NCBI RefSeq assembly: GCF_004339085.1
Contig: NZ_SMFX01000001.1
Span: 1,992,242 to 2,056,241, forward strand
Direction: 5' to 3'
DNA: 64,000 nucleotides
From: Thiogranum longum
GTDB taxonomy: Bacteria; Pseudomonadota; Gammaproteobacteria; DSM-19610
Shown here: positions 1 to 64,000 of the stretch, one piece after another
How the letters are laid out: each line of letters starts with the position of its first letter
Numbering within the stretch: position 1 is the first letter of the stretch
Position numbers and translations under genes: made by a program
The notes under the pieces: generated by a model
Told to the model about the DNA's origin: nothing
The model's database searches: none
What the model saw: the letters and a program-made list of their open reading frames with translations, nothing else

Positions 1-125
1 GCCCAGATGCATTAGATGAGTTTGTTTTTGCTCACATACTCCCTTATATGCAATGGCTAACTGGACATCCGGTGTCCACTGGTCGTTTTATGATGTCGGG
101 GTTTTTTCTGCCTGGCCAGTTGCGT

Positions 126-1919
126 CTAGCTACAGGCTGTCTCCGGTTGCCCGGATTGTTGCAGGCACTCATCGTCCTCATAGCTTGCTCGCCTTCTGTC
201 GCCGGCAGTTTTCAGGTATTCGGGGCCTTTTTGTCTCCTGTCACCATCATATTTCAGGTGTAGCCTGCGTTTATCTCTCCTGTCGCCCATCGGTATGATG
301 TTGCCTGTCGGGTCGGTTCTCCGGGCTCTCCTGTCAGCAGGATATGCCGTCGTTTCAGTGTTTTGAGTATCAGCGTCGCCATTCATAAAACCGGCAAGAT
401 CCGGGTTGAGTCGAACCAGATTATCCAGTTTATTGCGTGCCGTTTCCTTGAATAAAAAGCGTACTTTCACACCCCTGCTTGCGTGGGTTGCCAGCCATTT
501 AAAGTCCATTATTTCGTTGGTGTGCAAGTGTGCGTTTCTGGCATCCAGAACAACTTCCTGAATGTCGGGATGAATGACTTCGTTAAAGTAGCGCGAGATT
601 TGGCTGCAAGAGTGGCACAGGATAGTACCTTCCATAGTAATCACCAGTGTCTTGCCGTTTTCAATCCTGGATGTCAGGTGTACTTTCGATACTTCGATGA
701 TGTTAATAATAAAGGTGGCCAGTATGGCAAAAGTTACGGCGGTGTAAATATCGACAACCACCACCAGGAACGCCGTACTGAAGAATATGGCAGCCGCTTT
801 TCTGGAACTGCGCAGGTAGCGTTTCATAATGCCGACATTAACCATGCTTAACCCGCTTAAAAACAGCAGGCCACCGAGAATCGACAAGGGGATGTAGGCA
901 ATCACGAAGTCGAGGAACACAACCAGTATGATGGTGAAGGCCGCCGAGTAGAGCAAGGCACGTGACCCTGAACCCAGTTCTTTTTTTGCAATGCTTTTAT
1001 TGATTGAATTGGCCACCGGGGCACCATGAAGCAGCGACAGGGCTATGTGCTGTATACCCTGGGAAAAGATATCCCGCAGCGGGTTCATGACTTCATCATC
1101 CGCTCTGATCGCCTTGGCCACAGTAATCGCCTGTAATGTACTGATAATGGCTATAACAAACGCGGGCGCAATAAAGTTTGCCGCGACAGGCAAGCTGGCC
1201 TGTCTGAAGTCGGGCAAACTGGTTGCCAGGCCCAGATTTATCCACCCGACCCGTTCAATATGAAACGAGTAATACGACTCCAGCACCAACAGCGCGACGA
1301 TGCCAACAGCCAACGCGCCGATTATATTGTAACGTTTGTACTTGCTTCTGCGTATAAGCAATCCCGTGACTATGGTGATACAACCAAGTATCAATGCAAA
1401 GTAGCTGCCTTCTCCTGCAAAGCTGCCGATACCCAGGCTGATCACATCAAATACCAGCCATTGTTGATATGACAGCTGTGGCAAACCAAGCACCATGTAA
1501 AGCGTTGCCAGCACGAAGATAATGCCAATGCCTAACACCAGGCCGTCGATCAGTTCCTGGTTGAAATAGTCCGTAATATGGTATTTGGCGAATATAAAAC
1601 AAAACAGCAGCTGCCAGATACCAACCATCAAGGCCAGCGAAGCAACATAACCAATGTAGAGGCCGCTCATTTGCGGCGCAAAGGGAGTAATCGCTACAGC
1701 GATTAAAATGGACGTTGCTGAATTGGGGCCACCGACAGCATAACGCGAGGCATTCAGAAAATGGCCGATAACCGCACACACGATACTCGCAATTATCATC
1801 ATTACCGGCGGGATACCGGCCAGAAAGGCAAAGCCGATGCTCATCGGCAGGTTAATCAGCGCCATGACGAAACCGGGGAAAACATTCCTTGATATTTCTG
1901 CGTAGCTAAAGGGCGTCAC
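126..1919 (-). CDS. SulP (SLC26) family anion transporter with STAS-like C-terminus
   Basis: Inner-membrane transporter of the SulP family, whose members carry sulfate, bicarbonate or other anions. Residues 1-430 are a series of hydrophobic helices opening with the family's typical first helix (FPGFVMALINLPMSIGFAFL). Residues about 435-520 resemble a STAS domain. The tail is unusual: four [AG]DRR motifs at 528, 545, 559 and 573 in a basic stretch. The start is a GTG preceded by GAGAGG, and its GTGA overlaps the stop of the upstream cytochrome gene by 4 nt, so the two are probably translationally coupled. That pairing suggests a sulfur-oxyanion substrate such as sulfate, but this is inference; bicarbonate is equally possible from sequence alone. 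Confidence 0.88.
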   Translation of the reverse strand: MTPFSYAEISRNVFPGFVMALINLPMSIGFAFLAGIPPVMMIIASIVCAVIGHFLNASRYAVGGPNSATSILIAVAITPFAPQMSGLYIGYVASLALMVGIWQLLFCFIFAKYHITDYFNQELIDGLVLGIGIIFVLATLYMVLGLPQLSYQQWLVFDVISLGIGSFAGEGSYFALILGCITIVTGLLIRRSKYKRYNIIGALAVGIVALLVLESYYSFHIERVGWINLGLATSLPDFRQASLPVAANFIAPAFVIAIISTLQAITVAKAIRADDEVMNPLRDIFSQGIQHIALSLLHGAPVANSINKSIAKKELGSGSRALLYSAAFTIILVVFLDFVIAYIPLSILGGLLFLSGLSMVNVGIMKRYLRSSRKAAAIFFSTAFLVVVVDIYTAVTFAILATFIINIIEVSKVHLTSRIENGKTLVITMEGTILCHSCSQISRYFNEVIHPDIQEVVLDARNAHLHTNEIMDFKWLATHASRGVKVRFLFKETARNKLDNLVRLNPDLAGFMNGDADTQNTETTAYPADRRARRTDPTGNIIPMGDRRDKRRLHLKYDGDRRQKGPEYLKTAGDRRRASYEDDECLQQSGQPETACS

Positions 1920-3325
1920 AGGTTATCCTCTCCGGTTTTCTCGGAAAACCAGAGCTCCATAGCGGTGTTTGTCAGGTATGTATAAAAGACCGACAAGTTG
2001 CTCGCGCCGGGCGCCGCGGGTCGTGTCTGAACACTGATAAATTCAGCGATATCCAGTGCCTCCTGGGACGAAAGCAGGGGTTTTTCGTGGGTTGCGCCGG
2101 GAGGCATGTTATTCAGCAGGAAGGAAGCCAGGCGACTGGAATAGGACAAGGTTGCAGTGTGCACAAAGGCTTCGCCTCCGTTGATCGGTGGAGGCGAGAA
2201 CGCAGGCACGGCATCATAACGGTCGGTACCATAGCCCGCAGGGCCGTGGCATATCTGGCATTTCTCCGCATAGGATTTCTGGCCGGCTATTATGCTGGCA
2301 TGCCGGGCAGCGGTGCCACGGACATTCTGAATACCCCGACTTTCCCTGTTCTGCCCGATATACAGCCCGTTCTTTTCAGCGATCCATGCCATATACAAGG
2401 TAAGAAGCTTGTAATACTCCGAATTTGAGCCGTATAGAATTTCGTTAATCGAGTGCGCATAACACCGGGCCACGCGCATTCTGTTGGTGTAAATAATGTT
2501 ATTCGAGGAATATACGCCCGGGTAATTTACCACGGCGTCGCCTATATGGATTGCGTGTTCCTTGCTTCCGCCCTCCATATGGCAGGACGAGCAGTTCATT
2601 TCGGTTTTCCAGAAACCGTAACCGGCTGGCCGGTTACGGGTTGTGTCGGTAAAAATGTTACAACCTTTCACGATATAGGGGGCGATATCACCTTTTGGCC
2701 TGCCAAGTTTTTCAAATACATTCAGGCAGGCATATGAAGCTTTCAACCCGTCCAGTTGCTGGTCAGAAAGCGCAATGCCATCGTCGGGTTCGACATTGAA
2801 AAGGCGTTTTTCCTGCCTTGCCTTTTCATAGGCGTAGACCATGATTTCGGTAATTCTTACTTCATTGTAAAAGGGTTTGGTTCCACCATAACGTTTTACG
2901 AACTCATACTGGACGGCCTTTTCGAAATCTATAATCCTGCCCGTAGCTTTATCCAGCCTCGGAAACTTTACCCATAATGCACCAAGTGAATCGGCTTTTG
3001 CGCCAGGATTGTCGTTATGGCAATCAATACAGTTTTGAACCGCATTGTCTTTATTCCCTGGCTTTAAATTGTTTGCCCGGGTGAACTGAACGAGGTTGTC
3101 ATTTGATGAGTGGTAAACGTGTTGCGTGCCGTTCCAGAGCATTTCCTCATAGTGGCCCGCTCTTTCCATAGGACCAATATCCAGCCTGCAGGCCTCACAA
3201 TCCGGTGACTCGCCCGGCTTGTAATCCACCCCGTGAACAAAAAATATCACGACAAGAATGGCTGCCATCACCGCTACACTGGCAACATCAGATATTTTTA
3301 ATCGATATGCTAATTTAAACTTCAC
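1916..3325 (-). CDS. Membrane-anchored multihaem cytochrome c, thiosulfate dehydrogenase (TsdA)-like
   Basis: A 469-residue protein with an N-terminal membrane anchor (about 13-31) and three CXXCH haem-binding sites at C99, C245 and C356. A fourth, degenerate site at C43 reads CEACR, so its histidine is missing. The segment around CSSCHMEGG and the following NRMRVARCYAHS (C288) resembles the TsdA/SoxA-type cytochromes, where a cysteine serves as an axial haem ligand. A likely role is periplasmic oxidation of thiosulfate or a related sulfur compound, passing electrons to the respiratory chain; this is inferred from similarity and from the neighbouring SulP transporter. The start is GTG. The gene is first in a two-gene operon with the transporter. 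It is longer than the usual two-haem TsdA. Confidence 0.75.
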   Translation of the reverse strand: MKFKLAYRLKISDVASVAVMAAILVVIFFVHGVDYKPGESPDCEACRLDIGPMERAGHYEEMLWNGTQHVYHSSNDNLVQFTRANNLKPGNKDNAVQNCIDCHNDNPGAKADSLGALWVKFPRLDKATGRIIDFEKAVQYEFVKRYGGTKPFYNEVRITEIMVYAYEKARQEKRLFNVEPDDGIALSDQQLDGLKASYACLNVFEKLGRPKGDIAPYIVKGCNIFTDTTRNRPAGYGFWKTEMNCSSCHMEGGSKEHAIHIGDAVVNYPGVYSSNNIIYTNRMRVARCYAHSINEILYGSNSEYYKLLTLYMAWIAEKNGLYIGQNRESRGIQNVRGTAARHASIIAGQKSYAEKCQICHGPAGYGTDRYDAVPAFSPPPINGGEAFVHTATLSYSSRLASFLLNNMPPGATHEKPLLSSQEALDIAEFISVQTRPAAPGASNLSVFYTYLTNTAMELWFSEKTGEDNL

Positions 3326-3444
3326 AACCCACCCGTGGTGCTGAAAGAACTCGCGCGTAAGTATCTTATTATTATGAAATTAAAGGATAAATGCTTTTTT
3401 GGCCCAAGTCCAAGTAAATAGTGAACATGGGAAAAGGAGTCAGA

Positions 3445-4320
3445 TCAGTGCAGCCATGACCGCAGTGCATCACCCAGCAGGGCAACCAGGCTGACGGCAT
3501 TGGTTTTATGCCGCACGCTGTTGGTACTCCACACGTGCCGGACACCGGCGTCCTTTAAAAGGCTTTCTGCGCCGGGGGCAAACAGGGCGTGAGTGACCAG
3601 CACATCGACGCTTGCCACGCCCTGTTCCCGGCAGGCCACGGCCGCCCTGGCGATGGTCTCGCCACTGCTGATAATGTCATCGAGCAGGACAACGGACTGA
3701 TCGCGGAAGTCGATATCCGGTAACGTGATACTGACTTCACGGTCACCCAGGCGCTGCTTGGTGCAGGTGGCATAGCGCAAACCGTCGGGTTCAGCGACCG
3801 CCTTCACCCACTGTTCGGATTCACTGTCCGGCCCCAGCAGGATCGGGTTGCTGGCGTGTGTACGCAAAAACGCCGCCATCGCCGGTGTTGCCTGCAGCGC
3901 CAGCGCGCGTTTTGCCGGTACGGCTTGTTTCAGGTGATGCACACGGTGCAGATGCGGATCGACCGTCAACACCGTATCGAACAGGTCGGCGATAAAGCGG
4001 CCGATGATGCGCTGGCTGACAACCTCGCCCGGGTTAAACGCGATGTCCTGGCGCATATAACACAGGTAGGGTGCGACCAGGATGAGCTCCTTTACTCCCT
4101 GCTCCCGCGCCGCGCGGGCTGCCAGCAACAACTCGACCAGTTTTTCATTGGGGTGATCAAGACTGCGGTAAATGATCACCTGCGCCGGTAGCGCAACCGG
4201 CAAGGTGAGTTTTACCTCACCATCCGGGAACCGGTGCCGGTCGACAAGCTTGCACGGCATCGCCAGCGCGTCTGCCAGTTCACCGGCCTGTTCGGCGTAA
4301 TCGTCAAAGCAAAGTATCAT
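3445..4320 (-). CDS. Ribose-phosphate pyrophosphokinase (PRPP synthetase) homologue
   Basis: A 291-residue member of the PRPP synthetase family, which makes phosphoribosyl pyrophosphate from ribose 5-phosphate and ATP. Visible family signatures are FPDGEVK near residue 33, the catalytic-loop region ending VDPHLHR, and the PRPP-binding VVLLDDIISSGET. It is shorter and more divergent than the usual housekeeping enzyme of about 315 residues, so it is probably a second, specialised copy. Its ATG overlaps the stop of the upstream AMP phosphorylase-like gene by one base (TGATG), so the two proteins are made together and should act in one pathway. It could act on ribose 1,5-bisphosphate-derived intermediates rather than serve general PRPP supply; that is inference. 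Confidence 0.85.
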   Translation of the reverse strand: MILCFDDYAEQAGELADALAMPCKLVDRHRFPDGEVKLTLPVALPAQVIIYRSLDHPNEKLVELLLAARAAREQGVKELILVAPYLCYMRQDIAFNPGEVVSQRIIGRFIADLFDTVLTVDPHLHRVHHLKQAVPAKRALALQATPAMAAFLRTHASNPILLGPDSESEQWVKAVAEPDGLRYATCTKQRLGDREVSITLPDIDFRDQSVVLLDDIISSGETIARAAVACREQGVASVDVLVTHALFAPGAESLLKDAGVRHVWSTNSVRHKTNAVSLVALLGDALRSWLH

Positions 4321-5876
4321 CAGGATGCCACGAATGCCTGCGGGACCTGTTCTTCATCGCCAAGGGTGTAGCCGCTGTCGCGTTGGCACAGTTGAACCGC
4401 AAATCTGAAATCCGAAGGAAACTCGGCATACACCCGGTACAGCGGTTCGTCTTTCTTCACATGTTCACCTAGCTTTTTAAACAGGTCAACGCCTGCCCCC
4501 TTGTCCATCGGTGCGCCGGCAAAACGGGCGATGTGCGCCATGTGCAGGTTATCGATACCGGTCACGACACCGTCGCGGGCTGCACAGATATCCTGGGACA
4601 GCTTGCCTGGTTCATAACTGACAGGCTGCCGACCCTGCGCCTCGATAATGGCGTTCATTTTTTCCAGTGCGCGTCCGGAATCGAGGATATCGCGTGCAAT
4701 GGCGTAGCCCTTGCCTCCGCGCACGTCCGGGTCGAACTCCAGGATACGCCCGGCCAACAGCAAGGTCTTCTGACGCAGGTCGGCCGGCGCCCCGGGATCA
4801 TTCTGCAACACCTGCATGACATCGCGCGCTTCCAGTACCGGGCCAATGCCGTTACCGATCGGCTGCCGGCCGTCGGTAATAATGACTTCCAGGAAGATAC
4901 CGTGCCGGTCGCCAACAAATTCAAACAACCGGCGCAACGCCTGTGCTTCCCGCATATGACGGACTTTTGCGGTGGGCCCAACGGGGATGTCGATCAGCAG
5001 GTGGGTCGAACCGGCGGCCAGTTTCTTCGACAGGATGGAGGCCACAAGCTGACCTTGTGAGTCGATCCCCAGCGGCCTTTCCACCGCGATCAGGATATCG
5101 TCGGCCGGAGACAGGCGCGACGTCCCGCCCCAGGCGAGACAGCCCCGGTGCTTGCGCACAATATCGTGCAGACTGGCGATATCCAGCTCCACATTGGCCA
5201 GCACTTCCATCGTGTCGGTCGTTCCGGCGGGTGACGTAATGGCCCGGCTCGAGGTCTTGGGGATCAACATGCCGTGCGCGGCCACAATGGGTACCACCAG
5301 CATCGAAGTGCGGTTGCCGGGAATCCCCCCGATACAATGTTTGTCCGCGACCAGCGGCTCGTGCCAGTCCAGCTGCTCGCCGGACTCCAGCATGGCGCGG
5401 GTCAGAAAGTAGACCTCGTCGCGGTCAAGATCCGTCTGGCCACAGGCTACCAGGAACGCCGAGATCTCGGTTTTCGAATAGCGCGATTCGGTAATGTCAC
5501 CGATAATGGCCTGGAAGTCCTCCAGCGAAAGCCGCTCGCCGGCAATCTTGCGGCGTACCGCATTCATCGACGCCGGGGGTTCCGCATGTTCGACCGAGAC
5601 GATACTGCCTTCCGGCAGGCCCAGGTTTGCAAACGTCTCTTCCGACAAGCCGAGTTCATCCGGCTTGACGAAGTTTTCGTCATCCACCACATTGAGCACG
5701 GCAAGAATACGTCGGCTGTCCGCGCGGATTTCCACCTTGGACAACGCCTGAAAACCTTCCGCCCGATAGATCTCGCACTCACGGTGCAGGTAAGCAACAT
5801 TCTCGCGGTAGGTATCGATCCCCAACCGGCGTACGCGCAGCGTGTCTTTAGTGTTCTTTTGATTCGCTTTTGTCAT
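4320..5876 (-). CDS. AMP phosphorylase / thymidine phosphorylase family protein
   Basis: A 518-residue nucleoside/nucleotide phosphorylase of the long form best known as archaeal AMP phosphorylase, also found in some proteobacteria. An extra N-terminal domain of about 90 residues precedes the phosphorylase core. The core carries [12 protein letters not shown] near residue 180 and the [18 protein letters not shown] segment that follows the substrate site. The archaeal enzymes convert AMP plus phosphate to adenine and ribose 1,5-bisphosphate. The bacterial proteins are often annotated as thymidine phosphorylase, so the substrate is not certain. It is the first gene of a two-gene operon with a PRPP synthetase homologue. 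No RubisCO or ribose-bisphosphate isomerase lies nearby. Confidence 0.85.
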
Positions 5877-6052
5877 GACCGTCAGACAACCCGGGGCAAG
5901 GTGAGCAGTGCATTCTGGATTTACCGCTATTCTGGCGTATCACAGTGATAAAATCATCTGTTGCAACACACGGTTGAAGCGCTGTTTTCGAATCTGTCTA
6001 TACTGAAGGTCACGAACAACTGCCAGCCTGAATCCGGCCAGGGAGCAAAGTG

Positions 6053-6556
6053 ATGAAAACCACATTAAAAGTGATTTACCTGTGCATTCTCAGTCTGTAT
6101 GCCAGCTCCACCCCCGCCGAGGAAGATGTCCTCGCCACCTTCAAAGCCATGAAGCCGGCGCTTGCCCTGGAACTGGCACAAGCCACGCTGGAAGCCTGCC
6201 GGGCCGCCAACTTCCAGGTGGCCGTTGCTGTTACCGACCGCGCGGGTGTCGTGCAGGTAATCCTGCGTGACCAGCTGGCCGGTGCACATACCCCGGAAAC
6301 TGCCCGACGCAAAGCCTGGACTTCAGCCAGCTTTCGTACCGATACCAGAACAATGATGGAGGAAACACAGGCCGGCAAGGTTCAGTCCGGCGCCCGGTTC
6401 ATTACCGGTGCCATGATGATCGGTGGCGGTATTCCGGTAACATCTGCCGGCTCGATTGTGGGTGCAGTGGGCGTGTCAGGTGCCCCCGGCGGTGATGATG
6501 ATCATAAATGTGCACAGGCGGGTATCACTGCGGTAGAAGACAAGCTGATGTTCTAG
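6053..6556 (+). CDS. Secreted GlcG/HbpS family haem-degrading-type protein
   Basis: About 167 residues with an N-terminal signal peptide ending near SSTPAEE. The rest matches the GlcG/HbpS fold (PF03928): AVAVTDRAGVVQVILRDQLAG, the conserved TARRKAWTSASF helix, and a GGIPV...GSIVGAVGVSGA C-terminal motif. Members bind haem or small organic ligands in the periplasm or outside the cell; the precise role is not known. I chose the ATG at 6053, which has AGGGAG seven bases upstream, over the adjacent GTG at 6050. The gene stands alone, divergent from the AMP phosphorylase operon, and is followed by a palindromic intergenic repeat. Confidence 0.85.
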   Translation: MKTTLKVIYLCILSLYASSTPAEEDVLATFKAMKPALALELAQATLEACRAANFQVAVAVTDRAGVVQVILRDQLAGAHTPETARRKAWTSASFRTDTRTMMEETQAGKVQSGARFITGAMMIGGGIPVTSAGSIVGAVGVSGAPGGDDDHKCAQAGITAVEDKLMF

Positions 6557-6564
6557 CCTCAGGG

Positions 6565-6603
6565 CGTCATTGCAAGTCGCGGAGCGAATGAAGCAGACAA
6601 TCC
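6565..6603. repeat. REP-like intergenic repeat, degenerate copy
   Basis: Begins CGTCATTGCAAG and ends GACAATCCC, resembling the common proteobacterial repeat CGTCATTGCGAG...GGCAATCTC. Better copies in this window lie at 33973-34054 and 56106-56137. This copy sits between two genes and abuts the start of the downstream methyltransferase gene, which has no clear Shine-Dalgarno sequence. Confidence 0.5.
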
Positions 6604-6606
6604 CAC

Positions 6607-7269
6607 ATGTCCAATAAAACCTTCACACTCCCCGATGCGCTGTATGACTATCTACAGGCCGTGTCCCTCCGCGAGGACCCGCTACTGCAGCGCCTGCGCG
6701 AGGAGACTGCGAACGATGCCATGTCGGTCATGCAGATTGCGCCGGAACAGGGGCAGTTCATGGCATTGCTGGTGCGACTCATGGGGGCGCGCAAGGCCCT
6801 GGAGATCGGGACCTATACGGGATACAGCGCGTTGTGTGTCGCCCGCGTACTGCCGGACGATGGCACACTAGTGGCCTGCGATATCAGCGAACCCTGGACG
6901 GCGATCGGAAAGCGCTACTGGCGTGAAGCCGGCGTGTCGGACAAAATCGACCTGCGGCTCGCCCCCGCGCTGGAAACGCTGGACCAATTGATACAGGCCG
7001 GTGAAACAGGCCACTTCGATTTTGCCTTTATCGACGCGGACAAGGAAAACTACCTCGCCTACTACGAGCGCGCACTCACACTGCTGCGACCCGGCGGGCT
7101 GATGGCCATTGACAACACGCTCTGGTCAGGCAGCGTAATCGATGACAGCTGCCAGGACACAGACACCTGCGCCATCCGGGCATTCAACGAAGCCCTGCAT
7201 ACCGACACCCGGGTAGACATCAGCCTTGTACCGATTGCCGACGGGCTGACACTTGCCCTGGTGCGGTAG
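6607..7269 (+). CDS. Class I SAM-dependent O-methyltransferase
   Basis: A 220-residue enzyme of the caffeoyl-CoA/catechol O-methyltransferase family (PF01596). The SAM-binding motif I is KALEIGTYTGYSALCVA (about 63-79). Motif II ends in VACDIS, and the metal-binding aspartates are in FAFIDADKENY and the MAIDNTLW motif. The full family length is present. These cytosolic enzymes methylate hydroxyl groups on small aromatic compounds in a Mg2+-dependent way; the substrate here cannot be told. The gene converges on the sulfur-globule-like gene with 16 bp between them. A degenerate REP-like repeat lies immediately upstream. Confidence 0.92.
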   Translation: MSNKTFTLPDALYDYLQAVSLREDPLLQRLREETANDAMSVMQIAPEQGQFMALLVRLMGARKALEIGTYTGYSALCVARVLPDDGTLVACDISEPWTAIGKRYWREAGVSDKIDLRLAPALETLDQLIQAGETGHFDFAFIDADKENYLAYYERALTLLRPGGLMAIDNTLWSGSVIDDSCQDTDTCAIRAFNEALHTDTRVDISLVPIADGLTLALVR

Positions 7270-7285
7270 TGGGCCCGCTATACCG

Positions 7286-7669
7286 CTATCTCCAGTAGCC
7301 TGGATAACCGTAACCGCCATAGTACGGGTAGTAACCGTTGTTCCCGTAGTAGTTGCCGTAGTAATCACCATAGTAATCGCCGTAACCCCGGCCTCGACCG
7401 TAACCCCGACCGCTGCCACGCATGTTGAAGCCGATGTCGAAATCAGCATCACCGAACATATCACCGAGGACATCGCCCCAGCCATCGTCCCAGCCATTAC
7501 CACCCCAGCCATCGCCCCAGCCGCGATTATAATAAGGACCATTATAAGGACCATATCCATATCCTGGACCCCATCCCGGGCCGCCCCACCAGGCTTGCGC
7601 ATTACCCAGTGGTAGTGCAACCGCTCCAATCACCAAAGCGGCAAGCAGCATCTTTTTTAATGTAAACAT
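7286..7669 (-). CDS. Secreted Gly/Tyr/Trp-rich protein, sulfur globule protein-like
   Basis: A 127-residue protein with a signal peptide (MFTLKKMLLAALVIGAVALP, ending near NAQA). The mature part is almost entirely Gly, Tyr, Trp, Asn, Pro and Asp in patterns such as WWGGPGWGPGYGYGP and GDYYGDYYGNYYG. This composition is that of the small envelope proteins (Sgp) that coat periplasmic sulfur globules in Chromatiaceae. Other glycine-rich secreted proteins look similar, so the call rests on composition plus the sulfide-oxidation context. I chose the ATG at 7669: GGAGG lies eight bases upstream of it, whereas the in-frame ATG at 7675 is only two bases from the same motif. Confidence 0.7.
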   Translation of the reverse strand: MFTLKKMLLAALVIGAVALPLGNAQAWWGGPGWGPGYGYGPYNGPYYNRGWGDGWGGNGWDDGWGDVLGDMFGDADFDIGFNMRGSGRGYGRGRGYGDYYGDYYGNYYGNNGYYPYYGGYGYPGYWR

Positions 7670-7904
7670 AACCATACCCTCCGACATCTGAATAGTTGCA
7701 TTTGCAATGAATGAGTTACTGCACGTAGATACTGCGGGTGAACGTGAATGTTGCTTCGGCAAACTGAATCACGCCTCGCAGACCCACACGGACAGTGTTT
7801 AACTATCCCGTCTTTTTTTCTTTGAGAAGGATCAAAAAAGGGGGGAAATCGGGGTATTCAGGTTTGCGGGCGGGCCGAGGGGTGCCCTGTGCGGTAGTAA
7901 TCCC

Positions 7905-8321
7905 CTAGACGCCCGGCGGATACTCGGCAAACGCCGGCAAATCATCCGAACAGGACCACTCCGCCCGTGAGTCCCAAAAGATGCGTGCCTGCGCCGGTAA
8001 AGGTGACGGCGAATCCAGCGATCCCGCCGGGATCAGGACACCATCCAGCTCCGGGACCACCCGCGGCATCGGCCCGCCACAGCGCTGACAGAAACTGTTA
8101 AAAAACCGCTCCGCCTCCGGCACCTTGTAGAACCCCAGAAGCGCCTCACCCTGTAACCAGCGAATCGCGGTGTGTGGTGTAATGAAAAGATTGCTGGCAT
8201 GCCCGGTGCCGGTTGCCTTGCGGCAGCGTTGGCAGTGGCAATGGTAAAATCGTTCGGCTTCGCCTGTGACTTCGTAGCGGACGGCGCCGCACAGGCAGCT
8301 TCCGGTGACGGTGGTGGTCAC
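7905..8321 (-). CDS. GFA/CENP-V family zinc protein
   Basis: A 138-residue Mss4-like-fold protein of the glutathione-dependent formaldehyde-activating (GFA) family. Zinc ligands are visible as CLCGAV near residue 9, CHCQRCRKATG near 28-38, and FCQRCGGPM near 78-86. Most family members have no proven reaction, so a formaldehyde role should not be assumed. Translation starts at GTG; the GTGA overlaps the NERD gene's stop by 4 nt. This makes it the last gene of an HNH-NERD-GFA operon. Confidence 0.88.
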   Translation of the reverse strand: MTTTVTGSCLCGAVRYEVTGEAERFYHCHCQRCRKATGTGHASNLFITPHTAIRWLQGEALLGFYKVPEAERFFNSFCQRCGGPMPRVVPELDGVLIPAGSLDSPSPLPAQARIFWDSRAEWSCSDDLPAFAEYPPGV

Positions 8322-9121
8322 AGTAAGGCGCCTCCATTATTTTTTTCCCGCGAACGAACAAATCTAGAAAGATGATAACTGGCTAATTTTATATCCTCCA
8401 CTGGCATTAAATCTGGGACGTTAGACAGGAACTTTGGTAGTGCTTTAGGCTCCAGCACCCAAAGCTTATTATTCGCGCCCTTCGTCGACTCAATAAACCA
8501 GCCGGGAAAAACAATGACGGGCCTCACATTGTAGTGTTTACCTGTGCTTTCTTCTAACAACTGCCGAAGCCAAGCAGATTGCGCCCTAGCCTGAATCAGT
8601 GGATCTCGATTAGGCTTCATATAACCGGACTTGATGGATTCGCCGTCAAACACAATTTTTGGTGACCCTCGATCAGGTTTACTCCACGTTTTTGTTTCAA
8701 CGGTAAATACTCCGGCAGGCCCAATTACCACATGATCTAGATTAAAACCATCTCCAATAACGTCATGAAAAACCTGATAGCCATCCTCTCGCAATCGCTC
8801 CAAATACTGACCAACCGCCTTTTCGCCATCGATCCCTTGATTCATTTTTTTTAATTGCGGAAGTGTTTTCCATGATTGATAACCAAAGTAGGCTATTGCC
8901 AGAAAAGCTAAAACTGTATAAGCGAGCGGCGAAGGCTTAGATGGCCGGAAATAGCGTAACCACTCAATGCCAGCTAGAGTGGTAAACATCATCGCAGCAA
9001 CTAACGGAGCTAATATTTTACTATCGAAAAGATCATTCCGTTGCTGCAATAGTGACTGCCCAGGATATCGCAAAGGTTTATCTTTTAATGGTGAACGCTT
9101 AGTTTTATTTATTTTTCCCAT
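8318..9121 (-). CDS. Membrane-associated NERD-domain protein
   Basis: About 267 residues. A polar N-terminus is followed by two hydrophobic segments (roughly 40-60 and 70-90), then a NERD (nuclease-related) domain. Within it GFNLDHVVIGPAGVFTVETKTW carries the D...E-x-K residues typical of this restriction-endonuclease-like fold. NERD proteins are thought to process nucleic acids, but the substrate is unknown. I chose the ATG at 9121, 19 bp after the HNH gene; a start at 9217 would overlap the HNH gene by 77 bp. Flanked by an HNH nuclease and a GFA protein in one operon, possibly a small defence or DNA-repair cassette (inference). Confidence 0.82.
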   Translation of the reverse strand: MGKINKTKRSPLKDKPLRYPGQSLLQQRNDLFDSKILAPLVAAMMFTTLAGIEWLRYFRPSKPSPLAYTVLAFLAIAYFGYQSWKTLPQLKKMNQGIDGEKAVGQYLERLREDGYQVFHDVIGDGFNLDHVVIGPAGVFTVETKTWSKPDRGSPKIVFDGESIKSGYMKPNRDPLIQARAQSAWLRQLLEESTGKHYNVRPVIVFPGWFIESTKGANNKLWVLEPKALPKFLSNVPDLMPVEDIKLASYHLSRFVRSREKNNGGALL

Positions 9122-9140
9122 GACGCCCCCAGTTATAATT

Positions 9141-9854
9141 TCAGCCACCGTAGCGTTTTTCGAAAACATACTCACGATGAAAGGCCATATACGCTTGATG
9201 AGCATCACCCAATTCAATGTGCATATCCGCTGAAATTCCTAGCAAAGGTTTATTCTCTAGCATTTCAGATATTTTAATGCCACCACACTCCATGAAGGTA
9301 ATGAAACCTAAATCAAATACCTTATCCAGGTTTGGTAGCAACAACAGGCCATTGAAACAGTCCAGCCTTTCTTGATTATCTGATGCTCGCCAGGGCTTAA
9401 TGTGCGAAGCCACTAAAAATCGTGTATCACTAAAACCGGTCAGTGCGCAGCCTTTCCACTGATCGATCAACTGTTGACGGAATTTACCCTGCCCTACACG
9501 CGCATTTATCTGCGTCAACTTTTCAGTTTTCTCAAGTGAGTCGTTGCTGAGTACATCCTCGATATCTTCCTGAATAGTTTCACCTGACGTATCATCAAGA
9601 TAGGCCTCATATTGGTTAAGTGCGGCACTATACATGCCTTTACCTTTCACATTCTTTTCTTGGAAAATGGTGAGCGCTTTTATCTGCTCAGCGACATCTC
9701 TGAATTTCTGGGCAGACTGGATGCTTGTTAAAGGCCGTTTAATGAGCTTGGCCTCGATGGCCCACCCAGAAATTGTTCTGGATAGTGCGCCTGAATAGCT
9801 ATCTGCGGTACGTTTAGATAAGCCTATCTGATCGAGCCAATTTTCAAAATTCAT
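9141..9854 (-). CDS. HNH endonuclease (HNH_2 type)
   Basis: A 237-residue protein. The C-terminal half carries the HNH_2 pattern: CALTG near 136, ASHIKPW at 149-155, then NGLLLLPNLDKVFDLGFITF at 168-187, which supplies the His, Asn and Asp metal-site residues. The N-terminal half is helical and has no recognised domain; it may recognise DNA. This architecture is common in restriction-like or stand-alone defence nucleases, but no methyltransferase is next to it. It is the first gene of the HNH-NERD-GFA operon. Confidence 0.85.
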   Translation of the reverse strand: MNFENWLDQIGLSKRTADSYSGALSRTISGWAIEAKLIKRPLTSIQSAQKFRDVAEQIKALTIFQEKNVKGKGMYSAALNQYEAYLDDTSGETIQEDIEDVLSNDSLEKTEKLTQINARVGQGKFRQQLIDQWKGCALTGFSDTRFLVASHIKPWRASDNQERLDCFNGLLLLPNLDKVFDLGFITFMECGGIKISEMLENKPLLGISADMHIELGDAHQAYMAFHREYVFEKRYGG

Positions 9855-10093
9855 ATCGATATAGTTACCTATAACTCACGATTAACTAATTTAACCCATC
9901 GGCTGGCATGCCATGCCCTGATTGTCACCGCTCCTCCAATAAACATCAAGGATGTTAGGGGTTTAGTCTGCGCCCCTTGAAACGCACTGATCAGCGGTCT
10001 CCCGGGATTTCTGATGTATAATGCCCCAACAATCCCTTTACCGCTGCACGAGGCCTGTGGCGGCGCGTGGTTTAATGACAAGAAGGTATCAAC

Positions 10094-10348
10094 ATGCACT
10101 ACACCGAAGAAGAAACCGCCGAACTGAACGTTTTGATGTACTACAGCCTCCGCACCAGTGACCAGGGCATCAAGATTCACTCAACGGCATCGCCGGAGAA
10201 GATTGCGGCGGTGCAGCGTCTGTTCGAGAAGGGTCTGGTGACCCAGAAAGACGGGGGTTATCTGACGGATCTGGGTCGGGAGGCTGCGGAGCATGCGCAG
10301 TCGTTGTTGCTTATGCTGGCACCTCACAAGCACAGTATTGCGAGCTGA
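10094..10348 (+). CDS. TIGR02647 family small protein
   Basis: An 84-residue protein matching the conserved gammaproteobacterial family TIGR02647: YTEEETAELN at the N-terminus, GIKIHSTASPEKIAA, FEKGLVTQKDGGYLTDLG and a final EAAEHAQSLL helix. The pattern suggests a small winged-helix-like protein, and family members are annotated as possibly DNA-related, but no function is established. AGAAGG lies upstream of the ATG. The gene stands alone; the 239 bp before it hold no other gene that I can support. Confidence 0.85.
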   Translation: MHYTEEETAELNVLMYYSLRTSDQGIKIHSTASPEKIAAVQRLFEKGLVTQKDGGYLTDLGREAAEHAQSLLLMLAPHKHSIAS

Positions 10349-10359
10349 ATCCGCGCTGT

Positions 10360-11163
10360 TCAGCGCGGCTGCGCGACCACCCGGAACCCCAGCACTTCAT
10401 AACGCGTACCCGGCGGGTTGGCGCTTCGATAACCCGGGCGGATCAGGTGCAGCGGGCAGTGGTAGGAACCACCCCGCCGAACCTTTGCGGCGGCGTTGAC
10501 GGGGCCGGTCGGATCGACACGTTTTGCTTTGCGGTAGGTGTCCCGGGCATAACCGTCTTCGACCCATTCCCAGACGTTACCGAGCATGTCGTACACGCCA
10601 AACCGATTGGCTTTGCGCGTGGCGACGGGGTGCGGCATGTCGCCGGAGTTGTTGATAAACCAGGCGTAGTCACCCAGGGCTTCTATGGGCACCGGGCGCA
10701 GGGCGTTGCGGCCGTCTTTGGCGACGTATTCCCACTCGGCTTCGGTAGGCAGCCGGTAGTGGTTGTGTGTATCGCTTTTATTGAGTTCTTCGACAAAGCG
10801 TTTTGCCATGAACCAGGATATCGATACGACCGGTAATGTGGCCCAGTCATCGCGCTTCCACAGTGCTTCCGGGCCGGGTCTGTTTTCCATGACTTTTAAC
10901 CATTGCGACTGGGTGACTTCGGTTTCGCCCAGGTAAAACGGTTTGGTGATAACCACGGTGTGCGCCGGCGTTTCTTCGACCAGGCCGGTGGGTTCGGGTT
11001 CGGGCATTTCCTGGAGGGCGGCGGCGATGTCTTCGGTACCCATCACGAATTCACCCGCGGGAATGTGCACAAAGCGCATGCCAAGGTCGTTCTGCAGGGT
11101 GTCCCGGGCGTAGGTCGGGGCGGCGAGTAACAGGGCGAGCAGGAACGCGTAGGCTGGTTTCAT
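10360..11163 (-). CDS. Secreted SUMF1/formylglycine-generating-enzyme-fold protein
   Basis: A 267-residue protein with a short signal peptide (ending PTYARD). The rest is a full FGE-sulfatase-modifying (SUMF1) domain (PF03781): FVHIPAGEFVMG, FYLGETEVTQSQW, YRLPTEAEWEYVA, GNVWEWVEDG, RRGGSYHC and LGFRVVA. In true formylglycine-generating enzymes two cysteines in the C-terminal GGSY region form the active site. Here only the first is kept (YHC) and the second position is Ile. It is therefore probably not a canonical FGE and may be a structural or binding member of this lectin-like fold. No sulfatase gene is present in the window. Confidence 0.88.
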   Translation of the reverse strand: MKPAYAFLLALLLAAPTYARDTLQNDLGMRFVHIPAGEFVMGTEDIAAALQEMPEPEPTGLVEETPAHTVVITKPFYLGETEVTQSQWLKVMENRPGPEALWKRDDWATLPVVSISWFMAKRFVEELNKSDTHNHYRLPTEAEWEYVAKDGRNALRPVPIEALGDYAWFINNSGDMPHPVATRKANRFGVYDMLGNVWEWVEDGYARDTYRKAKRVDPTGPVNAAAKVRRGGSYHCPLHLIRPGYRSANPPGTRYEVLGFRVVAQPR

Positions 11164-11314
11164 GGGGCTGGCCTCGGTGGGAGTTCCGGATTATTGATCA
11201 TTGAACGTTGATCGGCAATCACCGGGAGTTCCCCGCCAGCTTATAAGGGATGTATGGAACCCTGGCCGGGGTCATCTAGACTCAAATGATGACTCCAGAA
11301 TGGAGGATGCCGAC

Positions 11315-11578
11315 ATGTTCAAACATGTTCTTATTGTGGTTGTGTTTACCTGCCTGTCTGCGACGGCCGCACTGGCGGCGGAAGACTCCGACGCGCCGGA
11401 AATGCGTTTCCGTCACCTGGACCAGAATCAGGATGGCCATATCAGCCTGTATGAGGCCAGGGACAAGCATCGTGTTTTCCATTATTACCAGCGGGCCGAC
11501 AAGAATGAAGATGGCCACCTGGACAGGGTTGAGTTCAGCGCGTTTGAAGTTGAAGTCCCGGAATACGGTGAAAAGTAA
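11315..11578 (+). CDS. Secreted EF-hand calcium-binding protein
   Basis: An 87-residue protein with a signal peptide (MFKHVLIVVVFTCLSATAAL, cleaved near AAED) and two EF-hand loops, DQNQDGHISLYE and DKNEDGHLDRVE, both with full calcium-ligand sets. It should be a small periplasmic or extracellular Ca2+-binding protein of unknown partner. The start chosen is the ATG at 11315 with GGAGG eight bases upstream; a longer frame from 11201 lacks a signal peptide at its own N-terminus. A small membrane protein follows 21 bp downstream, possibly co-transcribed. Confidence 0.87.
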   Translation: MFKHVLIVVVFTCLSATAALAAEDSDAPEMRFRHLDQNQDGHISLYEARDKHRVFHYYQRADKNEDGHLDRVEFSAFEVEVPEYGEK

Positions 11579-11599
11579 CGGGTAGACGAGGACAGTGAC

Positions 11600-11971
11600 A
11601 TGAGCCAACAAACGGACATCGGGAAAGCCGCTGCCTACTGGATTATTGCGGCAGGTAGTGTACTGGCGCTGGTGACCGCACTGGCGCCGCAACCCACCGG
11701 CGCTTTCAGGCTGTCTGGCGCGTTTTTGATGCTCGGATTATTGCCTTATATCGTTTACGGAAGCTTTTCGGCAATGTTCAGGTGCTGCCCGCTGATCACG
11801 GCGGGAGTTGCACTGCTGCTGGTCGATATTGCAGCCCGGCTTGGCGCCGGTGTTATCCATGTGGATCACGCAAGCGCCATGCCGGCAGTTTACTTGTCGC
11901 TCATCATGACGCTGCTTGTGCTTCCGGCCGGTGCAGCCATTGGCAAGCTGACAGAAAAGTTCTGGCTTTGA
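11600..11971 (+). CDS. Hypothetical four-helix membrane protein
   Basis: A 123-residue protein I do not recognise. Hydrophobic segments at roughly 11-29, 38-58, 63-82 and 95-115 predict four transmembrane helices. A CC pair lies in the loop before helix three. It lies 21 bp after the EF-hand gene and 68 bp before the lipoprotein gene, on the same strand, so it may belong to a small cell-envelope operon. No function can be assigned. Confidence 0.7.
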   Translation: MSQQTDIGKAAAYWIIAAGSVLALVTALAPQPTGAFRLSGAFLMLGLLPYIVYGSFSAMFRCCPLITAGVALLLVDIAARLGAGVIHVDHASAMPAVYLSLIMTLLVLPAGAAIGKLTEKFWL

Positions 11972-12039
11972 GCGACAGTCGGGACTACACAGGCAAGGCA
12001 TCGACGTGAATACATCGAAAATACCAGGGGGTATCCGGC

Positions 12040-12486
12040 ATGCATTGTATTTTCAGATACGCGGCTACCTGCGCCTGCGCACTGCTACTGGGCGCGTGCG
12101 CTGCTGAAGCCCCGCTGCAACTTGTCACCCTTGCAGATGCCCGCACTGACAAGGCACAGGTCATCGACACAGGGGAACCCGGTGACTCGGTCGGCGATAT
12201 CCTGGTGTTCGACCAGCCGTTGCTCGACGAACACAAACAACCTGTTGGTAACAACAGCGGTGCCTGTATCCGCACCCGGGTGGCGCACAGTTTTCAGTGC
12301 CAGTGGACGCTCAGTCTCGATGGCGGAACGATCCAGGTTGCAGGGCGGGAGTTTGACACCGGAATTTCAACGATGAGTATCGTTGGTGGTACCGGCATCT
12401 ATGCCGGTATCCGCGGTGATATGGAATCGATCAATAATAACGACGGGACGTTTACACAAACGTTACGCTACAGGCTGATGCCTTGA
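12040..12486 (+). CDS. Lipoprotein with allene-oxide-cyclase-like barrel
   Basis: A 148-residue protein with a lipobox (LLLGAC at 15-20), so probably anchored to a membrane by lipid. The mature part resembles the allene oxide cyclase/dirigent-type beta barrel: GDSVGDILVFDQPLLDE, ACIRTRV, QCQWTLSL, GGTIQVAG and IVGGTGIYAGIRG. Bacterial members have no known reaction, and plant-type cyclase activity should not be assumed. It converges with the alpha/beta hydrolase gene with only 8 bp between stops; a short GATCTG/CAGATC hairpin spans that junction. Confidence 0.8.
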   Translation: MHCIFRYAATCACALLLGACAAEAPLQLVTLADARTDKAQVIDTGEPGDSVGDILVFDQPLLDEHKQPVGNNSGACIRTRVAHSFQCQWTLSLDGGTIQVAGREFDTGISTMSIVGGTGIYAGIRGDMESINNNDGTFTQTLRYRLMP

Positions 12487-12494
12487 TCTGTAAA

Positions 12495-13355
12495 TCAGAT
12501 CACTGCGGATTTTTTCAGGAAATCAACAAGCTGATCACCGTGCTGTTCGACAGCTTCAACTGAATCATGGGTTCCGTCTTCGATCAATAACAGTTCAGGG
12601 CTGTTCTCACGACAGTGGTCCAGGATTGCCTGTGCGTCGCTGACCGGTACCGTGTTATCGGCACTACCGTGAACCAGAAGGACCGGGCACGCAATACGGC
12701 ATACCGTATTCATTGGCGCTATTTCCTCGAAGCGATAACCGATTACCCATTCCACGTAGTGAAGCACCCATTGTTTACCGTACTCGGGTAATCTGAATCG
12801 GGAAAGGTAGCGTCGCATCATCCATTCCGGGTGGGCAAAGGCAGCAATACTGATTACCGCTGAAATGTCATTTCGACGCGAGGCTTCAAGTAATACCGCT
12901 CCCGCCCCGACCGAATGGCCCAGCAGTACCACGCGCTTCCGGGGGTCGTCGCCATGCGCCTTTACCCAATCCACCGCCGCACCGGCATCTTCGGCAAAGC
13001 GGGGAAGCGAGGAGAAGCTGGCGGAATCGCTGCGGCCATGATTACGGGCATCCAGCAAGAGGACATTCATCCCGGCGCGTAGCAGCGGCAGGGCCAGCGG
13101 CAACATCAGCTCGGCATTCCCGCCCCACCCGTGCAACATGACGACTGTCGGTGCTTCAGCTGTCGCCGGCAACCACCAGGCAAACAACTGCTTGCCACCC
13201 ACTGTGGGGATATGGATTTCTGTATAGGCGAGGTCGTAATCTGCCGGACTGCCTCGTTCTTTACGCCTCGGCGCACGGAATCCAATATGGACAGCCAGAA
13301 GCCCCGCAGAGAAAACCGCTATTACACCAAAAAGTATAAGCCCCGGGGTGTACAT
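12495..13355 (-). CDS. Membrane-anchored alpha/beta hydrolase
   Basis: A 286-residue serine hydrolase with an N-terminal membrane segment (about 4-24). The catalytic triad is visible: nucleophile S148 in GHSVG, D233 in HGSADNTVP and H263 in DGTHDS. HGWGGN at 75-80 supplies the oxyanion hole. The fold is that of the peptidase-S9/esterase-like hydrolases; the substrate is unknown. The gene lies 15 bp downstream of an outer-membrane-barrel gene on the same strand. A decayed copy of part of this gene type is found at 13873-13917. Confidence 0.87.
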   Translation of the reverse strand: MYTPGLILFGVIAVFSAGLLAVHIGFRAPRRKERGSPADYDLAYTEIHIPTVGGKQLFAWWLPATAEAPTVVMLHGWGGNAELMLPLALPLLRAGMNVLLLDARNHGRSDSASFSSLPRFAEDAGAAVDWVKAHGDDPRKRVVLLGHSVGAGAVLLEASRRNDISAVISIAAFAHPEWMMRRYLSRFRLPEYGKQWVLHYVEWVIGYRFEEIAPMNTVCRIACPVLLVHGSADNTVPVSDAQAILDHCRENSPELLLIEDGTHDSVEAVEQHGDQLVDFLKKSAVI

Positions 13356-13370
13356 GGGGAGAATGCCTGG

Positions 13371-13799
13371 TTAAAAGCTGCGCCTGAACAGCAGGTTTCC
13401 ACCTGTCACATCGGATGCGTATTGGTTGACATCGACTTCAACGACCCAGCCATCTGCCAATTTGTGTCCCAGGCCGATACCGAGCGAACCGCTTGAACCG
13501 TCAAAGGCATTACCTGAAGCAGCCGTAGCGCCGATTTTGCCTTTAAAGTAAGTTTCGCCTGTCGTTGTAAGTGTCAGAAACGCTGACATCAGCTCACCGC
13601 TCTGATCACCGAATTTGTGTGCATATTCTATATCCAGCCCGACAATATCGGTAAAACCATAGCCGAGATTCACACCGGCCGTTCCCCCACTGTCTGCAAA
13701 ACCCCCATTAAATCCTATGCGCGGACCAGGTTCCTGAGCAGCGGCCATGGACATGTAGAACGCGGTAATAACCGAAATAGCCAATCCTGTTTTTTTCAC
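13371..13799 (-). CDS. Small outer-membrane beta-barrel protein
   Basis: A 142-residue protein with a signal peptide (MKKTGLAISVITAFYMSMAAAQ) and alternating hydrophobic/polar strands. The signature features are GFNGGFADSGGTAGVNLGYGF, GLDIEYAHKFG, a Gly-rich turn, and a C-terminal aromatic residue (NLLFRRSF) as required for barrel insertion. It resembles OmpA/OmpW-like porin-family barrels of about eight strands. The start is GTG. Probably co-transcribed with the downstream hydrolase. Function unknown. Confidence 0.78.
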   Translation of the reverse strand: MKKTGLAISVITAFYMSMAAAQEPGPRIGFNGGFADSGGTAGVNLGYGFTDIVGLDIEYAHKFGDQSGELMSAFLTLTTTGETYFKGKIGATAASGNAFDGSSGSLGIGLGHKLADGWVVEVDVNQYASDVTGGNLLFRRSF

Positions 13800-13872
13800 T
13801 TTACATCAACCCCCAAATTCAAAGCCGGGCATTAGACCATAAACGGCAACCCGGGAGAACCCCTACTCCGGC

Positions 13873-13917
13873 CTGTTCGCACGACAATGGTCCAGGATCG
13901 CCAGTACGTCGATAAGT
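13873..13917 (-). pseudogene. Remnant of a second alpha/beta hydrolase gene
   Basis: This 45-bp stretch matches 12601-12645 inside the neighbouring hydrolase gene; about 33 of the first 38 bases are identical. On the minus strand it still reads LAILDHCRAN, compared with QAILDHCREN in the intact gene. No start, catalytic residues or longer frame remain, so it is a fragment left by duplication and deletion. The rest of the 13800-14045 spacer shows nothing I recognise. Confidence 0.6.
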
Positions 13918-14045
13918 CACCACTGAAATTCACCACCTCCCGGTGAAAAAAGGGCGATATAGCTCAAGTATTTACCTGTTTGTGCCGAAAAAACAATCAG
14001 ATAGAATCTAGCCGAGGTCATTCTGCCCCTGGGGGCCGCTAAAGC

Positions 14046-15206
14046 ATGGACGTGGTAGAAGTTTTGTTCTTTGTCATTCTGGAACTGGCGGTGTTGCTGG
14101 GCATTGCCGTTTTCGTGCTTGATCGAAAACGCCGGCAGCTACAGGCTCAGGTTCAGGAATTGACCCGTGAGGAATCCGCACCGGAGTCCGACGTATTTGA
14201 ATCCATTACGTCCGGGTATCTGCCCTACCTTGAAAAGCTCATTCTGGAATCACGGGCCCAGCTCGAGGCAGCAGGAGATGGTGGAACCGGAACAGAGACT
14301 GAAACAGAGACTGAAACTGCGGAAGATGAAACCACACTGGCGATTAGATACCGCCTGTCGCTGCTGGAATCCGAAAAGAAAGTCACCGAACGCTGTAACG
14401 ACTACCCGGAAAAGCGCTGGGAGCATGTAACCGAATTGTTCACACCGCCGTCAGCACCTGTACCCGAAGATGATGACCCGGAACTCGAGGAAGCTGAAAG
14501 CAATAACCCGCTGCTCAAGGCCCAGGAACAAATAAAACGTCTGGAAAGTTTCCGCGACAAGTTCTTCAGTATGAAAAAACAGCTCCGGGAGCTCGAAGCT
14601 TCCCGGCAGAAGCTCACTGAACAACTCGAAATATTGATGCCGGAAGCAGAGCGCTCGGAAGAACTCAGGGCACTGCTCGATACAATGAATGGTCAACGTG
14701 ACCGGCTACAGGCAGAACTTGATCAACTGGAATCACAGTCTGATGAACTGGCAAAAACGGCCACGCAAAACACCCCGGTTCAGGAACAAGAAAATGAAAG
14801 CTCATCCGCGCTGACTAAACAGATCGACAAACAGAATAGAAAGATTTCAGAATTACACCATCTGGTCGACGATCTCAACCTGGAAGCCGAAAAAGCCGAA
14901 GAACTGCAATCCAGGTTCAAGCAGTTCGAACTGGCAAGCCGTGACATGAATATGTGCATCCAGGTGCTGGAAGAAGAAAACCAGTTCTTGCAGGAACAAA
15001 TAAAATCGCTGCTGGAGCTGGACGAGAACGAACCCGTGTATCACTCTGGCGCGTCTGCTGACGCTGAAAACCCGGACCAGAAAGCACAACTCGAAGCGCT
15101 TCAGTCTGAACTTGAAGGCAAGGATCAACAGATCAAGTCACTGGAAGAAAAGTACGCTTCCATGGAACAGGAATACCTGACGCTCTACGAAGAGGCCAAC
15201 TCCTGA
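14046..15206 (+). CDS. Membrane-anchored coiled-coil protein of unknown function
   Basis: A 386-residue protein. One N-terminal transmembrane helix (5-25) is followed by a positive RKRRQ stretch. Most of the remainder is Glu/Lys/Gln/Leu-rich heptad-like sequence, strongest at 160-230 and 255-385, predicting long coiled coils. A low-complexity GTGTETETETETAEDET tract lies at 78-94, where the DNA is a short GA-rich repeat. No enzyme motif is visible. It may scaffold something at the inner face of the membrane. It converges with sqr, only 8 bp apart. Confidence 0.72.
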   Translation: MDVVEVLFFVILELAVLLGIAVFVLDRKRRQLQAQVQELTREESAPESDVFESITSGYLPYLEKLILESRAQLEAAGDGGTGTETETETETAEDETTLAIRYRLSLLESEKKVTERCNDYPEKRWEHVTELFTPPSAPVPEDDDPELEEAESNNPLLKAQEQIKRLESFRDKFFSMKKQLRELEASRQKLTEQLEILMPEAERSEELRALLDTMNGQRDRLQAELDQLESQSDELAKTATQNTPVQEQENESSSALTKQIDKQNRKISELHHLVDDLNLEAEKAEELQSRFKQFELASRDMNMCIQVLEEENQFLQEQIKSLLELDENEPVYHSGASADAENPDQKAQLEALQSELEGKDQQIKSLEEKYASMEQEYLTLYEEANS

Positions 15207-15214
15207 CCGGGCGA

Positions 15215-16486
15215 TTACTTTACCCTGGACAACCCGATCAGCTTCAGCGCCCACTTCTCAAATACCGGTTCGGATACACCCTGCTTCATTTTGTGCAGGA
15301 AGTATTTTTCAAACGCGATCTTGGCATAGTGCACCCACTTGCCTTTTTTGAACCAGGTCGTGTTGCGCGGTGGGATCTGAGGTACCGCAATAAAAGCCGC
15401 ACCGGTATCGCCCAGGTCTGCCAGGCAGAACGCGTTCCATGTCGCTTTTGAGGCAACCGGGTAGCCGGTCAGTTCGGCTTTAATGTTCTGCACAATGGCT
15501 GTCACCATTGACTCGATCATGTAACCGGTTTTCGGTGCGCCGGTAGGTACGGGTGTTGCTTCGACCGGCGGGATGGCTATACAGACGCCGGCAGAAAAGA
15601 TGTTCGGGTATTTCGGGCTGCGCTGGTGCTCGTCGACAATGACAAAACCGCGCGGATTGCACAGGCCGTCCACAGCAGCCACCGGTTCTACGCCCTTGAA
15701 ACCCGGCAGCATCATGGCGTGTTTGAACAGCAGCTCCTCCTGGCCGGCGACCTCGCCTTTTTCGTCGAGTTGTTCGACGTACATCGTGCCTTCCTCGACA
15801 CGACTGACACGGGCATTGGTAATAAAGTTGATATGACGGTTGCGTAACTCGTGCTCCAGCATCCCTTTGGAATCACCCACACCACCGAGGCCCAGGTGAC
15901 CCACATAAGGCTCACTGGTCACAAATGTCATCGGGACCTGGTCACGGATGCGCTGTCTGCGCAGTTCGGTATCCAGAATGGCCGCATATTCATAAGCCGG
16001 ACCAAAGCAACTGGCAAACTGTACCGCGCCGACAACTACGGGGCCGGGAGCGTCCTTGAGCTTCTGGAAGTCCTGGTAAGCTTTCTCTGCATGATCGACC
16101 GTGCATACTGACTGGGTAAACCCGTTGACAGGCCCGGTGCCCTCGACTTCGTCGAAAGCCAGCTTCGGACCCGTGGTAATGACCAGGTAGTCATACTCGA
16201 CTTCAGTGCCTTCTTTCAGCACCAGTTTATTGGCCTCGGCATCGATCGTCTCGACCCAGCCCTGGATAAACTTGATACCATGCTTTGATAAATGCGTGTC
16301 AAGTGGCAGGGTGATCTGCTCGCGCTTGCGCCAGCCTACGGCCAGCCAGGGGTTGGATGGCACAAACTGAAAATACGCGTTGGCATTCACAACCGTGATG
16401 TCGTGCTCCTCGCCGAGCACATCACGCAACTCGTAGGCTGCCGGCATACCACCGAGACCTGCACCCAGAACAACGATATTTGCCAT
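15215..16486 (-). CDS. sqr: Sulfide:quinone oxidoreductase, type I
   Basis: A 423-residue flavoprotein that oxidises sulfide to sulfur or polysulfide and reduces membrane quinone. The FAD-binding GAGLGGMPAAYEL motif is at 8-20. The three catalytic cysteines described for the Acidithiobacillus ferrooxidans enzyme are present at C128 (QSVCTV), C160 (FASCFGPAYE) and C354 (NAFCLADLGD). The second FAD motif lies around NIFSAGVCIAIPPVEATPVP, followed by TGAPKTGYMIE. Hydrophobic and basic C-terminal helices should hold it to the membrane. The start is the ATG at 16486, with AAGGAG eight bases upstream. A predicted FNR/DNR-type promoter lies 50-95 bp upstream. Confidence 0.95.
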   Translation of the reverse strand: MANIVVLGAGLGGMPAAYELRDVLGEEHDITVVNANAYFQFVPSNPWLAVGWRKREQITLPLDTHLSKHGIKFIQGWVETIDAEANKLVLKEGTEVEYDYLVITTGPKLAFDEVEGTGPVNGFTQSVCTVDHAEKAYQDFQKLKDAPGPVVVGAVQFASCFGPAYEYAAILDTELRRQRIRDQVPMTFVTSEPYVGHLGLGGVGDSKGMLEHELRNRHINFITNARVSRVEEGTMYVEQLDEKGEVAGQEELLFKHAMMLPGFKGVEPVAAVDGLCNPRGFVIVDEHQRSPKYPNIFSAGVCIAIPPVEATPVPTGAPKTGYMIESMVTAIVQNIKAELTGYPVASKATWNAFCLADLGDTGAAFIAVPQIPPRNTTWFKKGKWVHYAKIAFEKYFLHKMKQGVSEPVFEKWALKLIGLSRVK

Positions 16487-16532
16487 TTTACTTTCTCCTT
16501 GATATGCCAGGGTATAACCGGAACCACCCAAT

Positions 16533-16581
16533 TATTTAAATAATAGCACCTTCCCAACAGCGGATAATTGATTTCTGTCAA
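16533..16581 (-). promoter_or_regulatory. FNR/DNR-type promoter of sqr
   Basis: On the minus strand, TTGACAGAAATCAA (16568-16581) matches the FNR/DNR consensus TTGAY-N4-RTCAA. Exactly 22 bp further on is TATTAT (16540-16545), five of six matches to a -10 box. This spacing is that of class II FNR-activated promoters, with the box centred at -41.5. It predicts a start near 16533 and a leader of about 47 nt. Confidence 0.6.
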
Positions 16582-16611
16582 TATCACAAAACCGGTCAAC
16601 CGTGCCCGGCA

Positions 16612-17142
16612 CTACCACATCAGGTCATCAGGCACCTTGTAGTCTGCGTAGGGATCGTTTTCCTCGCTAGCGGGCAGTGAATCGACCTTGCTGACAATAC
16701 AGGCTTGATCACGAAGCTTTATTTTTTCCGCCACTACAGTAGGTATCACTTCATAGCCATCATCAAAACGGGCGATAGACAAATGTCCATGGCCGAGCCT
16801 GTCGTGGATTTCCTCCGTCACGAAAATCTTTCTGACAACCGTTCCATCCTGAAAGTTATAACCCACTTCACCGCCGTCACGTCCCAACCGGTTCATTTCA
16901 ATCAACTGACGAACCTGCGCCTGGATTGCCTTGTCTTCGGCCGCCTGTTTTCGCTGCAAATTGAGTTCGCGGTCACGCGCGGCCTGCTCTGCCGCCAAAC
17001 GCCGGGCCGACGCGGCGGCCTCGTCCGTCCCTTTGTTGTTGCCGGCTTTCTGCTGTTTGTATTTTGATTTTTTTGTTTTATTGAGCTTGTCCTTGCTCAC
17101 CAGTCCGGCTTTTAGCAGCTGGTCGCCAAATGTGTTTGCCAA
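16612..17142 (-). CDS. DUF2058 family protein
   Basis: A 176-residue protein of the DUF2058 (YaiL-like) family, conserved in Gammaproteobacteria with no settled function. The N-terminal FGDQLLKAGLVSKDKLNK motif is characteristic, followed by a basic Lys/Gln stretch, a long charged helix (about 50-85) and a compact C-terminal domain with YNFQDGTVVRKIFV. I chose the TTG at 17142: GAGGGG lies eight bases upstream, homologues begin at this residue, and an ATG at 17223 would overlap the terC gene by 68 bp. It is 13 bp downstream of terC. Confidence 0.85.
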   Translation of the reverse strand: MANTFGDQLLKAGLVSKDKLNKTKKSKYKQQKAGNNKGTDEAAASARRLAAEQAARDRELNLQRKQAAEDKAIQAQVRQLIEMNRLGRDGGEVGYNFQDGTVVRKIFVTEEIHDRLGHGHLSIARFDDGYEVIPTVVAEKIKLRDQACIVSKVDSLPASEENDPYADYKVPDDLMW

Positions 17143-17155
17143 TGGATTTACCCCT

Positions 17156-17947
17156 CTAGTCTGTCTGCCCCAGCCTTCCGGCCTGTGCAAGCAGTTTTTT
17201 CTGATAACGTGATTGTACGACATCGATCGCGATCATGACGAAAATCACCAGGTAGAACGTCGACTTGCTCATCGGTGTAACCTCATAGCCAAACAGGTGC
17301 AAATGAGAGACATGACTGCCTTCTGACAACAGCATGACACCGACCAGGAACAGGATGAAAAGACCCACCACTTCATACATGCGATTCTTTTTCAGGAATT
17401 CTGTGACATGGTCTGCCAGCAAGATCATCAATATGCCACCTGCGACTATGGCTGTTGCCATGATGATGTAGTTGTCTGTCAGCGCCATGGCGCTTAGCAT
17501 GGAATCAAACGAGAACACGGCATTCATAATAATAACGGAGATCAGCACATACGCGTATGAACTTGGTTTTCGCTCGACGTGTTCTCCCGCTTCCAGCAGT
17601 ATCATGTGACTGATTTCCTTGAGCGCGGCATACAGAATAAAAATCCCGCCGACAAACACCACCACACCGTGCAGGTTGAAGTCGCCGCTGATCAGTCCTT
17701 CGATATTGATCGCGAACAGCGTGTCCTGGAACAGTGAGAGAACCTTGACCAGCAGTAACAGTAAAACCAGCCTGAGCGCGACAGCCAGCCCGATGCCCCA
17801 GCGTCGCAGTGATGACTGTCTGCCCGGTTCTACACGCTTCGATTCAAGCGAGATATACAGCAGGTTGTCAAAACCCAGTACCGCCTGCAGCATAATCAAC
17901 ATGCCGAGTGTAAACAGGTTTTCGAAAGTGAATAGTCCTTCCATCAA
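17156..17947 (-). CDS. TerC family integral membrane protein
   Basis: A 263-residue membrane protein of the TerC family, with seven to nine hydrophobic helices. The conserved acidic motifs are near the start, QAVLGFDNLLYISL, and in the middle, NAVFSFDSMLSAMAL; their Asp residues are thought to bind metal ions. Family members are linked to tellurite resistance and more recently to Mn2+ export and metal loading of secreted proteins. It is followed by the DUF2058 gene. Confidence 0.92.
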   Translation of the reverse strand: MMEGLFTFENLFTLGMLIMLQAVLGFDNLLYISLESKRVEPGRQSSLRRWGIGLAVALRLVLLLLLVKVLSLFQDTLFAINIEGLISGDFNLHGVVVFVGGIFILYAALKEISHMILLEAGEHVERKPSSYAYVLISVIIMNAVFSFDSMLSAMALTDNYIIMATAIVAGGILMILLADHVTEFLKKNRMYEVVGLFILFLVGVMLLSEGSHVSHLHLFGYEVTPMSKSTFYLVIFVMIAIDVVQSRYQKKLLAQAGRLGQTD

Positions 17948-18013
17948 TCATGGCCCCTGGTTTTTTTAGTTGATGCCGATAAACAACACGCGAGCCGCGT
18001 AACTTCATCGGGC

Positions 18014-19399
18014 TCAGATTTCACGATCCATGAACAGAATCCAGACTGCACCCTGGTCTGTCCCGCCGTCATCGTCCCCGGGTGTTCCAACCGCCAGGTC
18101 CGGCACCCCGTTATTATCCAGGTCGTCTATACCTGCAATCGCCGCTCCAAACTGATCGTCGCTATCCAGGCCTCCCTTGAAGCCGCCCGCATCCTGTGTA
18201 ATTTTCTGCCAGTCTGCGACACGGCCATCCGTTCCCATCATCAGGACCCATACCGCGCCGGCATTGCTTGCGACTTCATCATCATTCGGCGCGCCAACCA
18301 CAAGATCCGTCACACCGTCACCGTCTATGTCGCCGGCATTGGCAACCGCCGTTCCGAAACGGTCATCATTACTGAGCTTTCCGGCAAAGCCACCACCGCT
18401 GTCTGCGACACGCTGCCGCTGTCGAACCCTGCCATCGGCATCGAGAAATACTACCCAGATCTCACCCCGGTCCGTGCCACCGTCATCACCACCCGGCGCT
18501 CCGATGGCGAGATCCGGTATGCCGTCATTATCGAGGTCGCCGATACCGGCAACCGATGCACCGAACTGGTCATCGGCACTGAGGCTGCCGTCAAAGCCGC
18601 CTGCACCCTCGGTGATTTTCTGTTGGCTGGCAACCTTGCCATCGGCCTTCATCATCAGGATCCATACCGCGCCGGCGTTACTGCCACCGTCGTCATCATT
18701 CGGCGCGCCAACCGCAAGATCCGTCACACCGTCACCGTTCACGTCACCGATGTCGGCAACAGCACTGCCGAAACGATCGTCGTCGTCGAGGTTGCCGTCA
18801 AAACCTCCACCGGCATCGGTGATACGTTGCGTCTGCAAAATCGTGCCATCGGTATCCAGAAACGCTACCCGGATTTCACCCCGGTCTGCACCGCCATCGT
18901 CATTGCCGGGCATTCCTGCGGCAAGGTCGAAGACACCATCACCATCCAGGTCCCCGACACCGGCCAGTGCACTGCCGAAACGATCATCGATGGCCAGGTT
19001 TGTCCCGAGCCCGCCCGTCCCGCTGGAAAGCTTCTGCTTGATATCCACACGCCCGTCGCTGTCCATGAACAAGACCCAGGCTGCGCCCTTGTCGGCACCA
19101 CCCGTGTCATTAAAGGGCGCGCCCACCGCCAGGTCGCGGACGCCGTCTGATTCCAGGTCGCCAAGATCGGCAACGGCGCTGCCAAACCGGTCACCGTCAC
19201 CCAGGGCACCATTAAAATTGCCGCTGCTGGCAGAGATCTTCTGTTCATCTATCGTCCTGATCTGCAGACTGCTGCTCCCGCCTGATGAAAAACTCGTGTC
19301 ACCGGTCGAGCATTGCAGGACAGATGCACCCGACAGAAACAGCGTGGAGACCAGCAACAACAGTCGTGCGTAGCGGTCATTGAATTTATTCTGGCTCAT
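18014..19399 (-). CDS. Secreted FG-GAP/integrin-alpha-like propeller protein
   Basis: About 461 residues: a signal peptide (LLLLVSTLFLSGASVLQC region), then six FG-GAP repeats of about 56 residues. Each has the pattern DDRFG..VA..GD.DGDGV.DLAVGAP. The DGDGV-type loops bind calcium, and the repeats should close a beta-propeller, perhaps with a contribution from flanking sequence. Repeats 2 and 4, and 3 and 5, are more alike than neighbours, so the gene grew by copying two-repeat units. The cysteine after the signal lacks a proper lipobox. The gene overlaps the end of the antiporter gene. Possible ATG starts are 19399 and 19417. Ligand unknown. Confidence 0.85.
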   Translation of the reverse strand: MSQNKFNDRYARLLLLVSTLFLSGASVLQCSTGDTSFSSGGSSSLQIRTIDEQKISASSGNFNGALGDGDRFGSAVADLGDLESDGVRDLAVGAPFNDTGGADKGAAWVLFMDSDGRVDIKQKLSSGTGGLGTNLAIDDRFGSALAGVGDLDGDGVFDLAAGMPGNDDGGADRGEIRVAFLDTDGTILQTQRITDAGGGFDGNLDDDDRFGSAVADIGDVNGDGVTDLAVGAPNDDDGGSNAGAVWILMMKADGKVASQQKITEGAGGFDGSLSADDQFGASVAGIGDLDNDGIPDLAIGAPGGDDGGTDRGEIWVVFLDADGRVRQRQRVADSGGGFAGKLSNDDRFGTAVANAGDIDGDGVTDLVVGAPNDDEVASNAGAVWVLMMGTDGRVADWQKITQDAGGFKGGLDSDDQFGAAIAGIDDLDNNGVPDLAVGTPGDDDGGTDQGAVWILFMDREI

Positions 19400-21212
19400 T
19401 GTATTTTTCCGGGTCATCTGTTTCAGGAGACGGCTCGATCAGGCTGATGATCGTCCAGCCCGCCGTTGGTTTCAGATTATTGTCTGCGGTGTACACAAAC
19501 AGCTTTCCGCGTGGATTGATCGCGAACAATGGCACGGCCCGGCCATAGTGCTGCTTGTAGTACTCATTGAATCCAAACTCGTCGGTCAGGGCGGTACTGT
19601 GAATCTCGGCACCCTTGCTCAGCATACTGGACAATTGTGTATAACTGACATCCTCGCCAAAGGCAATGTGCCCGTAGAGGGGTTTCCCGGTCTTGGCACT
19701 GCCTTCTTTCTCCGGGGTTACCTGCAGACTATAGATATTGGTGGCGCCGAATTCTGTCCGGTAGCGCATTACCGCCAGCGCATTTTCCTCCTGCACACTG
19801 GACAGGGCCAACAGCTGCCCGATACCGACCAGGTCCAGGCGACGATCGGCATATTCAGACACGACCATGCCATAAAATGCCGGTATGTTTTCCATCATGG
19901 CGGCGCGCACATTGCTCCAGCTGGTGTCGGCAAGCAATACCCGAATATCCTGTTTTTGCAGCGCTACCGCGATCGCGCGTGCCAACGGGTTACCTCCGAC
20001 AATGAGAAAGCCCCGCGGCTCCGGTTCCGCTACACCCAGCGCCACCGCCACCAGTCGTGCCGTGACACTCTGCAGCGCTACTGTTCCTATGATAACAATG
20101 AAGGTCATGGGCACCAGCATGGAGGCCTGTTCATTTCCCTGCTGCTCCAGTTGCAGGGCAAACAGTGCAGCCACCGCCGCCGCCACAATGCCGCGCGGTG
20201 CAACCCAGGCAAGCATGGCACGCTCTCGCCAGGTCAGCGTCGATCCCCAGGTCGACACCAGGATTTTCAATGGCCGCGCCACAAACTGCATGATCAGCAG
20301 CACACCCAGCGCGCCCCAACCCAGCGCCGTCACTGCATTGAAATCAACCCGCGCCGCCAGAATGATGAACAGCCCCGAGATCAGTACAATGCTGAGTGTT
20401 TCCTTGAAATCCAGAATGCCCTCTACATTGACATCCTTCATATTCGCCAGCCAGATACCCATGACGGTGACGGTCAGCAAACCGGATTCCGCGCGCATAT
20501 GATTCGATAGTGCGAACACCCCGAACACCACCATCAGCGCCGCAGCATTATGCAAGAACTCCGGCAACCAGTAGCGACGCAATACCACACCCAGGGCATA
20601 GCCCGCGGCTGCACCAAAGACCACTCCGGTGAGAATCTGTTCCGCAAACAGCAACAGGGTATGTCCGAAAGCTGCCCCACCGCTGCCCAGGACAATGAAT
20701 TCGAACACCAGCACCGCAAGCAACGCACCGAGTGGGTCAATCACGATCCCCTCCCAGCGCAGAATATTCGCCAGGTGCGCGACAGGCCGCACTGTGCGCA
20801 GCAGGGGAATGATCACCGTCGGCCCGGTGACCACGGTTAACGCACCAAACAACAGCGCCATTTGAAAGGACGTATCCAGCAAGGTAAAGGTTGCCAGTGT
20901 GGTCACTGTCCAGGTCACCAGCATGCCGCTGCTGACCATGCGTCGCACCACATGTTCCAGGCCTTTTATTTCGCTGAAGCGCAGTGTGAGACTGCCCTCA
21001 AAGAGGATAACCGCCACCGATAGCGACACCAGGGGAAACAGCAGGTCGCCGAACAGCGCATCCGGATTGATCCACCCGTATACCGGACCCACCAGCAGAC
21101 CCGACAACAACAAAAACAGGATGGCCGGCAGTTTTACCCACCAGGCAAACCACTGGCAGGCCAGCGCCAGTACGCCAATGGCCGCAATACTCAGGACGAT
21201 GGATTCGTTCAT
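19386..21212 (-). CDS. Na+/H+ (cation:proton) antiporter with TrkA-N-like regulatory domain
   Basis: A 608-residue CPA-family antiporter. Residues 1-390 form about 12-13 helices; conserved elements include LFEGSLTLRFSEIKG, TVVTGPTVIIPLLR, and ILRWEGIVIDPLGA with the ion-binding acidic residue. The soluble C-terminus (about 395-600) starts with a Rossmann-type GFLIVGGNPLARAIAVAL motif, as in TrkA-N/RCK nucleotide-sensing domains. It should exchange Na+ or K+ for protons across the inner membrane, gated by a nucleotide. The FG-GAP gene begins inside its 3' end. Confidence 0.9.
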   Translation of the reverse strand: MNESIVLSIAAIGVLALACQWFAWWVKLPAILFLLLSGLLVGPVYGWINPDALFGDLLFPLVSLSVAVILFEGSLTLRFSEIKGLEHVVRRMVSSGMLVTWTVTTLATFTLLDTSFQMALLFGALTVVTGPTVIIPLLRTVRPVAHLANILRWEGIVIDPLGALLAVLVFEFIVLGSGGAAFGHTLLLFAEQILTGVVFGAAAGYALGVVLRRYWLPEFLHNAAALMVVFGVFALSNHMRAESGLLTVTVMGIWLANMKDVNVEGILDFKETLSIVLISGLFIILAARVDFNAVTALGWGALGVLLIMQFVARPLKILVSTWGSTLTWRERAMLAWVAPRGIVAAAVAALFALQLEQQGNEQASMLVPMTFIVIIGTVALQSVTARLVAVALGVAEPEPRGFLIVGGNPLARAIAVALQKQDIRVLLADTSWSNVRAAMMENIPAFYGMVVSEYADRRLDLVGIGQLLALSSVQEENALAVMRYRTEFGATNIYSLQVTPEKEGSAKTGKPLYGHIAFGEDVSYTQLSSMLSKGAEIHSTALTDEFGFNEYYKQHYGRAVPLFAINPRGKLFVYTADNNLKPTAGWTIISLIEPSPETDDPEKYNEPE

Positions 21213-21354
21213 TCGCGGCTCATGAACACGACCCGGTCGGCAACTGCACTATGATACCCCCTGGCAGCAAGCGCACCCGTCATTGCCTTGCGGCCCAATA
21301 GCATGCGAAAGCGCATGGTATCACGGTTGGTCAGCGTCAAATCGGCAGTTCCTG

Positions 21355-22239
21355 CTATACCCGCTTCGAATAGCGCGCCCTGGCATCAAACCGGTCCATG
21401 GGCAAAACCCCCACCAGTTTTGGATAGACTTCCCTGTTCAGGAACAGCATCTCGTCATCGACCTGGTTCTCGGGCAAGTCCCTGTACCAGGCCTTGCGGA
21501 CACCCTCACCGCCCGGTGACCAGCGATAGCCGCGCGATTTGAGCAGGTCCTTTTTCTGGAACGGTGCACGCTCCGCCCAGATACGAACATCGGTACGACC
21601 CGATCTGTCCAGCAGGCGTTTCATGACAAGCTCCCCACTGGGCAGGGTCTGGCTCAGTAATTCAATACCGGCCTGGCAATCGATGGTAGCCCGGTGGCCC
21701 TCGTAGAAGAACCCGTACTTGTAACCCAGGTACTCCAGCTTCACACCCTCGAAGCCTTCTTCATTCCAGTTGACGTCTGCAATGGAGCAGGCCCAGTCGA
21801 TATCCTCAAAGCCCGGGTAAAGTGATTCGACAAACGGCCGGTCAAAACGGGCATTGTGTGCAATAACCAGCGATGCCCCGGAAACAAAACGCGCGACCTC
21901 GTCAAGGTCTATGGACTGCCCCGCGACCATTTCATCCGTAATACCGGTGATGCTTGTGATAAACGCCGAGATCGGAACCCCGGGGTCCTGAAGCGCATTG
22001 TAGGCCGGGAGGATACGGTAAATACGTCCCTCGTCATCATACTCGAACGGTACCAGGGCCAGCTCGATGACCTTTTCGGTATCCGGGTCAAGACCGGTGG
22101 CCTCGGTGTCGAGGTAAATCCCGATGTGTTTTTCCGCGCCGGTATCTTCGTGGTAGCGCTCGACAGGTTTAAGGCGGCGGATGACCTTGTAGTCCCCCGT
22201 TGCGGTCAACTGGTCGATGAGGGTTTGGCTGGTTGTCAT
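21355..22239 (-). CDS. DnaQ-like 3'-5' exonuclease
   Basis: A 294-residue protein with a DEDDh exonuclease domain: LDTEATGLD (ExoI, 43-51) with the first Asp and Glu, VIAHNARFDRPFVES (ExoII) with the second Asp, and GHRATIDCQAGIELL (ExoIII) with His and the last Asp. The C-terminal part (about 215-294) has no recognised domain. Such enzymes trim 3' ends of DNA or RNA; they are common stand-alone proofreading- or repair-type nucleases. The gene is single. The 142 bp after it holds nothing I can name. Confidence 0.9.
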   Translation of the reverse strand: MTTSQTLIDQLTATGDYKVIRRLKPVERYHEDTGAEKHIGIYLDTEATGLDPDTEKVIELALVPFEYDDEGRIYRILPAYNALQDPGVPISAFITSITGITDEMVAGQSIDLDEVARFVSGASLVIAHNARFDRPFVESLYPGFEDIDWACSIADVNWNEEGFEGVKLEYLGYKYGFFYEGHRATIDCQAGIELLSQTLPSGELVMKRLLDRSGRTDVRIWAERAPFQKKDLLKSRGYRWSPGGEGVRKAWYRDLPENQVDDEMLFLNREVYPKLVGVLPMDRFDARARYSKRV

Positions 22240-22304
22240 GATCTGCCCTGCTGATCGTTAATATTTGTGCGTAATTTACCATACCAGGGCATATCAATGG
22301 GGCA

Positions 22305-23030
22305 TTATCGGTAGTCGCGATACACGGCCTCGACCCAGTCAAGCCCGGGACCAAGGGCATTTACCGCTGACGCCATTTCCTCCGGGAAGGCTTCCGGCCA
22401 CGTGATGCCGTACTTTTCAGGCCGGATGAAAGGCGCCAGTAATGCGGCAGCAGCCAGATCGGCCCGACTGAATTTATCCCCGGCAAGAAAACGGCTTTGT
22501 TCGAGTTGTGCGTGCAACTTGTCGACAGCGCCTGTCACTTTTTCCAGGGAGATACCTGCTGTTCGTTCGTTAATGCGCATGAATTTGCGCATAGCTTCAC
22601 GCACTTTGGGAAAAGCCAGGCGAAACATCATTTTCCTGTGCCAGGCTTGCCCGTGCGTCAACATGGGAAGGACAATATCCGTCCTGTCGAGAAAATAATG
22701 GTAACAATAGACGCGTATCTGTGGCCCGATATTTTCATCCACGTAGGCTTCCCAGCGTAGCGCCTGTTCCTCAAGTTCCGCCGACCCAGGTGTCAACGGC
22801 CTGTCGGGAAACGTTTTATCAAGATAGGTAATAATGTCACTGGAGTTCTGCACGACCCTGCCGTCATGCACCAGGACCGGCACCTCTTGCTTCGCTGCAA
22901 TCTTTTTTACTGTCTTAACGTGAAAACCGGGCAGCAAATCGATTTTTGTGTACGCCAGGCCCTTGTACTCAAGCGCCCAGCGAACTTTCTCGCAGTAGTG
23001 TGAAATCGGGAACTGGTAGAGTGTCAGCAT
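22305..23030 (-). CDS. Glutathione S-transferase family protein
   Basis: A 241-residue protein. The N-terminal thioredoxin-like domain begins LTLYQFPISHYCEKVRWALEYKG and continues QEVPVLVHDGRVVQNSSDIITYL, where the Ser/Ser pair binds glutathione. The C-terminal all-helical GST domain contains FLAGDKFSRADLAAAALLAPF. Soluble enzyme; likely to conjugate or reduce small electrophiles with glutathione. It begins 2 bp after the DUF3014 gene ends on the same strand, so the two form an operon. Confidence 0.9.
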   Translation of the reverse strand: MLTLYQFPISHYCEKVRWALEYKGLAYTKIDLLPGFHVKTVKKIAAKQEVPVLVHDGRVVQNSSDIITYLDKTFPDRPLTPGSAELEEQALRWEAYVDENIGPQIRVYCYHYFLDRTDIVLPMLTHGQAWHRKMMFRLAFPKVREAMRKFMRINERTAGISLEKVTGAVDKLHAQLEQSRFLAGDKFSRADLAAAALLAPFIRPEKYGITWPEAFPEEMASAVNALGPGLDWVEAVYRDYR

Positions 23031-23032
23031 GG

Positions 23033-23902
23033 CTATATCCTGCCCGGATTCCTGACCAGCCCCTTGCGCAATTCACGCAACTTTGCCTTGACCCTGGCGG
23101 CGTTTCGCGGGCCGATCCGGAGCAGTACTTTTTGCCCGGCTGACAATCCTTCCAGTTCCGGGTCGGCAAACAGAAACAGTACGTGCGGGCGCACCAGCGA
23201 AACCCGCCCGCCGGTATCGGGCGTTTCCAGCAGGTGGTCGATGACGTCGATCAGCCGGTCGTTGAAATAGGCCGAGGGGTAACCCTGGTCCTGGTATGCA
23301 GCCTGTATTAAAGGGTAATAATGCAGGTAGAGCGCTATGAGCTGTTGGCTGTCCAGGGCGTCCAACAGATCAATATAGGCGTTGTAACGTGCATAGTTTT
23401 TCTTGCTCAGGTAAAAACCGTTTTCGTCCTGTTCGACGATCAACTGCCCGGGTACGGACTGGTTAGCGCGGTGCTTGCTGTTCAACAAGTGCCTGCGTGG
23501 CAGGTTATCGACCGTGACGACAAATCGCCGCACGATGTGATTCAGGTTGAGTAGTGAATCCAGTGTCCGTCGGGCAGCCAGCGTGTAGAGATCCTGTCTA
23601 ATGGCGTCATCGCTGTCATCCAGCGTCGGCAACGGCTTTTCCGGTACCGGTGGTGCAGCCTCTTCGGCGGGTTTTTGCGGCAAGGGTTCCGGTTCAGCCG
23701 GTGCTGTGACAATAACCTGAGGAAGCTCCGGAACCGGGTAGCGGATCGCCGGCTCGGCTGGCTCCTCAACGGCTGGCTGCACAACGGTTTCCGGTGGCAG
23801 ATCCAGTACCTGCTCCCCGGTTTGCTGTGGCTGAAGATATTTCACCGCCACCACGATGCCCAGCACCAGTGCAACCGCAATGAGATAATCTGACTTTTTC
23901 AT
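23033..23902 (-). CDS. DUF3014 family membrane-anchored protein
   Basis: A 289-residue protein: an N-terminal membrane helix (5-22), a Pro/Glu/Val-rich linker (28-95), then the DUF3014 domain. The domain includes NHIVRRFVVTVDNLPRR, the KKNYARYNAYIDLLDALD helix, GYPSAYFNDRLIDVIDHLL and a C-terminal basic helix. The function is unknown; the layout suggests a periplasmic envelope protein. The start chosen is the ATG at 23902, placed directly before the membrane helix. Confidence 0.85.
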   Translation of the reverse strand: MKKSDYLIAVALVLGIVVAVKYLQPQQTGEQVLDLPPETVVQPAVEEPAEPAIRYPVPELPQVIVTAPAEPEPLPQKPAEEAAPPVPEKPLPTLDDSDDAIRQDLYTLAARRTLDSLLNLNHIVRRFVVTVDNLPRRHLLNSKHRANQSVPGQLIVEQDENGFYLSKKNYARYNAYIDLLDALDSQQLIALYLHYYPLIQAAYQDQGYPSAYFNDRLIDVIDHLLETPDTGGRVSLVRPHVLFLFADPELEGLSAGQKVLLRIGPRNAARVKAKLRELRKGLVRNPGRI

Positions 23903-24000
23903 ACTCAACCCGTGTCCTGATTGGCAACTGCCAGCCTTGGCGATGCTGGCCTGATTGGTATACTCAATAATACCGTTTCGCTCACCAGGAGCCACAGGCC

Positions 24001-24570
24001 ATGAAGAATCTGATAACGACCGCTTTGCTGGGCCTGTTTTTGCTCACAGCCTGCACCACGCTGACAGTACAGACCGACTATGACACAAGCTACAATTTTT
24101 CAAAGCTGAAAACCTACGCGTGGCTCGAAGACAAGCCGCCCAGCGACGATATCCGTATCAATAACAGCCTGATTATCAAGCGGGTGGTCAATGCCGTGAA
24201 TAACACGCTGCAATCCAGGGGCTACAAGCTGGTGAGCAAGGACAAGGCCGACTTTTTCGTTAACTGGTTTGGCTATATTGACAACAAGATCCAGCAGGAA
24301 ACCATTAATACCTATTACAGGCACCCGGGTTACGCGACCACCACCTGGGAGTATAGCGCCTTCTCCCGCACCTATACCTACGAATACCAGGAAGGCACGC
24401 TGATCATCGATATTCTCGACGCTACAAGCCGGCAGCTGATCTGGCGTGGCACGGGGCAGGACTATCTTGAAGAAAACGAAACACCTGAAAATATTACCGA
24501 AAGAATTAACCGTACTGTGGCCGGGATTTTGAATGCATTTCCTCCCGGGAGCCAACCGGCACGCCAGTGA
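24001..24570 (+). CDS. DUF4136 lipoprotein
   Basis: A 189-residue lipoprotein with lipobox LLTAC at 14-18. The mature domain is DUF4136: TDYDTSYNFSKLKTYAWL, LQSRGYKLVSKDKADFFVNW, GTLIIDILDATSRQLIWRGTG and a closing ITERINRTVAGIL helix. Proteins of this family sit in the envelope of many proteobacteria with unknown function. Divergent from the DUF3014 gene (98 bp apart) and convergent with the RNA methyltransferase gene. Confidence 0.88.
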   Translation: MKNLITTALLGLFLLTACTTLTVQTDYDTSYNFSKLKTYAWLEDKPPSDDIRINNSLIIKRVVNAVNNTLQSRGYKLVSKDKADFFVNWFGYIDNKIQQETINTYYRHPGYATTTWEYSAFSRTYTYEYQEGTLIIDILDATSRQLIWRGTGQDYLEENETPENITERINRTVAGILNAFPPGSQPARQ

Positions 24571-24585
24571 ATGACATATCCGGCT

Positions 24586-25449
24586 TTACGGGTTCTGGAA
24601 CTCCAGTGTTCTGAACACGATGTCGACCGTCAGATCCAGCACCTCCAGGTGGGCTGCTGCTTCCCTGCCGGCTTTATTTGTACGGTAAAAATGCGGTGTC
24701 ATTAACAGCAGGTCTGCAATTATGTGCTTGCTGATTTCACCGGTTTTGTATTGAAATGATTGTTCGTCCACGAGTGAAAAGCCCGTTTCCATGACAGGCG
24801 TGAGATCCTGCGGGCGTGACTTTTTCACTTCGCTGTAGATAACTTCTCTCAGCTCTTTCAAATGGTCCGGTCCGGGTTCGACCAGTACCAGCCTGCCACC
24901 CGGCTTGAGTATGTGCCGGAATCCTTCAAAGCTCTGGAACCCGAACACGCATAAAATGATATCGATACTGGCGGGTGTCACGGGTGGTTGCCGATTTGTG
25001 CCGACCAGCCAGGTAATCTGCCTGTTTCTTTTTGCAGCCTCGAGTATGGCTGGTTTGGATATATCCAGCCCGATAAAGGAAAGGCCGCTACTTGCACCCC
25101 TGTCCTCAAGGTATTTAAAAACCGTATCGGAGTAGTACCCTTCGCCACAGCCTGCGTCCATCAGGCTGGTTTTCCTGTTTTCGGGAACAAGTGCCGATGT
25201 TATCCGGGCCAGGCGGCTGGCGAGTGGTTCATATAGCCCGGAATTCAGGAAGCGGGCTCTCGCTGCAACCATTTCCTTGCTGTCACCCGGTTGCCTGGAA
25301 CGCTTGTGCTGAACCGGCAGCAGATTCACATAACCCTGGCGGGCGATGTCGAAGCTATGCCCATGTTCACAGCGCAACTGTTTGTCATGGCACACAAGTA
25401 GCGCGCCATCAATCGGGCAAGCCAGGTTGTGTGCATTTATACGGTTCAT
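24586..25449 (-). CDS. RlmA-like 23S rRNA guanine-N1 methyltransferase
   Basis: A 287-residue SAM-dependent methyltransferase. An N-terminal zinc-binding module starts LACPIDG and continues LRCEHGHSFDIARQGYVNLL, which is typical of RlmA. Motif I is LMDAGCGEGYYS, followed by FIGLDISKPAI. RlmA methylates a guanine of helix 35 in 23S rRNA; the family also includes antibiotic-resistance methyltransferases. I chose the ATG at 25449 with AGGA upstream. The C-terminal portion holds the usual RKSR-like SEVKKSRPQDL segment. Confidence 0.83.
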   Translation of the reverse strand: MNRINAHNLACPIDGALLVCHDKQLRCEHGHSFDIARQGYVNLLPVQHKRSRQPGDSKEMVAARARFLNSGLYEPLASRLARITSALVPENRKTSLMDAGCGEGYYSDTVFKYLEDRGASSGLSFIGLDISKPAILEAAKRNRQITWLVGTNRQPPVTPASIDIILCVFGFQSFEGFRHILKPGGRLVLVEPGPDHLKELREVIYSEVKKSRPQDLTPVMETGFSLVDEQSFQYKTGEISKHIIADLLLMTPHFYRTNKAGREAAAHLEVLDLTVDIVFRTLEFQNP

Positions 25450-25564
25450 TTGTTGTCCTGCTTGCGCCATAACAGTGGTGGTGATTATTGTAACAGTCCT
25501 GTCGCGAATGCCCTGTTGCGCGTTATACTGCACGGGAAATCAGGCCCACTTGCCAGGAACAAGG

Positions 25565-26299
25565 ATGATAGCGCGTAAAAAAGTCGTTCCACCGGTTACA
25601 CCCAAAATCGTACCGAACAATCCCCGTCAGCGGCTCACCCAGTACGGTTTGCTGCTGCTCGCATTCGCGCTCACGGCCTGGCTCGGGTACCAAGCCGGCT
25701 CTGCCCGGGTACCGGAAGACGGTAAACCACTGGTCGGGCAGTCCCAGGCATCCGGGCAACGCATTGCCGAACTTGAGAAGGAACGCAATTCACTGAAGCA
25801 GCAGGTCGCGGCGCTGGAACAAAGCGTACAGCAGGTCAACCAGGCCCTTTCCGCCGAGCGCACACGCAAACAGAAACCCGCGCAAGTGAAGGCAGTAAAA
25901 CGCCCGGCACCTGCACCCCGGCCTGTAACCACCGTAACTGAATCAGCGGGCTACTCACTGGGTCTTGAAGACATTCGTATCGAGCAGACAGATTCCGTGA
26001 GTATATTCCGCGTTGCCTTTTCCGTACTCAACGAAGCGAACAATGACGACCGGGTGACGGGCACTATCTGGGTTGCCGTCAATGGTTTTCTGGACAAGGA
26101 ACCGAAGCGGCTGTCATTCAAACGCCTGTCAGCGGACAACCGCTCGTATGTAAAGATGGGGTTTAACCGGCAACAGAACATTATGGAAGAGATTGTGCTG
26201 CCGGAAAACTTCCGCCCCAGAAATGTCCTGATAGAAGCCAAGCCCTACGGTGAGAAATATACTGGCACTTCGGAGAAAATCAGCTGGGACCCAAAGTAG
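25565..26299 (+). CDS. DUF6776-like membrane-anchored coiled-coil protein
   Basis: A 244-residue protein: a basic N-terminus, one membrane helix (about 29-46), a coiled coil (about 70-103), a Lys/Pro linker, and a C-terminal beta-rich domain (about 130-240). The last contains YSLGLEDIRIEQTD and FRVAFSVLNEANNDDRVTG. The layout matches the DUF6776 family of gammaproteobacterial envelope proteins, which have no known function. The start is the ATG at 25565 with AAGG just before it. Confidence 0.75.
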   Translation: MIARKKVVPPVTPKIVPNNPRQRLTQYGLLLLAFALTAWLGYQAGSARVPEDGKPLVGQSQASGQRIAELEKERNSLKQQVAALEQSVQQVNQALSAERTRKQKPAQVKAVKRPAPAPRPVTTVTESAGYSLGLEDIRIEQTDSVSIFRVAFSVLNEANNDDRVTGTIWVAVNGFLDKEPKRLSFKRLSADNRSYVKMGFNRQQNIMEEIVLPENFRPRNVLIEAKPYGEKYTGTSEKISWDPK

Positions 26300-26311
26300 G
26301 AACCGGTGCTT

Positions 26312-26590
26312 TTACAGCGCTTTCCCCGCCAGGGTCGGTACCTTGTCAGTACGCGTTTCCAGCTTCAGGTAACTCACCAGCCGCACACTGCCGTCTGCAT
26401 GTAATTGTTCATGGATCTTTGCAACGATGGCCAGTATGGCATCCAGCTCACCTTCGATGTTGGTTCCCGAGGCGTGGGTTTCGAGGATGAAGTCGCCGCT
26501 ATTCAATAATTCCACGACGCGCCCGATTTGTTGCCTGACTGAAACGCCTTCACCAATCGGTACAACCTGTAATTCCGCAGTAGCTTTCAT
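26312..26590 (-). CDS. MTH1187/YkoF-type thiamine-binding protein
   Basis: A 92-residue protein matching the MTH1187 (DUF77) family: AELQVVPIGEGVSVRQQIGRVVELL, the ETHASGTNIEGELDAIL motif, and VRLVSYLKLETRTDK. These small ferredoxin-like-fold proteins bind thiamine or its precursors. The start is the ATG at 26590 with GGAG seven bases before it. The EF-G terminator lies immediately upstream, so the gene is probably transcribed separately from EF-G. Confidence 0.87.
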   Translation of the reverse strand: MKATAELQVVPIGEGVSVRQQIGRVVELLNSGDFILETHASGTNIEGELDAILAIVAKIHEQLHADGSVRLVSYLKLETRTDKVPTLAGKAL

Positions 26591-26604
26591 GTCTTTTCTC
26601 CTGT

Positions 26605-26644
26605 CATAAAAAATGCCGGCGGGGTTACGCACCCGGCCGGCATT
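26605..26644 (-). terminator. Rho-independent terminator after the EF-G gene
   Basis: On the minus strand, AATGCCGGC and GCCGGCATT form a nine-pair stem (26612-26620 with 26636-26644), followed by a run of Ts. It lies 20 bp after the EF-G stop. Confidence 0.85.
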
Positions 26645-26663
26645 ATCAAAGGCCTGCGCAGCG

Positions 26664-28748
26664 TTACTTCTTCGCGTCGCGTTCCTTCACTTCCTTGATG
26701 ACTTGTTCGGCCACGTTGTTCGGGCACGGTGCATAGTGCGAGAACTCCATGGAGAACTGGCCACGGCCGGAGGTCATGGTACGCAGGTCACCGATGTAAC
26801 CGAACATTTCGGACAGCGGCGCATCGGCCTTGACGCGCACGCCGGTCGGACCCGGCTCCTGTGACTTGATCATGCCGCGGCGGCGGTTAAGGTCACCGAT
26901 GACATCGCCAACATTGTCGTCCGGCGTGAACACGTCGACCTTCATGATCGGCTCCAGCAACTGCGGCCCGGCCTTGGGCACGGACTGACGGTATGCACCC
27001 TTGGCGGCGATCTCGTAGGCGACAGCCGAGGAGTCGACGGCGTGGTAACCACCATCTGTCAGGGTAACCTTCACGTCCAGCAGCGGGAAGCCGGCGAGTA
27101 CGCCTTCTTGCATACTGGTGCGGAAACCCTTTTCGACAGCCGGCCAGAATTCACGCGGCACGTTACCGCCGGTGACCTTGGATTCAAACTCGAAGCCACT
27201 GTTGACTTCGCCCGGCTCGATAACGTAATCGATCTTGGCGAACTGACCGGAACCACCGGTCTGCTTCTTGTGCGTGTAGCTGTCTTCGACACGCTGGGTA
27301 ATGGTTTCGCGGTAGGCCACCTGCGGCTTACCGACTTCAACATCGATACCGTGGGTACGCTTGAGGATATCGACCTTGATATCGAGGTGCAGCTCACCCA
27401 TGCCCTTGATGATGGTTTCACCGGACTCTTCATCGGTCTCAACGCGGAAAGAAGGATCTTCCTGGACCATTTTACTGATGGCGATACCCATCTTCTCGGA
27501 ACCCGCCTTGTCTTTCGGCGAGATGGCGATAGAGATGACCGGGTCAGGAAACACCATCGGTTCCAGTGTCGCCGGGTCCTTTGGATCGGCCAGGGTGTGA
27601 CCGGTCTGTACGTTTTTCATACCCACGATAGCGATAATGTCGCCAGCCTGCGCGGAACTGATTTCCTCGCGGTCATCGGCATGCATGACCACCATGCGGC
27701 CAATACGCTCGGTCTTGCCGGTAAAGGTGTTGAGAATGGTGTCGCCCTTGTTGATGCGGCCCGAGTAAATACGCACGAAGGTCAGCGCACCGAAACGGTC
27801 ATCCATAATCTTGAATGCCAGTGCGCGCAACGGACGGTCCGGGTCGACAATGGCGAATTTACCTGTCTCGTTACCTTCCATGTCCACTTCAGGTTGCGGC
27901 TTGACTTCGGTCGGGCTCGGCAGGTAATCGACAACGGCGTCCAGCACCAGCTGCACGCCCTTGTTCTTGAACGAGGAGCCACAGTAGGTCGGGAAGAAGT
28001 CCAGCGCGATGGTACCCTTGCGGATGCAACGCTTGAGGTCATCGACAGAAGGCTCTTCGCCTTCCAGGTAGGCTTCCATCAGGTCGTCGTCCTGCTCGAC
28101 AGCCGTTTCGATCAGCTTCTCGCGCCATTCCTCGACAATGTCAACCATATCGGCCGGCACATCTTCGAGGGTGTAATTCAACGGATCACCGGATTCATCC
28201 CAGACCCACGCCTTGCGCGTCAGCAGGTCGACCATGCCCTTCAGGTCTTCCTCGACACCGATCGGCAGCACCATAACCAGCGGGTTGGCGGCCAGCACAT
28301 CTTCGACCTGCTTGACCACGCGGTAGAAGTCGGCACCTATACGATCCAGTTTGTTGACGTAGATAATACGGGCAACTTCGGATTCGTTGGCGTAACGCCA
28401 GTTGGTCTCGGACTGTGGTTCCACACCACCGGATGCACAGAACACACCCACGCCACCGTCGAGCACTTTCAGCGAACGGTACACTTCAATGGTGAAATCC
28501 ACGTGTCCGGGGGTATCGATGATGTTCAGCCGGTGACCGTCCCACTCACAGGTGGTCGCAGCGGACTGGATGGTAATACCGCGCTCCTGCTCCTGCTCCA
28601 TGAAATCGGTGGTCGCGGCGCCATCGTGCACTTCGCCGATTTTGTGGATTTTGCCGGTCAGTTTCAGAATACGCTCGGTGGTCGTGGTCTTGCCGGCGTC
28701 CACGTGGGCGAATATACCGATATTCCGGTAGTTGCTTAGCTCTGTCAT
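26664..28748 (-). CDS. fusA: Elongation factor G paralogue (EF-G2 type)
   Basis: A 694-residue translational GTPase with all EF-G parts: P-loop AHVDAGKT at 14-21, switch-region RGITI, DTPGH at 78-82 and the guanine-specificity motif NKLD at 132-135. Domains II-V run through to the C-terminal [16 protein letters not shown] drives translocation and ribosome recycling. The canonical copy reads NKMD and lies in the str operon between rpsG and tuf. This one reads NKLD, has no str genes beside it and has its own terminator, so it is more likely a second EF-G such as FusB/FusA2. That paralogue assignment is inference. Confidence 0.92.
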
Positions 28749-28816
28749 GGTATCAACTCGTTAGCTGGTTAAAACATCATCGAACTGCACTTTCCGCCCA
28801 CCGAAAATAAAACAAA

Positions 28817-28838
28817 CCATGTTAAATCAATAACATGG
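28817..28838. other. Perfect inverted repeat upstream of EF-G
   Basis: CCATGTTA and TAACATGG, separated by six bases, lie 69-90 bp upstream of the EF-G start. There is no T-tract, so an operator is more likely than a terminator. The rest of the 28749-29014 spacer holds nothing I can name. Confidence 0.35.
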
Positions 28839-29014
28839 CTTGCATCTCGATAAAACTGGCGAAGAGGTGCCGTGCCGCGAACGCTGGCCAACCCACCTGC
28901 AGCAGATGGCCATTCCGTCCTAAATGGCCGCGTATGATACCGGAAAATGCCGGTTCTGTATGGAGAATTTATGGTTCCGTATAAAAATCAGTGAGACGGG
29001 GCGGTGTCACCCCC

Positions 29015-29623
29015 TTACGGCGCCCCGCTATCGTCGCCGGAAGCCGCGCGATAGAGAGAGCTGACACGAATCGCACGCGGCTCGATGATGCAAGCTTCGC
29101 GGCACTGGCCGCAGCCCGTACAGACCGTTGCATCAATTATCGGCTTCCAGTTTTCCCAGACCAGTGCTCCAGGTAGCGGACAGGACGCCGCGCAGGCACC
29201 GCACTCCGGACCCTGCCAAGGCAGGCACTGTTCAGTATCGATTTCAGCACGAGCCAGCTTTGGAGCTGGCAGCGGCTCATCCTCTTGCCGCTCCGGTAAA
29301 CGCAGGGCACCCGGTTCGCAGGCATTGACACAGGGCCAGTCCTCACACAGGTGACAGCTTTTGTGGCTGAGATCCAGTGCCGGTGAACCGGCGAACTGTA
29401 CGCCCAGGCGAGCCGGCAAAGGGAAAATAGTCTGGTGCGGGCAGGCCTCGATACAGGTGTTGCAACGCGTACAGGCGAGCAGAAATTCCAGTTCGTCGAG
29501 CGCATAGGGGGGGCGTATCCAGTGAGCCGCACGACGGGCGACCTGCCGGTCTGCTTCCTGGACCAGCGTCTCACCGGTCTTGCTCGCCACCTGGCGAAAG
29601 AATCCGCGTCGCGAAGCGTCCAT
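29015..29623 (-). CDS. napF: NapF-like ferredoxin
   Basis: A 202-residue iron-sulfur protein with at least three cysteine clusters: CTRCNTCIEACP, CHLCEDWPC and CTGCGQCREAC, plus C-x-ACAASCP. This is the NapF pattern of multiple 4Fe-4S sites. NapF is a cytoplasmic accessory of periplasmic nitrate reductase and is thought to help mature NapA. The start is the ATG at 29623, which shares one base with the stop of the upstream polyferredoxin gene (TAATG). Last gene of the nine-gene operon. Confidence 0.83.
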   Translation of the reverse strand: MDASRRGFFRQVASKTGETLVQEADRQVARRAAHWIRPPYALDELEFLLACTRCNTCIEACPHQTIFPLPARLGVQFAGSPALDLSHKSCHLCEDWPCVNACEPGALRLPERQEDEPLPAPKLARAEIDTEQCLPWQGPECGACAASCPLPGALVWENWKPIIDATVCTGCGQCREACIIEPRAIRVSSLYRAASGDDSGAP

Positions 29624-31152
29624 TACATTCTCATGATCATGGGCTGTGACAGTAGCCACAGGTGGAAACCGGTCATCAGCACCACAAACCCGAGCATGGG
29701 TGCCAGACGCCAGCTACCACTTTGCCCGCCATCGGCCAGCAAACTGCGTCCGCGGTGACGCACGATCTGTACGGCAATCCAGAACCCGAACACCATCAGC
29801 CCGGCCTGCAGGGCAAACAGGGTCTGCTGGGAGATCAGCATGTCAAAATGACGCGCGTGTTTTTCCGCCATGCTCAATGGCGCCAGACCGGTACCCAGTG
29901 GATTCTCGAACACGGCGCCTATACCAACACCCTCACGCACGAGGTGGTTAAGGTTATGCGCCATATGATAGGCGAACGCCAGTGGCAGGGCGACAAAGGC
30001 CAGTGTGGTGAACAGACGCCTGAATGACGTGCGCCCTATCAGCTGCCGTGTGATCGCTACAAACAGGGCATATACCAGTACCACAGCCAGCATACTGCCA
30101 AACATACCCACCGTGAAACTGGCCAGCAATTGTCCCGAGTCGTTCAGAATACGTGCAATATCACTCATCCAGGTTTCCCAGAATGGCATCATCGACAGGC
30201 CATGAAAGCCGGTCAGCGCCAGTAACCCGATCATGAACCAGGCTTCATCGTGGCGTGGTCGTGCATCCTGTACGGCCTCGACACTGGGCGAGCGTAACCG
30301 CCACGCCACGTTGTCGTGCGGGCAGCTGCGTACACAGTTACCACAGGAGGTGCAGTAGCTGTTCTGTTTCAGGCGCCCCATTACCAGCCAGGTCGGACAG
30401 GGTTCGGTGTCCTTGTCTCCGTAGTAACAGTCCAGCGTCTTGCAGTCGGCGCAGGTATTCGTATCAATCGGTCGCAGTTCGACCGGTGCCAGCTGGGAGT
30501 AGAAACCCACCGTACGCCCGACCGGGCAGAAGTAGCGACAAAATGCCTTGCGTTCAAAGATAGCCAGCGAACTGGTGGCCATCACTACCATCAGTAAAGA
30601 CACCGCCGCCGTGGCATACGGGTTCGTGGTGATACCCAGTCCCAGCTCCAGCCAGGTCAATGCAATAAACATCAGCAACGCCGGCCAGATGGTACGCAGG
30701 GCACGCGGCACACGCAGGTTAAGACTGTTGTTCGGCTCGGCGCGTTTCCACAAGCGACGCCGCACCAGCCACTGTGCCAGCGTGTCCCAGGGACACACCG
30801 CGCACCAGGCCGTACCCAGAAAGAACACAGAAAAAACCAGCCCCGCCCACCAGATGTTCCAGGTCAGCAGTGTGGCAATATTACGTTCCGGGATCTGGTT
30901 ACCAAACAGACCGGCATAAATCACCAGCAGAAACAGTGCGACAAATATCAGTTTCAGAAGCAGCAGAATTTTGGGGCTGGCGACCAGGTAACGAACAATA
31001 CCTCGCACCACGGGCACACGTGCAAGACTGTACACGGTAGCGCTGGCAGAACCGGGCAAAGGGGCAACAACCGCCCACAGGGTCAGGACGATCATGCCGC
31101 CGATCACCAGCATGCCCCATATTGCAGGCAGTCCCGGGTGAGTCATGATCAC
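29623..31152 (-). CDS. Membrane polyferredoxin, NapH/NosR-like, second copy
   Basis: A 509-residue protein, longer than NapH. It has about ten hydrophobic segments. Cysteine motifs of the NapH/NosR type lie on the cytoplasmic side: WCAVCPWD near 116-121, FCRYFCPVGR near 206, then TCADC, CYYGD and CTSCGNCVRSCP. The last resembles a 4Fe-4S ferredoxin site. It probably moves electrons between quinol and the periplasm or cytoplasm for the Nap-like system. It starts at GTG; its GTGA overlaps the previous gene's stop by 4 nt. Unlike NosR it shows no N-terminal FMN-binding domain. Confidence 0.78.
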   Translation of the reverse strand: MIMTHPGLPAIWGMLVIGGMIVLTLWAVVAPLPGSASATVYSLARVPVVRGIVRYLVASPKILLLLKLIFVALFLLVIYAGLFGNQIPERNIATLLTWNIWWAGLVFSVFFLGTAWCAVCPWDTLAQWLVRRRLWKRAEPNNSLNLRVPRALRTIWPALLMFIALTWLELGLGITTNPYATAAVSLLMVVMATSSLAIFERKAFCRYFCPVGRTVGFYSQLAPVELRPIDTNTCADCKTLDCYYGDKDTEPCPTWLVMGRLKQNSYCTSCGNCVRSCPHDNVAWRLRSPSVEAVQDARPRHDEAWFMIGLLALTGFHGLSMMPFWETWMSDIARILNDSGQLLASFTVGMFGSMLAVVLVYALFVAITRQLIGRTSFRRLFTTLAFVALPLAFAYHMAHNLNHLVREGVGIGAVFENPLGTGLAPLSMAEKHARHFDMLISQQTLFALQAGLMVFGFWIAVQIVRHRGRSLLADGGQSGSWRLAPMLGFVVLMTGFHLWLLSQPMIMRM

Positions 31153-31760
31153 GGTGCGCCCTCTTCACTGCTACGCGCGACACGTTCATCATGGCGCGCG
31201 GTGCGAATGCGATCACGTTGCAGACGCTTGCGCTGGAACAGGTTGGCCGCAATCAACACAACCAGCAATGCCACTACCGACAGCGTGACCGGACCCACGG
31301 GCGACGGTTGCCCGATGCGTAACGGGAAGTCGACCAGGTAAGGCTCACCATCCGCCTGGAACTCGGCGCGGATGATGTAGCGGCCATCATCACTGAACAC
31401 AAACCCCTGGCGAAACACGTTGTCATCCGGTGGCTGCACACCCAGCTGTTCCGGCTCCGCGCCACCAAACCAGGTATCGTCGCGCACGCTAAAGGTCACT
31501 TCGCCGGTAAAGGGTTCACCGCTATCCATGTGACTGGCATACAGGTTGATGCGCCCGGGTTCGCCGGCACGGGGAAACGCCGGGTACACCATGTAGGTTA
31601 CAAAATAATTGCCGATCTGGGTTTCGACCTGCATGCTCGGCGGTGTATTGGAGTCTTCATTCAGGCTGTAGGCCGGGCGCCCCAGCACGTGATGGGCAAG
31701 TACCGGTGCCATGAAGACGAGCAGACTGCAGGCGAGTAAAAACTGTCGAAGCATATTCAT
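31149..31760 (-). CDS. Periplasmic FixH/YtkA-like membrane-anchored protein
   Basis: A 203-residue protein with a signal peptide (ending PVLAHH), a beta-sandwich-like periplasmic domain (about 45-145) containing FRQGFVFSDDGRYIIRAEF, and a C-terminal membrane helix (about 150-172) followed by a basic tail. The domain resembles FixH/YtkA-type proteins found beside cytochrome and copper-handling operons. Function unknown. Its ATGA overlaps the stop of the preceding napG-like gene. No Nap operon I know has this gene, so it marks the operon as unusual. Confidence 0.65.
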   Translation of the reverse strand: MNMLRQFLLACSLLVFMAPVLAHHVLGRPAYSLNEDSNTPPSMQVETQIGNYFVTYMVYPAFPRAGEPGRINLYASHMDSGEPFTGEVTFSVRDDTWFGGAEPEQLGVQPPDDNVFRQGFVFSDDGRYIIRAEFQADGEPYLVDFPLRIGQPSPVGPVTLSVVALLVVLIAANLFQRKRLQRDRIRTARHDERVARSSEEGAP

Positions 31761-32368
31761 ACGCTGTGTCGGGCAACCGTTCCTTCCGAACGTTTCACGA
31801 TGCGGATTGGCAGGCTGGGGTGTGGACAAACTTCCACGCATAGCCCGCAACCGACACATTCCTGCTTGACGATTGGCTGGTACTGGTTCCAGAATTTAAA
31901 GCCGATAGCGCGTTCTCCCAACGGACAAATGCTGACGCAGGCACCGCAGATGCCGCGATCCACCCACGGGTAGCAGGCACTGCGATCTATCTGGGCAACC
32001 CCCATGTCGACGTCATTGCGCGGCACCTCGGTCAGCGCCTCGGTGGGACAGGCCTGCATGCATTTGCTGCACAGGATACAGGCTTTCTGTTCCGGGTCGA
32101 TATAGGGTGTATTGGCCCGGTCGCCACCTTCACGCTGGTAGAACTGTATACAACGTGGTGGGCAGACTTCGCCACACAGTCCACAGCCAATACAGGCGCT
32201 ATTGAAGGCCAGATCGTCTTTCAATGCACCGGGGGGGCGCAGGTGTGTACTGAAGTCCGCCCGCGCTTCCGGCATCGTGAGCCGCACCAGGCCATAAGGC
32301 AATGTACTGGCAGCGGTGATACCCGCGGCATAGATGAGTCGTTGTAAAACGGTGCGCCGCTGAATCAT
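31757..32368 (-). CDS. napG: NapG-like periplasmic ferredoxin, second copy
   Basis: A 203-residue ferredoxin-type protein with four 4Fe-4S cysteine motifs: CIGCGLCGEVCPPRC, CILCSKCMQACP, CGACVSICP and CVGCGLCVEVCP. The N-terminus MIQRRTVLQR followed by a hydrophobic stretch is a twin-arginine export signal. NapG passes electrons from NapH to the periplasmic reductase. GGAGG precedes the ATG, and the ATGA overlaps the napH stop by 4 nt. This is the second NapG-like gene in the operon. Confidence 0.83.
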   Translation of the reverse strand: MIQRRTVLQRLIYAAGITAASTLPYGLVRLTMPEARADFSTHLRPPGALKDDLAFNSACIGCGLCGEVCPPRCIQFYQREGGDRANTPYIDPEQKACILCSKCMQACPTEALTEVPRNDVDMGVAQIDRSACYPWVDRGICGACVSICPLGERAIGFKFWNQYQPIVKQECVGCGLCVEVCPHPSLPIRIVKRSEGTVARHSV

Positions 32369-33369
32369 GCGACCTCCTTCGACGGCTGGTCAGCCGGGTG
32401 TTCACGCTGGTAACGCTTGCCCAGGTGTCCATAGCCCTGGTACCCCACATCCTTCAGCTTGATTTCAAACGTCAGGGCATCTGTCGGGCAGACGGCAATA
32501 CAGGCCGTACAGTTATTACACTCCTGTCCAAATCCATCCCTCAGAGGATCGAGACCGAACTCACATATGGCATTGCACTTGGCGCAATCGTTACAGTTCT
32601 CGACGATACGCTGAATGCGCAGCAGGCGATAACGGCCGAGCAAGGAGTAAAGCGCTCCGCCCGGACACAGGTAACGACAAAAACCCCGCTGTGACACGAG
32701 CAGGTCAAACAGCAATGTCACGGCAAAGAACACGGCACCTGCGCCAAAGCCACCCAGTGCAACCGCGTAATAGATTTCCCGCCCGACCACGGCCGGCGGA
32801 TAGACCGCAGCCACCAGGACCGAGCCGGTCACCATGGATAGCACCAGACCGGCAAACAGCACCACATATTTGAAACGCTTGTCGAGATGACGGCGCCCGG
32901 TATGCAACCCCATTCGCCGCAGCAGAACGGCGAAGTTACTGTTCAGTTCATACAGAAAACTGGCCGGACAGATCCAGCCGCAGTAGAAACGTCCTAACAA
33001 TACCGTAAGCAGTACCGGGATGAGTGCCGTCAGCAGGAACGGGGTATACAGGTTCATCCCCGCCGCCATCTGCCCCAGCGCTGCCAGCGGATCACTGAGC
33101 TTGAGACCAAAAAAAGTCCCGGACCAGGTGTTACCCTTGATGGCATCCAGGTCTTCGGCAGGATCCTTGACAAACGGCCTGGTCAGCATTTCCATGGTGT
33201 CGTACAGTTCTTTTTCCTGCGGCGCCAGCAGGTCGTAGGCGTGTGCCGACACGTAAGTCTGGTAAACGTGCAGGAACGGCAACAACACCAGCATCGAAAA
33301 TACCGTCGCCAGCGTCAGCCAGCGCAGTTTGTTGAGGTGTCGCCAGAGAAATAACGGTTTAGCCTTCAT
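32365..33369 (-). CDS. napH: NapH-like membrane polyferredoxin
   Basis: A 334-residue quinol-linked protein. It has four to five membrane helices; the conserved FYCGWICPASFLYEL and FCRYLCPGGALYSLLG motifs flank helices, and a C-terminal ferredoxin domain carries CNDCAKCNAIC and CNNCTACIAVCP. NapH, with NapG, forms a route for electrons from ubiquinol to periplasmic nitrate reductase. It starts 8 bp after the first napG-like gene and overlaps the second by 4 nt. Compared with E. coli NapH it has a larger periplasmic loop (about 40-95). Confidence 0.85.
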   Translation of the reverse strand: MKAKPLFLWRHLNKLRWLTLATVFSMLVLLPFLHVYQTYVSAHAYDLLAPQEKELYDTMEMLTRPFVKDPAEDLDAIKGNTWSGTFFGLKLSDPLAALGQMAAGMNLYTPFLLTALIPVLLTVLLGRFYCGWICPASFLYELNSNFAVLLRRMGLHTGRRHLDKRFKYVVLFAGLVLSMVTGSVLVAAVYPPAVVGREIYYAVALGGFGAGAVFFAVTLLFDLLVSQRGFCRYLCPGGALYSLLGRYRLLRIQRIVENCNDCAKCNAICEFGLDPLRDGFGQECNNCTACIAVCPTDALTFEIKLKDVGYQGYGHLGKRYQREHPADQPSKEVA

Positions 33370-33377
33370 ACTCTTCT

Positions 33378-33950
33378 TTACCCGTAGTCAGGGACAATAC
33401 GAATTGCTTGCGGCATCTGAATGCAAGAACGCTCACACAACCCACATCCCACGCATTTGTCAGTGACATGTGGTTGTTCCAGTAATCCAACAGTGATGGC
33501 AACATCCTGCAGCGGGCAGGCGCGGTAACAAACACCGCAGGTCTTGCCCTGGTATGACAGACACAGGCGTTTATCGACCACGGCATGGCCCATGCGAACG
33601 CCTTCAAGGATTGGCTCCAGTTCACGTACAATAGGCTGAATGGCGCCACTGGGGCACACATCACCACACTTCATACACAGGATGCAGGCCTTTTCACGCG
33701 GGATAATATAAGGCGTATCCAGCGAAGCCAGACCATTCCCCATGCCAAAATAACTGATGCAGCGGTTGGGGCAGGCTTCTCCACACTGGCCACAACGGAT
33801 GCAACGGCTGAGAAACTCGTCTTCCGCAACTGCACCCGGTGGACGCAGGTAGCGCAACGAGGAGCGTTTGGGCATGGCTGCAGACGCAACCGGTGCAGTG
33901 GCTGTTGCAGCCGCTACACCGATCGATTTGATAAACGTTCTGCGTTGCAT
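33378..33950 (-). CDS. napG: NapG-like periplasmic ferredoxin, first copy
   Basis: A 190-residue protein with a twin-arginine signal (QRRTFIK) and four 4Fe-4S motifs: CIRCGQCGEACPNRC, CILCMKCGDVCP, CGVCYRACP and CVGCGLCERSC. It matches NapG, which relays electrons from NapH to NapA. The start is the ATG at 33950, which places the Tat motif at residue 2. A second NapG-like gene lies two genes downstream; the two differ clearly, so they may serve different polyferredoxins. Confidence 0.86.
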   Translation of the reverse strand: MQRRTFIKSIGVAAATATAPVASAAMPKRSSLRYLRPPGAVAEDEFLSRCIRCGQCGEACPNRCISYFGMGNGLASLDTPYIIPREKACILCMKCGDVCPSGAIQPIVRELEPILEGVRMGHAVVDKRLCLSYQGKTCGVCYRACPLQDVAITVGLLEQPHVTDKCVGCGLCERSCIQMPQAIRIVPDYG

Positions 33951-33972
33951 GTTAAACCCGACCTGATTCACC

Positions 33973-34054
33973 CGCCATTGCGAGCAGTGCGAGGTAATCT
34001 CCATGACAGGGTGCAAGGCCTCGGGAGATTGCCGCGCTTCGCTCGCAATGACGG
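33973..34054. repeat. REP-like palindromic repeat between napA and napG
   Basis: Imperfect inverted repeat of about 30-bp arms: CGCCATTGCGAG...GTAATCTCC on the left, GGGAGATTGCCGC...CGCAATGACGG on the right. It belongs to the common CGTCATTGCGAG...GGCAATCTC family. Lying inside the operon, it could form a stem in the transcript and separate expression of napA from the genes after it. Confidence 0.75.
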
Positions 34055-34081
34055 GATATCGTTACTCACCAGACCTACTCA

Positions 34082-36784
34082 CTAGATCTTCTCGATACGC
34101 GCTGCGGACTTCTTGAAGTCCACCTGCCCGGACACCGGATCCCACACGCGACTGGTAACACGATTCGCCAGCCACTTGTTCTTCTCCGGCACCGCGCTGT
34201 CAGCCACCGACAGGTTCCAGGGACCGAACATATACCCCCGCGGTACGTTGTTACGCGCCGGTTTAACCAGGCTGTTGGTACCAACCTGCGCACGCGCTTC
34301 AAGTTGGCCGCGTCGTGTAACGACACGCACCTTGTCGCCGTCCTTGATGCCGAGCTCCCTGGCATCCTCGGGATGCATCTCGACATACATTTCCGGCACC
34401 AGTCGTCGCGTGGTCGGACTGCGGTTGGACTTGGCGGTATGGAAGTGCTCGTACACCACGCCAAGACCGAACCAGTAGGGATATTTATCCTTCGGAACCT
34501 TGTCCCAGGTACGGCCACGGAACTTCTCGTCCGGCAGATCCGGCGTAAGACCCTTGTCGCGTGCTTCCTTGATCAGATCCATATGATCGATGGTGTAGTG
34601 ATCCTTCTTCGTACCGAACTCCATCAGCTTGTGCGTCAGTTCCTCGCGATTACTGTAGTCCTGCTGGCACAGTTTCATGTGCACCTTGCCATCCCTGGTG
34701 CGGAAATACCCGTAGGGCCGGTTCTCCCACTGCCCTTCCTGCATCATGTAACGACGTTTGGTGCCGCCATTCTTGGCAATCTCGTAGGTCGGCGCCGGCC
34801 ACTGGATACCACGCAATTGCTTGAGTTGCTCATACGGTGAAAGACCATCGAGCTTTTCGCGCTCGAGGATGCCGGTAAGATCAGTATCGGTCCCGGCTGA
34901 AGCGCGGCATACATCGCGGAACACTTCCTCGGTGTCGATAAAGCCGTTCTTGTCGGTCTTCCAGGGGAAGATCTTGTCGCCATCCATCCCCAGCAGATTG
35001 GCAATCTCCTTGCCCTTGTGCACCACCAGATCGAGATCTGGCAGGCAACCCTTGGGTGGCATTGCCGCCTGTTCGCAGATATTGATACGCCGCTCGGAAC
35101 TGATGTACACCCCGTTGACTTCACCCCAGGTTGCTGCCGGGAAGATTACGTCGGCGTACAGGTTATTGGGTGCATGACGATAAATTTCCTGCACCACGGT
35201 AAAGATCTTGCTCAGCGCCGGTCTTACCAGGTTCTCCTGGTCGGGCAGGTCGATATGTGTGGCATAGACCATAAACATGGCCTTTACCTCTCCCTTCAGG
35301 ACGCGCTCCATCATGCCTACAGCCATGCCAGGATTCTCGGAGTTCATGGCGGTTTTCAGGTTCGCTTCCGGCACCCGCCAGTGCTTGGCCATGTGCAGGC
35401 GATGCTTGTCGTTCTTCAGGGGCTCGTTGAACGGCAAACGCCCGGTCAGACCACCGGTGAAGCGCTCACCCATCGCATTGGGCTGGCCGGTCATGGAGAA
35501 TGGACCACAGCCCGGTTTGGCCAGGTTACCGGTCAGCGTCAGCAGGTTCACAATGGAAATAACGTTGTGCTGGCCGTGAATGTGCTGGTTGTAACCGATG
35601 CCCCACATGATGATGACACCGCCGTAACCCTTGCCGCTCTGCTTGCCCTTGCTGCGCGCAAGCCGCTTGCGGGTCGCGTCGGCGAACATGCTTGCGACGC
35701 GACGGATCAACTCCGGTGACACATCGTGATTGGGGCCACCCATGCGGTCCTGTACCTGTTCCGGGCTGTAGTCCTTCTTGACACCATCAACATAGGCCTC
35801 CCAGCCTTTGACATGCGCCTTGAGGAAATCCCAGTCAATCACATCCGGGTGCTCTGCGAGCAGAACATGTGCGATCGAATTCAGAAAGCTGATGTCTCCA
35901 TTCAGGATAGGCACGTGCACGGAGTTATCCGGATCAATGTCCTCATAACCCATGACCGTACCCGTACGCCGCGGATCGACCACGACGGTCGGGATATCCG
36001 CCTTCTTCTTGTAGTCGGCCGCACGCCAGAAAATGATCGGGTGTGACTCGCGGGCGTTATGTCCGAAATGCATGATCATGTCGCACATCTCGATGTCATC
36101 ATAGGCCAGTGGCGGCGTATCGGAACCGAGCGTAGCGAAGTAGCCGGTGACCGCGGATGTCATACACATACGCGCATTGGCCTCGATGGTGTTGGAACCC
36201 AGCACACCTTTCATAAACAGGTTTTCCAGGTACTGGCCTTCCATGGTGAGCTGGCCGGAACCGTACAGGCCGATCGAGTTACCGCTGTATTTTTTCGCCA
36301 GGTGCGCAATTTTGTGCGCCACCATTTCGGAGGCTTCCTTGTAGGGCACGCGGACAAAGTGTTCGTCATCGAACGACCCCTTGGTCTTTGTCACATACTC
36401 CAGGTCACCGTGTCCGGGTTTTTTCCACTCGGCCCAGACATCCTTGCGTACATAGGGGTCACCCTCCATGCGATCCACATAGATCGGCTCGGCGGCGGTC
36501 AGGCCCTTGATGCACTGCAGACCATAGTTGGTCGGGTGGTCCTTGTCGGGACGCATGGAAACAATCTTGCCATTCTCCACCTGTATAACCGTGCCGCAGC
36601 CCACGCCACAGTAGGGGCATTGCGCCAGCGCCGTGGTGCGCGTGGCGGTATCTCCGGCCGATGCAGCAGGCGCTGCTTCAAGCTCCGGGTTTACACCGAT
36701 AAACAGGCTTGATCCAGCTGCCGAACCAGTAATGAAGCTGCTTCCCTTGAGGAAGTTCCTTCGTGTCATTTTAAAACGTTTCAT
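34082..36784 (-). CDS. napA: NapA-like periplasmic molybdopterin oxidoreductase
   Basis: A 900-residue enzyme with a Tat signal (TRRNFLK at 7-13). The 4Fe-4S site is C56, C59, C63 and C91 in CPYCGVGCG...LQCIKG. The probable Mo ligand is C207 in ANARMCMTSAV. Later NapA features are GIGYNQHIHGQHN, LTGNLAKPGCGPFSMTGQPNAMG and the C-terminal RRLVPEMYVEMHPEDARELG. It should reduce nitrate in the periplasm, but a related oxyanion cannot be excluded. It is somewhat longer than E. coli NapA (about 828). AGGAGG lies eight bases upstream. No napB or napD is present in the operon. Confidence 0.85.
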   Translation of the reverse strand: MKRFKMTRRNFLKGSSFITGSAAGSSLFIGVNPELEAAPAASAGDTATRTTALAQCPYCGVGCGTVIQVENGKIVSMRPDKDHPTNYGLQCIKGLTAAEPIYVDRMEGDPYVRKDVWAEWKKPGHGDLEYVTKTKGSFDDEHFVRVPYKEASEMVAHKIAHLAKKYSGNSIGLYGSGQLTMEGQYLENLFMKGVLGSNTIEANARMCMTSAVTGYFATLGSDTPPLAYDDIEMCDMIMHFGHNARESHPIIFWRAADYKKKADIPTVVVDPRRTGTVMGYEDIDPDNSVHVPILNGDISFLNSIAHVLLAEHPDVIDWDFLKAHVKGWEAYVDGVKKDYSPEQVQDRMGGPNHDVSPELIRRVASMFADATRKRLARSKGKQSGKGYGGVIIMWGIGYNQHIHGQHNVISIVNLLTLTGNLAKPGCGPFSMTGQPNAMGERFTGGLTGRLPFNEPLKNDKHRLHMAKHWRVPEANLKTAMNSENPGMAVGMMERVLKGEVKAMFMVYATHIDLPDQENLVRPALSKIFTVVQEIYRHAPNNLYADVIFPAATWGEVNGVYISSERRINICEQAAMPPKGCLPDLDLVVHKGKEIANLLGMDGDKIFPWKTDKNGFIDTEEVFRDVCRASAGTDTDLTGILEREKLDGLSPYEQLKQLRGIQWPAPTYEIAKNGGTKRRYMMQEGQWENRPYGYFRTRDGKVHMKLCQQDYSNREELTHKLMEFGTKKDHYTIDHMDLIKEARDKGLTPDLPDEKFRGRTWDKVPKDKYPYWFGLGVVYEHFHTAKSNRSPTTRRLVPEMYVEMHPEDARELGIKDGDKVRVVTRRGQLEARAQVGTNSLVKPARNNVPRGYMFGPWNLSVADSAVPEKNKWLANRVTSRVWDPVSGQVDFKKSAARIEKI

Positions 36785-36799
36785 ACTCTTGCCTCCTGA

Positions 36800-37453
36800 T
36801 TATTTCGACAGACTGCGCAGGTAGACGATGATGTCGTCGATTTCCTGATCAGAAAGATTTGCCAGGCCGTCCGACCCCTGGAAACCACGCATGCGGGTAT
36901 TGGAACGCCCTTTCTTGATCGTGGTGCGAATAAATCCATCAGACACCTTGTGCAGAAAACCGGGTTTGCCGATAGCCGTGCCGGTACCACCGGCGGCATA
37001 ACCGTCGCCCGACATACCGTGACAGGTTGAACAGATGTAGTCATACCACTGCTCACCAAGCCTCGGGTCGCCATGTGCCTCGGGTTGTGCGTCTACCTTG
37101 GCGGCCTGGTTGGGACCTTTCTCGTGTGAACGCAAATAGGCAACAATCGCCTTGATCGAATCGCGCCCGAGATGCGAGAAGGGCGGCATGCCCGTCCCTA
37201 CTCGGCCATCACGGATGGTACTCATCAGAAACTTGTCAGAAGCAATGCTCAGGAACTCCGGGTTTGCCAGCGATGGCGCAAACCCTGTTTTGCCAATGGC
37301 GTCCGGCTGGTGGCACACCGAGCAGTTCTGGTTGTAGAGCTCCTCGCCCTTCGCAACCAGCGCTGCATCCGCAACAGCGACCTGACTCGCACTAAAAAGC
37401 AGCGTAAGCAAACCGCCCAGCAATGGCACAGCGACCTTGTTGTGTCTCAGCAT
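36800..37453 (-). CDS. Periplasmic dihaem cytochrome c
   Basis: A 217-residue protein with a signal peptide (cleaved near ADA) and two tandem cytochrome c domains, with haem sites CSVCH at C44 and CSTCH at C141. Each domain keeps the downstream methionine-type loop (GTGMPPFSHLG; and NTRMRGFQG). It resembles cytochrome c4-type electron carriers, not NapB, whose haem sites and fold differ. Placed between napC and napA, it may take NapB's place in feeding NapA. The start is the ATG at 37453, with GGGAGG upstream; napA follows after 15 bp. Confidence 0.85.
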   Translation of the reverse strand: MLRHNKVAVPLLGGLLTLLFSASQVAVADAALVAKGEELYNQNCSVCHQPDAIGKTGFAPSLANPEFLSIASDKFLMSTIRDGRVGTGMPPFSHLGRDSIKAIVAYLRSHEKGPNQAAKVDAQPEAHGDPRLGEQWYDYICSTCHGMSGDGYAAGGTGTAIGKPGFLHKVSDGFIRTTIKKGRSNTRMRGFQGSDGLANLSDQEIDDIIVYLRSLSK

Positions 37454-37559
37454 TTTTGACCTCCCATGATGCACCTCCTGATTACAATATTTCGTTGATC
37501 TTCTATTTCGCTTACCTTCATACAGACATCCAGGGAACCTCTGGTTAATTCAGCATTCA

Positions 37560-37607
37560 CGTCATTGCGATGCCTTGACCCGTAAGGGTAAGGTACCCGT
37601 AATGACG
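37560..37607. repeat. Short palindromic repeat between napC and the dihaem cytochrome gene
   Basis: CGTCATT (37560-37566) pairs with AATGACG (37601-37607), with an inner ACCCGTAAGGGT stem. It is a degenerate relative of the REP-like repeats elsewhere in the window, sitting in the 176-bp napC-cytochrome spacer. Confidence 0.4.
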
Positions 37608-37629
37608 CATTAACAAGAGCCTCCCTCGT

Positions 37630-38286
37630 TCATTCATCCCAGTCATCATCCGGCGGTCGTTGCATATCAGCGTGACACTGGTAACAGGGGACTTTTTCCT
37701 CTTCGATGCGTGCGTGTTCGATTTCCAGAAACTCTTCGGGGAGCTGGTGTGCTATGCCCTTGTGACAATCGATGCAGGTCTTGCCTTCCATATTGGCGCG
37801 CCAGTGACGGTCTTCTTCGACTTTTGTGCCGCGTGGCAGCTGCATAGCTTCAAAATCATGGCAGTTGCGGCATTCGCGCGAATCAGTTCGTTTCATACCC
37901 ATCCACACATGCTGCGCAAGTTGATAGCGCCTGGCGACAAACTTTTCGCGCGTATTGATAGAACCCGCCATCCAGTGATACAACTCGTTGGTGGCCGCGA
38001 TCTTGCGCACTACCTTGTGCACCCAGTCACGTGGCACATGGCAGTCCGGACAGGTTGCCCGTACACCGGTGCGATTCCGGTAGTGGATGGTCTTGCGGTA
38101 TTCCTTATAGACGTTGTCACGCATCTCATGGCAGGAAATGCAGAACGTTTCGGTGTTGGTGAGTTCGAGCGCGGTATTGAAGCCGCCCCAGAGCAGAACA
38201 CCCAGCAGCACACTTGCCACTATGAAGATTACGGGTGAAGCCGTGGCGATTTGTGACAGCCTTTTCTTCCATAGCGGTTTACCCAT
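37630..38286 (-). CDS. napC: NapC/NirT family pentahaem quinol dehydrogenase
   Basis: A 218-residue membrane-anchored cytochrome: one helix at about 17-37, then five CXXCH sites at C49, C79, C139, C171 and C201. The first four match NapC/NirT, which oxidises membrane quinol and passes electrons to periplasmic reductases. The fifth (CYQCH), in an extra C-terminal segment, is beyond the standard four. First gene of the operon, behind a strong predicted FNR/DNR-type promoter. Confidence 0.9.
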   Translation of the reverse strand: MGKPLWKKRLSQIATASPVIFIVASVLLGVLLWGGFNTALELTNTETFCISCHEMRDNVYKEYRKTIHYRNRTGVRATCPDCHVPRDWVHKVVRKIAATNELYHWMAGSINTREKFVARRYQLAQHVWMGMKRTDSRECRNCHDFEAMQLPRGTKVEEDRHWRANMEGKTCIDCHKGIAHQLPEEFLEIEHARIEEEKVPCYQCHADMQRPPDDDWDE

Positions 38287-38352
38287 AAGTGGCCAAACAT
38301 CCTGATCTGAATAACGCGATCTGCCAATCTGGCAGCATTTTTCCTGTCAGGG

Positions 38353-38401
38353 CGCGGATATTATGCGGCTGCACCAACCTTGCCTTATTGATGTAGATCA
38401 A
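38353..38401 (-). promoter_or_regulatory. FNR/DNR-type promoter of the nap-like operon
   Basis: On the minus strand TTGATCTACATCAA (38388-38401) is a perfect TTGAT-N4-ATCAA box. After exactly 22 bp comes CATAAT (38360-38365), five of six matches to the -10 consensus. This is class II FNR-type spacing (box centred at -41.5), predicting a transcript start near 38353, about 67 nt before napC. Confidence 0.8.
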
Positions 38402-38484
38402 CTTATGCGACAAATTGACGCAGGTGCGCCGCAACGTCTGGTAACAAACCTGGAAAAGTAAAGCAGCCCCGGAACAGGGGCATA

Positions 38485-40392
38485 TTATTCTGCGTCTGTG
38501 GTAGCTGACTCCAGCAACTCGGCCGCTTCCAGCCAGTCGGCCTCGGCTGCTTCACAAGCCCGGTCGACTTCTGCCTTTTCGCGCAACAGGGTTTTCAGCT
38601 GGTCGCGGTTTTCATCGGTGTAGAGTTCAGGCGAGGCAAGCTGCTGTTCCAGCGTCTGCTGATGCGCATGCAGGATATCCAGCCGCGACTCGGCCCTGTC
38701 GACCTTTTTGCGAAGCGGTTGTAACTGCTTGCGCTGCTCGGCTTCACGGCGCTTCTGCTCCTTGCGCGTACCGGCATTACGGGACGAGCTATCTTCCGGA
38801 TCACTGGCAGGCGACACCTGTCGCGTCTGCTCTGCCAGCCACCCCGGGTAGTCATCCAGCCCCAGCGGAAATTCGTCCACCGTACCGTCGTGTACGCGCA
38901 GCAGCCGGTCACAACACACTCGCAGCAAGTGCCGGTCGTGCGACACCAGCACCATGGCACCTTCAAAATCCTGCAACGCCGTGGCCAGTGCCTGGCGCAT
39001 CTCAAGGTCCAGGTGGTTGGTGGGTTCATCGAGCAATAACAGGTTGGGCCGCCGGTAAACCAGCAGCGCCAGCGCCAGGCGGGATTTTTCGCCGCCGGAA
39101 AACGGACCGGTGAGCGCCAGTGCCTGGTCACCGACAAAACCGAAACCGCCCAGGTAATCGCGTAGCACCTGTTCCCGCGCCAGTGGATCCAGCTGTTGCA
39201 GGTGATCGAGCGGGCTATGTTGAGGATCCAGCTGTTCGATCTGGTGCTGGGCAAAATAGCCGATATTCAGGTCTTGTGCCGGCAGGTAGTCACCGGTCAG
39301 CGCGGCCAGTTCACCCGCCAGCAGTTTGATCAGTGTCGATTTACCTGCACCGTTTGGCCCGAGCAGACCGATGCGGTCACCGGGCGACAGCCCCAGGTTC
39401 ACACCGCTGATGATGGTGGTGTTGCCGTAACCCGCTGCAACCCCGTCAAGCCGTAGCAACGGATCCGGCATTTTCTCCGCCGCAGGCAAGGTAAAATGGA
39501 AAGGCGAATCGACATGTGCCGGCGCAATCTTTTCCATACGTTCCAGCGCTTTCAAACGGCTCTGTGCCTGGCGCGCCTTGGTCGCCTTGGCACGGAAACG
39601 CTCGACGTAGGAATGCATGTGCGCAATCTCGCGCTGCTGTTTGGCGTACTGTGCCTGCTGACCGGCCAGTTTTTCGGCACGGTAGACTTCGAATGCCGAG
39701 TAATTGCCGGCATACAGTACGATATGCTGCTGTTCGATGTGCGCGATATGGTCGGTAACACTGTCGAGGAAATCACGATCATGGGAAATCAGCATCAATG
39801 TACCCGGGTAGCCGCGTAACCAGTTTTCCAGCCAGATCACCGCATCCAGATCGAGGTGGTTGGTAGGCTCGTCGAGCAACAACAAATCGGAGCGGCACAT
39901 CAACGCCTGCGCCAGGTTCAGGCGCATGCGCCAGCCGCCGGAGAACTCGCTGGCCGCACGATTATCATCATTAACGGAAAATCCCAGCCCGTGCATCAGG
40001 CGCGCAGCACGACTTCGCGCCTGGTAACCACCAACGGACTCAAAGCTGGCATGCAATTCGGCGATCCGCTCACCGTCATCCGCCGCCTCGGCAATCACCA
40101 GTTGCCGCTCAAGTTCACGCAATTCCCGGTCACCATCCAGCACATACTCGATGGCGGCGCGATTACCCGCCGGCGCCTCCTGCGCCACGTGGGCGATTAC
40201 CCAGTTGCGCGGCACAAAAATCTCCCCCGTATCGACGTGCAACTCACCCAGAATCAGTGAAAACAGGCTGGATTTGCCGGTTCCGTTGGCGCCGGTCAGG
40301 CCAACCCGGTAGCCGGGATGGATCTGCAGGGAAACCTGCTCGAACAGAAGACGCGGTCCGCGCCGCAGGGAAAGTTCAGTGAATCGCAACAT
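38485..40392 (-). CDS. ABC-F ATPase, YheS-like
   Basis: A 635-residue soluble protein with two ABC ATPase domains and no membrane part. Walker A motifs are GANGTGKSS and GPNGAGKST. Signature motifs are SEFSGGWRMR and FSGGEKSRLAL. Both Walker B segments read LLLLDEPTNHLDL. A charged linker joins the domains and a coiled coil closes the C-terminus (about 560-620). ABC-F proteins act on the ribosome to relieve stalled translation; length and tail match YheS. The start is the ATG at 40392, which puts the LRFTELSLRRG strand at the N-terminus. Divergent from the response-regulator gene. Confidence 0.9.
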   Translation of the reverse strand: MLRFTELSLRRGPRLLFEQVSLQIHPGYRVGLTGANGTGKSSLFSLILGELHVDTGEIFVPRNWVIAHVAQEAPAGNRAAIEYVLDGDRELRELERQLVIAEAADDGERIAELHASFESVGGYQARSRAARLMHGLGFSVNDDNRAASEFSGGWRMRLNLAQALMCRSDLLLLDEPTNHLDLDAVIWLENWLRGYPGTLMLISHDRDFLDSVTDHIAHIEQQHIVLYAGNYSAFEVYRAEKLAGQQAQYAKQQREIAHMHSYVERFRAKATKARQAQSRLKALERMEKIAPAHVDSPFHFTLPAAEKMPDPLLRLDGVAAGYGNTTIISGVNLGLSPGDRIGLLGPNGAGKSTLIKLLAGELAALTGDYLPAQDLNIGYFAQHQIEQLDPQHSPLDHLQQLDPLAREQVLRDYLGGFGFVGDQALALTGPFSGGEKSRLALALLVYRRPNLLLLDEPTNHLDLEMRQALATALQDFEGAMVLVSHDRHLLRVCCDRLLRVHDGTVDEFPLGLDDYPGWLAEQTRQVSPASDPEDSSSRNAGTRKEQKRREAEQRKQLQPLRKKVDRAESRLDILHAHQQTLEQQLASPELYTDENRDQLKTLLREKAEVDRACEAAEADWLEAAELLESATTDAE

Positions 40393-40471
40393 AGGCCGAT
40401 TGTAACCGATATAATCATCTTCACGCGGCCCAGCCGCACGGACAGGGACGAACCGGACGCAACCAGCAGCC

Positions 40472-42121
40472 ATGGCAATATGGAGCCTCAAACACAGGAC
40501 GATCCTCATCGTCGATGACTTTCCGGAGATGCGCTCGACCCTGCGCAGCATGCTCATCCCATGGCAACCGGAGCGTATTGAAACCGCCCGCAATGGCGAT
40601 GATGCCATCGAAAAGCTGCAGCAAAGTCGTTACGACATTATTCTCTGTGACTACAACCTGGGTGAAGGCAAGAACGGCCAGCAGGTGCTGGAAGAAGCCC
40701 GTCACCGTAGCCTGTTGCCGTTCAGTTCGGCGTTTATCATGGTGTCGGCCGAAACCAGTGCCCAGATGGTCATGGGCGCCATGGAAACCCAGCCGGATGG
40801 CTATATCTCCAAGCCGGTCACCAGGGTCAGCCTGCAGGTCAGACTGAAAAAATTTGTCCGCAAACAGGATGAGCTGCGCACCATCACACGCGCAATGGAC
40901 CGCAAACAATATCCTGCCGCCATCGAGCTCATTGACCGTCACCTTGAAGACAACAATAAATACCGCTTTGAACTCTACAAGCTGAAGAGCGACCTGCTGA
41001 TTCGTGCCGGTGACTATGAACGCGCCGGAAACCTGTGCGAAGCCGTACTGGCCGGCCGCGAACTGCCCTGGGCCCGTTTCGACATGGGTCGCATTGCTTT
41101 CTTCCGCCAGGACTATCCATGTGCTGCCGGGTTGTTTGAGAAGATCCTGGCGGGTAACCCAGGGTTCATTGCCGCCTACGACTGGCTGGCAAAAACCCGC
41201 GACCGGCTAGGCGAACACGGGGAAGCACAGCAGGTTTTGATGGAGGGTGTCGAACGTTCGCCACAGTCCTTACCGAGACAACGTGCACTTGCTGAACTGG
41301 CTGATCGTAATGAAGACATCGAAGTAACCGAGGCTGCATGTCGCAAAGCCATTCGCATCGGCAAAGGCTCCATCCTGCGTGAACCCGCCGACTATGCGGC
41401 ACTGGCGCGGGTGCTGGTGCAAAAAGAGTCATCTGCCGAAGCACTGCGTGTCGCACAGTCTATCAACCGCGAATTCGATCACAGCTCGCTGGCAAGACTG
41501 GAAGCCGCTACGGTCAGCAGCAGCATCTACACTACGATGGGTAACAAAAACGAAAGTGCCGGCGCACTCTCCGATGCCTTGTCTATCGCCGCACAGCAAC
41601 CGGGGCTGCTTTCTGCTGATATCGGTTTATCTCTGGCCCATTCCTGCCTTGCGCACAATCGCCAGGAAGACGCCGACCTTATCATCCGCCAGCTCATCTG
41701 TGACCATGAGGACGATGACGCTGTTCTGGCGAAAATCACACAGCTGTATGATGAAGCCGGTTCCGGTGATGCCATCAGCGAACTGATTGAAACCACCCGC
41801 AAGGAAATTATCGCCATCAACAACGAAGGCGTGAAGCTGTTGAAGGACGGGGATGTGGAAGCTTCAATTGAATTATTCACCCGCGCCGCACACGGTATGC
41901 CACACAACCCTGTGGTCAACCTGAATGCCGCACAGTCATTGATACGCCTGATGCGCGATACGGTCCCTGGCCGTGAGACACTGGCGAAGGCGCTGGGGTT
42001 TATACAGGCCGCCGGAAACAGCGAAATGCACCGCGAACGCCATAACCGGCTGCTCAATACCTGCCGTGAACTGGCTGCCAGCCTCCCGGCTGAAAACGAT
42101 ACCGATGCAGAACCTGCCTGA
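40472..42121 (+). CDS. Response regulator receiver fused to TPR repeats
   Basis: A 549-residue protein. Residues 8-125 are a receiver domain: acidic pair D15/D16, phospho-acceptor D60 (ILCDYNLGEG), S92 and K114 (ISKP). After a helical linker, residues about 140-540 are tetratricopeptide-like helices (NKYRFELYKLKSDLLIRAGDYERAGNLCEAVL and later copies). There is no DNA-binding domain, so the output is probably protein-protein contact. A histidine kinase-like gene starts 14 bp downstream, presumably its partner. Confidence 0.85.
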   Translation: MAIWSLKHRTILIVDDFPEMRSTLRSMLIPWQPERIETARNGDDAIEKLQQSRYDIILCDYNLGEGKNGQQVLEEARHRSLLPFSSAFIMVSAETSAQMVMGAMETQPDGYISKPVTRVSLQVRLKKFVRKQDELRTITRAMDRKQYPAAIELIDRHLEDNNKYRFELYKLKSDLLIRAGDYERAGNLCEAVLAGRELPWARFDMGRIAFFRQDYPCAAGLFEKILAGNPGFIAAYDWLAKTRDRLGEHGEAQQVLMEGVERSPQSLPRQRALAELADRNEDIEVTEAACRKAIRIGKGSILREPADYAALARVLVQKESSAEALRVAQSINREFDHSSLARLEAATVSSSIYTTMGNKNESAGALSDALSIAAQQPGLLSADIGLSLAHSCLAHNRQEDADLIIRQLICDHEDDDAVLAKITQLYDEAGSGDAISELIETTRKEIIAINNEGVKLLKDGDVEASIELFTRAAHGMPHNPVVNLNAAQSLIRLMRDTVPGRETLAKALGFIQAAGNSEMHRERHNRLLNTCRELAASLPAENDTDAEPA

Positions 42122-42134
42122 ACGGAAACGTGAT

Positions 42135-42827
42135 ATGAGCGACGACACGGGAAAACCGGACTTTAACATCATCCTCGCCAACGCTGTGCACGACATGAAA
42201 AACTCGGTCGGCATGCTGCTTGCGGCGCTCGATGAAATAGATTCACGCTGCAGTCCCGACAGTTGCGCATCACGCGACCAGTTCTCGCAACTGCGCTATG
42301 AAGGAAAACGCCTCAGCTCAAACCTGGTACAGGTACTGACCCTGTACCGCATTAATGAATCCCGCTACACACCCAACATTACCGAGAACGACGCCAGCGA
42401 TGTACTGGAGGAATGCCTGCTCGACAACGAAGGGTTACTGGCACTGAAAGGTATTGACATTGAAATGGATTGCAATGATGACCTGCAGGGCTTTTTCGAC
42501 AACGAACTGGTCAGTGGACTCATCAGCAGCGTGATCAACAATGCCTATAAATATGCCCGTAGCCGTATACACATCGGTGCCGGGCGTGAAAACGGTTACC
42601 TCACCCTGTATGTCAAGGACGATGGCAACGGCTTCCCTCCCTCCATGCTGCACGAGCAGGGACAAGGTACCCCCGCCATCAGCTTCAGGTCCGGCAGTAC
42701 CGGGCTGGGGCTCTATTTTGCCGCCACCATCGCTGCACTGCACCGGCATGATGACCGGCAGGGATTCTTTACTACCGGCAATGATGGCATCAACGGCGGT
42801 GGACGTTTTACGCTTTATCTTCCCTGA
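42135..42827 (+). CDS. Soluble histidine kinase-like protein
   Basis: A 230-residue protein. H19 in ANAVHDMKNSVG is the likely phosphorylated histidine of a HisKA-type helix. The rest is a HATPase domain: N box VINNAYKYARS, G1 KDDGNGFPP and G2 GSTGLGLYFA. It has no membrane or sensor region, so it must receive its signal from another protein. It is adjacent to the receiver-TPR gene and should phosphorylate or be controlled by it. The start at 42135 follows the stop of that gene. Confidence 0.85.
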   Translation: MSDDTGKPDFNIILANAVHDMKNSVGMLLAALDEIDSRCSPDSCASRDQFSQLRYEGKRLSSNLVQVLTLYRINESRYTPNITENDASDVLEECLLDNEGLLALKGIDIEMDCNDDLQGFFDNELVSGLISSVINNAYKYARSRIHIGAGRENGYLTLYVKDDGNGFPPSMLHEQGQGTPAISFRSGSTGLGLYFAATIAALHRHDDRQGFFTTGNDGINGGGRFTLYLP

Positions 42828-42992
42828 GCGACACGCCGGGCCTCGGCTATCTCTGTTCAAACCCGTCGAAACCCTGGCGCCGCGTATTGAACTGGACGAC
42901 CCGGAAGCCGCGAACCCTGTACAGAGCTGTTGCTGTAAGCGATTTCGGCTACACTTGCGGACAAACCAGAATAAAAGGAGCCAACCCCGGTC

Positions 42993-43376
42993 ATGAATCT
43001 CGAAAAAGTCATATTTGCTTTCTTTTCCATCCTTGCGCTGACCCTGAACTTTGGCTTCTTCATCGGCGAACTCGATGACCCGATTCATCACAACGCTTAC
43101 GAGCTGTTCGCGGCATTGACTGTCAGCCTGATCGCCACCATTATGAAATTCGGTGACCGGGCACACATCGGTGCACTGTTACTGGCCACCAGCCTGGTGG
43201 CCGACCTGCAGCTGATCACCGCGGCACTGGTATGGGGTTACGCGGCCCATATCAGCGATAGCGGACTGACCCCCATGGCGGTAGCCAGCATTGTTTCCAT
43301 GTCGGGTGGCGCACTGCTTGCCAACCTGGTGTCGGTCATCCTGCTGGTTATCGAATCGATCACCTTCCGCCGCTAG
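42993..43376 (+). CDS. DUF6394 family membrane protein
   Basis: A 127-residue protein with four hydrophobic helices (about 5-23, 37-52, 60-82, 95-122). The opening MNLEKVIFAFFSILALTLNF and the IMKFGDRAHIGALLLATSLVADLQLI middle match the DUF6394 family, which commonly precedes a TrkA-domain potassium channel, as it does here (9 bp apart). It may be a channel subunit or regulator; that is inference from gene order. Confidence 0.8.
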   Translation: MNLEKVIFAFFSILALTLNFGFFIGELDDPIHHNAYELFAALTVSLIATIMKFGDRAHIGALLLATSLVADLQLITAALVWGYAAHISDSGLTPMAVASIVSMSGGALLANLVSVILLVIESITFRR

Positions 43377-43384
43377 CCGGGCCG

Positions 43385-45094
43385 ATGCAAAAAGTCATCT
43401 ACCTGTTGTTGCGGCGTATGCGCCTGCCGCTTATTGTACTGATCTCCACCTATGCCATTTCTATCATCGGCATGACACTGATACCCGGCATGGATGACCA
43501 GGGCAACCCCTGGAGAATGGATTTCTTTCACGCCATTTACTTTGTCAGCTTTCTTGGTTCCACCATCGGTTTTGGTGAAATACCCTACCCGTTCACCGAT
43601 GCTCAGCGCTTGTGGACCACTGTCATTATCTATGCCGCGGTTGTCTCCTGGTTGTATGCCATCGGCTCTATCCTCACCCTGATCCAGGACCAGAGCTTCC
43701 GCCGGGTACTGGCGCAGTCAGCACTGGCGCGCAAGGTCAGGAGACTGCAGGAGCCCTTCCATATTATCTGCGGCTACGGAGATGCCAGTAGCTGGCTGGT
43801 CAGGGAGCTGAATGATCGTGGCATGCAGTGTGTGGTCATCGACAGCAACCAGAACAAGGTTCTTGATCTCGATGTGGAAGACCTGGCCTATTCTGTACCG
43901 GGTCTTCACGCCGACGCAACTGAAGCGGATGCATTGATTACCGCAGGCCTGAAACTGTCGAACTGTATCGGCGTTATCGCCCTCACCGGCAGCGATACCT
44001 GCAACCTTACGATTGCCATTACCAGCAAATTGCTGGCGCCGGAGTTGACGGTCATCTGTCAGTCGGATGCGGCGGATACTGCCGCCAATATGGCTTCTTT
44101 CGGTACCGACCATGTGGTTGACCCGTTTGAGATCTTCGGTATGCGTTTCGCCATGATGTTCCACTCACCCAGCATGTACCTTGTGTACGAATGGATAACC
44201 GGTGTACATAATGCACCACTGTCTGACTTCAGGAACCCGCCCCACGGCAACTGGATCATGTGCGGTTACGGACGCTTTGGCAAAGCTGTAAGGAAACACC
44301 TGGCCGTTGAAGGCGTGGACACCCGCATTATCGAGGCCGATCTCGGCTTGACCGATGCACCGGAGGGTGCCATCGAAGGCCGCGGGACGGAAGCCGGCAC
44401 CCTGCTCCTGGCCGGCATTAAAGGCGTAAACGGCGTTATCGCCGGCACCGATAACGACACCAATAACCTGTCCATACTGATCACCGCGAAAACGCTTAAC
44501 CCGGAACTGTTTACCGTGATCAGGCAAAACCACCGCAGCAATGATGCGATCTTCCAGGCGGCCCGCCCCGACCTGGTGATGCAACCAGGGACTATCACGG
44601 CCCAGTATATTATCAACCTGATCCTTGCCCCCCTGTTGGAAGATTTTCTTAAACTGGCACACGACCAGGACGAAACCTGGGCCAATGTACTGGTCAGTCG
44701 CGTTGCCGGTGTAGTGGAAGATATTGCCCCGGAAACCTGGGCGGCAGAAATTTCGCCCTTGAATACGCCAGCGGTCTTTGACTGTCTGATTCGTGGCGAA
44801 GAAGTACGCCTGTCACATATCTGCAGCGACCCGCGCGACCGGGATGTCACCCTGCCCTGCGTCCCCTTGCTGATCAAGCGTGAAGATCAATCCGTACTGC
44901 TCCCGGAAATGAACGAACCGCTTGGTCCCAGCGACCAGATCCTGTTTTGCGGGAGAGAGGAAGCCAGGTACCACCTGGAACACAACATGCACGACCACCA
45001 GGCACTGTATTATTCACGCACCGGTGACGATCGTCCAAGTGGTGCCCTGTGGCGTTTTCTGACAAGCCACGTCGAACAGAAAGCCAGTCAATAA
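43385..45094 (+). CDS. Potassium channel with two RCK (TrkA-N) domains
   Basis: A 569-residue protein. Two helices (about 14-34 and 75-98) flank a pore loop whose selectivity filter reads STIGFGE (59-65), a variant of the usual TVGYG. Two Rossmann-type RCK domains follow: FHIICGYGDASSWLVREL (about 124) and NWIMCGYGRFGKAVRKHL (about 289). It should conduct K+ and be gated by ligand binding to the RCK ring. Coupled to the DUF6394 gene upstream. It overlaps the convergent small-protein gene by 7 bp. Confidence 0.88.
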   Translation: MQKVIYLLLRRMRLPLIVLISTYAISIIGMTLIPGMDDQGNPWRMDFFHAIYFVSFLGSTIGFGEIPYPFTDAQRLWTTVIIYAAVVSWLYAIGSILTLIQDQSFRRVLAQSALARKVRRLQEPFHIICGYGDASSWLVRELNDRGMQCVVIDSNQNKVLDLDVEDLAYSVPGLHADATEADALITAGLKLSNCIGVIALTGSDTCNLTIAITSKLLAPELTVICQSDAADTAANMASFGTDHVVDPFEIFGMRFAMMFHSPSMYLVYEWITGVHNAPLSDFRNPPHGNWIMCGYGRFGKAVRKHLAVEGVDTRIIEADLGLTDAPEGAIEGRGTEAGTLLLAGIKGVNGVIAGTDNDTNNLSILITAKTLNPELFTVIRQNHRSNDAIFQAARPDLVMQPGTITAQYIINLILAPLLEDFLKLAHDQDETWANVLVSRVAGVVEDIAPETWAAEISPLNTPAVFDCLIRGEEVRLSHICSDPRDRDVTLPCVPLLIKREDQSVLLPEMNEPLGPSDQILFCGREEARYHLEHNMHDHQALYYSRTGDDRPSGALWRFLTSHVEQKASQ

Positions 45095-45369
45095 CGACGC
45101 TTTTCTTCTTTTTTCCAGTGGTAGCGGCCACTCGCATTGTTGTTGCGAAGATCACCCTCGTACATCCAGCCGGTCCGATCATCTTCCGTGTGGATAGTCG
45201 TACGACGGGCGCCGAGCATATGGTTGTAACCACGTTCGTTGCGGTGGTGCTGCTGGTCCTTGCTGAAATGCTGGTTGGCGCCAAGCCAGTTACGCGTGCC
45301 ATAGGCGCTGACCGAACCAGTCATCAGCAGTGCACAGATCATCAGAAGACTTGTAGAACGGAATTTCAT
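45088..45369 (-). CDS. Small secreted protein of unknown function
   Basis: A 93-residue protein with a signal peptide (MKFRSTSLLMICALLMTGSVSA). The mature part is polar and basic with several His and Tyr residues (HFSKDQQHHRNERGYNHM). A TATAAT lies just 9 bp upstream of the ATG, leaving little room for a leader or ribosome site, so the start is less certain than usual. No family recognised. Confidence 0.6.
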   Translation of the reverse strand: MKFRSTSLLMICALLMTGSVSAYGTRNWLGANQHFSKDQQHHRNERGYNHMLGARRTTIHTEDDRTGWMYEGDLRNNNASGRYHWKKEEKRRY

Positions 45370-45465
45370 AAGCGGGGATTATAGCCCTGTTGCACGGACC
45401 ACCCAATGGACATCCGTTCACGCTGCAACGCTTTTCCGTTGGAAAAGCATGCCATAATCCGCCCC

Positions 45466-46386
45466 ATGCCTGGGGATCAACCCGAAAAACCTGTTGAACG
45501 CGCACTCGTCTTGCTGATTCGCGGCCTGGCCTGGCTGCCGCTGCCGCTGCTCTATGTGGTAGCAGACACGCTGTTCCTGCTGCTTTATTACGTGGTTCGC
45601 CTGGAACGCACGCTAACCCGGGACAATCTGCAACGCGCCTTTCCGGACCTGCCGGAACAAAACCTTAAACGCATCGCCGCGAAATCATACCGTAATGCCC
45701 TGCACGTCCTCTTCGAAACCATACATGCGCAGCGCATATCTGAAGCCGGATTGCGCAGCCGTGTGAAATTCGACAATCCGGAACTTCTCGATCAACTACT
45801 CGACAAACACGGCAAGGTGCTCGCTGTGGCCGCCCACCAGGGCAACTGGGAGTGGCTGGAGATGGCAAGTTCACTGTGCATGTCTGCACCACTGGCAACC
45901 CTGTACAAACCACTCAACCATCCCGGCATCGAAAAAATGCTTAACGAAACACGGCAACGTTTCGGCGGAAAAATGATTTCGGCCCAACGCGCACTGCCGC
46001 GACTGCTGCGCTTTACCCGTGAACGCAGCATTGTTGCGGTGCTCGCCGACCAGGGACCCCAGCCGCATGAAGAAAAATACTGGGCGACTTTTCTCAACCA
46101 GGACACGGCCTTCTACCCCGGTATCGAAAAACTGGCGCGCATACTGGAAATGCCACTGTTGTTTACCCATGTGACCCGCACCAGACGCGGCCATTACCGG
46201 GTACGTTTTGAATTACTGGGCACCCCGCCGTGGAGCATGCCCGAAGGCGAACTGATGGAACGCTATATCCGCGCCGTTGAACAGCAGATCATCGGCCATC
46301 CCGAAGACTGGCTATGGATGTACAAGCGCTGGAAGTACAACAAAGACGCCACGGAAACCACTGCACATCAACCCGTTAACCGGTAA
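45466..46386 (+). CDS. LpxL/HtrB-type lipid A acyltransferase
   Basis: A 306-residue membrane-associated acyltransferase. The catalytic H-x4-E motif is in AAHQGNWEW. An N-terminal hydrophobic segment is followed by RTLTRDNLQRAFPDL. Other family blocks are LYKPLNHPGIEKML, VLADQGP and the C-terminal WLWMYKRWKY. Enzymes of this family add a secondary acyl chain to lipid A, or act on other lipids. The ATG at 45466 is chosen over one at 45406 because homologous sequence begins there. It overlaps the convergent CDGSH gene by 11 bp. Confidence 0.87.
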   Translation: MPGDQPEKPVERALVLLIRGLAWLPLPLLYVVADTLFLLLYYVVRLERTLTRDNLQRAFPDLPEQNLKRIAAKSYRNALHVLFETIHAQRISEAGLRSRVKFDNPELLDQLLDKHGKVLAVAAHQGNWEWLEMASSLCMSAPLATLYKPLNHPGIEKMLNETRQRFGGKMISAQRALPRLLRFTRERSIVAVLADQGPQPHEEKYWATFLNQDTAFYPGIEKLARILEMPLLFTHVTRTRRGHYRVRFELLGTPPWSMPEGELMERYIRAVEQQIIGHPEDWLWMYKRWKYNKDATETTAHQPVNR

Positions 46387-46783
46387 AACCGCAATGCTTG
46401 TGGCTGGCATCACAAAACGGTTTCCTGGCCGACTCGCCACAACGACACAATGCCACCTTATTGCGTGTGGTTGTACAGTGACCATCGGCACTGCTGATAG
46501 TCATCGGCCCGTTTGCAATCAGCATCGCATTCTCCCGCACGGTAATCACCAGCGGCCCGTCACCTGTTAGCGGCTCTGGCTTGTCATCGGTAAAACAACC
46601 GTCATCCTCAAACCCTGCATCTCGATGTGATCCATCACAGAAGGGTTTATTGGCTGAATGCCCACATCGGCACAAGGCAACATCATCTGACTTTTCCAGC
46701 CGCTTGCCATCTGCATCCAGCACCTCGATATCGCCGGTGCACAACAGCGGGCCATTGGCCAGTACCTTGATGATATTTTCCAC
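46376..46783 (-). CDS. Double CDGSH iron-sulfur protein
   Basis: A 135-residue protein with two CDGSH-type 2Fe-2S sites: CRCGHSANKPFCDGSH and CRCGESARKPFCDASH, each with the three-Cys, one-His ligand set. An N-terminal segment (ENIIKVLANGPLLC) and a repeated beta strand (NAMLIANGPMTI) show that it arose by internal duplication. Likely a small redox or cluster-transfer protein in the cytoplasm. The start is GTG at 46783 with AGGAG nine bases upstream. The second motif has DASH for DGSH. Confidence 0.85.
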   Translation of the reverse strand: MENIIKVLANGPLLCTGDIEVLDADGKRLEKSDDVALCRCGHSANKPFCDGSHRDAGFEDDGCFTDDKPEPLTGDGPLVITVRENAMLIANGPMTISSADGHCTTTRNKVALCRCGESARKPFCDASHKHCGFTG

Positions 46784-46974
46784 TGCAGCATTCTCCTGAA
46801 ATATTTTGTACCCGCATTGTATCCTACAAATCAGGAAAAATGATTCTTCCACAACTTCAGGAAAACGCACACCGGGTAGCAAACTGAAAAAACAAGCCGC
46901 CACAGCTCTTGAATTTCTGATCTCAACCCGCATTTAGGAGACAGGCGGGCCAACCAGACAACGAGGACGAGAGA

Positions 46975-48072
46975 ATGCAATACAGGATTGATTTCAGAAA
47001 TATCGACAAGGACACTCGAGCAGATCTCCGTAACCAGATAGACGAACGCATCGCGCACCTGGAAAAACGCATTAGTACATTTTCCAACAAGGACTTGCGC
47101 CTCCACGGTGCCGTACAGAAACACGGTGGAAAGGAGTTGTACCGGGTCGGGTTATCCCTCCATCTGCCGGGGCGCATACTCAGTGCAGAAGAGGAAGCGG
47201 AAAACGCTGTAACCGCTATCACCGAGGCATTCTCCGAGCTTGAACGCCAGGCCCTTCGACACAAGAGCCGAATCCGGCACGAGCACCTGTGGAAGCGCAA
47301 GAGCCGACGGCGCGAGCTTCATGACAGCAAGGCAAAAACCGGGACTGACGCCACTGCAACTTCGACAAGTCACGCGCAACCGCAAGACTGGTTTTCCAAA
47401 GTAGAACCCTGCCTGGATGGCCTTTATGATTTTGCACGGCATGAAATCACCTACTTGCAGAATCTCGGTGACTTGTCGCCAACCGATATCCAGCCGGACG
47501 AACTGGTTGACAGCGTAGTGGTTAGCGCCTGGGAACGACAAGCGGAAAAACCTGACTCAATCGAGTTCAGGGCCTGGCTATACCAATTGGCCATCGAAAT
47601 TCTTGACGAAGAAGTACGCCGGCATGCCCGCCGCGAGCAGGATATCAGCCTGGAAACCGTGGTATCGCAGGGTTATGATCCCGACGATGACTCGATCTAT
47701 GAATTTTACCAACCTGACGAAGTGCTGCGGGTTGAAGACCTGATTGCAGTCAATGACGGGAGTGTCGAATACCAGCGTCATCTACCAGCCACGCTGGCCC
47801 GGTTACCCCGATCCTGGCGGCGGGCATTGTTACTGCGTGACCTGTTTGACCTGTCACCGGACCAGATCGCCAGTGCACTCAACCAGAAACTCACCGACGT
47901 AGAGGCCGCTATCGCGCATGCAGAACAATTTATTACAGCACACCTTGGTGAACGGGATATTGCCGGTCTGGCGTCAGTAATTGAGCAACCCGGTGTCGCG
48001 CTGAAAAGACTGCTGCGAAACGGCTACCCGCGCCAGCTACACGATGAACTGAAGAGGAAGTTTGCGCGCTGA
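46975..48072 (+). CDS. Fusion of ribosome hibernation factor (HPF/RaiA) and sigma-factor-like domains
   Basis: A 365-residue protein of unusual architecture. Residues 1-105 match HPF/RaiA, which binds idle 30S subunits; the closing helix AVTAITEAFSELERQALRHKSR is typical. A basic Ser/Thr linker follows (105-135). Residues 172-216 resemble sigma region 2 (DELVDSVVVSAWERQ...FRAWLYQLAIEILDEEVRR). Residues 268-322 resemble sigma region 4 (LPATLARLPRSWRRALLLRD...LSPDQIASAL). It could link ribosome state to transcription, but the sigma-like part may have lost promoter binding. It shares one base with the downstream gene (TGATG). Confidence 0.8.
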   Translation: MQYRIDFRNIDKDTRADLRNQIDERIAHLEKRISTFSNKDLRLHGAVQKHGGKELYRVGLSLHLPGRILSAEEEAENAVTAITEAFSELERQALRHKSRIRHEHLWKRKSRRRELHDSKAKTGTDATATSTSHAQPQDWFSKVEPCLDGLYDFARHEITYLQNLGDLSPTDIQPDELVDSVVVSAWERQAEKPDSIEFRAWLYQLAIEILDEEVRRHARREQDISLETVVSQGYDPDDDSIYEFYQPDEVLRVEDLIAVNDGSVEYQRHLPATLARLPRSWRRALLLRDLFDLSPDQIASALNQKLTDVEAAIAHAEQFITAHLGERDIAGLASVIEQPGVALKRLLRNGYPRQLHDELKRKFAR

Positions 48073-48728
48073 TGCCAATAGTACCCGATGCCCTGCTGTT
48101 ACTGACCAGCCGCTGCCCCTACTGCCCGACCGTGCTGCAGGGGCTGTCCGAACTGGTCAAATCCGGCAAAATCGGGCGGCTGGAAGTCGTGAACATTGAA
48201 ATCCACCCGGAAGTTGCCGAACAGCACGGCGCACGCGGCGTTCCCTGGATACGTATCGGTGACTTTGAACTGGAAGGCCTGCATTCACCTGCCGAGTTGG
48301 CGGAATGGGCGCAGCACGCCAGCTCCCAGAGCGGACTGTCCGATGGTTTTGCCGCTTTGCTGAAGGACGGGCAACTGGGCAAGGTCATCAACACTATCCG
48401 TAACAACCCCCGACACCTCGATGCACTGCTACACCTGGCCGCTGCCCCGGAGACCGAACTGACCGTGCGTATCGGCATAAGTGCAGTACTGGAAGACCTG
48501 CAAGGCAGTCCGGTTTTGCAGGAAAAACTGCCGGCATTGCTCGAACTGAGCCAGCATGAAGACCCGCGCATACGCACCGATGCAGCTCATTACCTGATGC
48601 TTACCGGGTTGCCGCAAGCCGCCGAACGGCTACAGGCCATGACCGGGGACAGCGATAGTTCGGTTCGCGAGGTGGCATCGGATGAACTGGCAGAGCTGCA
48701 TGAATTGCTCGATGCAGCGGCGCCGTAA
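48072..48728 (+). CDS. Thioredoxin-fold protein fused to HEAT-like repeats
   Basis: A 218-residue protein. Residues 1-85 form a glutaredoxin/thioredoxin-like domain with the redox motif CPYC at 15-18 and a cis-proline site (ARGVPWIRIG). Residues about 110-218 are HEAT-like helices (ELTVRIGISAVLEDL, HEDPRIRTDAAHYLMLTG, SDSSVREVASDELAEL). It may be a redox-sensing scaffold. Its ATG overlaps the stop of the HPF-sigma fusion gene (TGATG), so the two are translated together and probably work together. Confidence 0.8.
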   Translation: MPIVPDALLLLTSRCPYCPTVLQGLSELVKSGKIGRLEVVNIEIHPEVAEQHGARGVPWIRIGDFELEGLHSPAELAEWAQHASSQSGLSDGFAALLKDGQLGKVINTIRNNPRHLDALLHLAAAPETELTVRIGISAVLEDLQGSPVLQEKLPALLELSQHEDPRIRTDAAHYLMLTGLPQAAERLQAMTGDSDSSVREVASDELAELHELLDAAAP

Positions 48729-48734
48729 CGTACG

Positions 48735-49127
48735 TCAACTGGTGTCTTCTCCGCCCAGGACTTCGGTCATCTGCTGAGACGAGACCGGCAGCACCAGTGT
48801 CCGGTAGAGCGGGAACAATGCCGCGAGTTTATCCACGTATTGCAGCTCAGCCTTTTCCACCAGCACGATAACACGGGTTTCCGGCGAATAGCGTCGCAGG
48901 CTGGCCAGCAGTGTATCCAGGTTACTGACATTGACTCCGGCGTAGTTGTTGGCATAACCGTAGTTGAACTCGGCCACCAGGAAGGCCGGTTTTGATTTTT
49001 TCAGCTGGCCGATAGCCTTGCGCTGTGAATTGAGTTTGGCCTCCTCAAAACCCAGGCGTCGGTATAACGCCGAGAAGTTCGGATGCGCCGGTGACTCGAC
49101 AACAGAAAGTATCTGCGGTTTTACCAC
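48735..49127 (-). CDS. Receiver-like alpha/beta protein downstream of nnrS
   Basis: A 130-residue protein I cannot place in a named family. Alternating strands and helices (PAFLVAEFN, LDTLLASLRRY, TRVIVLVEK, LYRTLVLPVS) suggest a receiver-like five-strand fold. The usual phospho-acceptor Asp is replaced by Glu (VAEFN) and no conserved Lys is clear, so phosphorylation is doubtful. It starts at GTG, 5 bp after the nnrS stop, and is almost certainly co-transcribed with nnrS. Confidence 0.65.
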   Translation of the reverse strand: MVKPQILSVVESPAHPNFSALYRRLGFEEAKLNSQRKAIGQLKKSKPAFLVAEFNYGYANNYAGVNVSNLDTLLASLRRYSPETRVIVLVEKAELQYVDKLAALFPLYRTLVLPVSSQQMTEVLGGEDTS

Positions 49128-49132
49128 GACAC

Positions 49133-50326
49133 CTAACCGTCCTGTCCATCAATGCGTGGTTGGGTCAGTATCGGGAAGTAGCGCAGGGTTAGTACGCTGA
49201 ATGCGACAATCCACAAACCCTGTGACACCACGACCCACAGGCGGTAATGCGAAACATCGATCATTGGTAGTGCGACGCGCGCCAGTAGCGCCGCCACCAG
49301 TAACAGGAATACCGGGGTGAGGACAGCTGGCGGGGCCATAATATCCCGCCCGGTATGCCCCAGCGCTACGCGCGACATCATTCCCGCAGTCATCAGGCCG
49401 ACACCGCCAACCGCGAAAGCATGCAGCGCCAGGTAGGGCGACAGGTCAAGGAAATAGACGGCAGCTTTCAACGCAAAGCCGGCGATGATCGCGCCATAGG
49501 CAAGATACAGTGACCACAGCAGTGGCTTTTTCCAGATACCGGGCGTGTACCAGCCAACCCAGCGCATGGCATGTAATACCAGCAGCGCGATGGCCAGCAG
49601 ACTGACCGGGAGACTGTCGGGGCGAAAAATATCCGCCAGCCAGAAAGCCACAAACAACACCACACTGCTGATATCGAGCCACTTGCGATTGCTCAGTTGC
49701 ACGGCATAGCCCACACCACGCTCGATAAAGAACGGCAACACACGGCGACTGAGCATCAGAATCAGCGCCAGCACCAGGTACAGTCCGGAAAACAGTCCGA
49801 CAACGATGCCTGATTCCAGCGCCCCTCCCGCTCCAAGGTAGAACAGAAGGTTGCTACCGGCCATCAGGGCGGCTTTCAGCAGGATGGGGGCCTGGGCCCA
49901 ACTGCGTGTACGCATCACAGGAACGGCAATGGCAACCAGAAAGCCTGTATTGAACAACAGGTCGAAGACAGCCGCGTAATAGAGATATGCCGCATCCCCC
50001 ACGGCTAACAGCAGGCGTGCCAATAGCCAACACAAAAATAATAACAACAAGGGTATGCCTCGCAATGTGGCAACACCCGTCCAGTTACGCACTGCAGTCA
50101 GCAGGAAACCGGCAATCACCGCCATGCTGTAACCGTAAATCATCTCGTGTCCATGCCAGACCATGCCGGAAAGCCCTGCCAGTGGCAGTGAACGGTAGCC
50201 ACCGAACACGCCCAGCCAGATCAGCATGGAGATTGCGCCAAATGCCAGGGCGGCAAGAAAAAATGGCCGGAACCCCAGCCGCAGCCAGGCCACACCACGG
50301 GGTGTACTTTCTTCTATTTGAAGCAA
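49133..50326 (-). CDS. nnrS: NnrS family membrane protein
   Basis: A 397-residue haem- and copper-binding membrane protein linked to nitric oxide tolerance and denitrification. The family opening RLGFRPFFLAALAFGAISML and WHGHEMIYGYSMAVIAGFLLTAV (with metal-binding histidines) are present. So are LHAMRWVGWYTPGIWKKPLLWSLYLAY and the LHAFAVGGVGLMTAGMMSRVALGHTGR block. About 12 helices. I chose the TTG at 50326, with AGGAG nine bases before it, because it puts the LQIEES segment at the N-terminus as in homologues. An FNR/DNR-type box lies upstream. Confidence 0.92.
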   Translation of the reverse strand: MLQIEESTPRGVAWLRLGFRPFFLAALAFGAISMLIWLGVFGGYRSLPLAGLSGMVWHGHEMIYGYSMAVIAGFLLTAVRNWTGVATLRGIPLLLLFLCWLLARLLLAVGDAAYLYYAAVFDLLFNTGFLVAIAVPVMRTRSWAQAPILLKAALMAGSNLLFYLGAGGALESGIVVGLFSGLYLVLALILMLSRRVLPFFIERGVGYAVQLSNRKWLDISSVVLFVAFWLADIFRPDSLPVSLLAIALLVLHAMRWVGWYTPGIWKKPLLWSLYLAYGAIIAGFALKAAVYFLDLSPYLALHAFAVGGVGLMTAGMMSRVALGHTGRDIMAPPAVLTPVFLLLVAALLARVALPMIDVSHYRLWVVVSQGLWIVAFSVLTLRYFPILTQPRIDGQDG

Positions 50327-50388
50327 CCGATTAATCTCCTGAAACGTGCAGCAATAGCGCAGCATCAATCCCGAGCGGTAATAATGCC

Positions 50389-50402
50389 ATGATATAGATC
50401 AA
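50389..50402 (-). promoter_or_regulatory. FNR/DNR-type box upstream of nnrS
   Basis: On the minus strand TTGATCTATATCAT, one mismatch from TTGAT-N4-ATCAA. Its centre is about 70 bp upstream of the nnrS start. No good -10 hexamer sits at the expected distance, so promoter details are unsure, but NnrS genes are known members of NO/oxygen-responsive regulons. Confidence 0.6.
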
Positions 50403-50423
50403 TGACGTCATCGGGGTCACCGT

Positions 50424-50672
50424 TCAGTTCAGCCAACGCACCAGGTAATAGATCTGCTGACTTTCTGACGACGTGGATGGCCCGGCTACTACTGCAGCGT
50501 GGCGCTTGCGATCCGGGTCTGACGCTTCGAGGGCGGCCGACTCTGAATCCATCTTCTGGACACAGGAGGCCGGCAGACGTTTTTTCTTTTTCGGCGCGTA
50601 GACGACGGCAAAGATTTCCTTCACCACTCCACGGCCCCCGTCCCCCATCAATCCGTATATCGAAACACCCAT
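50424..50672 (-). CDS. Small hypothetical protein
   Basis: An 82-residue protein starting MGVSIYGLMGDGG, with a basic KKKKR stretch and a C-terminal SSESQQIYYLVRWLN. AAAGG lies shortly before the ATG. Its amino-acid use looks more natural than that of the two other overlapping reading frames here, and it lies just upstream of the nnrS control region. No family recognised; it could be a chance frame. Confidence 0.45.
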   Translation of the reverse strand: MGVSIYGLMGDGGRGVVKEIFAVVYAPKKKKRLPASCVQKMDSESAALEASDPDRKRHAAVVAGPSTSSESQQIYYLVRWLN

Positions 50673-50819
50673 AAAAACCTTTCTCCCTCTGGCCAGCCCG
50701 GGCCAAAGGTACGCTGTCAAAACGCCCCGTACAACGCCAGAATCAGTCCGTCGATTTTATGACAATGCCTTCCTGCAAGTCTTGACCGGGTTATAACCCT
50801 TACCTATATAAGTGCTATG

Positions 50820-51035
50820 TTATACACAGCGAAGTGAGGTCACTGAAAATCTTAGTGTCAAACCTTCCTGACTTTCTGTCATACGTAAATATAAGCTTGT
50901 AACTTATTGTTTAATAATTATATTACGAATTGGTTACTTTTTGATCAATTTAACGCACAAACTGTAATACCCGTTAAAAACAGGTTTGTCCGCTAAATAC
51001 TCCACAGAGTTATCCACAGAATTTGTGGATAACTC
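50820..51035. other. DnaA-box cluster with AT-rich stretch
   Basis: The 50673-51066 spacer holds no gene. It carries TTATACACA (50820-50828), TTATCCACA (51010-51018) and an inverted TGTGGATAA (51024-51032); all match the DnaA-box consensus TTATNCACA. The last two lie in a perfect 12-bp inverted repeat (51007-51018 and 51024-51035). A markedly AT-rich stretch runs from about 50875 to 50960. This could be a replication origin, a DnaA-titrating site or a DnaA-controlled element. No dnaA, dnaN, rpmH or mnmG lies nearby. Confidence 0.55.
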
Positions 51036-51066
51036 AGCTGTATTTTAGCGCCGGAAAGCTGACACA

Positions 51067-51405
51067 TTAATAAGCAGGCGTATCAATGCCCCCGGCTCGG
51101 CGGGTTTCATGTTCCTGTACCACAATCCAGGGCGCCACGACTGCCGCCCATAATTCGGGATTACGGGCATTCCAGTCCCGTGCAATATCATCCGGCAGGT
51201 GTCGCACCTGACCGGATGTCAGCCAGCCTTCCACCGTTTCCCGATCGTCGTTGACGAAGCGGGTCGCAACCTCAACCAGGTCCAGCGCCGGGTCGACCTG
51301 CAGCACCACACCACGGGCAAAGTGCCGTTCGAGTTCCTGCCAGCTTATACGTGCGGTTTGCTGCAGCAGGTCAGTCTTGCTGTAGCACGGTGTCTCATCA
51401 CTCAT
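51067..51405 (-). CDS. DUF2288 family protein
   Basis: A 112-residue protein of the DUF2288 family: QTARISWQELERHFARGVVLQVDPALDLVEVA, then a helical middle and the closing LWAAVVAPWIVVQEHE motif. Small, soluble and conserved in proteobacteria and cyanobacteria; function unknown. It starts 6 bp after the SpeE-like gene ends, on the same strand, suggesting co-transcription. Confidence 0.87.
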   Translation of the reverse strand: MSDETPCYSKTDLLQQTARISWQELERHFARGVVLQVDPALDLVEVATRFVNDDRETVEGWLTSGQVRHLPDDIARDWNARNPELWAAVVAPWIVVQEHETRRAGGIDTPAY

Positions 51406-51411
51406 GGTCGA

Positions 51412-52161
51412 TTACTCAAACAGTGTTCTGATCCGGTAGACCAGTCCGTTGCGGCGGCGCGGGTTCAGCTCTGCCACCCCAGCCAACCGCTCGCGCAGCT
51501 GGCGCGTGCTTGCAGCACGACGCAAGAATGCGCCGACGCTATTGTAATTCTGCGAGGTTGTCAGGTTGAAGCCCGACACAAAGCGGTTACGACAGGAGGC
51601 CTGTGAGACATAGGCGGAAACCTCCAGCTCGATGCCGGAGGCAAAATTACTGACGATGACGCCGTCACCACTCAACAATGCCAGCAGTGAACCTGCCCAC
51701 TTACCATCAGCATATATCGCTCGCTGTGGTTCACCATCCACTTCCCCAAACAGGTCATCGATGATCATGTCGAAGGCGGGGCCCTGGTACTGGCGCACCC
51801 ATTCTATGGCATCGGCCTCGACAAGCTGCACGTCGTCACCCTGTACACCGAAGTAACGCTCTGCCACTGACAGGTGTACCGGGTTCAGCTCCACCCCGAC
51901 TATCTGTTGTGGGTGTACAAAACGGCGCAGGTTCTGGATTACAGCACCACCACCGACACCCAGCACCAGGATACGCTGCAGTTCACCGGGCTGGTAAAAA
52001 AACGCGGGCGCCAGCAGCAGGTCCCACACGCTGCCGGTAACCGGGCGCGTCGGGTTGTACTGGCTGTGGAAGACACCATTGGTATACAGGCGCAGGGTGC
52101 GCCCGGCGCTGCGCACCTGGTAGTCCACACCATCCGCCTGTTTTTGCCATACAAGACTCAT
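51412..52161 (-). CDS. Spermidine synthase-like methyltransferase-fold protein
   Basis: A 249-residue Rossmann-fold protein related to SpeE. The nucleotide-binding motif is ILVLGVGGGAVIQNL, followed by VGVELNPVHL and the acidic loop FDMIIDDLFGE. It lacks the usual spermidine-synthase N-terminal beta domain, so it is the short type found widely in proteobacteria and may not make spermidine. Cytosolic. Operon partner of the DUF2288 gene downstream; preceded by the mrp terminator. Confidence 0.85.
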   Translation of the reverse strand: MSLVWQKQADGVDYQVRSAGRTLRLYTNGVFHSQYNPTRPVTGSVWDLLLAPAFFYQPGELQRILVLGVGGGAVIQNLRRFVHPQQIVGVELNPVHLSVAERYFGVQGDDVQLVEADAIEWVRQYQGPAFDMIIDDLFGEVDGEPQRAIYADGKWAGSLLALLSGDGVIVSNFASGIELEVSAYVSQASCRNRFVSGFNLTTSQNYNSVGAFLRRAASTRQLRERLAGVAELNPRRRNGLVYRIRTLFE

Positions 52162-52178
52162 AGGTTCCTATCCTGCCA

Positions 52179-52217
52179 TAAAAAAACCCCGGTGCTCACA
52201 AAAAGCGCCGGGGTTAA
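52179..52217 (-). terminator. Rho-independent terminator between mrp and the SpeE-like gene
   Basis: On the minus strand AACCCCGG (52208-52215) pairs with CCGGGGTT (52185-52192), followed by a run of seven Ts. It ends transcription coming from mrp. Confidence 0.85.
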
Positions 52218-52238
52218 TTGCCCGGGAAATTTCCGACT

Positions 52239-52306
52239 CCGTCATACCGGCGAATGCCGGTATCCCTGTTGAAGATACTGGATCCCGGCTTGCGCCGGGA
52301 TGACGG
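52239..52306. repeat. Cruciform-type intergenic repeat
   Basis: Outer arms CCGTCAT (52239-52245) and ATGACGG (52300-52306) enclose two perfect inner hairpins: ATACCGGC/GCCGGTAT (52244-52263) and ATCCCGGC/GCCGGGAT (52282-52301). It belongs to a widespread proteobacterial family of intergenic repeats with the TACCGGCGAATGCCGGTA core. Confidence 0.8.
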
Positions 52307-52360
52307 TACGTAATGGAAAATGACGGTACGTGGTGGAACAGAACGGTACGTGATGGAAAA
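52301..52360. repeat. Three tandem 20-bp repeats next to the mrp stop
   Basis: Three head-to-tail copies of a 20-bp unit with the shared core ACGGTACGT (TGACGGTACGTAATGGAAAA and two variants with few changes). The array starts within the end of the cruciform repeat and stops 2 bp before the mrp stop codon. Confidence 0.85.
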
Positions 52361-52362
52361 GA

Positions 52363-53454
52363 TCAGTTGTTCTGGATCACGATCTGCGGGAACTTGGCCG
52401 CGTGGTTCTTCGCCTTCTGCGACAGCTTGGCGGCTGTACGACGAGCAATATCGTGGTAGATCTGTGAGATACGACCTTCCGGTTCGGCAACCACTGACGG
52501 ACGACCGTTATCGACTTCTTCGCGGATACTCTTGTCGAGCGGTAATGCGCCGAGGAAATCAACATCGTGCTGCTCGGACATGCGCTCGCCACCGCCTTCA
52601 CCGAAGATGTGTTCTTCGTGTCCGCACTCGCTACAGATGTGGATACTCATGTTCTCGATAATGCCAAGAACCGGCACTTCGACCTTTTCGAACATCTTGA
52701 GACCCTTGCGGGCATCGAGCAATGCGATATCCTGCGGCGTGGTGACGATAACCGCACCACTGACCGGCACTTGCTGGGCCAGCGTCAGCTGCACGTCACC
52801 GGTGCCCGGCGGCAGATCGATAACCAGGTAATCGAGACCGCTCCAGTTGGTGTCATTGAGCAACTGCTGCAAGGCCTGGGTGACCATGGGGCCACGCCAG
52901 ATCATCGGTGTCTCTTCGTCAACCAGGAAACCGATGGACATCACCTGCAGGTTGTAGCTCTTCATGGGTTCCAGCGTCTGGCCGTCCTTTGAATCCGGCT
53001 GACCGCTGATGCCCAGCATGCGTGGCTGACTGGGGCCATAAATGTCCGCGTCCAGTACGCCGACCGAAGCGCCATCGGCAGACAGCGCCAGCGCCAGGTT
53101 GGTCGCGGTGGTGGACTTGCCCACACCGCCCTTGCCGGAAGCTATCGCGATAATGTTCTTGATGCCGCTGAGGGTTTTCACACCCTTCTGAACCGAATGG
53201 GCCTGGATCGCGGTATTGACGTTGACGCGCGCCTGGGTCACACCGTCCAGTGACTCGATCATTTCTTTCAGCTTCGCCGCCAGCTCATCCTTGTAGCTCC
53301 CTGTGGGGAATCCCAGGACGATGTCGACAACCACCTGATCGCCTTCGATCATAATGTTGCGAACCGCCCTGGCGGACACCAGATCTGTTTCCAGATAGGG
53401 ATCGATATATTCCTGCAGTTTGCTTTCGACTTGCTGCTGGGTGACTTCAGCCAT
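52363..53454 (-). CDS. apbC: Mrp/ApbC iron-sulfur cluster carrier ATPase
   Basis: A 363-residue protein. Residues 1-90 are the MIP18-like domain. The ATPase core has the deviant Walker A GKGGVGKS at 107-114, DADIYGPSQPRMLG, and the cluster-binding CSEC at 274-277 in the conserved MSIHICSECGHEEHIFG block. It assembles and delivers 4Fe-4S clusters in the cytoplasm; the window is rich in iron-sulfur proteins (Nap, Rnf, Nth). The start is the ATG at 53454 with AGAGGA upstream. It is divergent from metG, the usual gammaproteobacterial arrangement. Confidence 0.95.
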   Translation of the reverse strand: MAEVTQQQVESKLQEYIDPYLETDLVSARAVRNIMIEGDQVVVDIVLGFPTGSYKDELAAKLKEMIESLDGVTQARVNVNTAIQAHSVQKGVKTLSGIKNIIAIASGKGGVGKSTTATNLALALSADGASVGVLDADIYGPSQPRMLGISGQPDSKDGQTLEPMKSYNLQVMSIGFLVDEETPMIWRGPMVTQALQQLLNDTNWSGLDYLVIDLPPGTGDVQLTLAQQVPVSGAVIVTTPQDIALLDARKGLKMFEKVEVPVLGIIENMSIHICSECGHEEHIFGEGGGERMSEQHDVDFLGALPLDKSIREEVDNGRPSVVAEPEGRISQIYHDIARRTAAKLSQKAKNHAAKFPQIVIQNN

Positions 53455-53595
53455 AATGCTGTTCCTCTGGATCTTGAATAACCGGCCGTCCGGCCTTGAA
53501 ATTACTGAAAATTTGAAGCGGCGATTGTACACAGTTCGGGGCCACCGGTCTTCATCCCGTTTTGTACGGTTTAGGCGGGGGAATCCGGATGGCTC

Positions 53596-53670
53596 GCCCC
53601 GGCATGGCGCCTTTTTATGGCTTCGGCGCAGGCATGCGCAAGGCGCCATAAAAAGGCACCGCACCGGGGC
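53596..53670. repeat. Inverted-repeat element between mrp and metG
   Basis: Arms of 26 bp (53596-53621 and 53645-53670) match at 22 of 26 positions; their inner end is GCCTTTTTATGGC. The 23-bp spacer is itself partly palindromic (GCGCAGGCATGCGC). It fills the middle of the 329-bp mrp-metG spacer (53455-53783), which must also hold both divergent promoters; I see no clear -35/-10 pair there. Confidence 0.75.
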
Positions 53671-53783
53671 CAGGTGGCAGATTTTTGCCGGGATTCACTG
53701 GGGTCCGTTCAGTAACCACCTCAGCCAGAACAGGAAACATCTGGCATAATGACCCGTTACCTATCGATTCATACAGGAATACT

Positions 53784-55859
53784 ATGTCTACCGCGCCCCG
53801 CAGAATCCTGGTCACCAGCGCCCTCCCCTATGCCAATGGCTCTATCCACCTCGGTCATCTGGTGGAATATATCCAGACAGATATCTGGGTGCGCTTCCAG
53901 AAAATGTGTGGTCACGCGTGCTATTACGTGTGTGCAGACGATGCCCACGGCACACCCATCATGCTGCGCGCGCAGCAGGAAGGCATAACGCCGGAAGCAC
54001 TGATCGAAAAAATGAACGTCGAGCACCAGACGGATTTTGCGGCGTTTCATATCGCGTTCGATAACTACTACAGCACCCATTCGCCCGAGAACCGTGAATT
54101 CGCCGAGCAGATCTACCTGCGCCTGCGCGATGCCGGCCATATCGACAAACGCACTATCAAACAGTACTACGACCCGGAAAAGGAAATGTTCCTGCCGGAT
54201 CGCTTTATCAAGGGCACCTGTCCGAAGTGCGGCGCCGAAGACCAGTACGGCGACAACTGCGAAGTGTGCGGTGCGACCTACGACGCCAGTGAACTGAAAA
54301 ACCCGCGTTCGGTGATCAGTGGCGCCACCCCGGTGGAAAAAGAATCCGAGCATTACTTTTTCAAACTCTCGGACTTCAGCGACATGCTGGACGACTACCT
54401 GCAGACCTCTACCCAGCCGGAAGTCGCCAACAAGATGAAAGAGTGGCTGGAAGCCGGACTGAATGACTGGGACATCTCGCGTGATGCGCCCTACTTCGGG
54501 TTCGAGATTCCCGACACCCGCGGGCAGGGCGCAAGCGCACCCGGCAAGTTCTTCTACGTGTGGCTGGATGCGCCCATGGGTTACATGGCGAGTTTCAAAA
54601 ACCTGTGCGACAAACAGGGCCTGAACTTCGACGACTGGTGGGGCAAAGACTCGGATGCCGAGTTGTACCATTTCATTGGCAAGGACATCCTGCGCTTTCA
54701 CACCCTGTTCTGGCCCGCCGTACTGGACGGTTCCGGTTATCGCAAGCCGACGCGCGTGTTCGCGCACGGCTTCCTGACCGTTAACGGACAGAAAATGTCC
54801 AAGTCGCGTGGCACATTTATCAATGCGCGCACCTGGCTGCAGCACCTCGACCCGGAATACCTGCGTTACTACTATGCAGCGAAATTATCCGGCGGGGTGG
54901 ATGATATCGATCTCAACCTCGAGGACTTCATCGCACGCATCAACAGCGACCTGGTCGGCAAGTACGTCAACATCGCCAGCCGTACCGCGAACTTTATTGT
55001 CAAGCAGTTCGGTGGTGAACTGCTGACCCTCGACAAGGCCATTGCCGACGACAGCGAACGCGACACTTACCTGGCCGATGTGCTGGGCGTGGCAGACAAC
55101 GTGGCGGAACACTACGAAGCCCGTGAGTACGGCCAGGCCATACGCGAGATCATGAAACTCGCCGACCACATCAACCAGTACTTCGATAGCAACGAGCCGT
55201 GGAAGCTGGCCAAAGACCCTGAACAGAGGGATAACCTGCACCGCATCAGTTCGCGCATCCTGCACGGCTTCCACACGCTGTCGATACTACTTACGCCGAT
55301 CCTTCCCACGCTGACCGAACGTGTTGCAAAAGCATTGTTTGGCAAGACACAAGCGTTTACCTGGAATGATCTCGACCCGGCCGCATTCCCGGCGACACTG
55401 AACACATTCAAACACCTGGCAAAACGCGTTGAACCTGCCGCTATCGAAGCCATGCTGGAAGCCTCAAAAGAGGATTTAAAAGTGACCGAAAACAAACCCG
55501 CCAGCGGCCCCCTGGCCGATGAACCTGTTGCCGAAACCATCGACTTCGACACCTTCGCCAAACTGGACTTGCGTATTGCCCGCATCGTCAAGGCAGAAGC
55601 CGTGGAGAAAGCCGACAAACTGCTGCAACTGACACTGGATATCGGTGGCGAAACCCGCAATGTGTTTGCCGGCATCAAGAGTGCCTATGCACCGGAAGAC
55701 CTCGAAGGCCGCCTGACGGTAATGGTGGCCAACCTGGCACCACGCAAGATGCGCTTCGGGGTATCCGAAGGCATGGTGCTGGCGGCAGGGCCGGGCGGCA
55801 AGGATCTGTTTATCCTGTCACCGGATGAAGGGGCTGAACCGGGCATGCGGGTCAAGTAG
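53784..55859 (+). CDS. metG: Methionyl-tRNA synthetase
   Basis: A 691-residue class I aminoacyl-tRNA synthetase that charges tRNA(Met). The HIGH-type motif is HLGH at 22-25 in [14 protein letters not shown], and KMSKS lies at 337-341. A zinc knuckle has C146, C149, C159 and C162. The C-terminal 105 residues (from about [17 protein letters not shown]) are the tRNA-binding OB-fold domain of the dimeric enzyme. The ATG at 53784 is chosen because it gives the usual N-terminus ([19 protein letters not shown]). Divergent from mrp. Confidence 0.97.
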
Positions 55860-55871
55860 CCAGGGTATAAC

Positions 55872-56062
55872 GTGCCGGGGAGACAAGGATTTCCGGCTCA
55901 ACGGTTTGCCCGCTACGCGGGTTCCCTGCGCTTCTCGCGGCATGTGGCGCTCACCCAAACTCGCGGTTTCTGCGAAACCGCTCAAACAGGGTTCGCTTCA
56001 TCCACATGCCGCTGCGATGCTCGGCTGCACCGAATCGCCGGAAATCCTTGTCACCCCGGCAC
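55872..56062. repeat. 191-bp inverted-repeat element (MITE-like)
   Basis: Terminal arms of 26 bp (55872-55897 and 56037-56062) differ at one base; they begin GTGCCGGGG. Nested inside are the pairs GCGGCATGTGG/CCACATGCCGC and GCGGTTTC/GAAACCGC. No reading frame in it looks like a gene. It starts 12 bp after the metG stop. Confidence 0.8.
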
Positions 56063-56105
56063 TACAACCTTTTGCGGAGGAGTTTTTACTCCGACCCCAG
56101 ATATT

Positions 56106-56137
56106 CCGTCATTGCCGCGCTACGCTCGCAATGACGG
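56106..56137. repeat. REP-like palindrome
   Basis: CCGTCATTG (56106-56114) pairs with CAATGACGG (56129-56137); the centre is CCGCGCTACGCTCG. Same family as the repeat at 33973-34054. It sits between the two larger inverted-repeat elements. Confidence 0.8.
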
Positions 56138-56163
56138 TAAAGCCGGAACCCTGCACAGTGCCA

Positions 56164-56326
56164 GTCGAGGGGGTGTCCTGTTTCTGCCAGGTGTTGATAC
56201 AGCCGAGCATCGCAGACATTTTGCGGTCAAGCGAGCGACTGTCTGAGCAGTTTGCGCAACAACGCAAACTGCGAGTTTCGCGAGCGGGCAAATCATCACC
56301 TGGCAGAAACAGGACACCCCCTCGAC
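56164..56326. repeat. 163-bp inverted-repeat element (MITE-like)
   Basis: Terminal arms of 30 bp (56164-56193 and 56297-56326) are perfectly complementary and begin GTCGAGGGGG. Inside lies CAGTTTGCG/CGCAAACTG (56248-56256 with 56263-56271). I see no flanking target-site duplication. The rest of the 55860-56410 spacer is accounted for by this, the 191-bp element and the REP-like palindrome; the last 85 bp before rnfA hold no clear promoter. Confidence 0.85.
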
Positions 56327-56410
56327 GACCCTACCCCACGAACCAACAAACCACACCGGAAAAAGGCTGAAAAACTTCCCCAACTCACCCCATCGCAGTA
56401 CCATAAGCAA

Positions 56411-56992
56411 ATGACCGAAATCGCCCTCATCCTCGTCAGCACCGTGCTGGTCAACAACTTCGTGCTGGTGAAGTTCCTCGGCCTGTGCCCGTTCCTCGGG
56501 GTGTCGCGAAAACTGGAAACCGCCACCGGCATGGCACTCGCCACAACCTTTGTACTCACACTGTCGTCCGTGTGCGCCTACCTTGCCAATGAATACCTGC
56601 TGGCGCCGCTGGGGCTGGAATACCTGCGCACGATTACCTTTATCCTCGTTATTGCAGTGGTCGTACAGTTCACCGAGATGGTGGTGCATAAAACCAGCCC
56701 GGTGCTTTACCAGGTGCTCGGTATCTTTCTGCCGCTGATTACAACCAATTGTGCTGTTCTCGGTGTTGCACTGCTCAATGTTCAGCAGGATTTTGGTTTT
56801 GTCGAATCGGCTTTCTACGGGTTTGGCGCGGCAGTGGGCTTCTCGATGGTGATGATCCTGTTTGCCTCGATACGTGAACGAATTGCGGTAGCCGATGTAC
56901 CGGAGCCCTTCCAGGGTTCGGCCATTGCCCTGGTGACGGCAGGACTGATGTCGCTGGCGTTCATGGGGTTCTCCGGCCTGATCAAGGGTTGA
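56411..56992 (+). CDS. rnfA: Rnf electron transport complex subunit RnfA
   Basis: A 193-residue inner-membrane protein with six helices. Family blocks are [21 protein letters not shown], with the conserved cysteine of the membrane 2Fe-2S site, and [15 protein letters not shown] with the second one. RnfA and RnfE form the core through which electrons cross the membrane in the Rnf complex. The start is the ATG at 56411. rnfB follows 4 bp downstream. Confidence 0.97.
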
Positions 56993-56996
56993 ACAC

Positions 56997-57557
56997 ATGT
57001 TGACCGCAATGATTGCCATTGGCGTGCTGGCAGCCCTGTTCGGGCTACTACTCGGCTACTCGGCGATTCGCTTCAAGGTCGAGTCGGACCCCATTGTTGA
57101 CCAGATCGACGCGCTGTTGCCCCAGACCCAGTGCGGCCAATGCACTTATCCTGGCTGCCGACCCTATGCGGAAGCCATCGCGGCGGGTGAGGCCGATATC
57201 AACCAGTGTCCACCCGGTGGCGAAGCGACAATCCAGGCACTTGCCGATTTACTCGGCGTCGACCCAAAGCCGCTTAATGAAGAGCACGGCGAGCATACGG
57301 AAAAGAGGGTTGCCGTCATCGACGAACAAACCTGTATCGGTTGCACACTGTGTATTCAGGCCTGTCCGGTAGATGCCATTCTCGGTGCAGCCAAGCAGAT
57401 GCACACGGTTATTGCCGATGAATGCACTGGTTGTGAGTTGTGCCTGCCACCCTGTCCCGTTGACTGCATCGAAATGGTACCGGTGAAAAAGGATATCAGT
57501 CAGTGGAAATGGCCCTACCCGGAACCGGACCAGCCGGAAATTGCCAGCACGGGATAG
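56997..57557 (+). CDS. rnfB: Rnf complex ferredoxin subunit RnfB
   Basis: A 186-residue protein: an N-terminal membrane helix (3-25), a 4Fe-4S site formed by C46, C49, C54 and C71 (CGQCTYPGC...CPPGG), then two ferredoxin clusters in [12 protein letters not shown] and [12 protein letters not shown]. RnfB takes electrons from or gives them to soluble ferredoxin on the cytoplasmic side. Standard length for proteobacterial RnfB. Confidence 0.97.
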
Positions 57558-57594
57558 TTGTGGCCCGGTAATACCCTGCAACACGGCCAGGCGT

Positions 57595-57608
57595 TTGATC
57601 ACAATCAA
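57595..57608 (+). promoter_or_regulatory. FNR/DNR-type box upstream of rnfC
   Basis: TTGATCACAATCAA is a perfect TTGAT-N4-ATCAA palindrome in the rnfB-rnfC spacer. A possible -10, TATTTT (57629-57634), follows after 20 bp, two less than ideal. This suggests a second, oxygen- or NO-controlled transcript for rnfCDGE. Confidence 0.65.
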
Positions 57609-57653
57609 ACACGTCACGATTACCACAGTATTTTTCAGCGCCAACCCTGTACA

Positions 57654-59315
57654 ATGCGGCTGTACATGGCCACGCTGCTCGAAAAACCTGCGACCTTCCA
57701 CGGAGGTCTGCATCTGTCCGCGGAAAAAGCGCAGTCACTCACCGGACCGCTGAAACCCGCTCTCATACCCCGCCGCCTGTACGTCCCCCTCAGCCAGAAC
57801 ATTGGCGAACCGGCGGAAGCGGTTGTTAAAACCGGTAACCGGGTTTTGCGCGGTCAATTGATTGCCCGCTCTCTGGGCTATATCTCTGCGCCGGTTCATG
57901 CCCCGACCTCCGGAGTCATCAGCGACATTGGTGACTACCCGGTACCTCATCCATCAGGACTGTCTGCAACCTGTATTGTAATCGACAGTGATGGTGAGGA
58001 TCGCGTCGCGGACAGTGGTTTGAAAATGGAAAATGTCTTTCAGTCTGACCCCGCTGATATTCGTCAACGGGTTCGCGACGCCGGCATCGTCGGGCTGGGT
58101 GGCGCCGGTTTCCCGACAGCCGTGAAACTCAACCCCGGGCCAGACCACGTTGTCGATTTACTGGTCATCAATGGCGCCGAATGCGAACCCTACATCAGTT
58201 GTGACGAAGCGCTGATGTGCTGTCGGCCAAATGACATTATCGAAGGCATTCGTATCATGCGGCATGCGCTGCACGCAAAACAGGTGGTAATCGGCATTGA
58301 AGACAACATGCCCAATGCCATCGACTGCCTGCAAAAAGAACTGACGCGACTCGATGAAAAGGAAATCCGTATTACCCCGGTGCCGGCCCGCTACCCGGCT
58401 GGCGGCGAAAAACAACTGATCTATGCACTGACCGGCGAGGAAGTTCCAAGCCAGGGTTTGCCGATTGATATCGGCGTGGTCTGCCATAACGTTGGCACAG
58501 CGGCTGCGATTGCGCGCGCAATAAACAACGGCGAGCCGCTGATATCCCGCATTGTCACCGTTACAGGCGCAGGGATCCATCAACCCTGTAACCTCGATGT
58601 GCGTATCGGCACACCAATTGCCTCACTGGTCGAACAATGCGGCGGCTACACTGATGATGCCGCACGCCTGTTACTCGGCGGACCAATGATGGGCTTTGCC
58701 CTGCGCAATGACTCGGTTCCCGTCATCAAGACCAGCAATTGTATTCTTGCCGCCAACACAAAAGAATTACCGGATCCACCGCCGGCCAGTCCGTGTATCC
58801 GTTGCGCTCAGTGCACCGACGTCTGCCCGGCCAGCCTGTTGCCACAGCAGTTGTACTGGTACGCCTTTGCGCGTGACATGGAAAAAATCCAGGACTATAA
58901 CCTGTTCGACTGTATCGAGTGCGGGTGTTGCGCCCAGGTTTGCCCCAGCCACATTCCGCTGGTGCAGTACTACCGTTTTGCAAAAACCGAAATCTGGGAC
59001 ATGGAACGCGAGCGTGAAAAGTCTGACCTGGCCCGCCGGCGTCACGAAGCACGTCTGGAACGACTGGAACGTGAAAAGAGAGCCCTGGAAGAACGCCGCG
59101 CCCGCGCCCGCAAGTCGCTGGACAAAAAACCCAAAGTCGGCAACGCCGATGCCAAGAAATCCGAAATTGCAGCTGCACTGGCGCGCGTGAAAGCAAAGAA
59201 AACCGAGAGCAGCGATGTTGCGCCGCGTAACACCGATAACCTCACACCCGAACAACGGGTGAAGATCGACGAAGTCGAGCAACGCCGCAGCAGCAGCAAG
59301 CCCGACGGAGCCTGA
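57654..59315 (+). CDS. rnfC: Rnf complex subunit RnfC
   Basis: About 553 residues. It has an N-terminal barrel-like domain, an NADH/FMN-binding Rossmann domain with VGLGGAGFPTAVKL and VINGAECEPYISCDEALM, and two 4Fe-4S motifs, CIRCAQCTDVCP and CIECGCCAQVCP. The C-terminus is a charged, Arg/Lys/Glu-rich coil (from about 460). RnfC exchanges electrons with NADH. Starts at 57654 and 57666 are both possible and neither has a clear Shine-Dalgarno; a frame open from 57558 would run through the FNR box and lacks similarity. Confidence 0.95.
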   Translation: MRLYMATLLEKPATFHGGLHLSAEKAQSLTGPLKPALIPRRLYVPLSQNIGEPAEAVVKTGNRVLRGQLIARSLGYISAPVHAPTSGVISDIGDYPVPHPSGLSATCIVIDSDGEDRVADSGLKMENVFQSDPADIRQRVRDAGIVGLGGAGFPTAVKLNPGPDHVVDLLVINGAECEPYISCDEALMCCRPNDIIEGIRIMRHALHAKQVVIGIEDNMPNAIDCLQKELTRLDEKEIRITPVPARYPAGGEKQLIYALTGEEVPSQGLPIDIGVVCHNVGTAAAIARAINNGEPLISRIVTVTGAGIHQPCNLDVRIGTPIASLVEQCGGYTDDAARLLLGGPMMGFALRNDSVPVIKTSNCILAANTKELPDPPPASPCIRCAQCTDVCPASLLPQQLYWYAFARDMEKIQDYNLFDCIECGCCAQVCPSHIPLVQYYRFAKTEIWDMEREREKSDLARRRHEARLERLEREKRALEERRARARKSLDKKPKVGNADAKKSEIAAALARVKAKKTESSDVAPRNTDNLTPEQRVKIDEVEQRRSSSKPDGA

Positions 59316-59319
59316 ACGC

Positions 59320-60363
59320 ATGGAATTCCCGACTCGCAGCTCGCCTTACCTTCCCGTATCCAATGACGTGTCACGGCTCATGGTCAGGGTCATGCTGGCA
59401 CTGATCCCGGGCGCACTGGTGCTGTCCTGGTTTTTTGGCTGGGGTATTATTTTTAATTTACTGATTACAACTTCAACGGCCTTACTGGCCGAAGCCGCCG
59501 TATTGCAGTTACGCGGCAAGCCGGTACGACCTGCCCTGCTGGATGGCAGCGCGGCCCTGACCGGACTGTTGCTGGGATTGTCGCTGCCGCCACTGGCGCC
59601 CTGGTGGATACCTGTGATTGGTGCACTGTTTGCCATTGTGGTCGCCAAACAATTGTACGGCGGGCTCGGTTACAATCCGTTCAACCCGGCAATGATCGGA
59701 TTTGTCGTTCTGATTATTTCCTTTCCCTTGCAAATGACCCTCTGGTCACCACCAACCGGTATCGGCCAGGAAGGACCTGGATTCACCGAGACGCTACAGT
59801 TGGTCTTTTCCGGAAAGCCACCGGATGGTGAAACGCTTGACAGTATCACCATGGCCACGCCACTGGATGAATCAAAAACACAGAGCGGCCTGAACCTGAC
59901 CTGGGATGAAATTCTCAGCGACCCCCGTTTTGGCCATTACGGTGGCTACGGCTGGGAATGGGTTAACCTGGCTTTCCTGCTGGGCGGCCTGTGGCTCTGG
60001 AAACAACGCGCTATCCAGTGGCATATACCGGCCGGGATGCTGGGTGGCCTGTTCGTAATTTCGCTGATGTTCTATTTTGCCGATGCCGACAGCTATGGTT
60101 CGCCCCTGTTTCACCTGTTCAGCGGTGCCACCATGATCGGTGCCTTTTTTATTGCGACCGACCCGGTGTCAGCCGCCACCACACCGCGCGGGCGCCTCTA
60201 CTACGGCGCCGGCATCGGCATACTGGTATATATCATACGTACCTGGGGTGGTTACCCGGACGGTATTGCCTTTGCCGTACTGCTGATGAACATGGCAGCA
60301 CCTACCATCGATTACTATACAAAGCCGCGCGTATTCGGTCAGCGCGAGGAACAGGACGACTGA
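59320..60363 (+). CDS. rnfD: Rnf complex subunit RnfD
   Basis: A 347-residue membrane protein with about nine helices. The covalent FMN attachment site is in DSITMATPL (Ser/Thr-rich motif near residue 175). GYNPFNPAMIGFVVL and the closing ATDPVSAATTPRGRLYYGAGIG and GGYPDGIAFAVLLMN blocks are typical of RnfD. It starts 4 bp after rnfC. Confidence 0.96.
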   Translation: MEFPTRSSPYLPVSNDVSRLMVRVMLALIPGALVLSWFFGWGIIFNLLITTSTALLAEAAVLQLRGKPVRPALLDGSAALTGLLLGLSLPPLAPWWIPVIGALFAIVVAKQLYGGLGYNPFNPAMIGFVVLIISFPLQMTLWSPPTGIGQEGPGFTETLQLVFSGKPPDGETLDSITMATPLDESKTQSGLNLTWDEILSDPRFGHYGGYGWEWVNLAFLLGGLWLWKQRAIQWHIPAGMLGGLFVISLMFYFADADSYGSPLFHLFSGATMIGAFFIATDPVSAATTPRGRLYYGAGIGILVYIIRTWGGYPDGIAFAVLLMNMAAPTIDYYTKPRVFGQREEQDD

Positions 60364-60366
60364 AGC

Positions 60367-61005
60367 ATGAGTTATCGACCGGTCCTGGTATCGTCACTGT
60401 TCCTGTTTCTGTTTGCCGTGGTCGGCAGTGGACTGGTGGCATACACTCACGAGAATACTGTCGAACTTATACATGACAATGAGCGCCGTGCACTGCTGAA
60501 AAGTCTGAATGAACTGATCCCGACTGATCGCTACGACAACGATATTTTCCACGACATTCTCTATGTACGTCACAAGGATTTGCTGGGTACCGCCAAGCCG
60601 GTGCCCGTCTATCGCGCACGCAAAAACGGCTGGCCGGTTGCTGCCGTACTGGCACCTGTTGCACCGGACGGATACAACGGCAATATCCGCCTGCTGGTCG
60701 CCATCAAGCTGGATGGCACACTGGCCGGTGTGCGCGTGGTGCAGCATCGCGAAACTCCGGGCCTGGGTGACGGCATCGAGACCTCGAACTCGGACTGGAT
60801 ACTGGGGTTTAACGGAAAATCACTCGAAAACCCTGGCAAGGAGGGCTGGAAAGTAAAGCGCGATGGTGGTCAATTCGACCAGTTTACCGGCGCCACCATA
60901 ACCCCTCGCGCTGTCGTGAAAGCGGTGCGCAATGCTCTGTTATACTACCAGATACACGGACACGAGCTGTTTGAAGAACACCCCGGGGACACAACTGGAA
61001 AATGA
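60367..61005 (+). CDS. rnfG: Rnf complex subunit RnfG
   Basis: A 212-residue protein with one N-terminal membrane helix (8-27) and a periplasmic domain that carries covalent FMN at the Thr of FTGATIT (about 177). [10 protein letters not shown] and [11 protein letters not shown] are further family blocks. It overlaps rnfE by 4 nt (ATGA). Confidence 0.96.
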
Positions 61006-61688
61006 CTGACAAGCGCACCATTATTCGTGACGGTTTGTGGGACAACAACGTTGGCCTGGTACAACTCCTTGGCCTGTGCCCGTTGCTTGCTGTAACCGGC
61101 ACCTTTATCAATGGTCTTGGACTGGGGCTGGCGACACTGGTAACCCTTGTGGCATCCAATGTCACGGTATCGGCCATACGCTCACTGGTACGTCCCGAGG
61201 TGCGTATCCCCGTCTTTGTACTGATCATCGCTTCTATCGTTACCGTTATCGAACTGCTGATGAGTGCCTTCATGTATGACTTGTACAAGGTATTGGGGAT
61301 TTTCATTCCGCTGATTGTCACCAACTGTTCCATTATCGGGCGCGCCGAGGCATTTGCATCCAAGCACACTGTCAGCCAGTCTTTTCTCGACGGCTTTAGC
61401 ATGGGCTTTGGCTTCATGCTGGTACTGGTCACGCTTGGCTCGCTGCGCGAGATAATCGGCCACGGCACACTGTTTTCGCATGCACACCGGATGTTCGGGG
61501 ACCTGCTGCCCGATATCACTATCGTGTTTTCTGAACACTATGACGGGTTCCTGCTCGCTGTACTGCCACCGGGCGCCTTCATCGGGCTCGGTCTGCTGAT
61601 TGCCCTGAAAAACATTATCGACAAACGTGCACAAACACGTTCTGCAACGATCACTGTTACCACCCCGGTCGCACAAGCCAGTCACTGA
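61002..61688 (+). CDS. rnfE: Rnf complex subunit RnfE
   Basis: A 228-residue membrane protein paralogous to RnfA, with six helices. [21 protein letters not shown] and [20 protein letters not shown] carry the paired cysteines of the membrane iron-sulfur site; [20 protein letters not shown] follows. Last Rnf gene; nth begins at the very next base. Confidence 0.96.
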
Positions 61689-62324
61689 ATGAACAAAAAA
61701 AAGCGTGCAGAAATCTTCGCCCGACTGCGCAATGAAAATCCTCAACCCACGACCGAACTTCGTTACGGTAACCCCTTCCAGTTACTGGTAGCCGTAGCAC
61801 TGTCGGCACAGTCCACTGATGTCGGCGTCAACAAGGCTACGGAAAAACTGTTTAAAAAAGTGAAGACGCCGCAGGCCATGCTCAAACTCGGCGAGGAAGG
61901 GCTGAAGCAACACATCAAGACCATCGGACTGTACAACACCAAAGCCAGTAACATCATAAAGACCTGCAAGTTACTGGTGGAAAAACATGGCGGCAAAGTG
62001 CCTGAAGACCGCGAGTCGCTGGAAGCCCTGCCCGGTGTCGGTCGTAAAACCGCCAATGTTATTCTCAATACAGCCTTCGGCCACCCCACCATTGCGGTCG
62101 ATACACACATTTTCCGTGTTTCCAACCGCACCGGTATCGCGCCGGGCAAGCATGTTAATGAGGTGGAGCGCAAGCTCAACAAGTTTGTGCCGGACGAATT
62201 CAAACAGGATGCCCACCACTGGCTTATCCTGCACGGTCGCTACACCTGTATAGCCCGCAAACCCCGTTGTGGCAGCTGTATCATCGAAGACCTGTGCGAA
62301 TACCGCGACAAAACAGAAAACTGA
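61689..62324 (+). CDS. nth: Endonuclease III
   Basis: A 211-residue DNA glycosylase/AP lyase for oxidised pyrimidines. The helix-hairpin-helix ALPGVGRKTANVILN contains the catalytic Lys, VDTHIFRVSNR the catalytic Asp. The 4Fe-4S cluster ligands are in CIARKPRCGSCIIEDLC (spacing 6, 2, 5). Placement directly after rnfE is the same as in E. coli. Confidence 0.97.
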   Translation: MNKKKRAEIFARLRNENPQPTTELRYGNPFQLLVAVALSAQSTDVGVNKATEKLFKKVKTPQAMLKLGEEGLKQHIKTIGLYNTKASNIIKTCKLLVEKHGGKVPEDRESLEALPGVGRKTANVILNTAFGHPTIAVDTHIFRVSNRTGIAPGKHVNEVERKLNKFVPDEFKQDAHHWLILHGRYTCIARKPRCGSCIIEDLCEYRDKTEN

Positions 62325-62405
62325 CGCCAATTGGCGACAGGTAAAACTTGCAACGCGATCAATGAACTGAGTACTCTCTCACCCCGATTCACGGTGGAAG
62401 CGGAT

Positions 62406-62843
62406 ATGCTGTTTGGACAAGACCGGGACCAGCTGCGTGGCTATTACTGCAAAGCATGGCAAGCCCGCTGCAAGGGTATGCCACTGGACCCCCTGCAGGC
62501 CCAGATCATAAATGTGATCGAACAGCATCCGGAATACCAGCCTTTACTGGAAAACCCGGAACAGGCCCTTGGCCAGGACTATCTGCCGGAACTGGGTGAA
62601 ACCAACCCTTTTCTGCACATGGGGATGCACCTGGGTCTACGTGAACAGATCGATACCGACCGCCCGGCAGGGATTAAAAGTCTCTACCGGCAACTGCTCG
62701 ATCAGTGCCCCGAGGCCCATGAACTGGAACACAAAATGATGGAATGCCTGGCCGAAATGATCTGGCAGGCACAAAAAAACGGAACCGCGCCGGACGAAGC
62801 GCACTACCTGGACTGCCTGCAGTCCCTGCAGAAGGAACGTTAA
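62406..62843 (+). CDS. DUF1841 family protein
   Basis: A 145-residue protein of the DUF1841 family: MLFGQDRDQLRGYYCKAWQ, PLDPLQAQIINVIEQHPEYQPLLENPE, and the highly conserved NPFLHMGMHLGLREQIDTDRPAGI. Function unknown, probably cytosolic; three conserved histidine/arginine blocks hint at ligand or metal binding. I chose the ATG at 62406, where family similarity begins, over a TTG at 62331. Confidence 0.87.
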   Translation: MLFGQDRDQLRGYYCKAWQARCKGMPLDPLQAQIINVIEQHPEYQPLLENPEQALGQDYLPELGETNPFLHMGMHLGLREQIDTDRPAGIKSLYRQLLDQCPEAHELEHKMMECLAEMIWQAQKNGTAPDEAHYLDCLQSLQKER

Positions 62844-63002
62844 CCTGAAATTCTGTCAGATGGCTATTCTGAAACTTTTTCACTACCCACTGGTCGTACC
62901 GGCTGTTGCTTGTAATCACAGATGGCACCGAGACTGCCAGTCCAACCACGGCGGCCCGACGGACGCCGTTATATGTTAAAAGCCTTAAGGAGGCATAACA
63001 CA

Positions 63003-63458
63003 ATGTCAAAATCCACTTCAATGAAACCCCTGGCCCTTGCAATGGGTGCAGCCTTTGTTACCTCACTGGCAGGTGCTTCCGTTGCCAATGCGGCCGAAAA
63101 TCCTTTTGGTATGACCGAACTGCCCAGCGGCTACATGGTTGCTGACAGTGACATGAAAGAAGGCAAATGCGGCGGCAGCATGAAGGAAGGCGCCGAGAAA
63201 ATGAAAGAAGGCAAGTGCGGCGGCAGCATGAAGGAAGGCGCCGAGAAAATGAAAGAAGGCAAGTGCGGCGAAGGCATGAAAAAAACCAAAGAAAAAATGG
63301 AAAAAGAAGGCAAGTGCGGTGAAGCAAAATGCGGCGCTAACAAGGCCAAAAGTATGAAGGAAGGCAAGTGTGGCGAAGGCAAGTGTGGTGAAGGCATGAT
63401 GAAAGGCCACGAAAAAGCCGACAAAATGAAAGAAGGCAAGTGCGGCGGCAGCAAGTAA
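63003..63458 (+). CDS. hvfA: HvfA-type RiPP precursor with seven EGKCG motifs
   Basis: A 151-residue precursor peptide. Residues 1-30 are a signal peptide (cleaved ANA|AE), followed by ENPFGMTELPSGYMVAD, the conserved HvfA leader. The remainder is Lys/Glu/Gly/Met-rich and carries EGKCG at 53, 69, 85, 102, 120, 125 and 144, with eight cysteines in all. In the HvfA family, a DUF692 enzyme turns the EGKCG cysteines into oxazolone/thioamide groups that bind copper. AAGGAGG lies ten bases before the ATG. The matching maturase gene follows 12 bp downstream. Confidence 0.88.
   Translation: MSKSTSMKPLALAMGAAFVTSLAGASVANAAENPFGMTELPSGYMVADSDMKEGKCGGSMKEGAEKMKEGKCGGSMKEGAEKMKEGKCGEGMKKTKEKMEKEGKCGEAKCGANKAKSMKEGKCGEGKCGEGMMKGHEKADKMKEGKCGGSK
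63153..63248 (+). repeat. Two tandem 48-bp repeats inside hvfA
   Basis: Two 48-bp units (63153-63200 and 63201-63248) differ at a single base and each encodes 16 residues with one EGKCG. A third, shortened copy starts at 63249. Such repeats allow quick gain or loss of modification sites. Confidence 0.9.
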
Positions 63459-63470
63459 GCCGTATCTACC

Positions 63471-64000
63471 ATGAAAATGTCCCGCTACCCGGTTAACGGA
63501 GCAGGACTGGGCCTGCGGCGGACCCTGATGGGTCCGCTGACAGACCACCCCCCCGAACAGGTCGGCTTCTATGAAGTCGCCCCGGAGAACTGGATCGGCA
63601 TGGGTGGCCGCTGGGGCAAACAGTTCCGCGCTTTCACCGAGCGCTACCCTTTCGTTTGTCACGGACTGTCACTTTCCATTGGCAGCCCGTCACCACTGGA
63701 CGAAACTTTTCTCTACCGTGTAAAGCGATTCCTGGATGAACACCGGATTCGTGCCTATACCGAACACCTGAGCTACTGCAGCGACGACGGTCACCTCTAT
63801 GACCTGATGCCCATCCCGTTCACTGAAGAAGCTGTATATTACGTAGCTGAACGCATCCGCCGTACCCAGGACATTCTCGAGCGACGTATCGCCATGGAAA
63901 ATGTGTCCTATTACGCAGCACCCGGCAAGGAGATGGAGGAAATTGATTTCATCACTGCCGTCCTCGAAGAGGCCGACTGCGATCTGCTTCTCGACGTAAA
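63471..64000 (+). CDS. hvfB: HvfB: DUF692/MNIO RiPP maturase (partial, cut by window end)
   Basis: Open from the ATG at 63471 to the window edge, about 176 residues. The sequence is a multinuclear non-haem iron oxidase (DUF692): [84 protein letters not shown] and [10 protein letters not shown]. His and Glu residues in the CHG, TEH and MEN motifs are candidate iron ligands. It should oxidise cysteines of the HvfA peptide. The partner HvfC (DUF2063) would be expected just beyond the window. An internal ATG at 63477 is an alternative start. Confidence 0.93.

Follow-up and report, generated by a model that had tools for sequence, protein, structure and literature searches.

At the right end of the window, by which we mean the whole stretch of 64,000 nucleotides analysed here, a short cysteine-rich gene is followed by a gene for a DUF692-type maturase. 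This arrangement raises the question of whether the locus encodes a complete copper-binding RiPP system and whether the core of its peptide is expanded and has recently grown by duplication of repeats, as an earlier note on this DNA had proposed. By direct reading, the first gene (63003..63458, + strand) encodes an hvfA-type precursor of 151 amino acids with 8 Cys, and is preceded by the ribosome-binding site AAGGAGG (62987..62993, + strand), of which the GGAGG is kept in an alignment of 15 upstream regions. The earlier note had counted seven EGKCG motifs and eight Cys, and both numbers are right, with the correction that the eighth Cys sits in an EAKCG motif. The repetition of EGKCG is not due to chance, since 5000 shuffles of the mature sequence yielded a mean of 0.011 and a maximum of 1 such motif, as compared to 7 in the actual sequence.

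Residues 1-30 of the precursor (63003..63092, + strand) look by eye like a Sec signal peptide ending at ANA/AEN, and AlphaFold2 placed a helix at residues 9-27 with low confidence. The signal peptide is followed by the leader block AENPFGMTELPSGYMVADSD (63093..63152, + strand), visible in an alignment with relatives, in which NPF is present in 67 and [SGN]GY in 69 of 73 related precursors; the signal-peptide-like start and the HvfA leader block of the earlier description were thus both recovered. The precursor scored 42.1 bits against the KCGExKCG_twice model NF050137 (cut-off 19.5), whereas its score of 30.1 bits against the strict HvfA equivalog model NF050188 fell below the cut-off of 95, and we therefore place it in the wider EGKCG family rather than with the HvfA equivalogs. 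A Pfam search of the precursor gave no match. The repeated EGKCG, the richness in Cys and the signal peptide, the last judged by eye, are those of an EGKCG captophorin precursor.

The maturase gene hvfB, of the MNIO type (DUF692/MbnB_TglH_ChrH), starts 12 nt past the stop codon of hvfA, directly after the precursor as had been noted, and runs from 63471 to the window end at 64000 on the + strand, where it is interrupted. Extension into the genome DNA past the window edge gave a full length of 286 amino acids (to L002:3573) and showed that hvfA, hvfB, hvfC and hvfX are consecutive. The presence of hvfC (DUF2063) and of a DoxX-type gene further to the right had been suggested as a check, and both were found past the edge: hvfC at L002:3566-4342, with a start codon picked by hand, and hvfX at L002:4423-5013. 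The genomic one of the two outcomes that the earlier note named as refuting, a lack of DUF2063 downstream, thus did not occur. All three products scored over their NCBIfam cut-offs, HvfB with 454 bits against NF003818 (cut-off 360), HvfC with 340 bits against NF050145 (cut-off 142; PME type 1) and HvfX with 239 bits against NF050144 (cut-off 80). The Pfam models agreed, with 358 bits for HvfB against PF05114 (cut-off 25), 74 bits for HvfX against PF07681 (cut-off 23.6) and scores above the cut-offs of PF09836 and PF22106 for HvfC. A DoxX-type gene is frequent but not obligatory in EGKCG captophorin or Buf_EGKCG-oxazolin clusters.

The maturases of bufferin (Buf1/Buf2) and methanobactin systems belong to the same enzyme superfamily, and the window HvfB obtained 270 bits against the BufB model NF050167 and 44.7 bits against the MbnB model TIGR04159. 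Both values are below the respective cut-offs of 310 and 325, in contrast to the HvfB score. A bufferin system would combine a BufB-type MNIO with a DUF2282 precursor or one with 6 or 12 Cys, whereas the window precursor carries EGKCG repeats and has no DUF2282 match, since it has no Pfam match at all. We consider it highly improbable that the locus encodes a bufferin or methanobactin system instead of an EGKCG system.

Instead, the complete hvfABCX operon very probably encodes an EGKCG-type copper-binding RiPP, a captophorin. What is directly visible of this reading is the gene content and order, the motif repeats, the active-site motifs and a near-identical tandem repeat in the core; the identification of an HvfA/HvfB-type system was borne out by the NCBIfam scores and the gene content. 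The window HvfB contains RR at positions 16-17 and ERDF at 249-252, which correspond to R15, R16, D249 and F250 of FonB, reported to influence selectivity and catalysis, and its DVNN and DTHG motifs fit the HvfB residues N175, D242 and H244, all of these residues being matched by motif and not by superposition. Of 78 ORFs from relatives, 77 had ERDF and every one had DTHG. Gene order was similarly constant, with hvfC immediately 3' of hvfB in 79 of 80 named loci. A relative of nth was located upstream of hvfB in 41 of the 80, indicating that the neighbourhood is widely kept. Ahead of the operon in the window (56252-62843) are a DUF1841 gene and genes that read like those of endonuclease III and an Rnf electron transport cluster. 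The source genome is a single contig of 2.9 Mb, listed as 100% complete, and the closest named relatives are metagenome bins, Thiohalobacter first and several Thiogranum.

In the excerpts of the literature considered here, three characterised systems are similar. Fontiphorin (FonABC) of Fontimonas thermophila, of the captophorin class, likewise consists of an EGKCG precursor, an MNIO with matching Arg-Arg and Asp-Phe motifs and a DUF2063 partner; it carries seven 5-thiooxazoles, comparable to the eight candidate sites in the window precursor, binds up to four Cu, and its fragment FonA67-80 contains a modified EAKCG (PMC13097082). The fon cluster is described there as minimal, with MNIO, partner and precursor only, whereas the window operon adds hvfX. 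Oxazolin (HvfABC) of nontypeable Haemophilus influenzae shares the HvfB and HvfC families and the EGKCG motifs; six modified groups and a mixed-valent diiron cofactor are reported for the system (PMC13419390), whereas the window precursor, as noted, misses the strict HvfA cut-off. MmrABC of Microbulbifer has EGKCG repeats and a conserved leader, with 5 to 8 Cys in MmrA between strains, and all six Cys of one MmrA are modified with a loss of 4 H each (PMC12538549). The spacing differs: motifs in the published modified peptides are mostly paired, and the studied MmrA has two-Cys cassettes, whereas several window motifs are single, in one-Cys units of 16 residues, which counts against the preferred reading, as does the missed strict HvfA cut-off. 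A beta-helix, proposed for 17-residue repeats with two motifs (PMC12452194), gained no support, although it may still form: an AlphaFold2 model built with 7 sequences gave low-confidence coil with a mean pLDDT of 41.8.

By analogy to these relatives, HvfA would be made with a signal peptide, HvfC would recognise or present the leader, and HvfB would oxidise each Lys-Cys pair to a 5-thiooxazole, removing 4 H each time; this would probably affect most, if not all, of the eight Cys. The exported product would hold Cu(I) and so buffer copper outside the cytoplasm, and might, as the earlier note suggested, be of value to copper-sensitive Fe-S proteins; HvfX, of the DoxX type, is presumably a membrane protein. 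PMC13097082 reports a revised oxazolin structure, with 5-thiooxazole; NCBIfam still labels the modification as oxazolone/thioamide. The peptide might mainly serve against another metal or redox stress, such as gold or oxidative stress, with copper as a secondary ligand, and for this speak the DoxX neighbour, gold-induced operons and roles beyond copper discussed in parts of PMC12452194, and the remark in an excerpt of PMC13097082 that metal specificity needs fuller assessment. Since the EGKCG products described in these excerpts bind Cu, we regard such a primary role as unlikely and retain copper buffering as the probable function.

We also examined the growth of the core. TRF identified an in-frame tandem array with a 48-bp unit (MKEGKCGGSMKEGAEK) in 2.5 copies (63153..63270, + strand; 98% matches), which corroborates the two near-identical coding repeats reported earlier. 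Units 1 and 2 are identical at 47 of 48 bases; the one exception is a synonymous change in a Lys codon. The incomplete third copy equals unit 2 at 21 of 21 bases. In the alignment, the second copy is absent from the nearest relative, L003, whose HvfB is 92% identical to that of the window. Between the two full copies, 15 of 16 third positions are the same, compared to 72% identity at hvfB third positions between L003 and the window; together with the absence of the copy from L003 this makes the duplication look recent, although 16 codons are a short yardstick for dating. Duplication after the split from L003 is the simplest reading of these sequences; L003 may instead have lost the copy, or gene conversion may have homogenised the two. 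The claim of recent growth is in agreement with these data.

Whether the core should be called expanded was assessed in a set of precursors from related loci. From 89 precursor ORFs, 10 duplicates were removed to leave 79, and the exclusion of 6 more gave 73; four of the latter had their start cut off (L023, L066, L076, L093) and in two the leader regex matched an upstream stretch (L016 and L094, which have 12 and 5 Cys, respectively, beyond the leader). By our rule, 9 of the 80 named loci lacked a precursor ORF, in 4 of them because the contig begins at hvfB. The number of core Cys ranged from 2 to 12 with a median of 6, and was 4-12 in 68 of the 73 precursors, confirming that repeat numbers vary among relatives. 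The window core with 8 Cys is above the median but inside this range; 20 of the 73, the window's included, had at least 8 (21 of 75 if L016 and L094 are added), so that the growth is real but the term expanded is not a fair one. For the window row the script began at an internal Met, giving 145 and not 151 amino acids, which did not affect its Cys count. Five Nitrosomonas precursors (L034, L042, L044, L046, L057) had two core Cys only and, at what may be former motif sites, sequences like EGKDDG, and their cores have apparently decayed; 5 to 7 core Cys were kept in three other Nitrosomonas loci (L040, L049, L052). The precursor at L073:3361-3990 contained seven tandem EGSCS and two EGKCG motifs.

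Tandem arrays were found in 59 of the 73 precursor genes, as compared to 2 of 72 hvfB, 1 of 71 hvfC and 1 of 42 nth genes at equal settings. Some of the arrays had short units of 9-18 bp, the repeat period was not constant across genomes, and in many of them the repeated unit was peculiar to that genome. These patterns would be consistent with changes in core length that involve entire motif-carrying units, through in-frame slippage or through duplication. On a tree of 69 HvfB sequences (4 of the 73 rows had no HvfB ORF), the Cys number required at least 38 changes, within the reach of 200 label shuffles (mean 42.9, minimum 37), although the tree was a quick one with 25 of 66 inner branches weakly supported. 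Being close to the shuffled mean, this number suggests that Cys number holds little phylogenetic signal at the depth of the tree. Such turnover and the varying unit lengths could simply reflect neutral slippage in a low-complexity gene, with a copy number of the 48-bp repeats that has no effect on fitness. Against this, the window array is in frame with its Cys kept, and core Cys are held at 4-12 in most precursors; we rate neutrality as quite possible, at a little under an even chance.

Upstream of hvfA we identified a promoter-like element, GAAACTTT-N13-GGTCGTA (62871..62898, + strand), conserved in the genus, which we take to resemble the promoters of extracytoplasmic-function sigma factors. 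In the genus and its near kin, all 14 of the 14 hvfA upstream regions considered had a GGAAACTTT-like block separated by 13 nt from a GGTC-like one, as matched by a permissive regex written after viewing the alignment and with L008 excluded for too little upstream DNA; the variants were GGAACC in two, GCAAC in one and TGTC in one. A strict pattern yielded 7 matches in 17 genus genomes, one in each of 7 genomes and all just upstream of hvfA, with a single match in the source genome, and the same pattern backwards yielded 0 matches in the 17 genomes. The strict form was absent from 8 of the 15 genus genomes with HvfB over the cut-off. With a looser pattern, 15 of 72 upstream regions matched, compared to a mean of 0.7 and a maximum of 3 in base-shuffled controls and to no match on the reverse strand. 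Of the 15, 11 belong to the genus or its near kin and 4 do not; most regions outside the genus group lack the element. To look for a cognate sigma factor, we scanned the loci of the genome's 14 Sigma70_r2 matches for the element; this gave six hits, all with 4 mismatches, and none was accepted.

A profile search of the genome revealed a second precursor-like gene about 559 kb from the hvf operon (C1:1496793-1497206, equal to L112:4794-5207). Its product of 137 amino acids scores over the cut-off of the KCGExKCG model and has the same type of leader, followed by EGKCGEGKCG, an EF-hand pair (PF13202, 42 bits) and again EGKCGEGKCG. Lanmodulin and other EF-hand NCBIfam models scored far below their cut-offs against this protein. 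The gene is flanked by HlyIII and YchJ-like genes, and the hvf operon contains the only MNIO gene and the only DUF2063 gene of the genome. PMC12452194 describes EF-hand fusions (Buf_EGKCG/EF-hand_5) among precursors with variable repeats, as well as genomes like this one with several precursors and one MNIO-partner pair, for which modification in trans or, alternatively, unmodified precursors are considered. The EF-hands described there lie C-terminal to a short EGKCG domain, whereas the second precursor here has EGKCG pairs on both sides, an arrangement of which a limited literature search found no description.

Sandwich relatives, defined by two EF-hands with at least one Cys-Gly on each side, were present in 11 of 17 genus genomes, with 3 to 5 Cys-Gly motifs each, and lay far from hvfB in the single-contig genome and on a different contig from it in the others. 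HvfB exceeded the cut-off in 11 of 11 genus genomes with a sandwich gene and in 4 of 6 without, which makes co-occurrence in the genus weak evidence, as most sandwich-less genomes also have HvfB. Among 369 genomes sampled across the class, in which the 30 of 41 matches with a locus were read, 11 genomes had a sandwich gene, all among the 117 with HvfB over the cut-off; six of these genes adjoin hvfB and five do not. No block comparable to the hvfA element emerged when 11 upstream regions from EF-hand precursors were aligned. In three genomes (G063, G203, G350) an EF-hand precursor is located away from HvfB, and each of these has a second, weaker MNIO. At L016:3287-3979, an MNIO-linked precursor has an EF-hand pair inserted between EGKCG blocks; modelled alone with AlphaFold2, it gave a mean pLDDT of 43.4, too low to be informative. 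The distribution of the EF-hand precursors fits modification in trans. It is conceivable, if rather doubtful, that the sole HvfB/HvfC pair modifies the second precursor in this way, which would produce a periplasmic protein with copper-chelating arms joined or released by calcium.

Taken together, the operon is an ordinary, well-described member of the widespread EGKCG captophorin family, and provides a clean, complete case of a copper-buffering RiPP family in a Thiohalobacter/Thiogranum-like gammaproteobacterium. The core of the finding is already in print, since variable Cys numbers in EGKCG precursors (PMC12538549; PMC12452194, with up to 58 Cys), seven modified Cys and up to four bound Cu are reported in the excerpts of these papers and of PMC13097082. 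The Cys number turns over nearly as fast as shuffled labels while the leader and the enzymes can still be recognised, and a dose test that relates tolerance to the number of sites would follow naturally from this. The EF-hand sandwich precursor is the only part that could add to the published picture.
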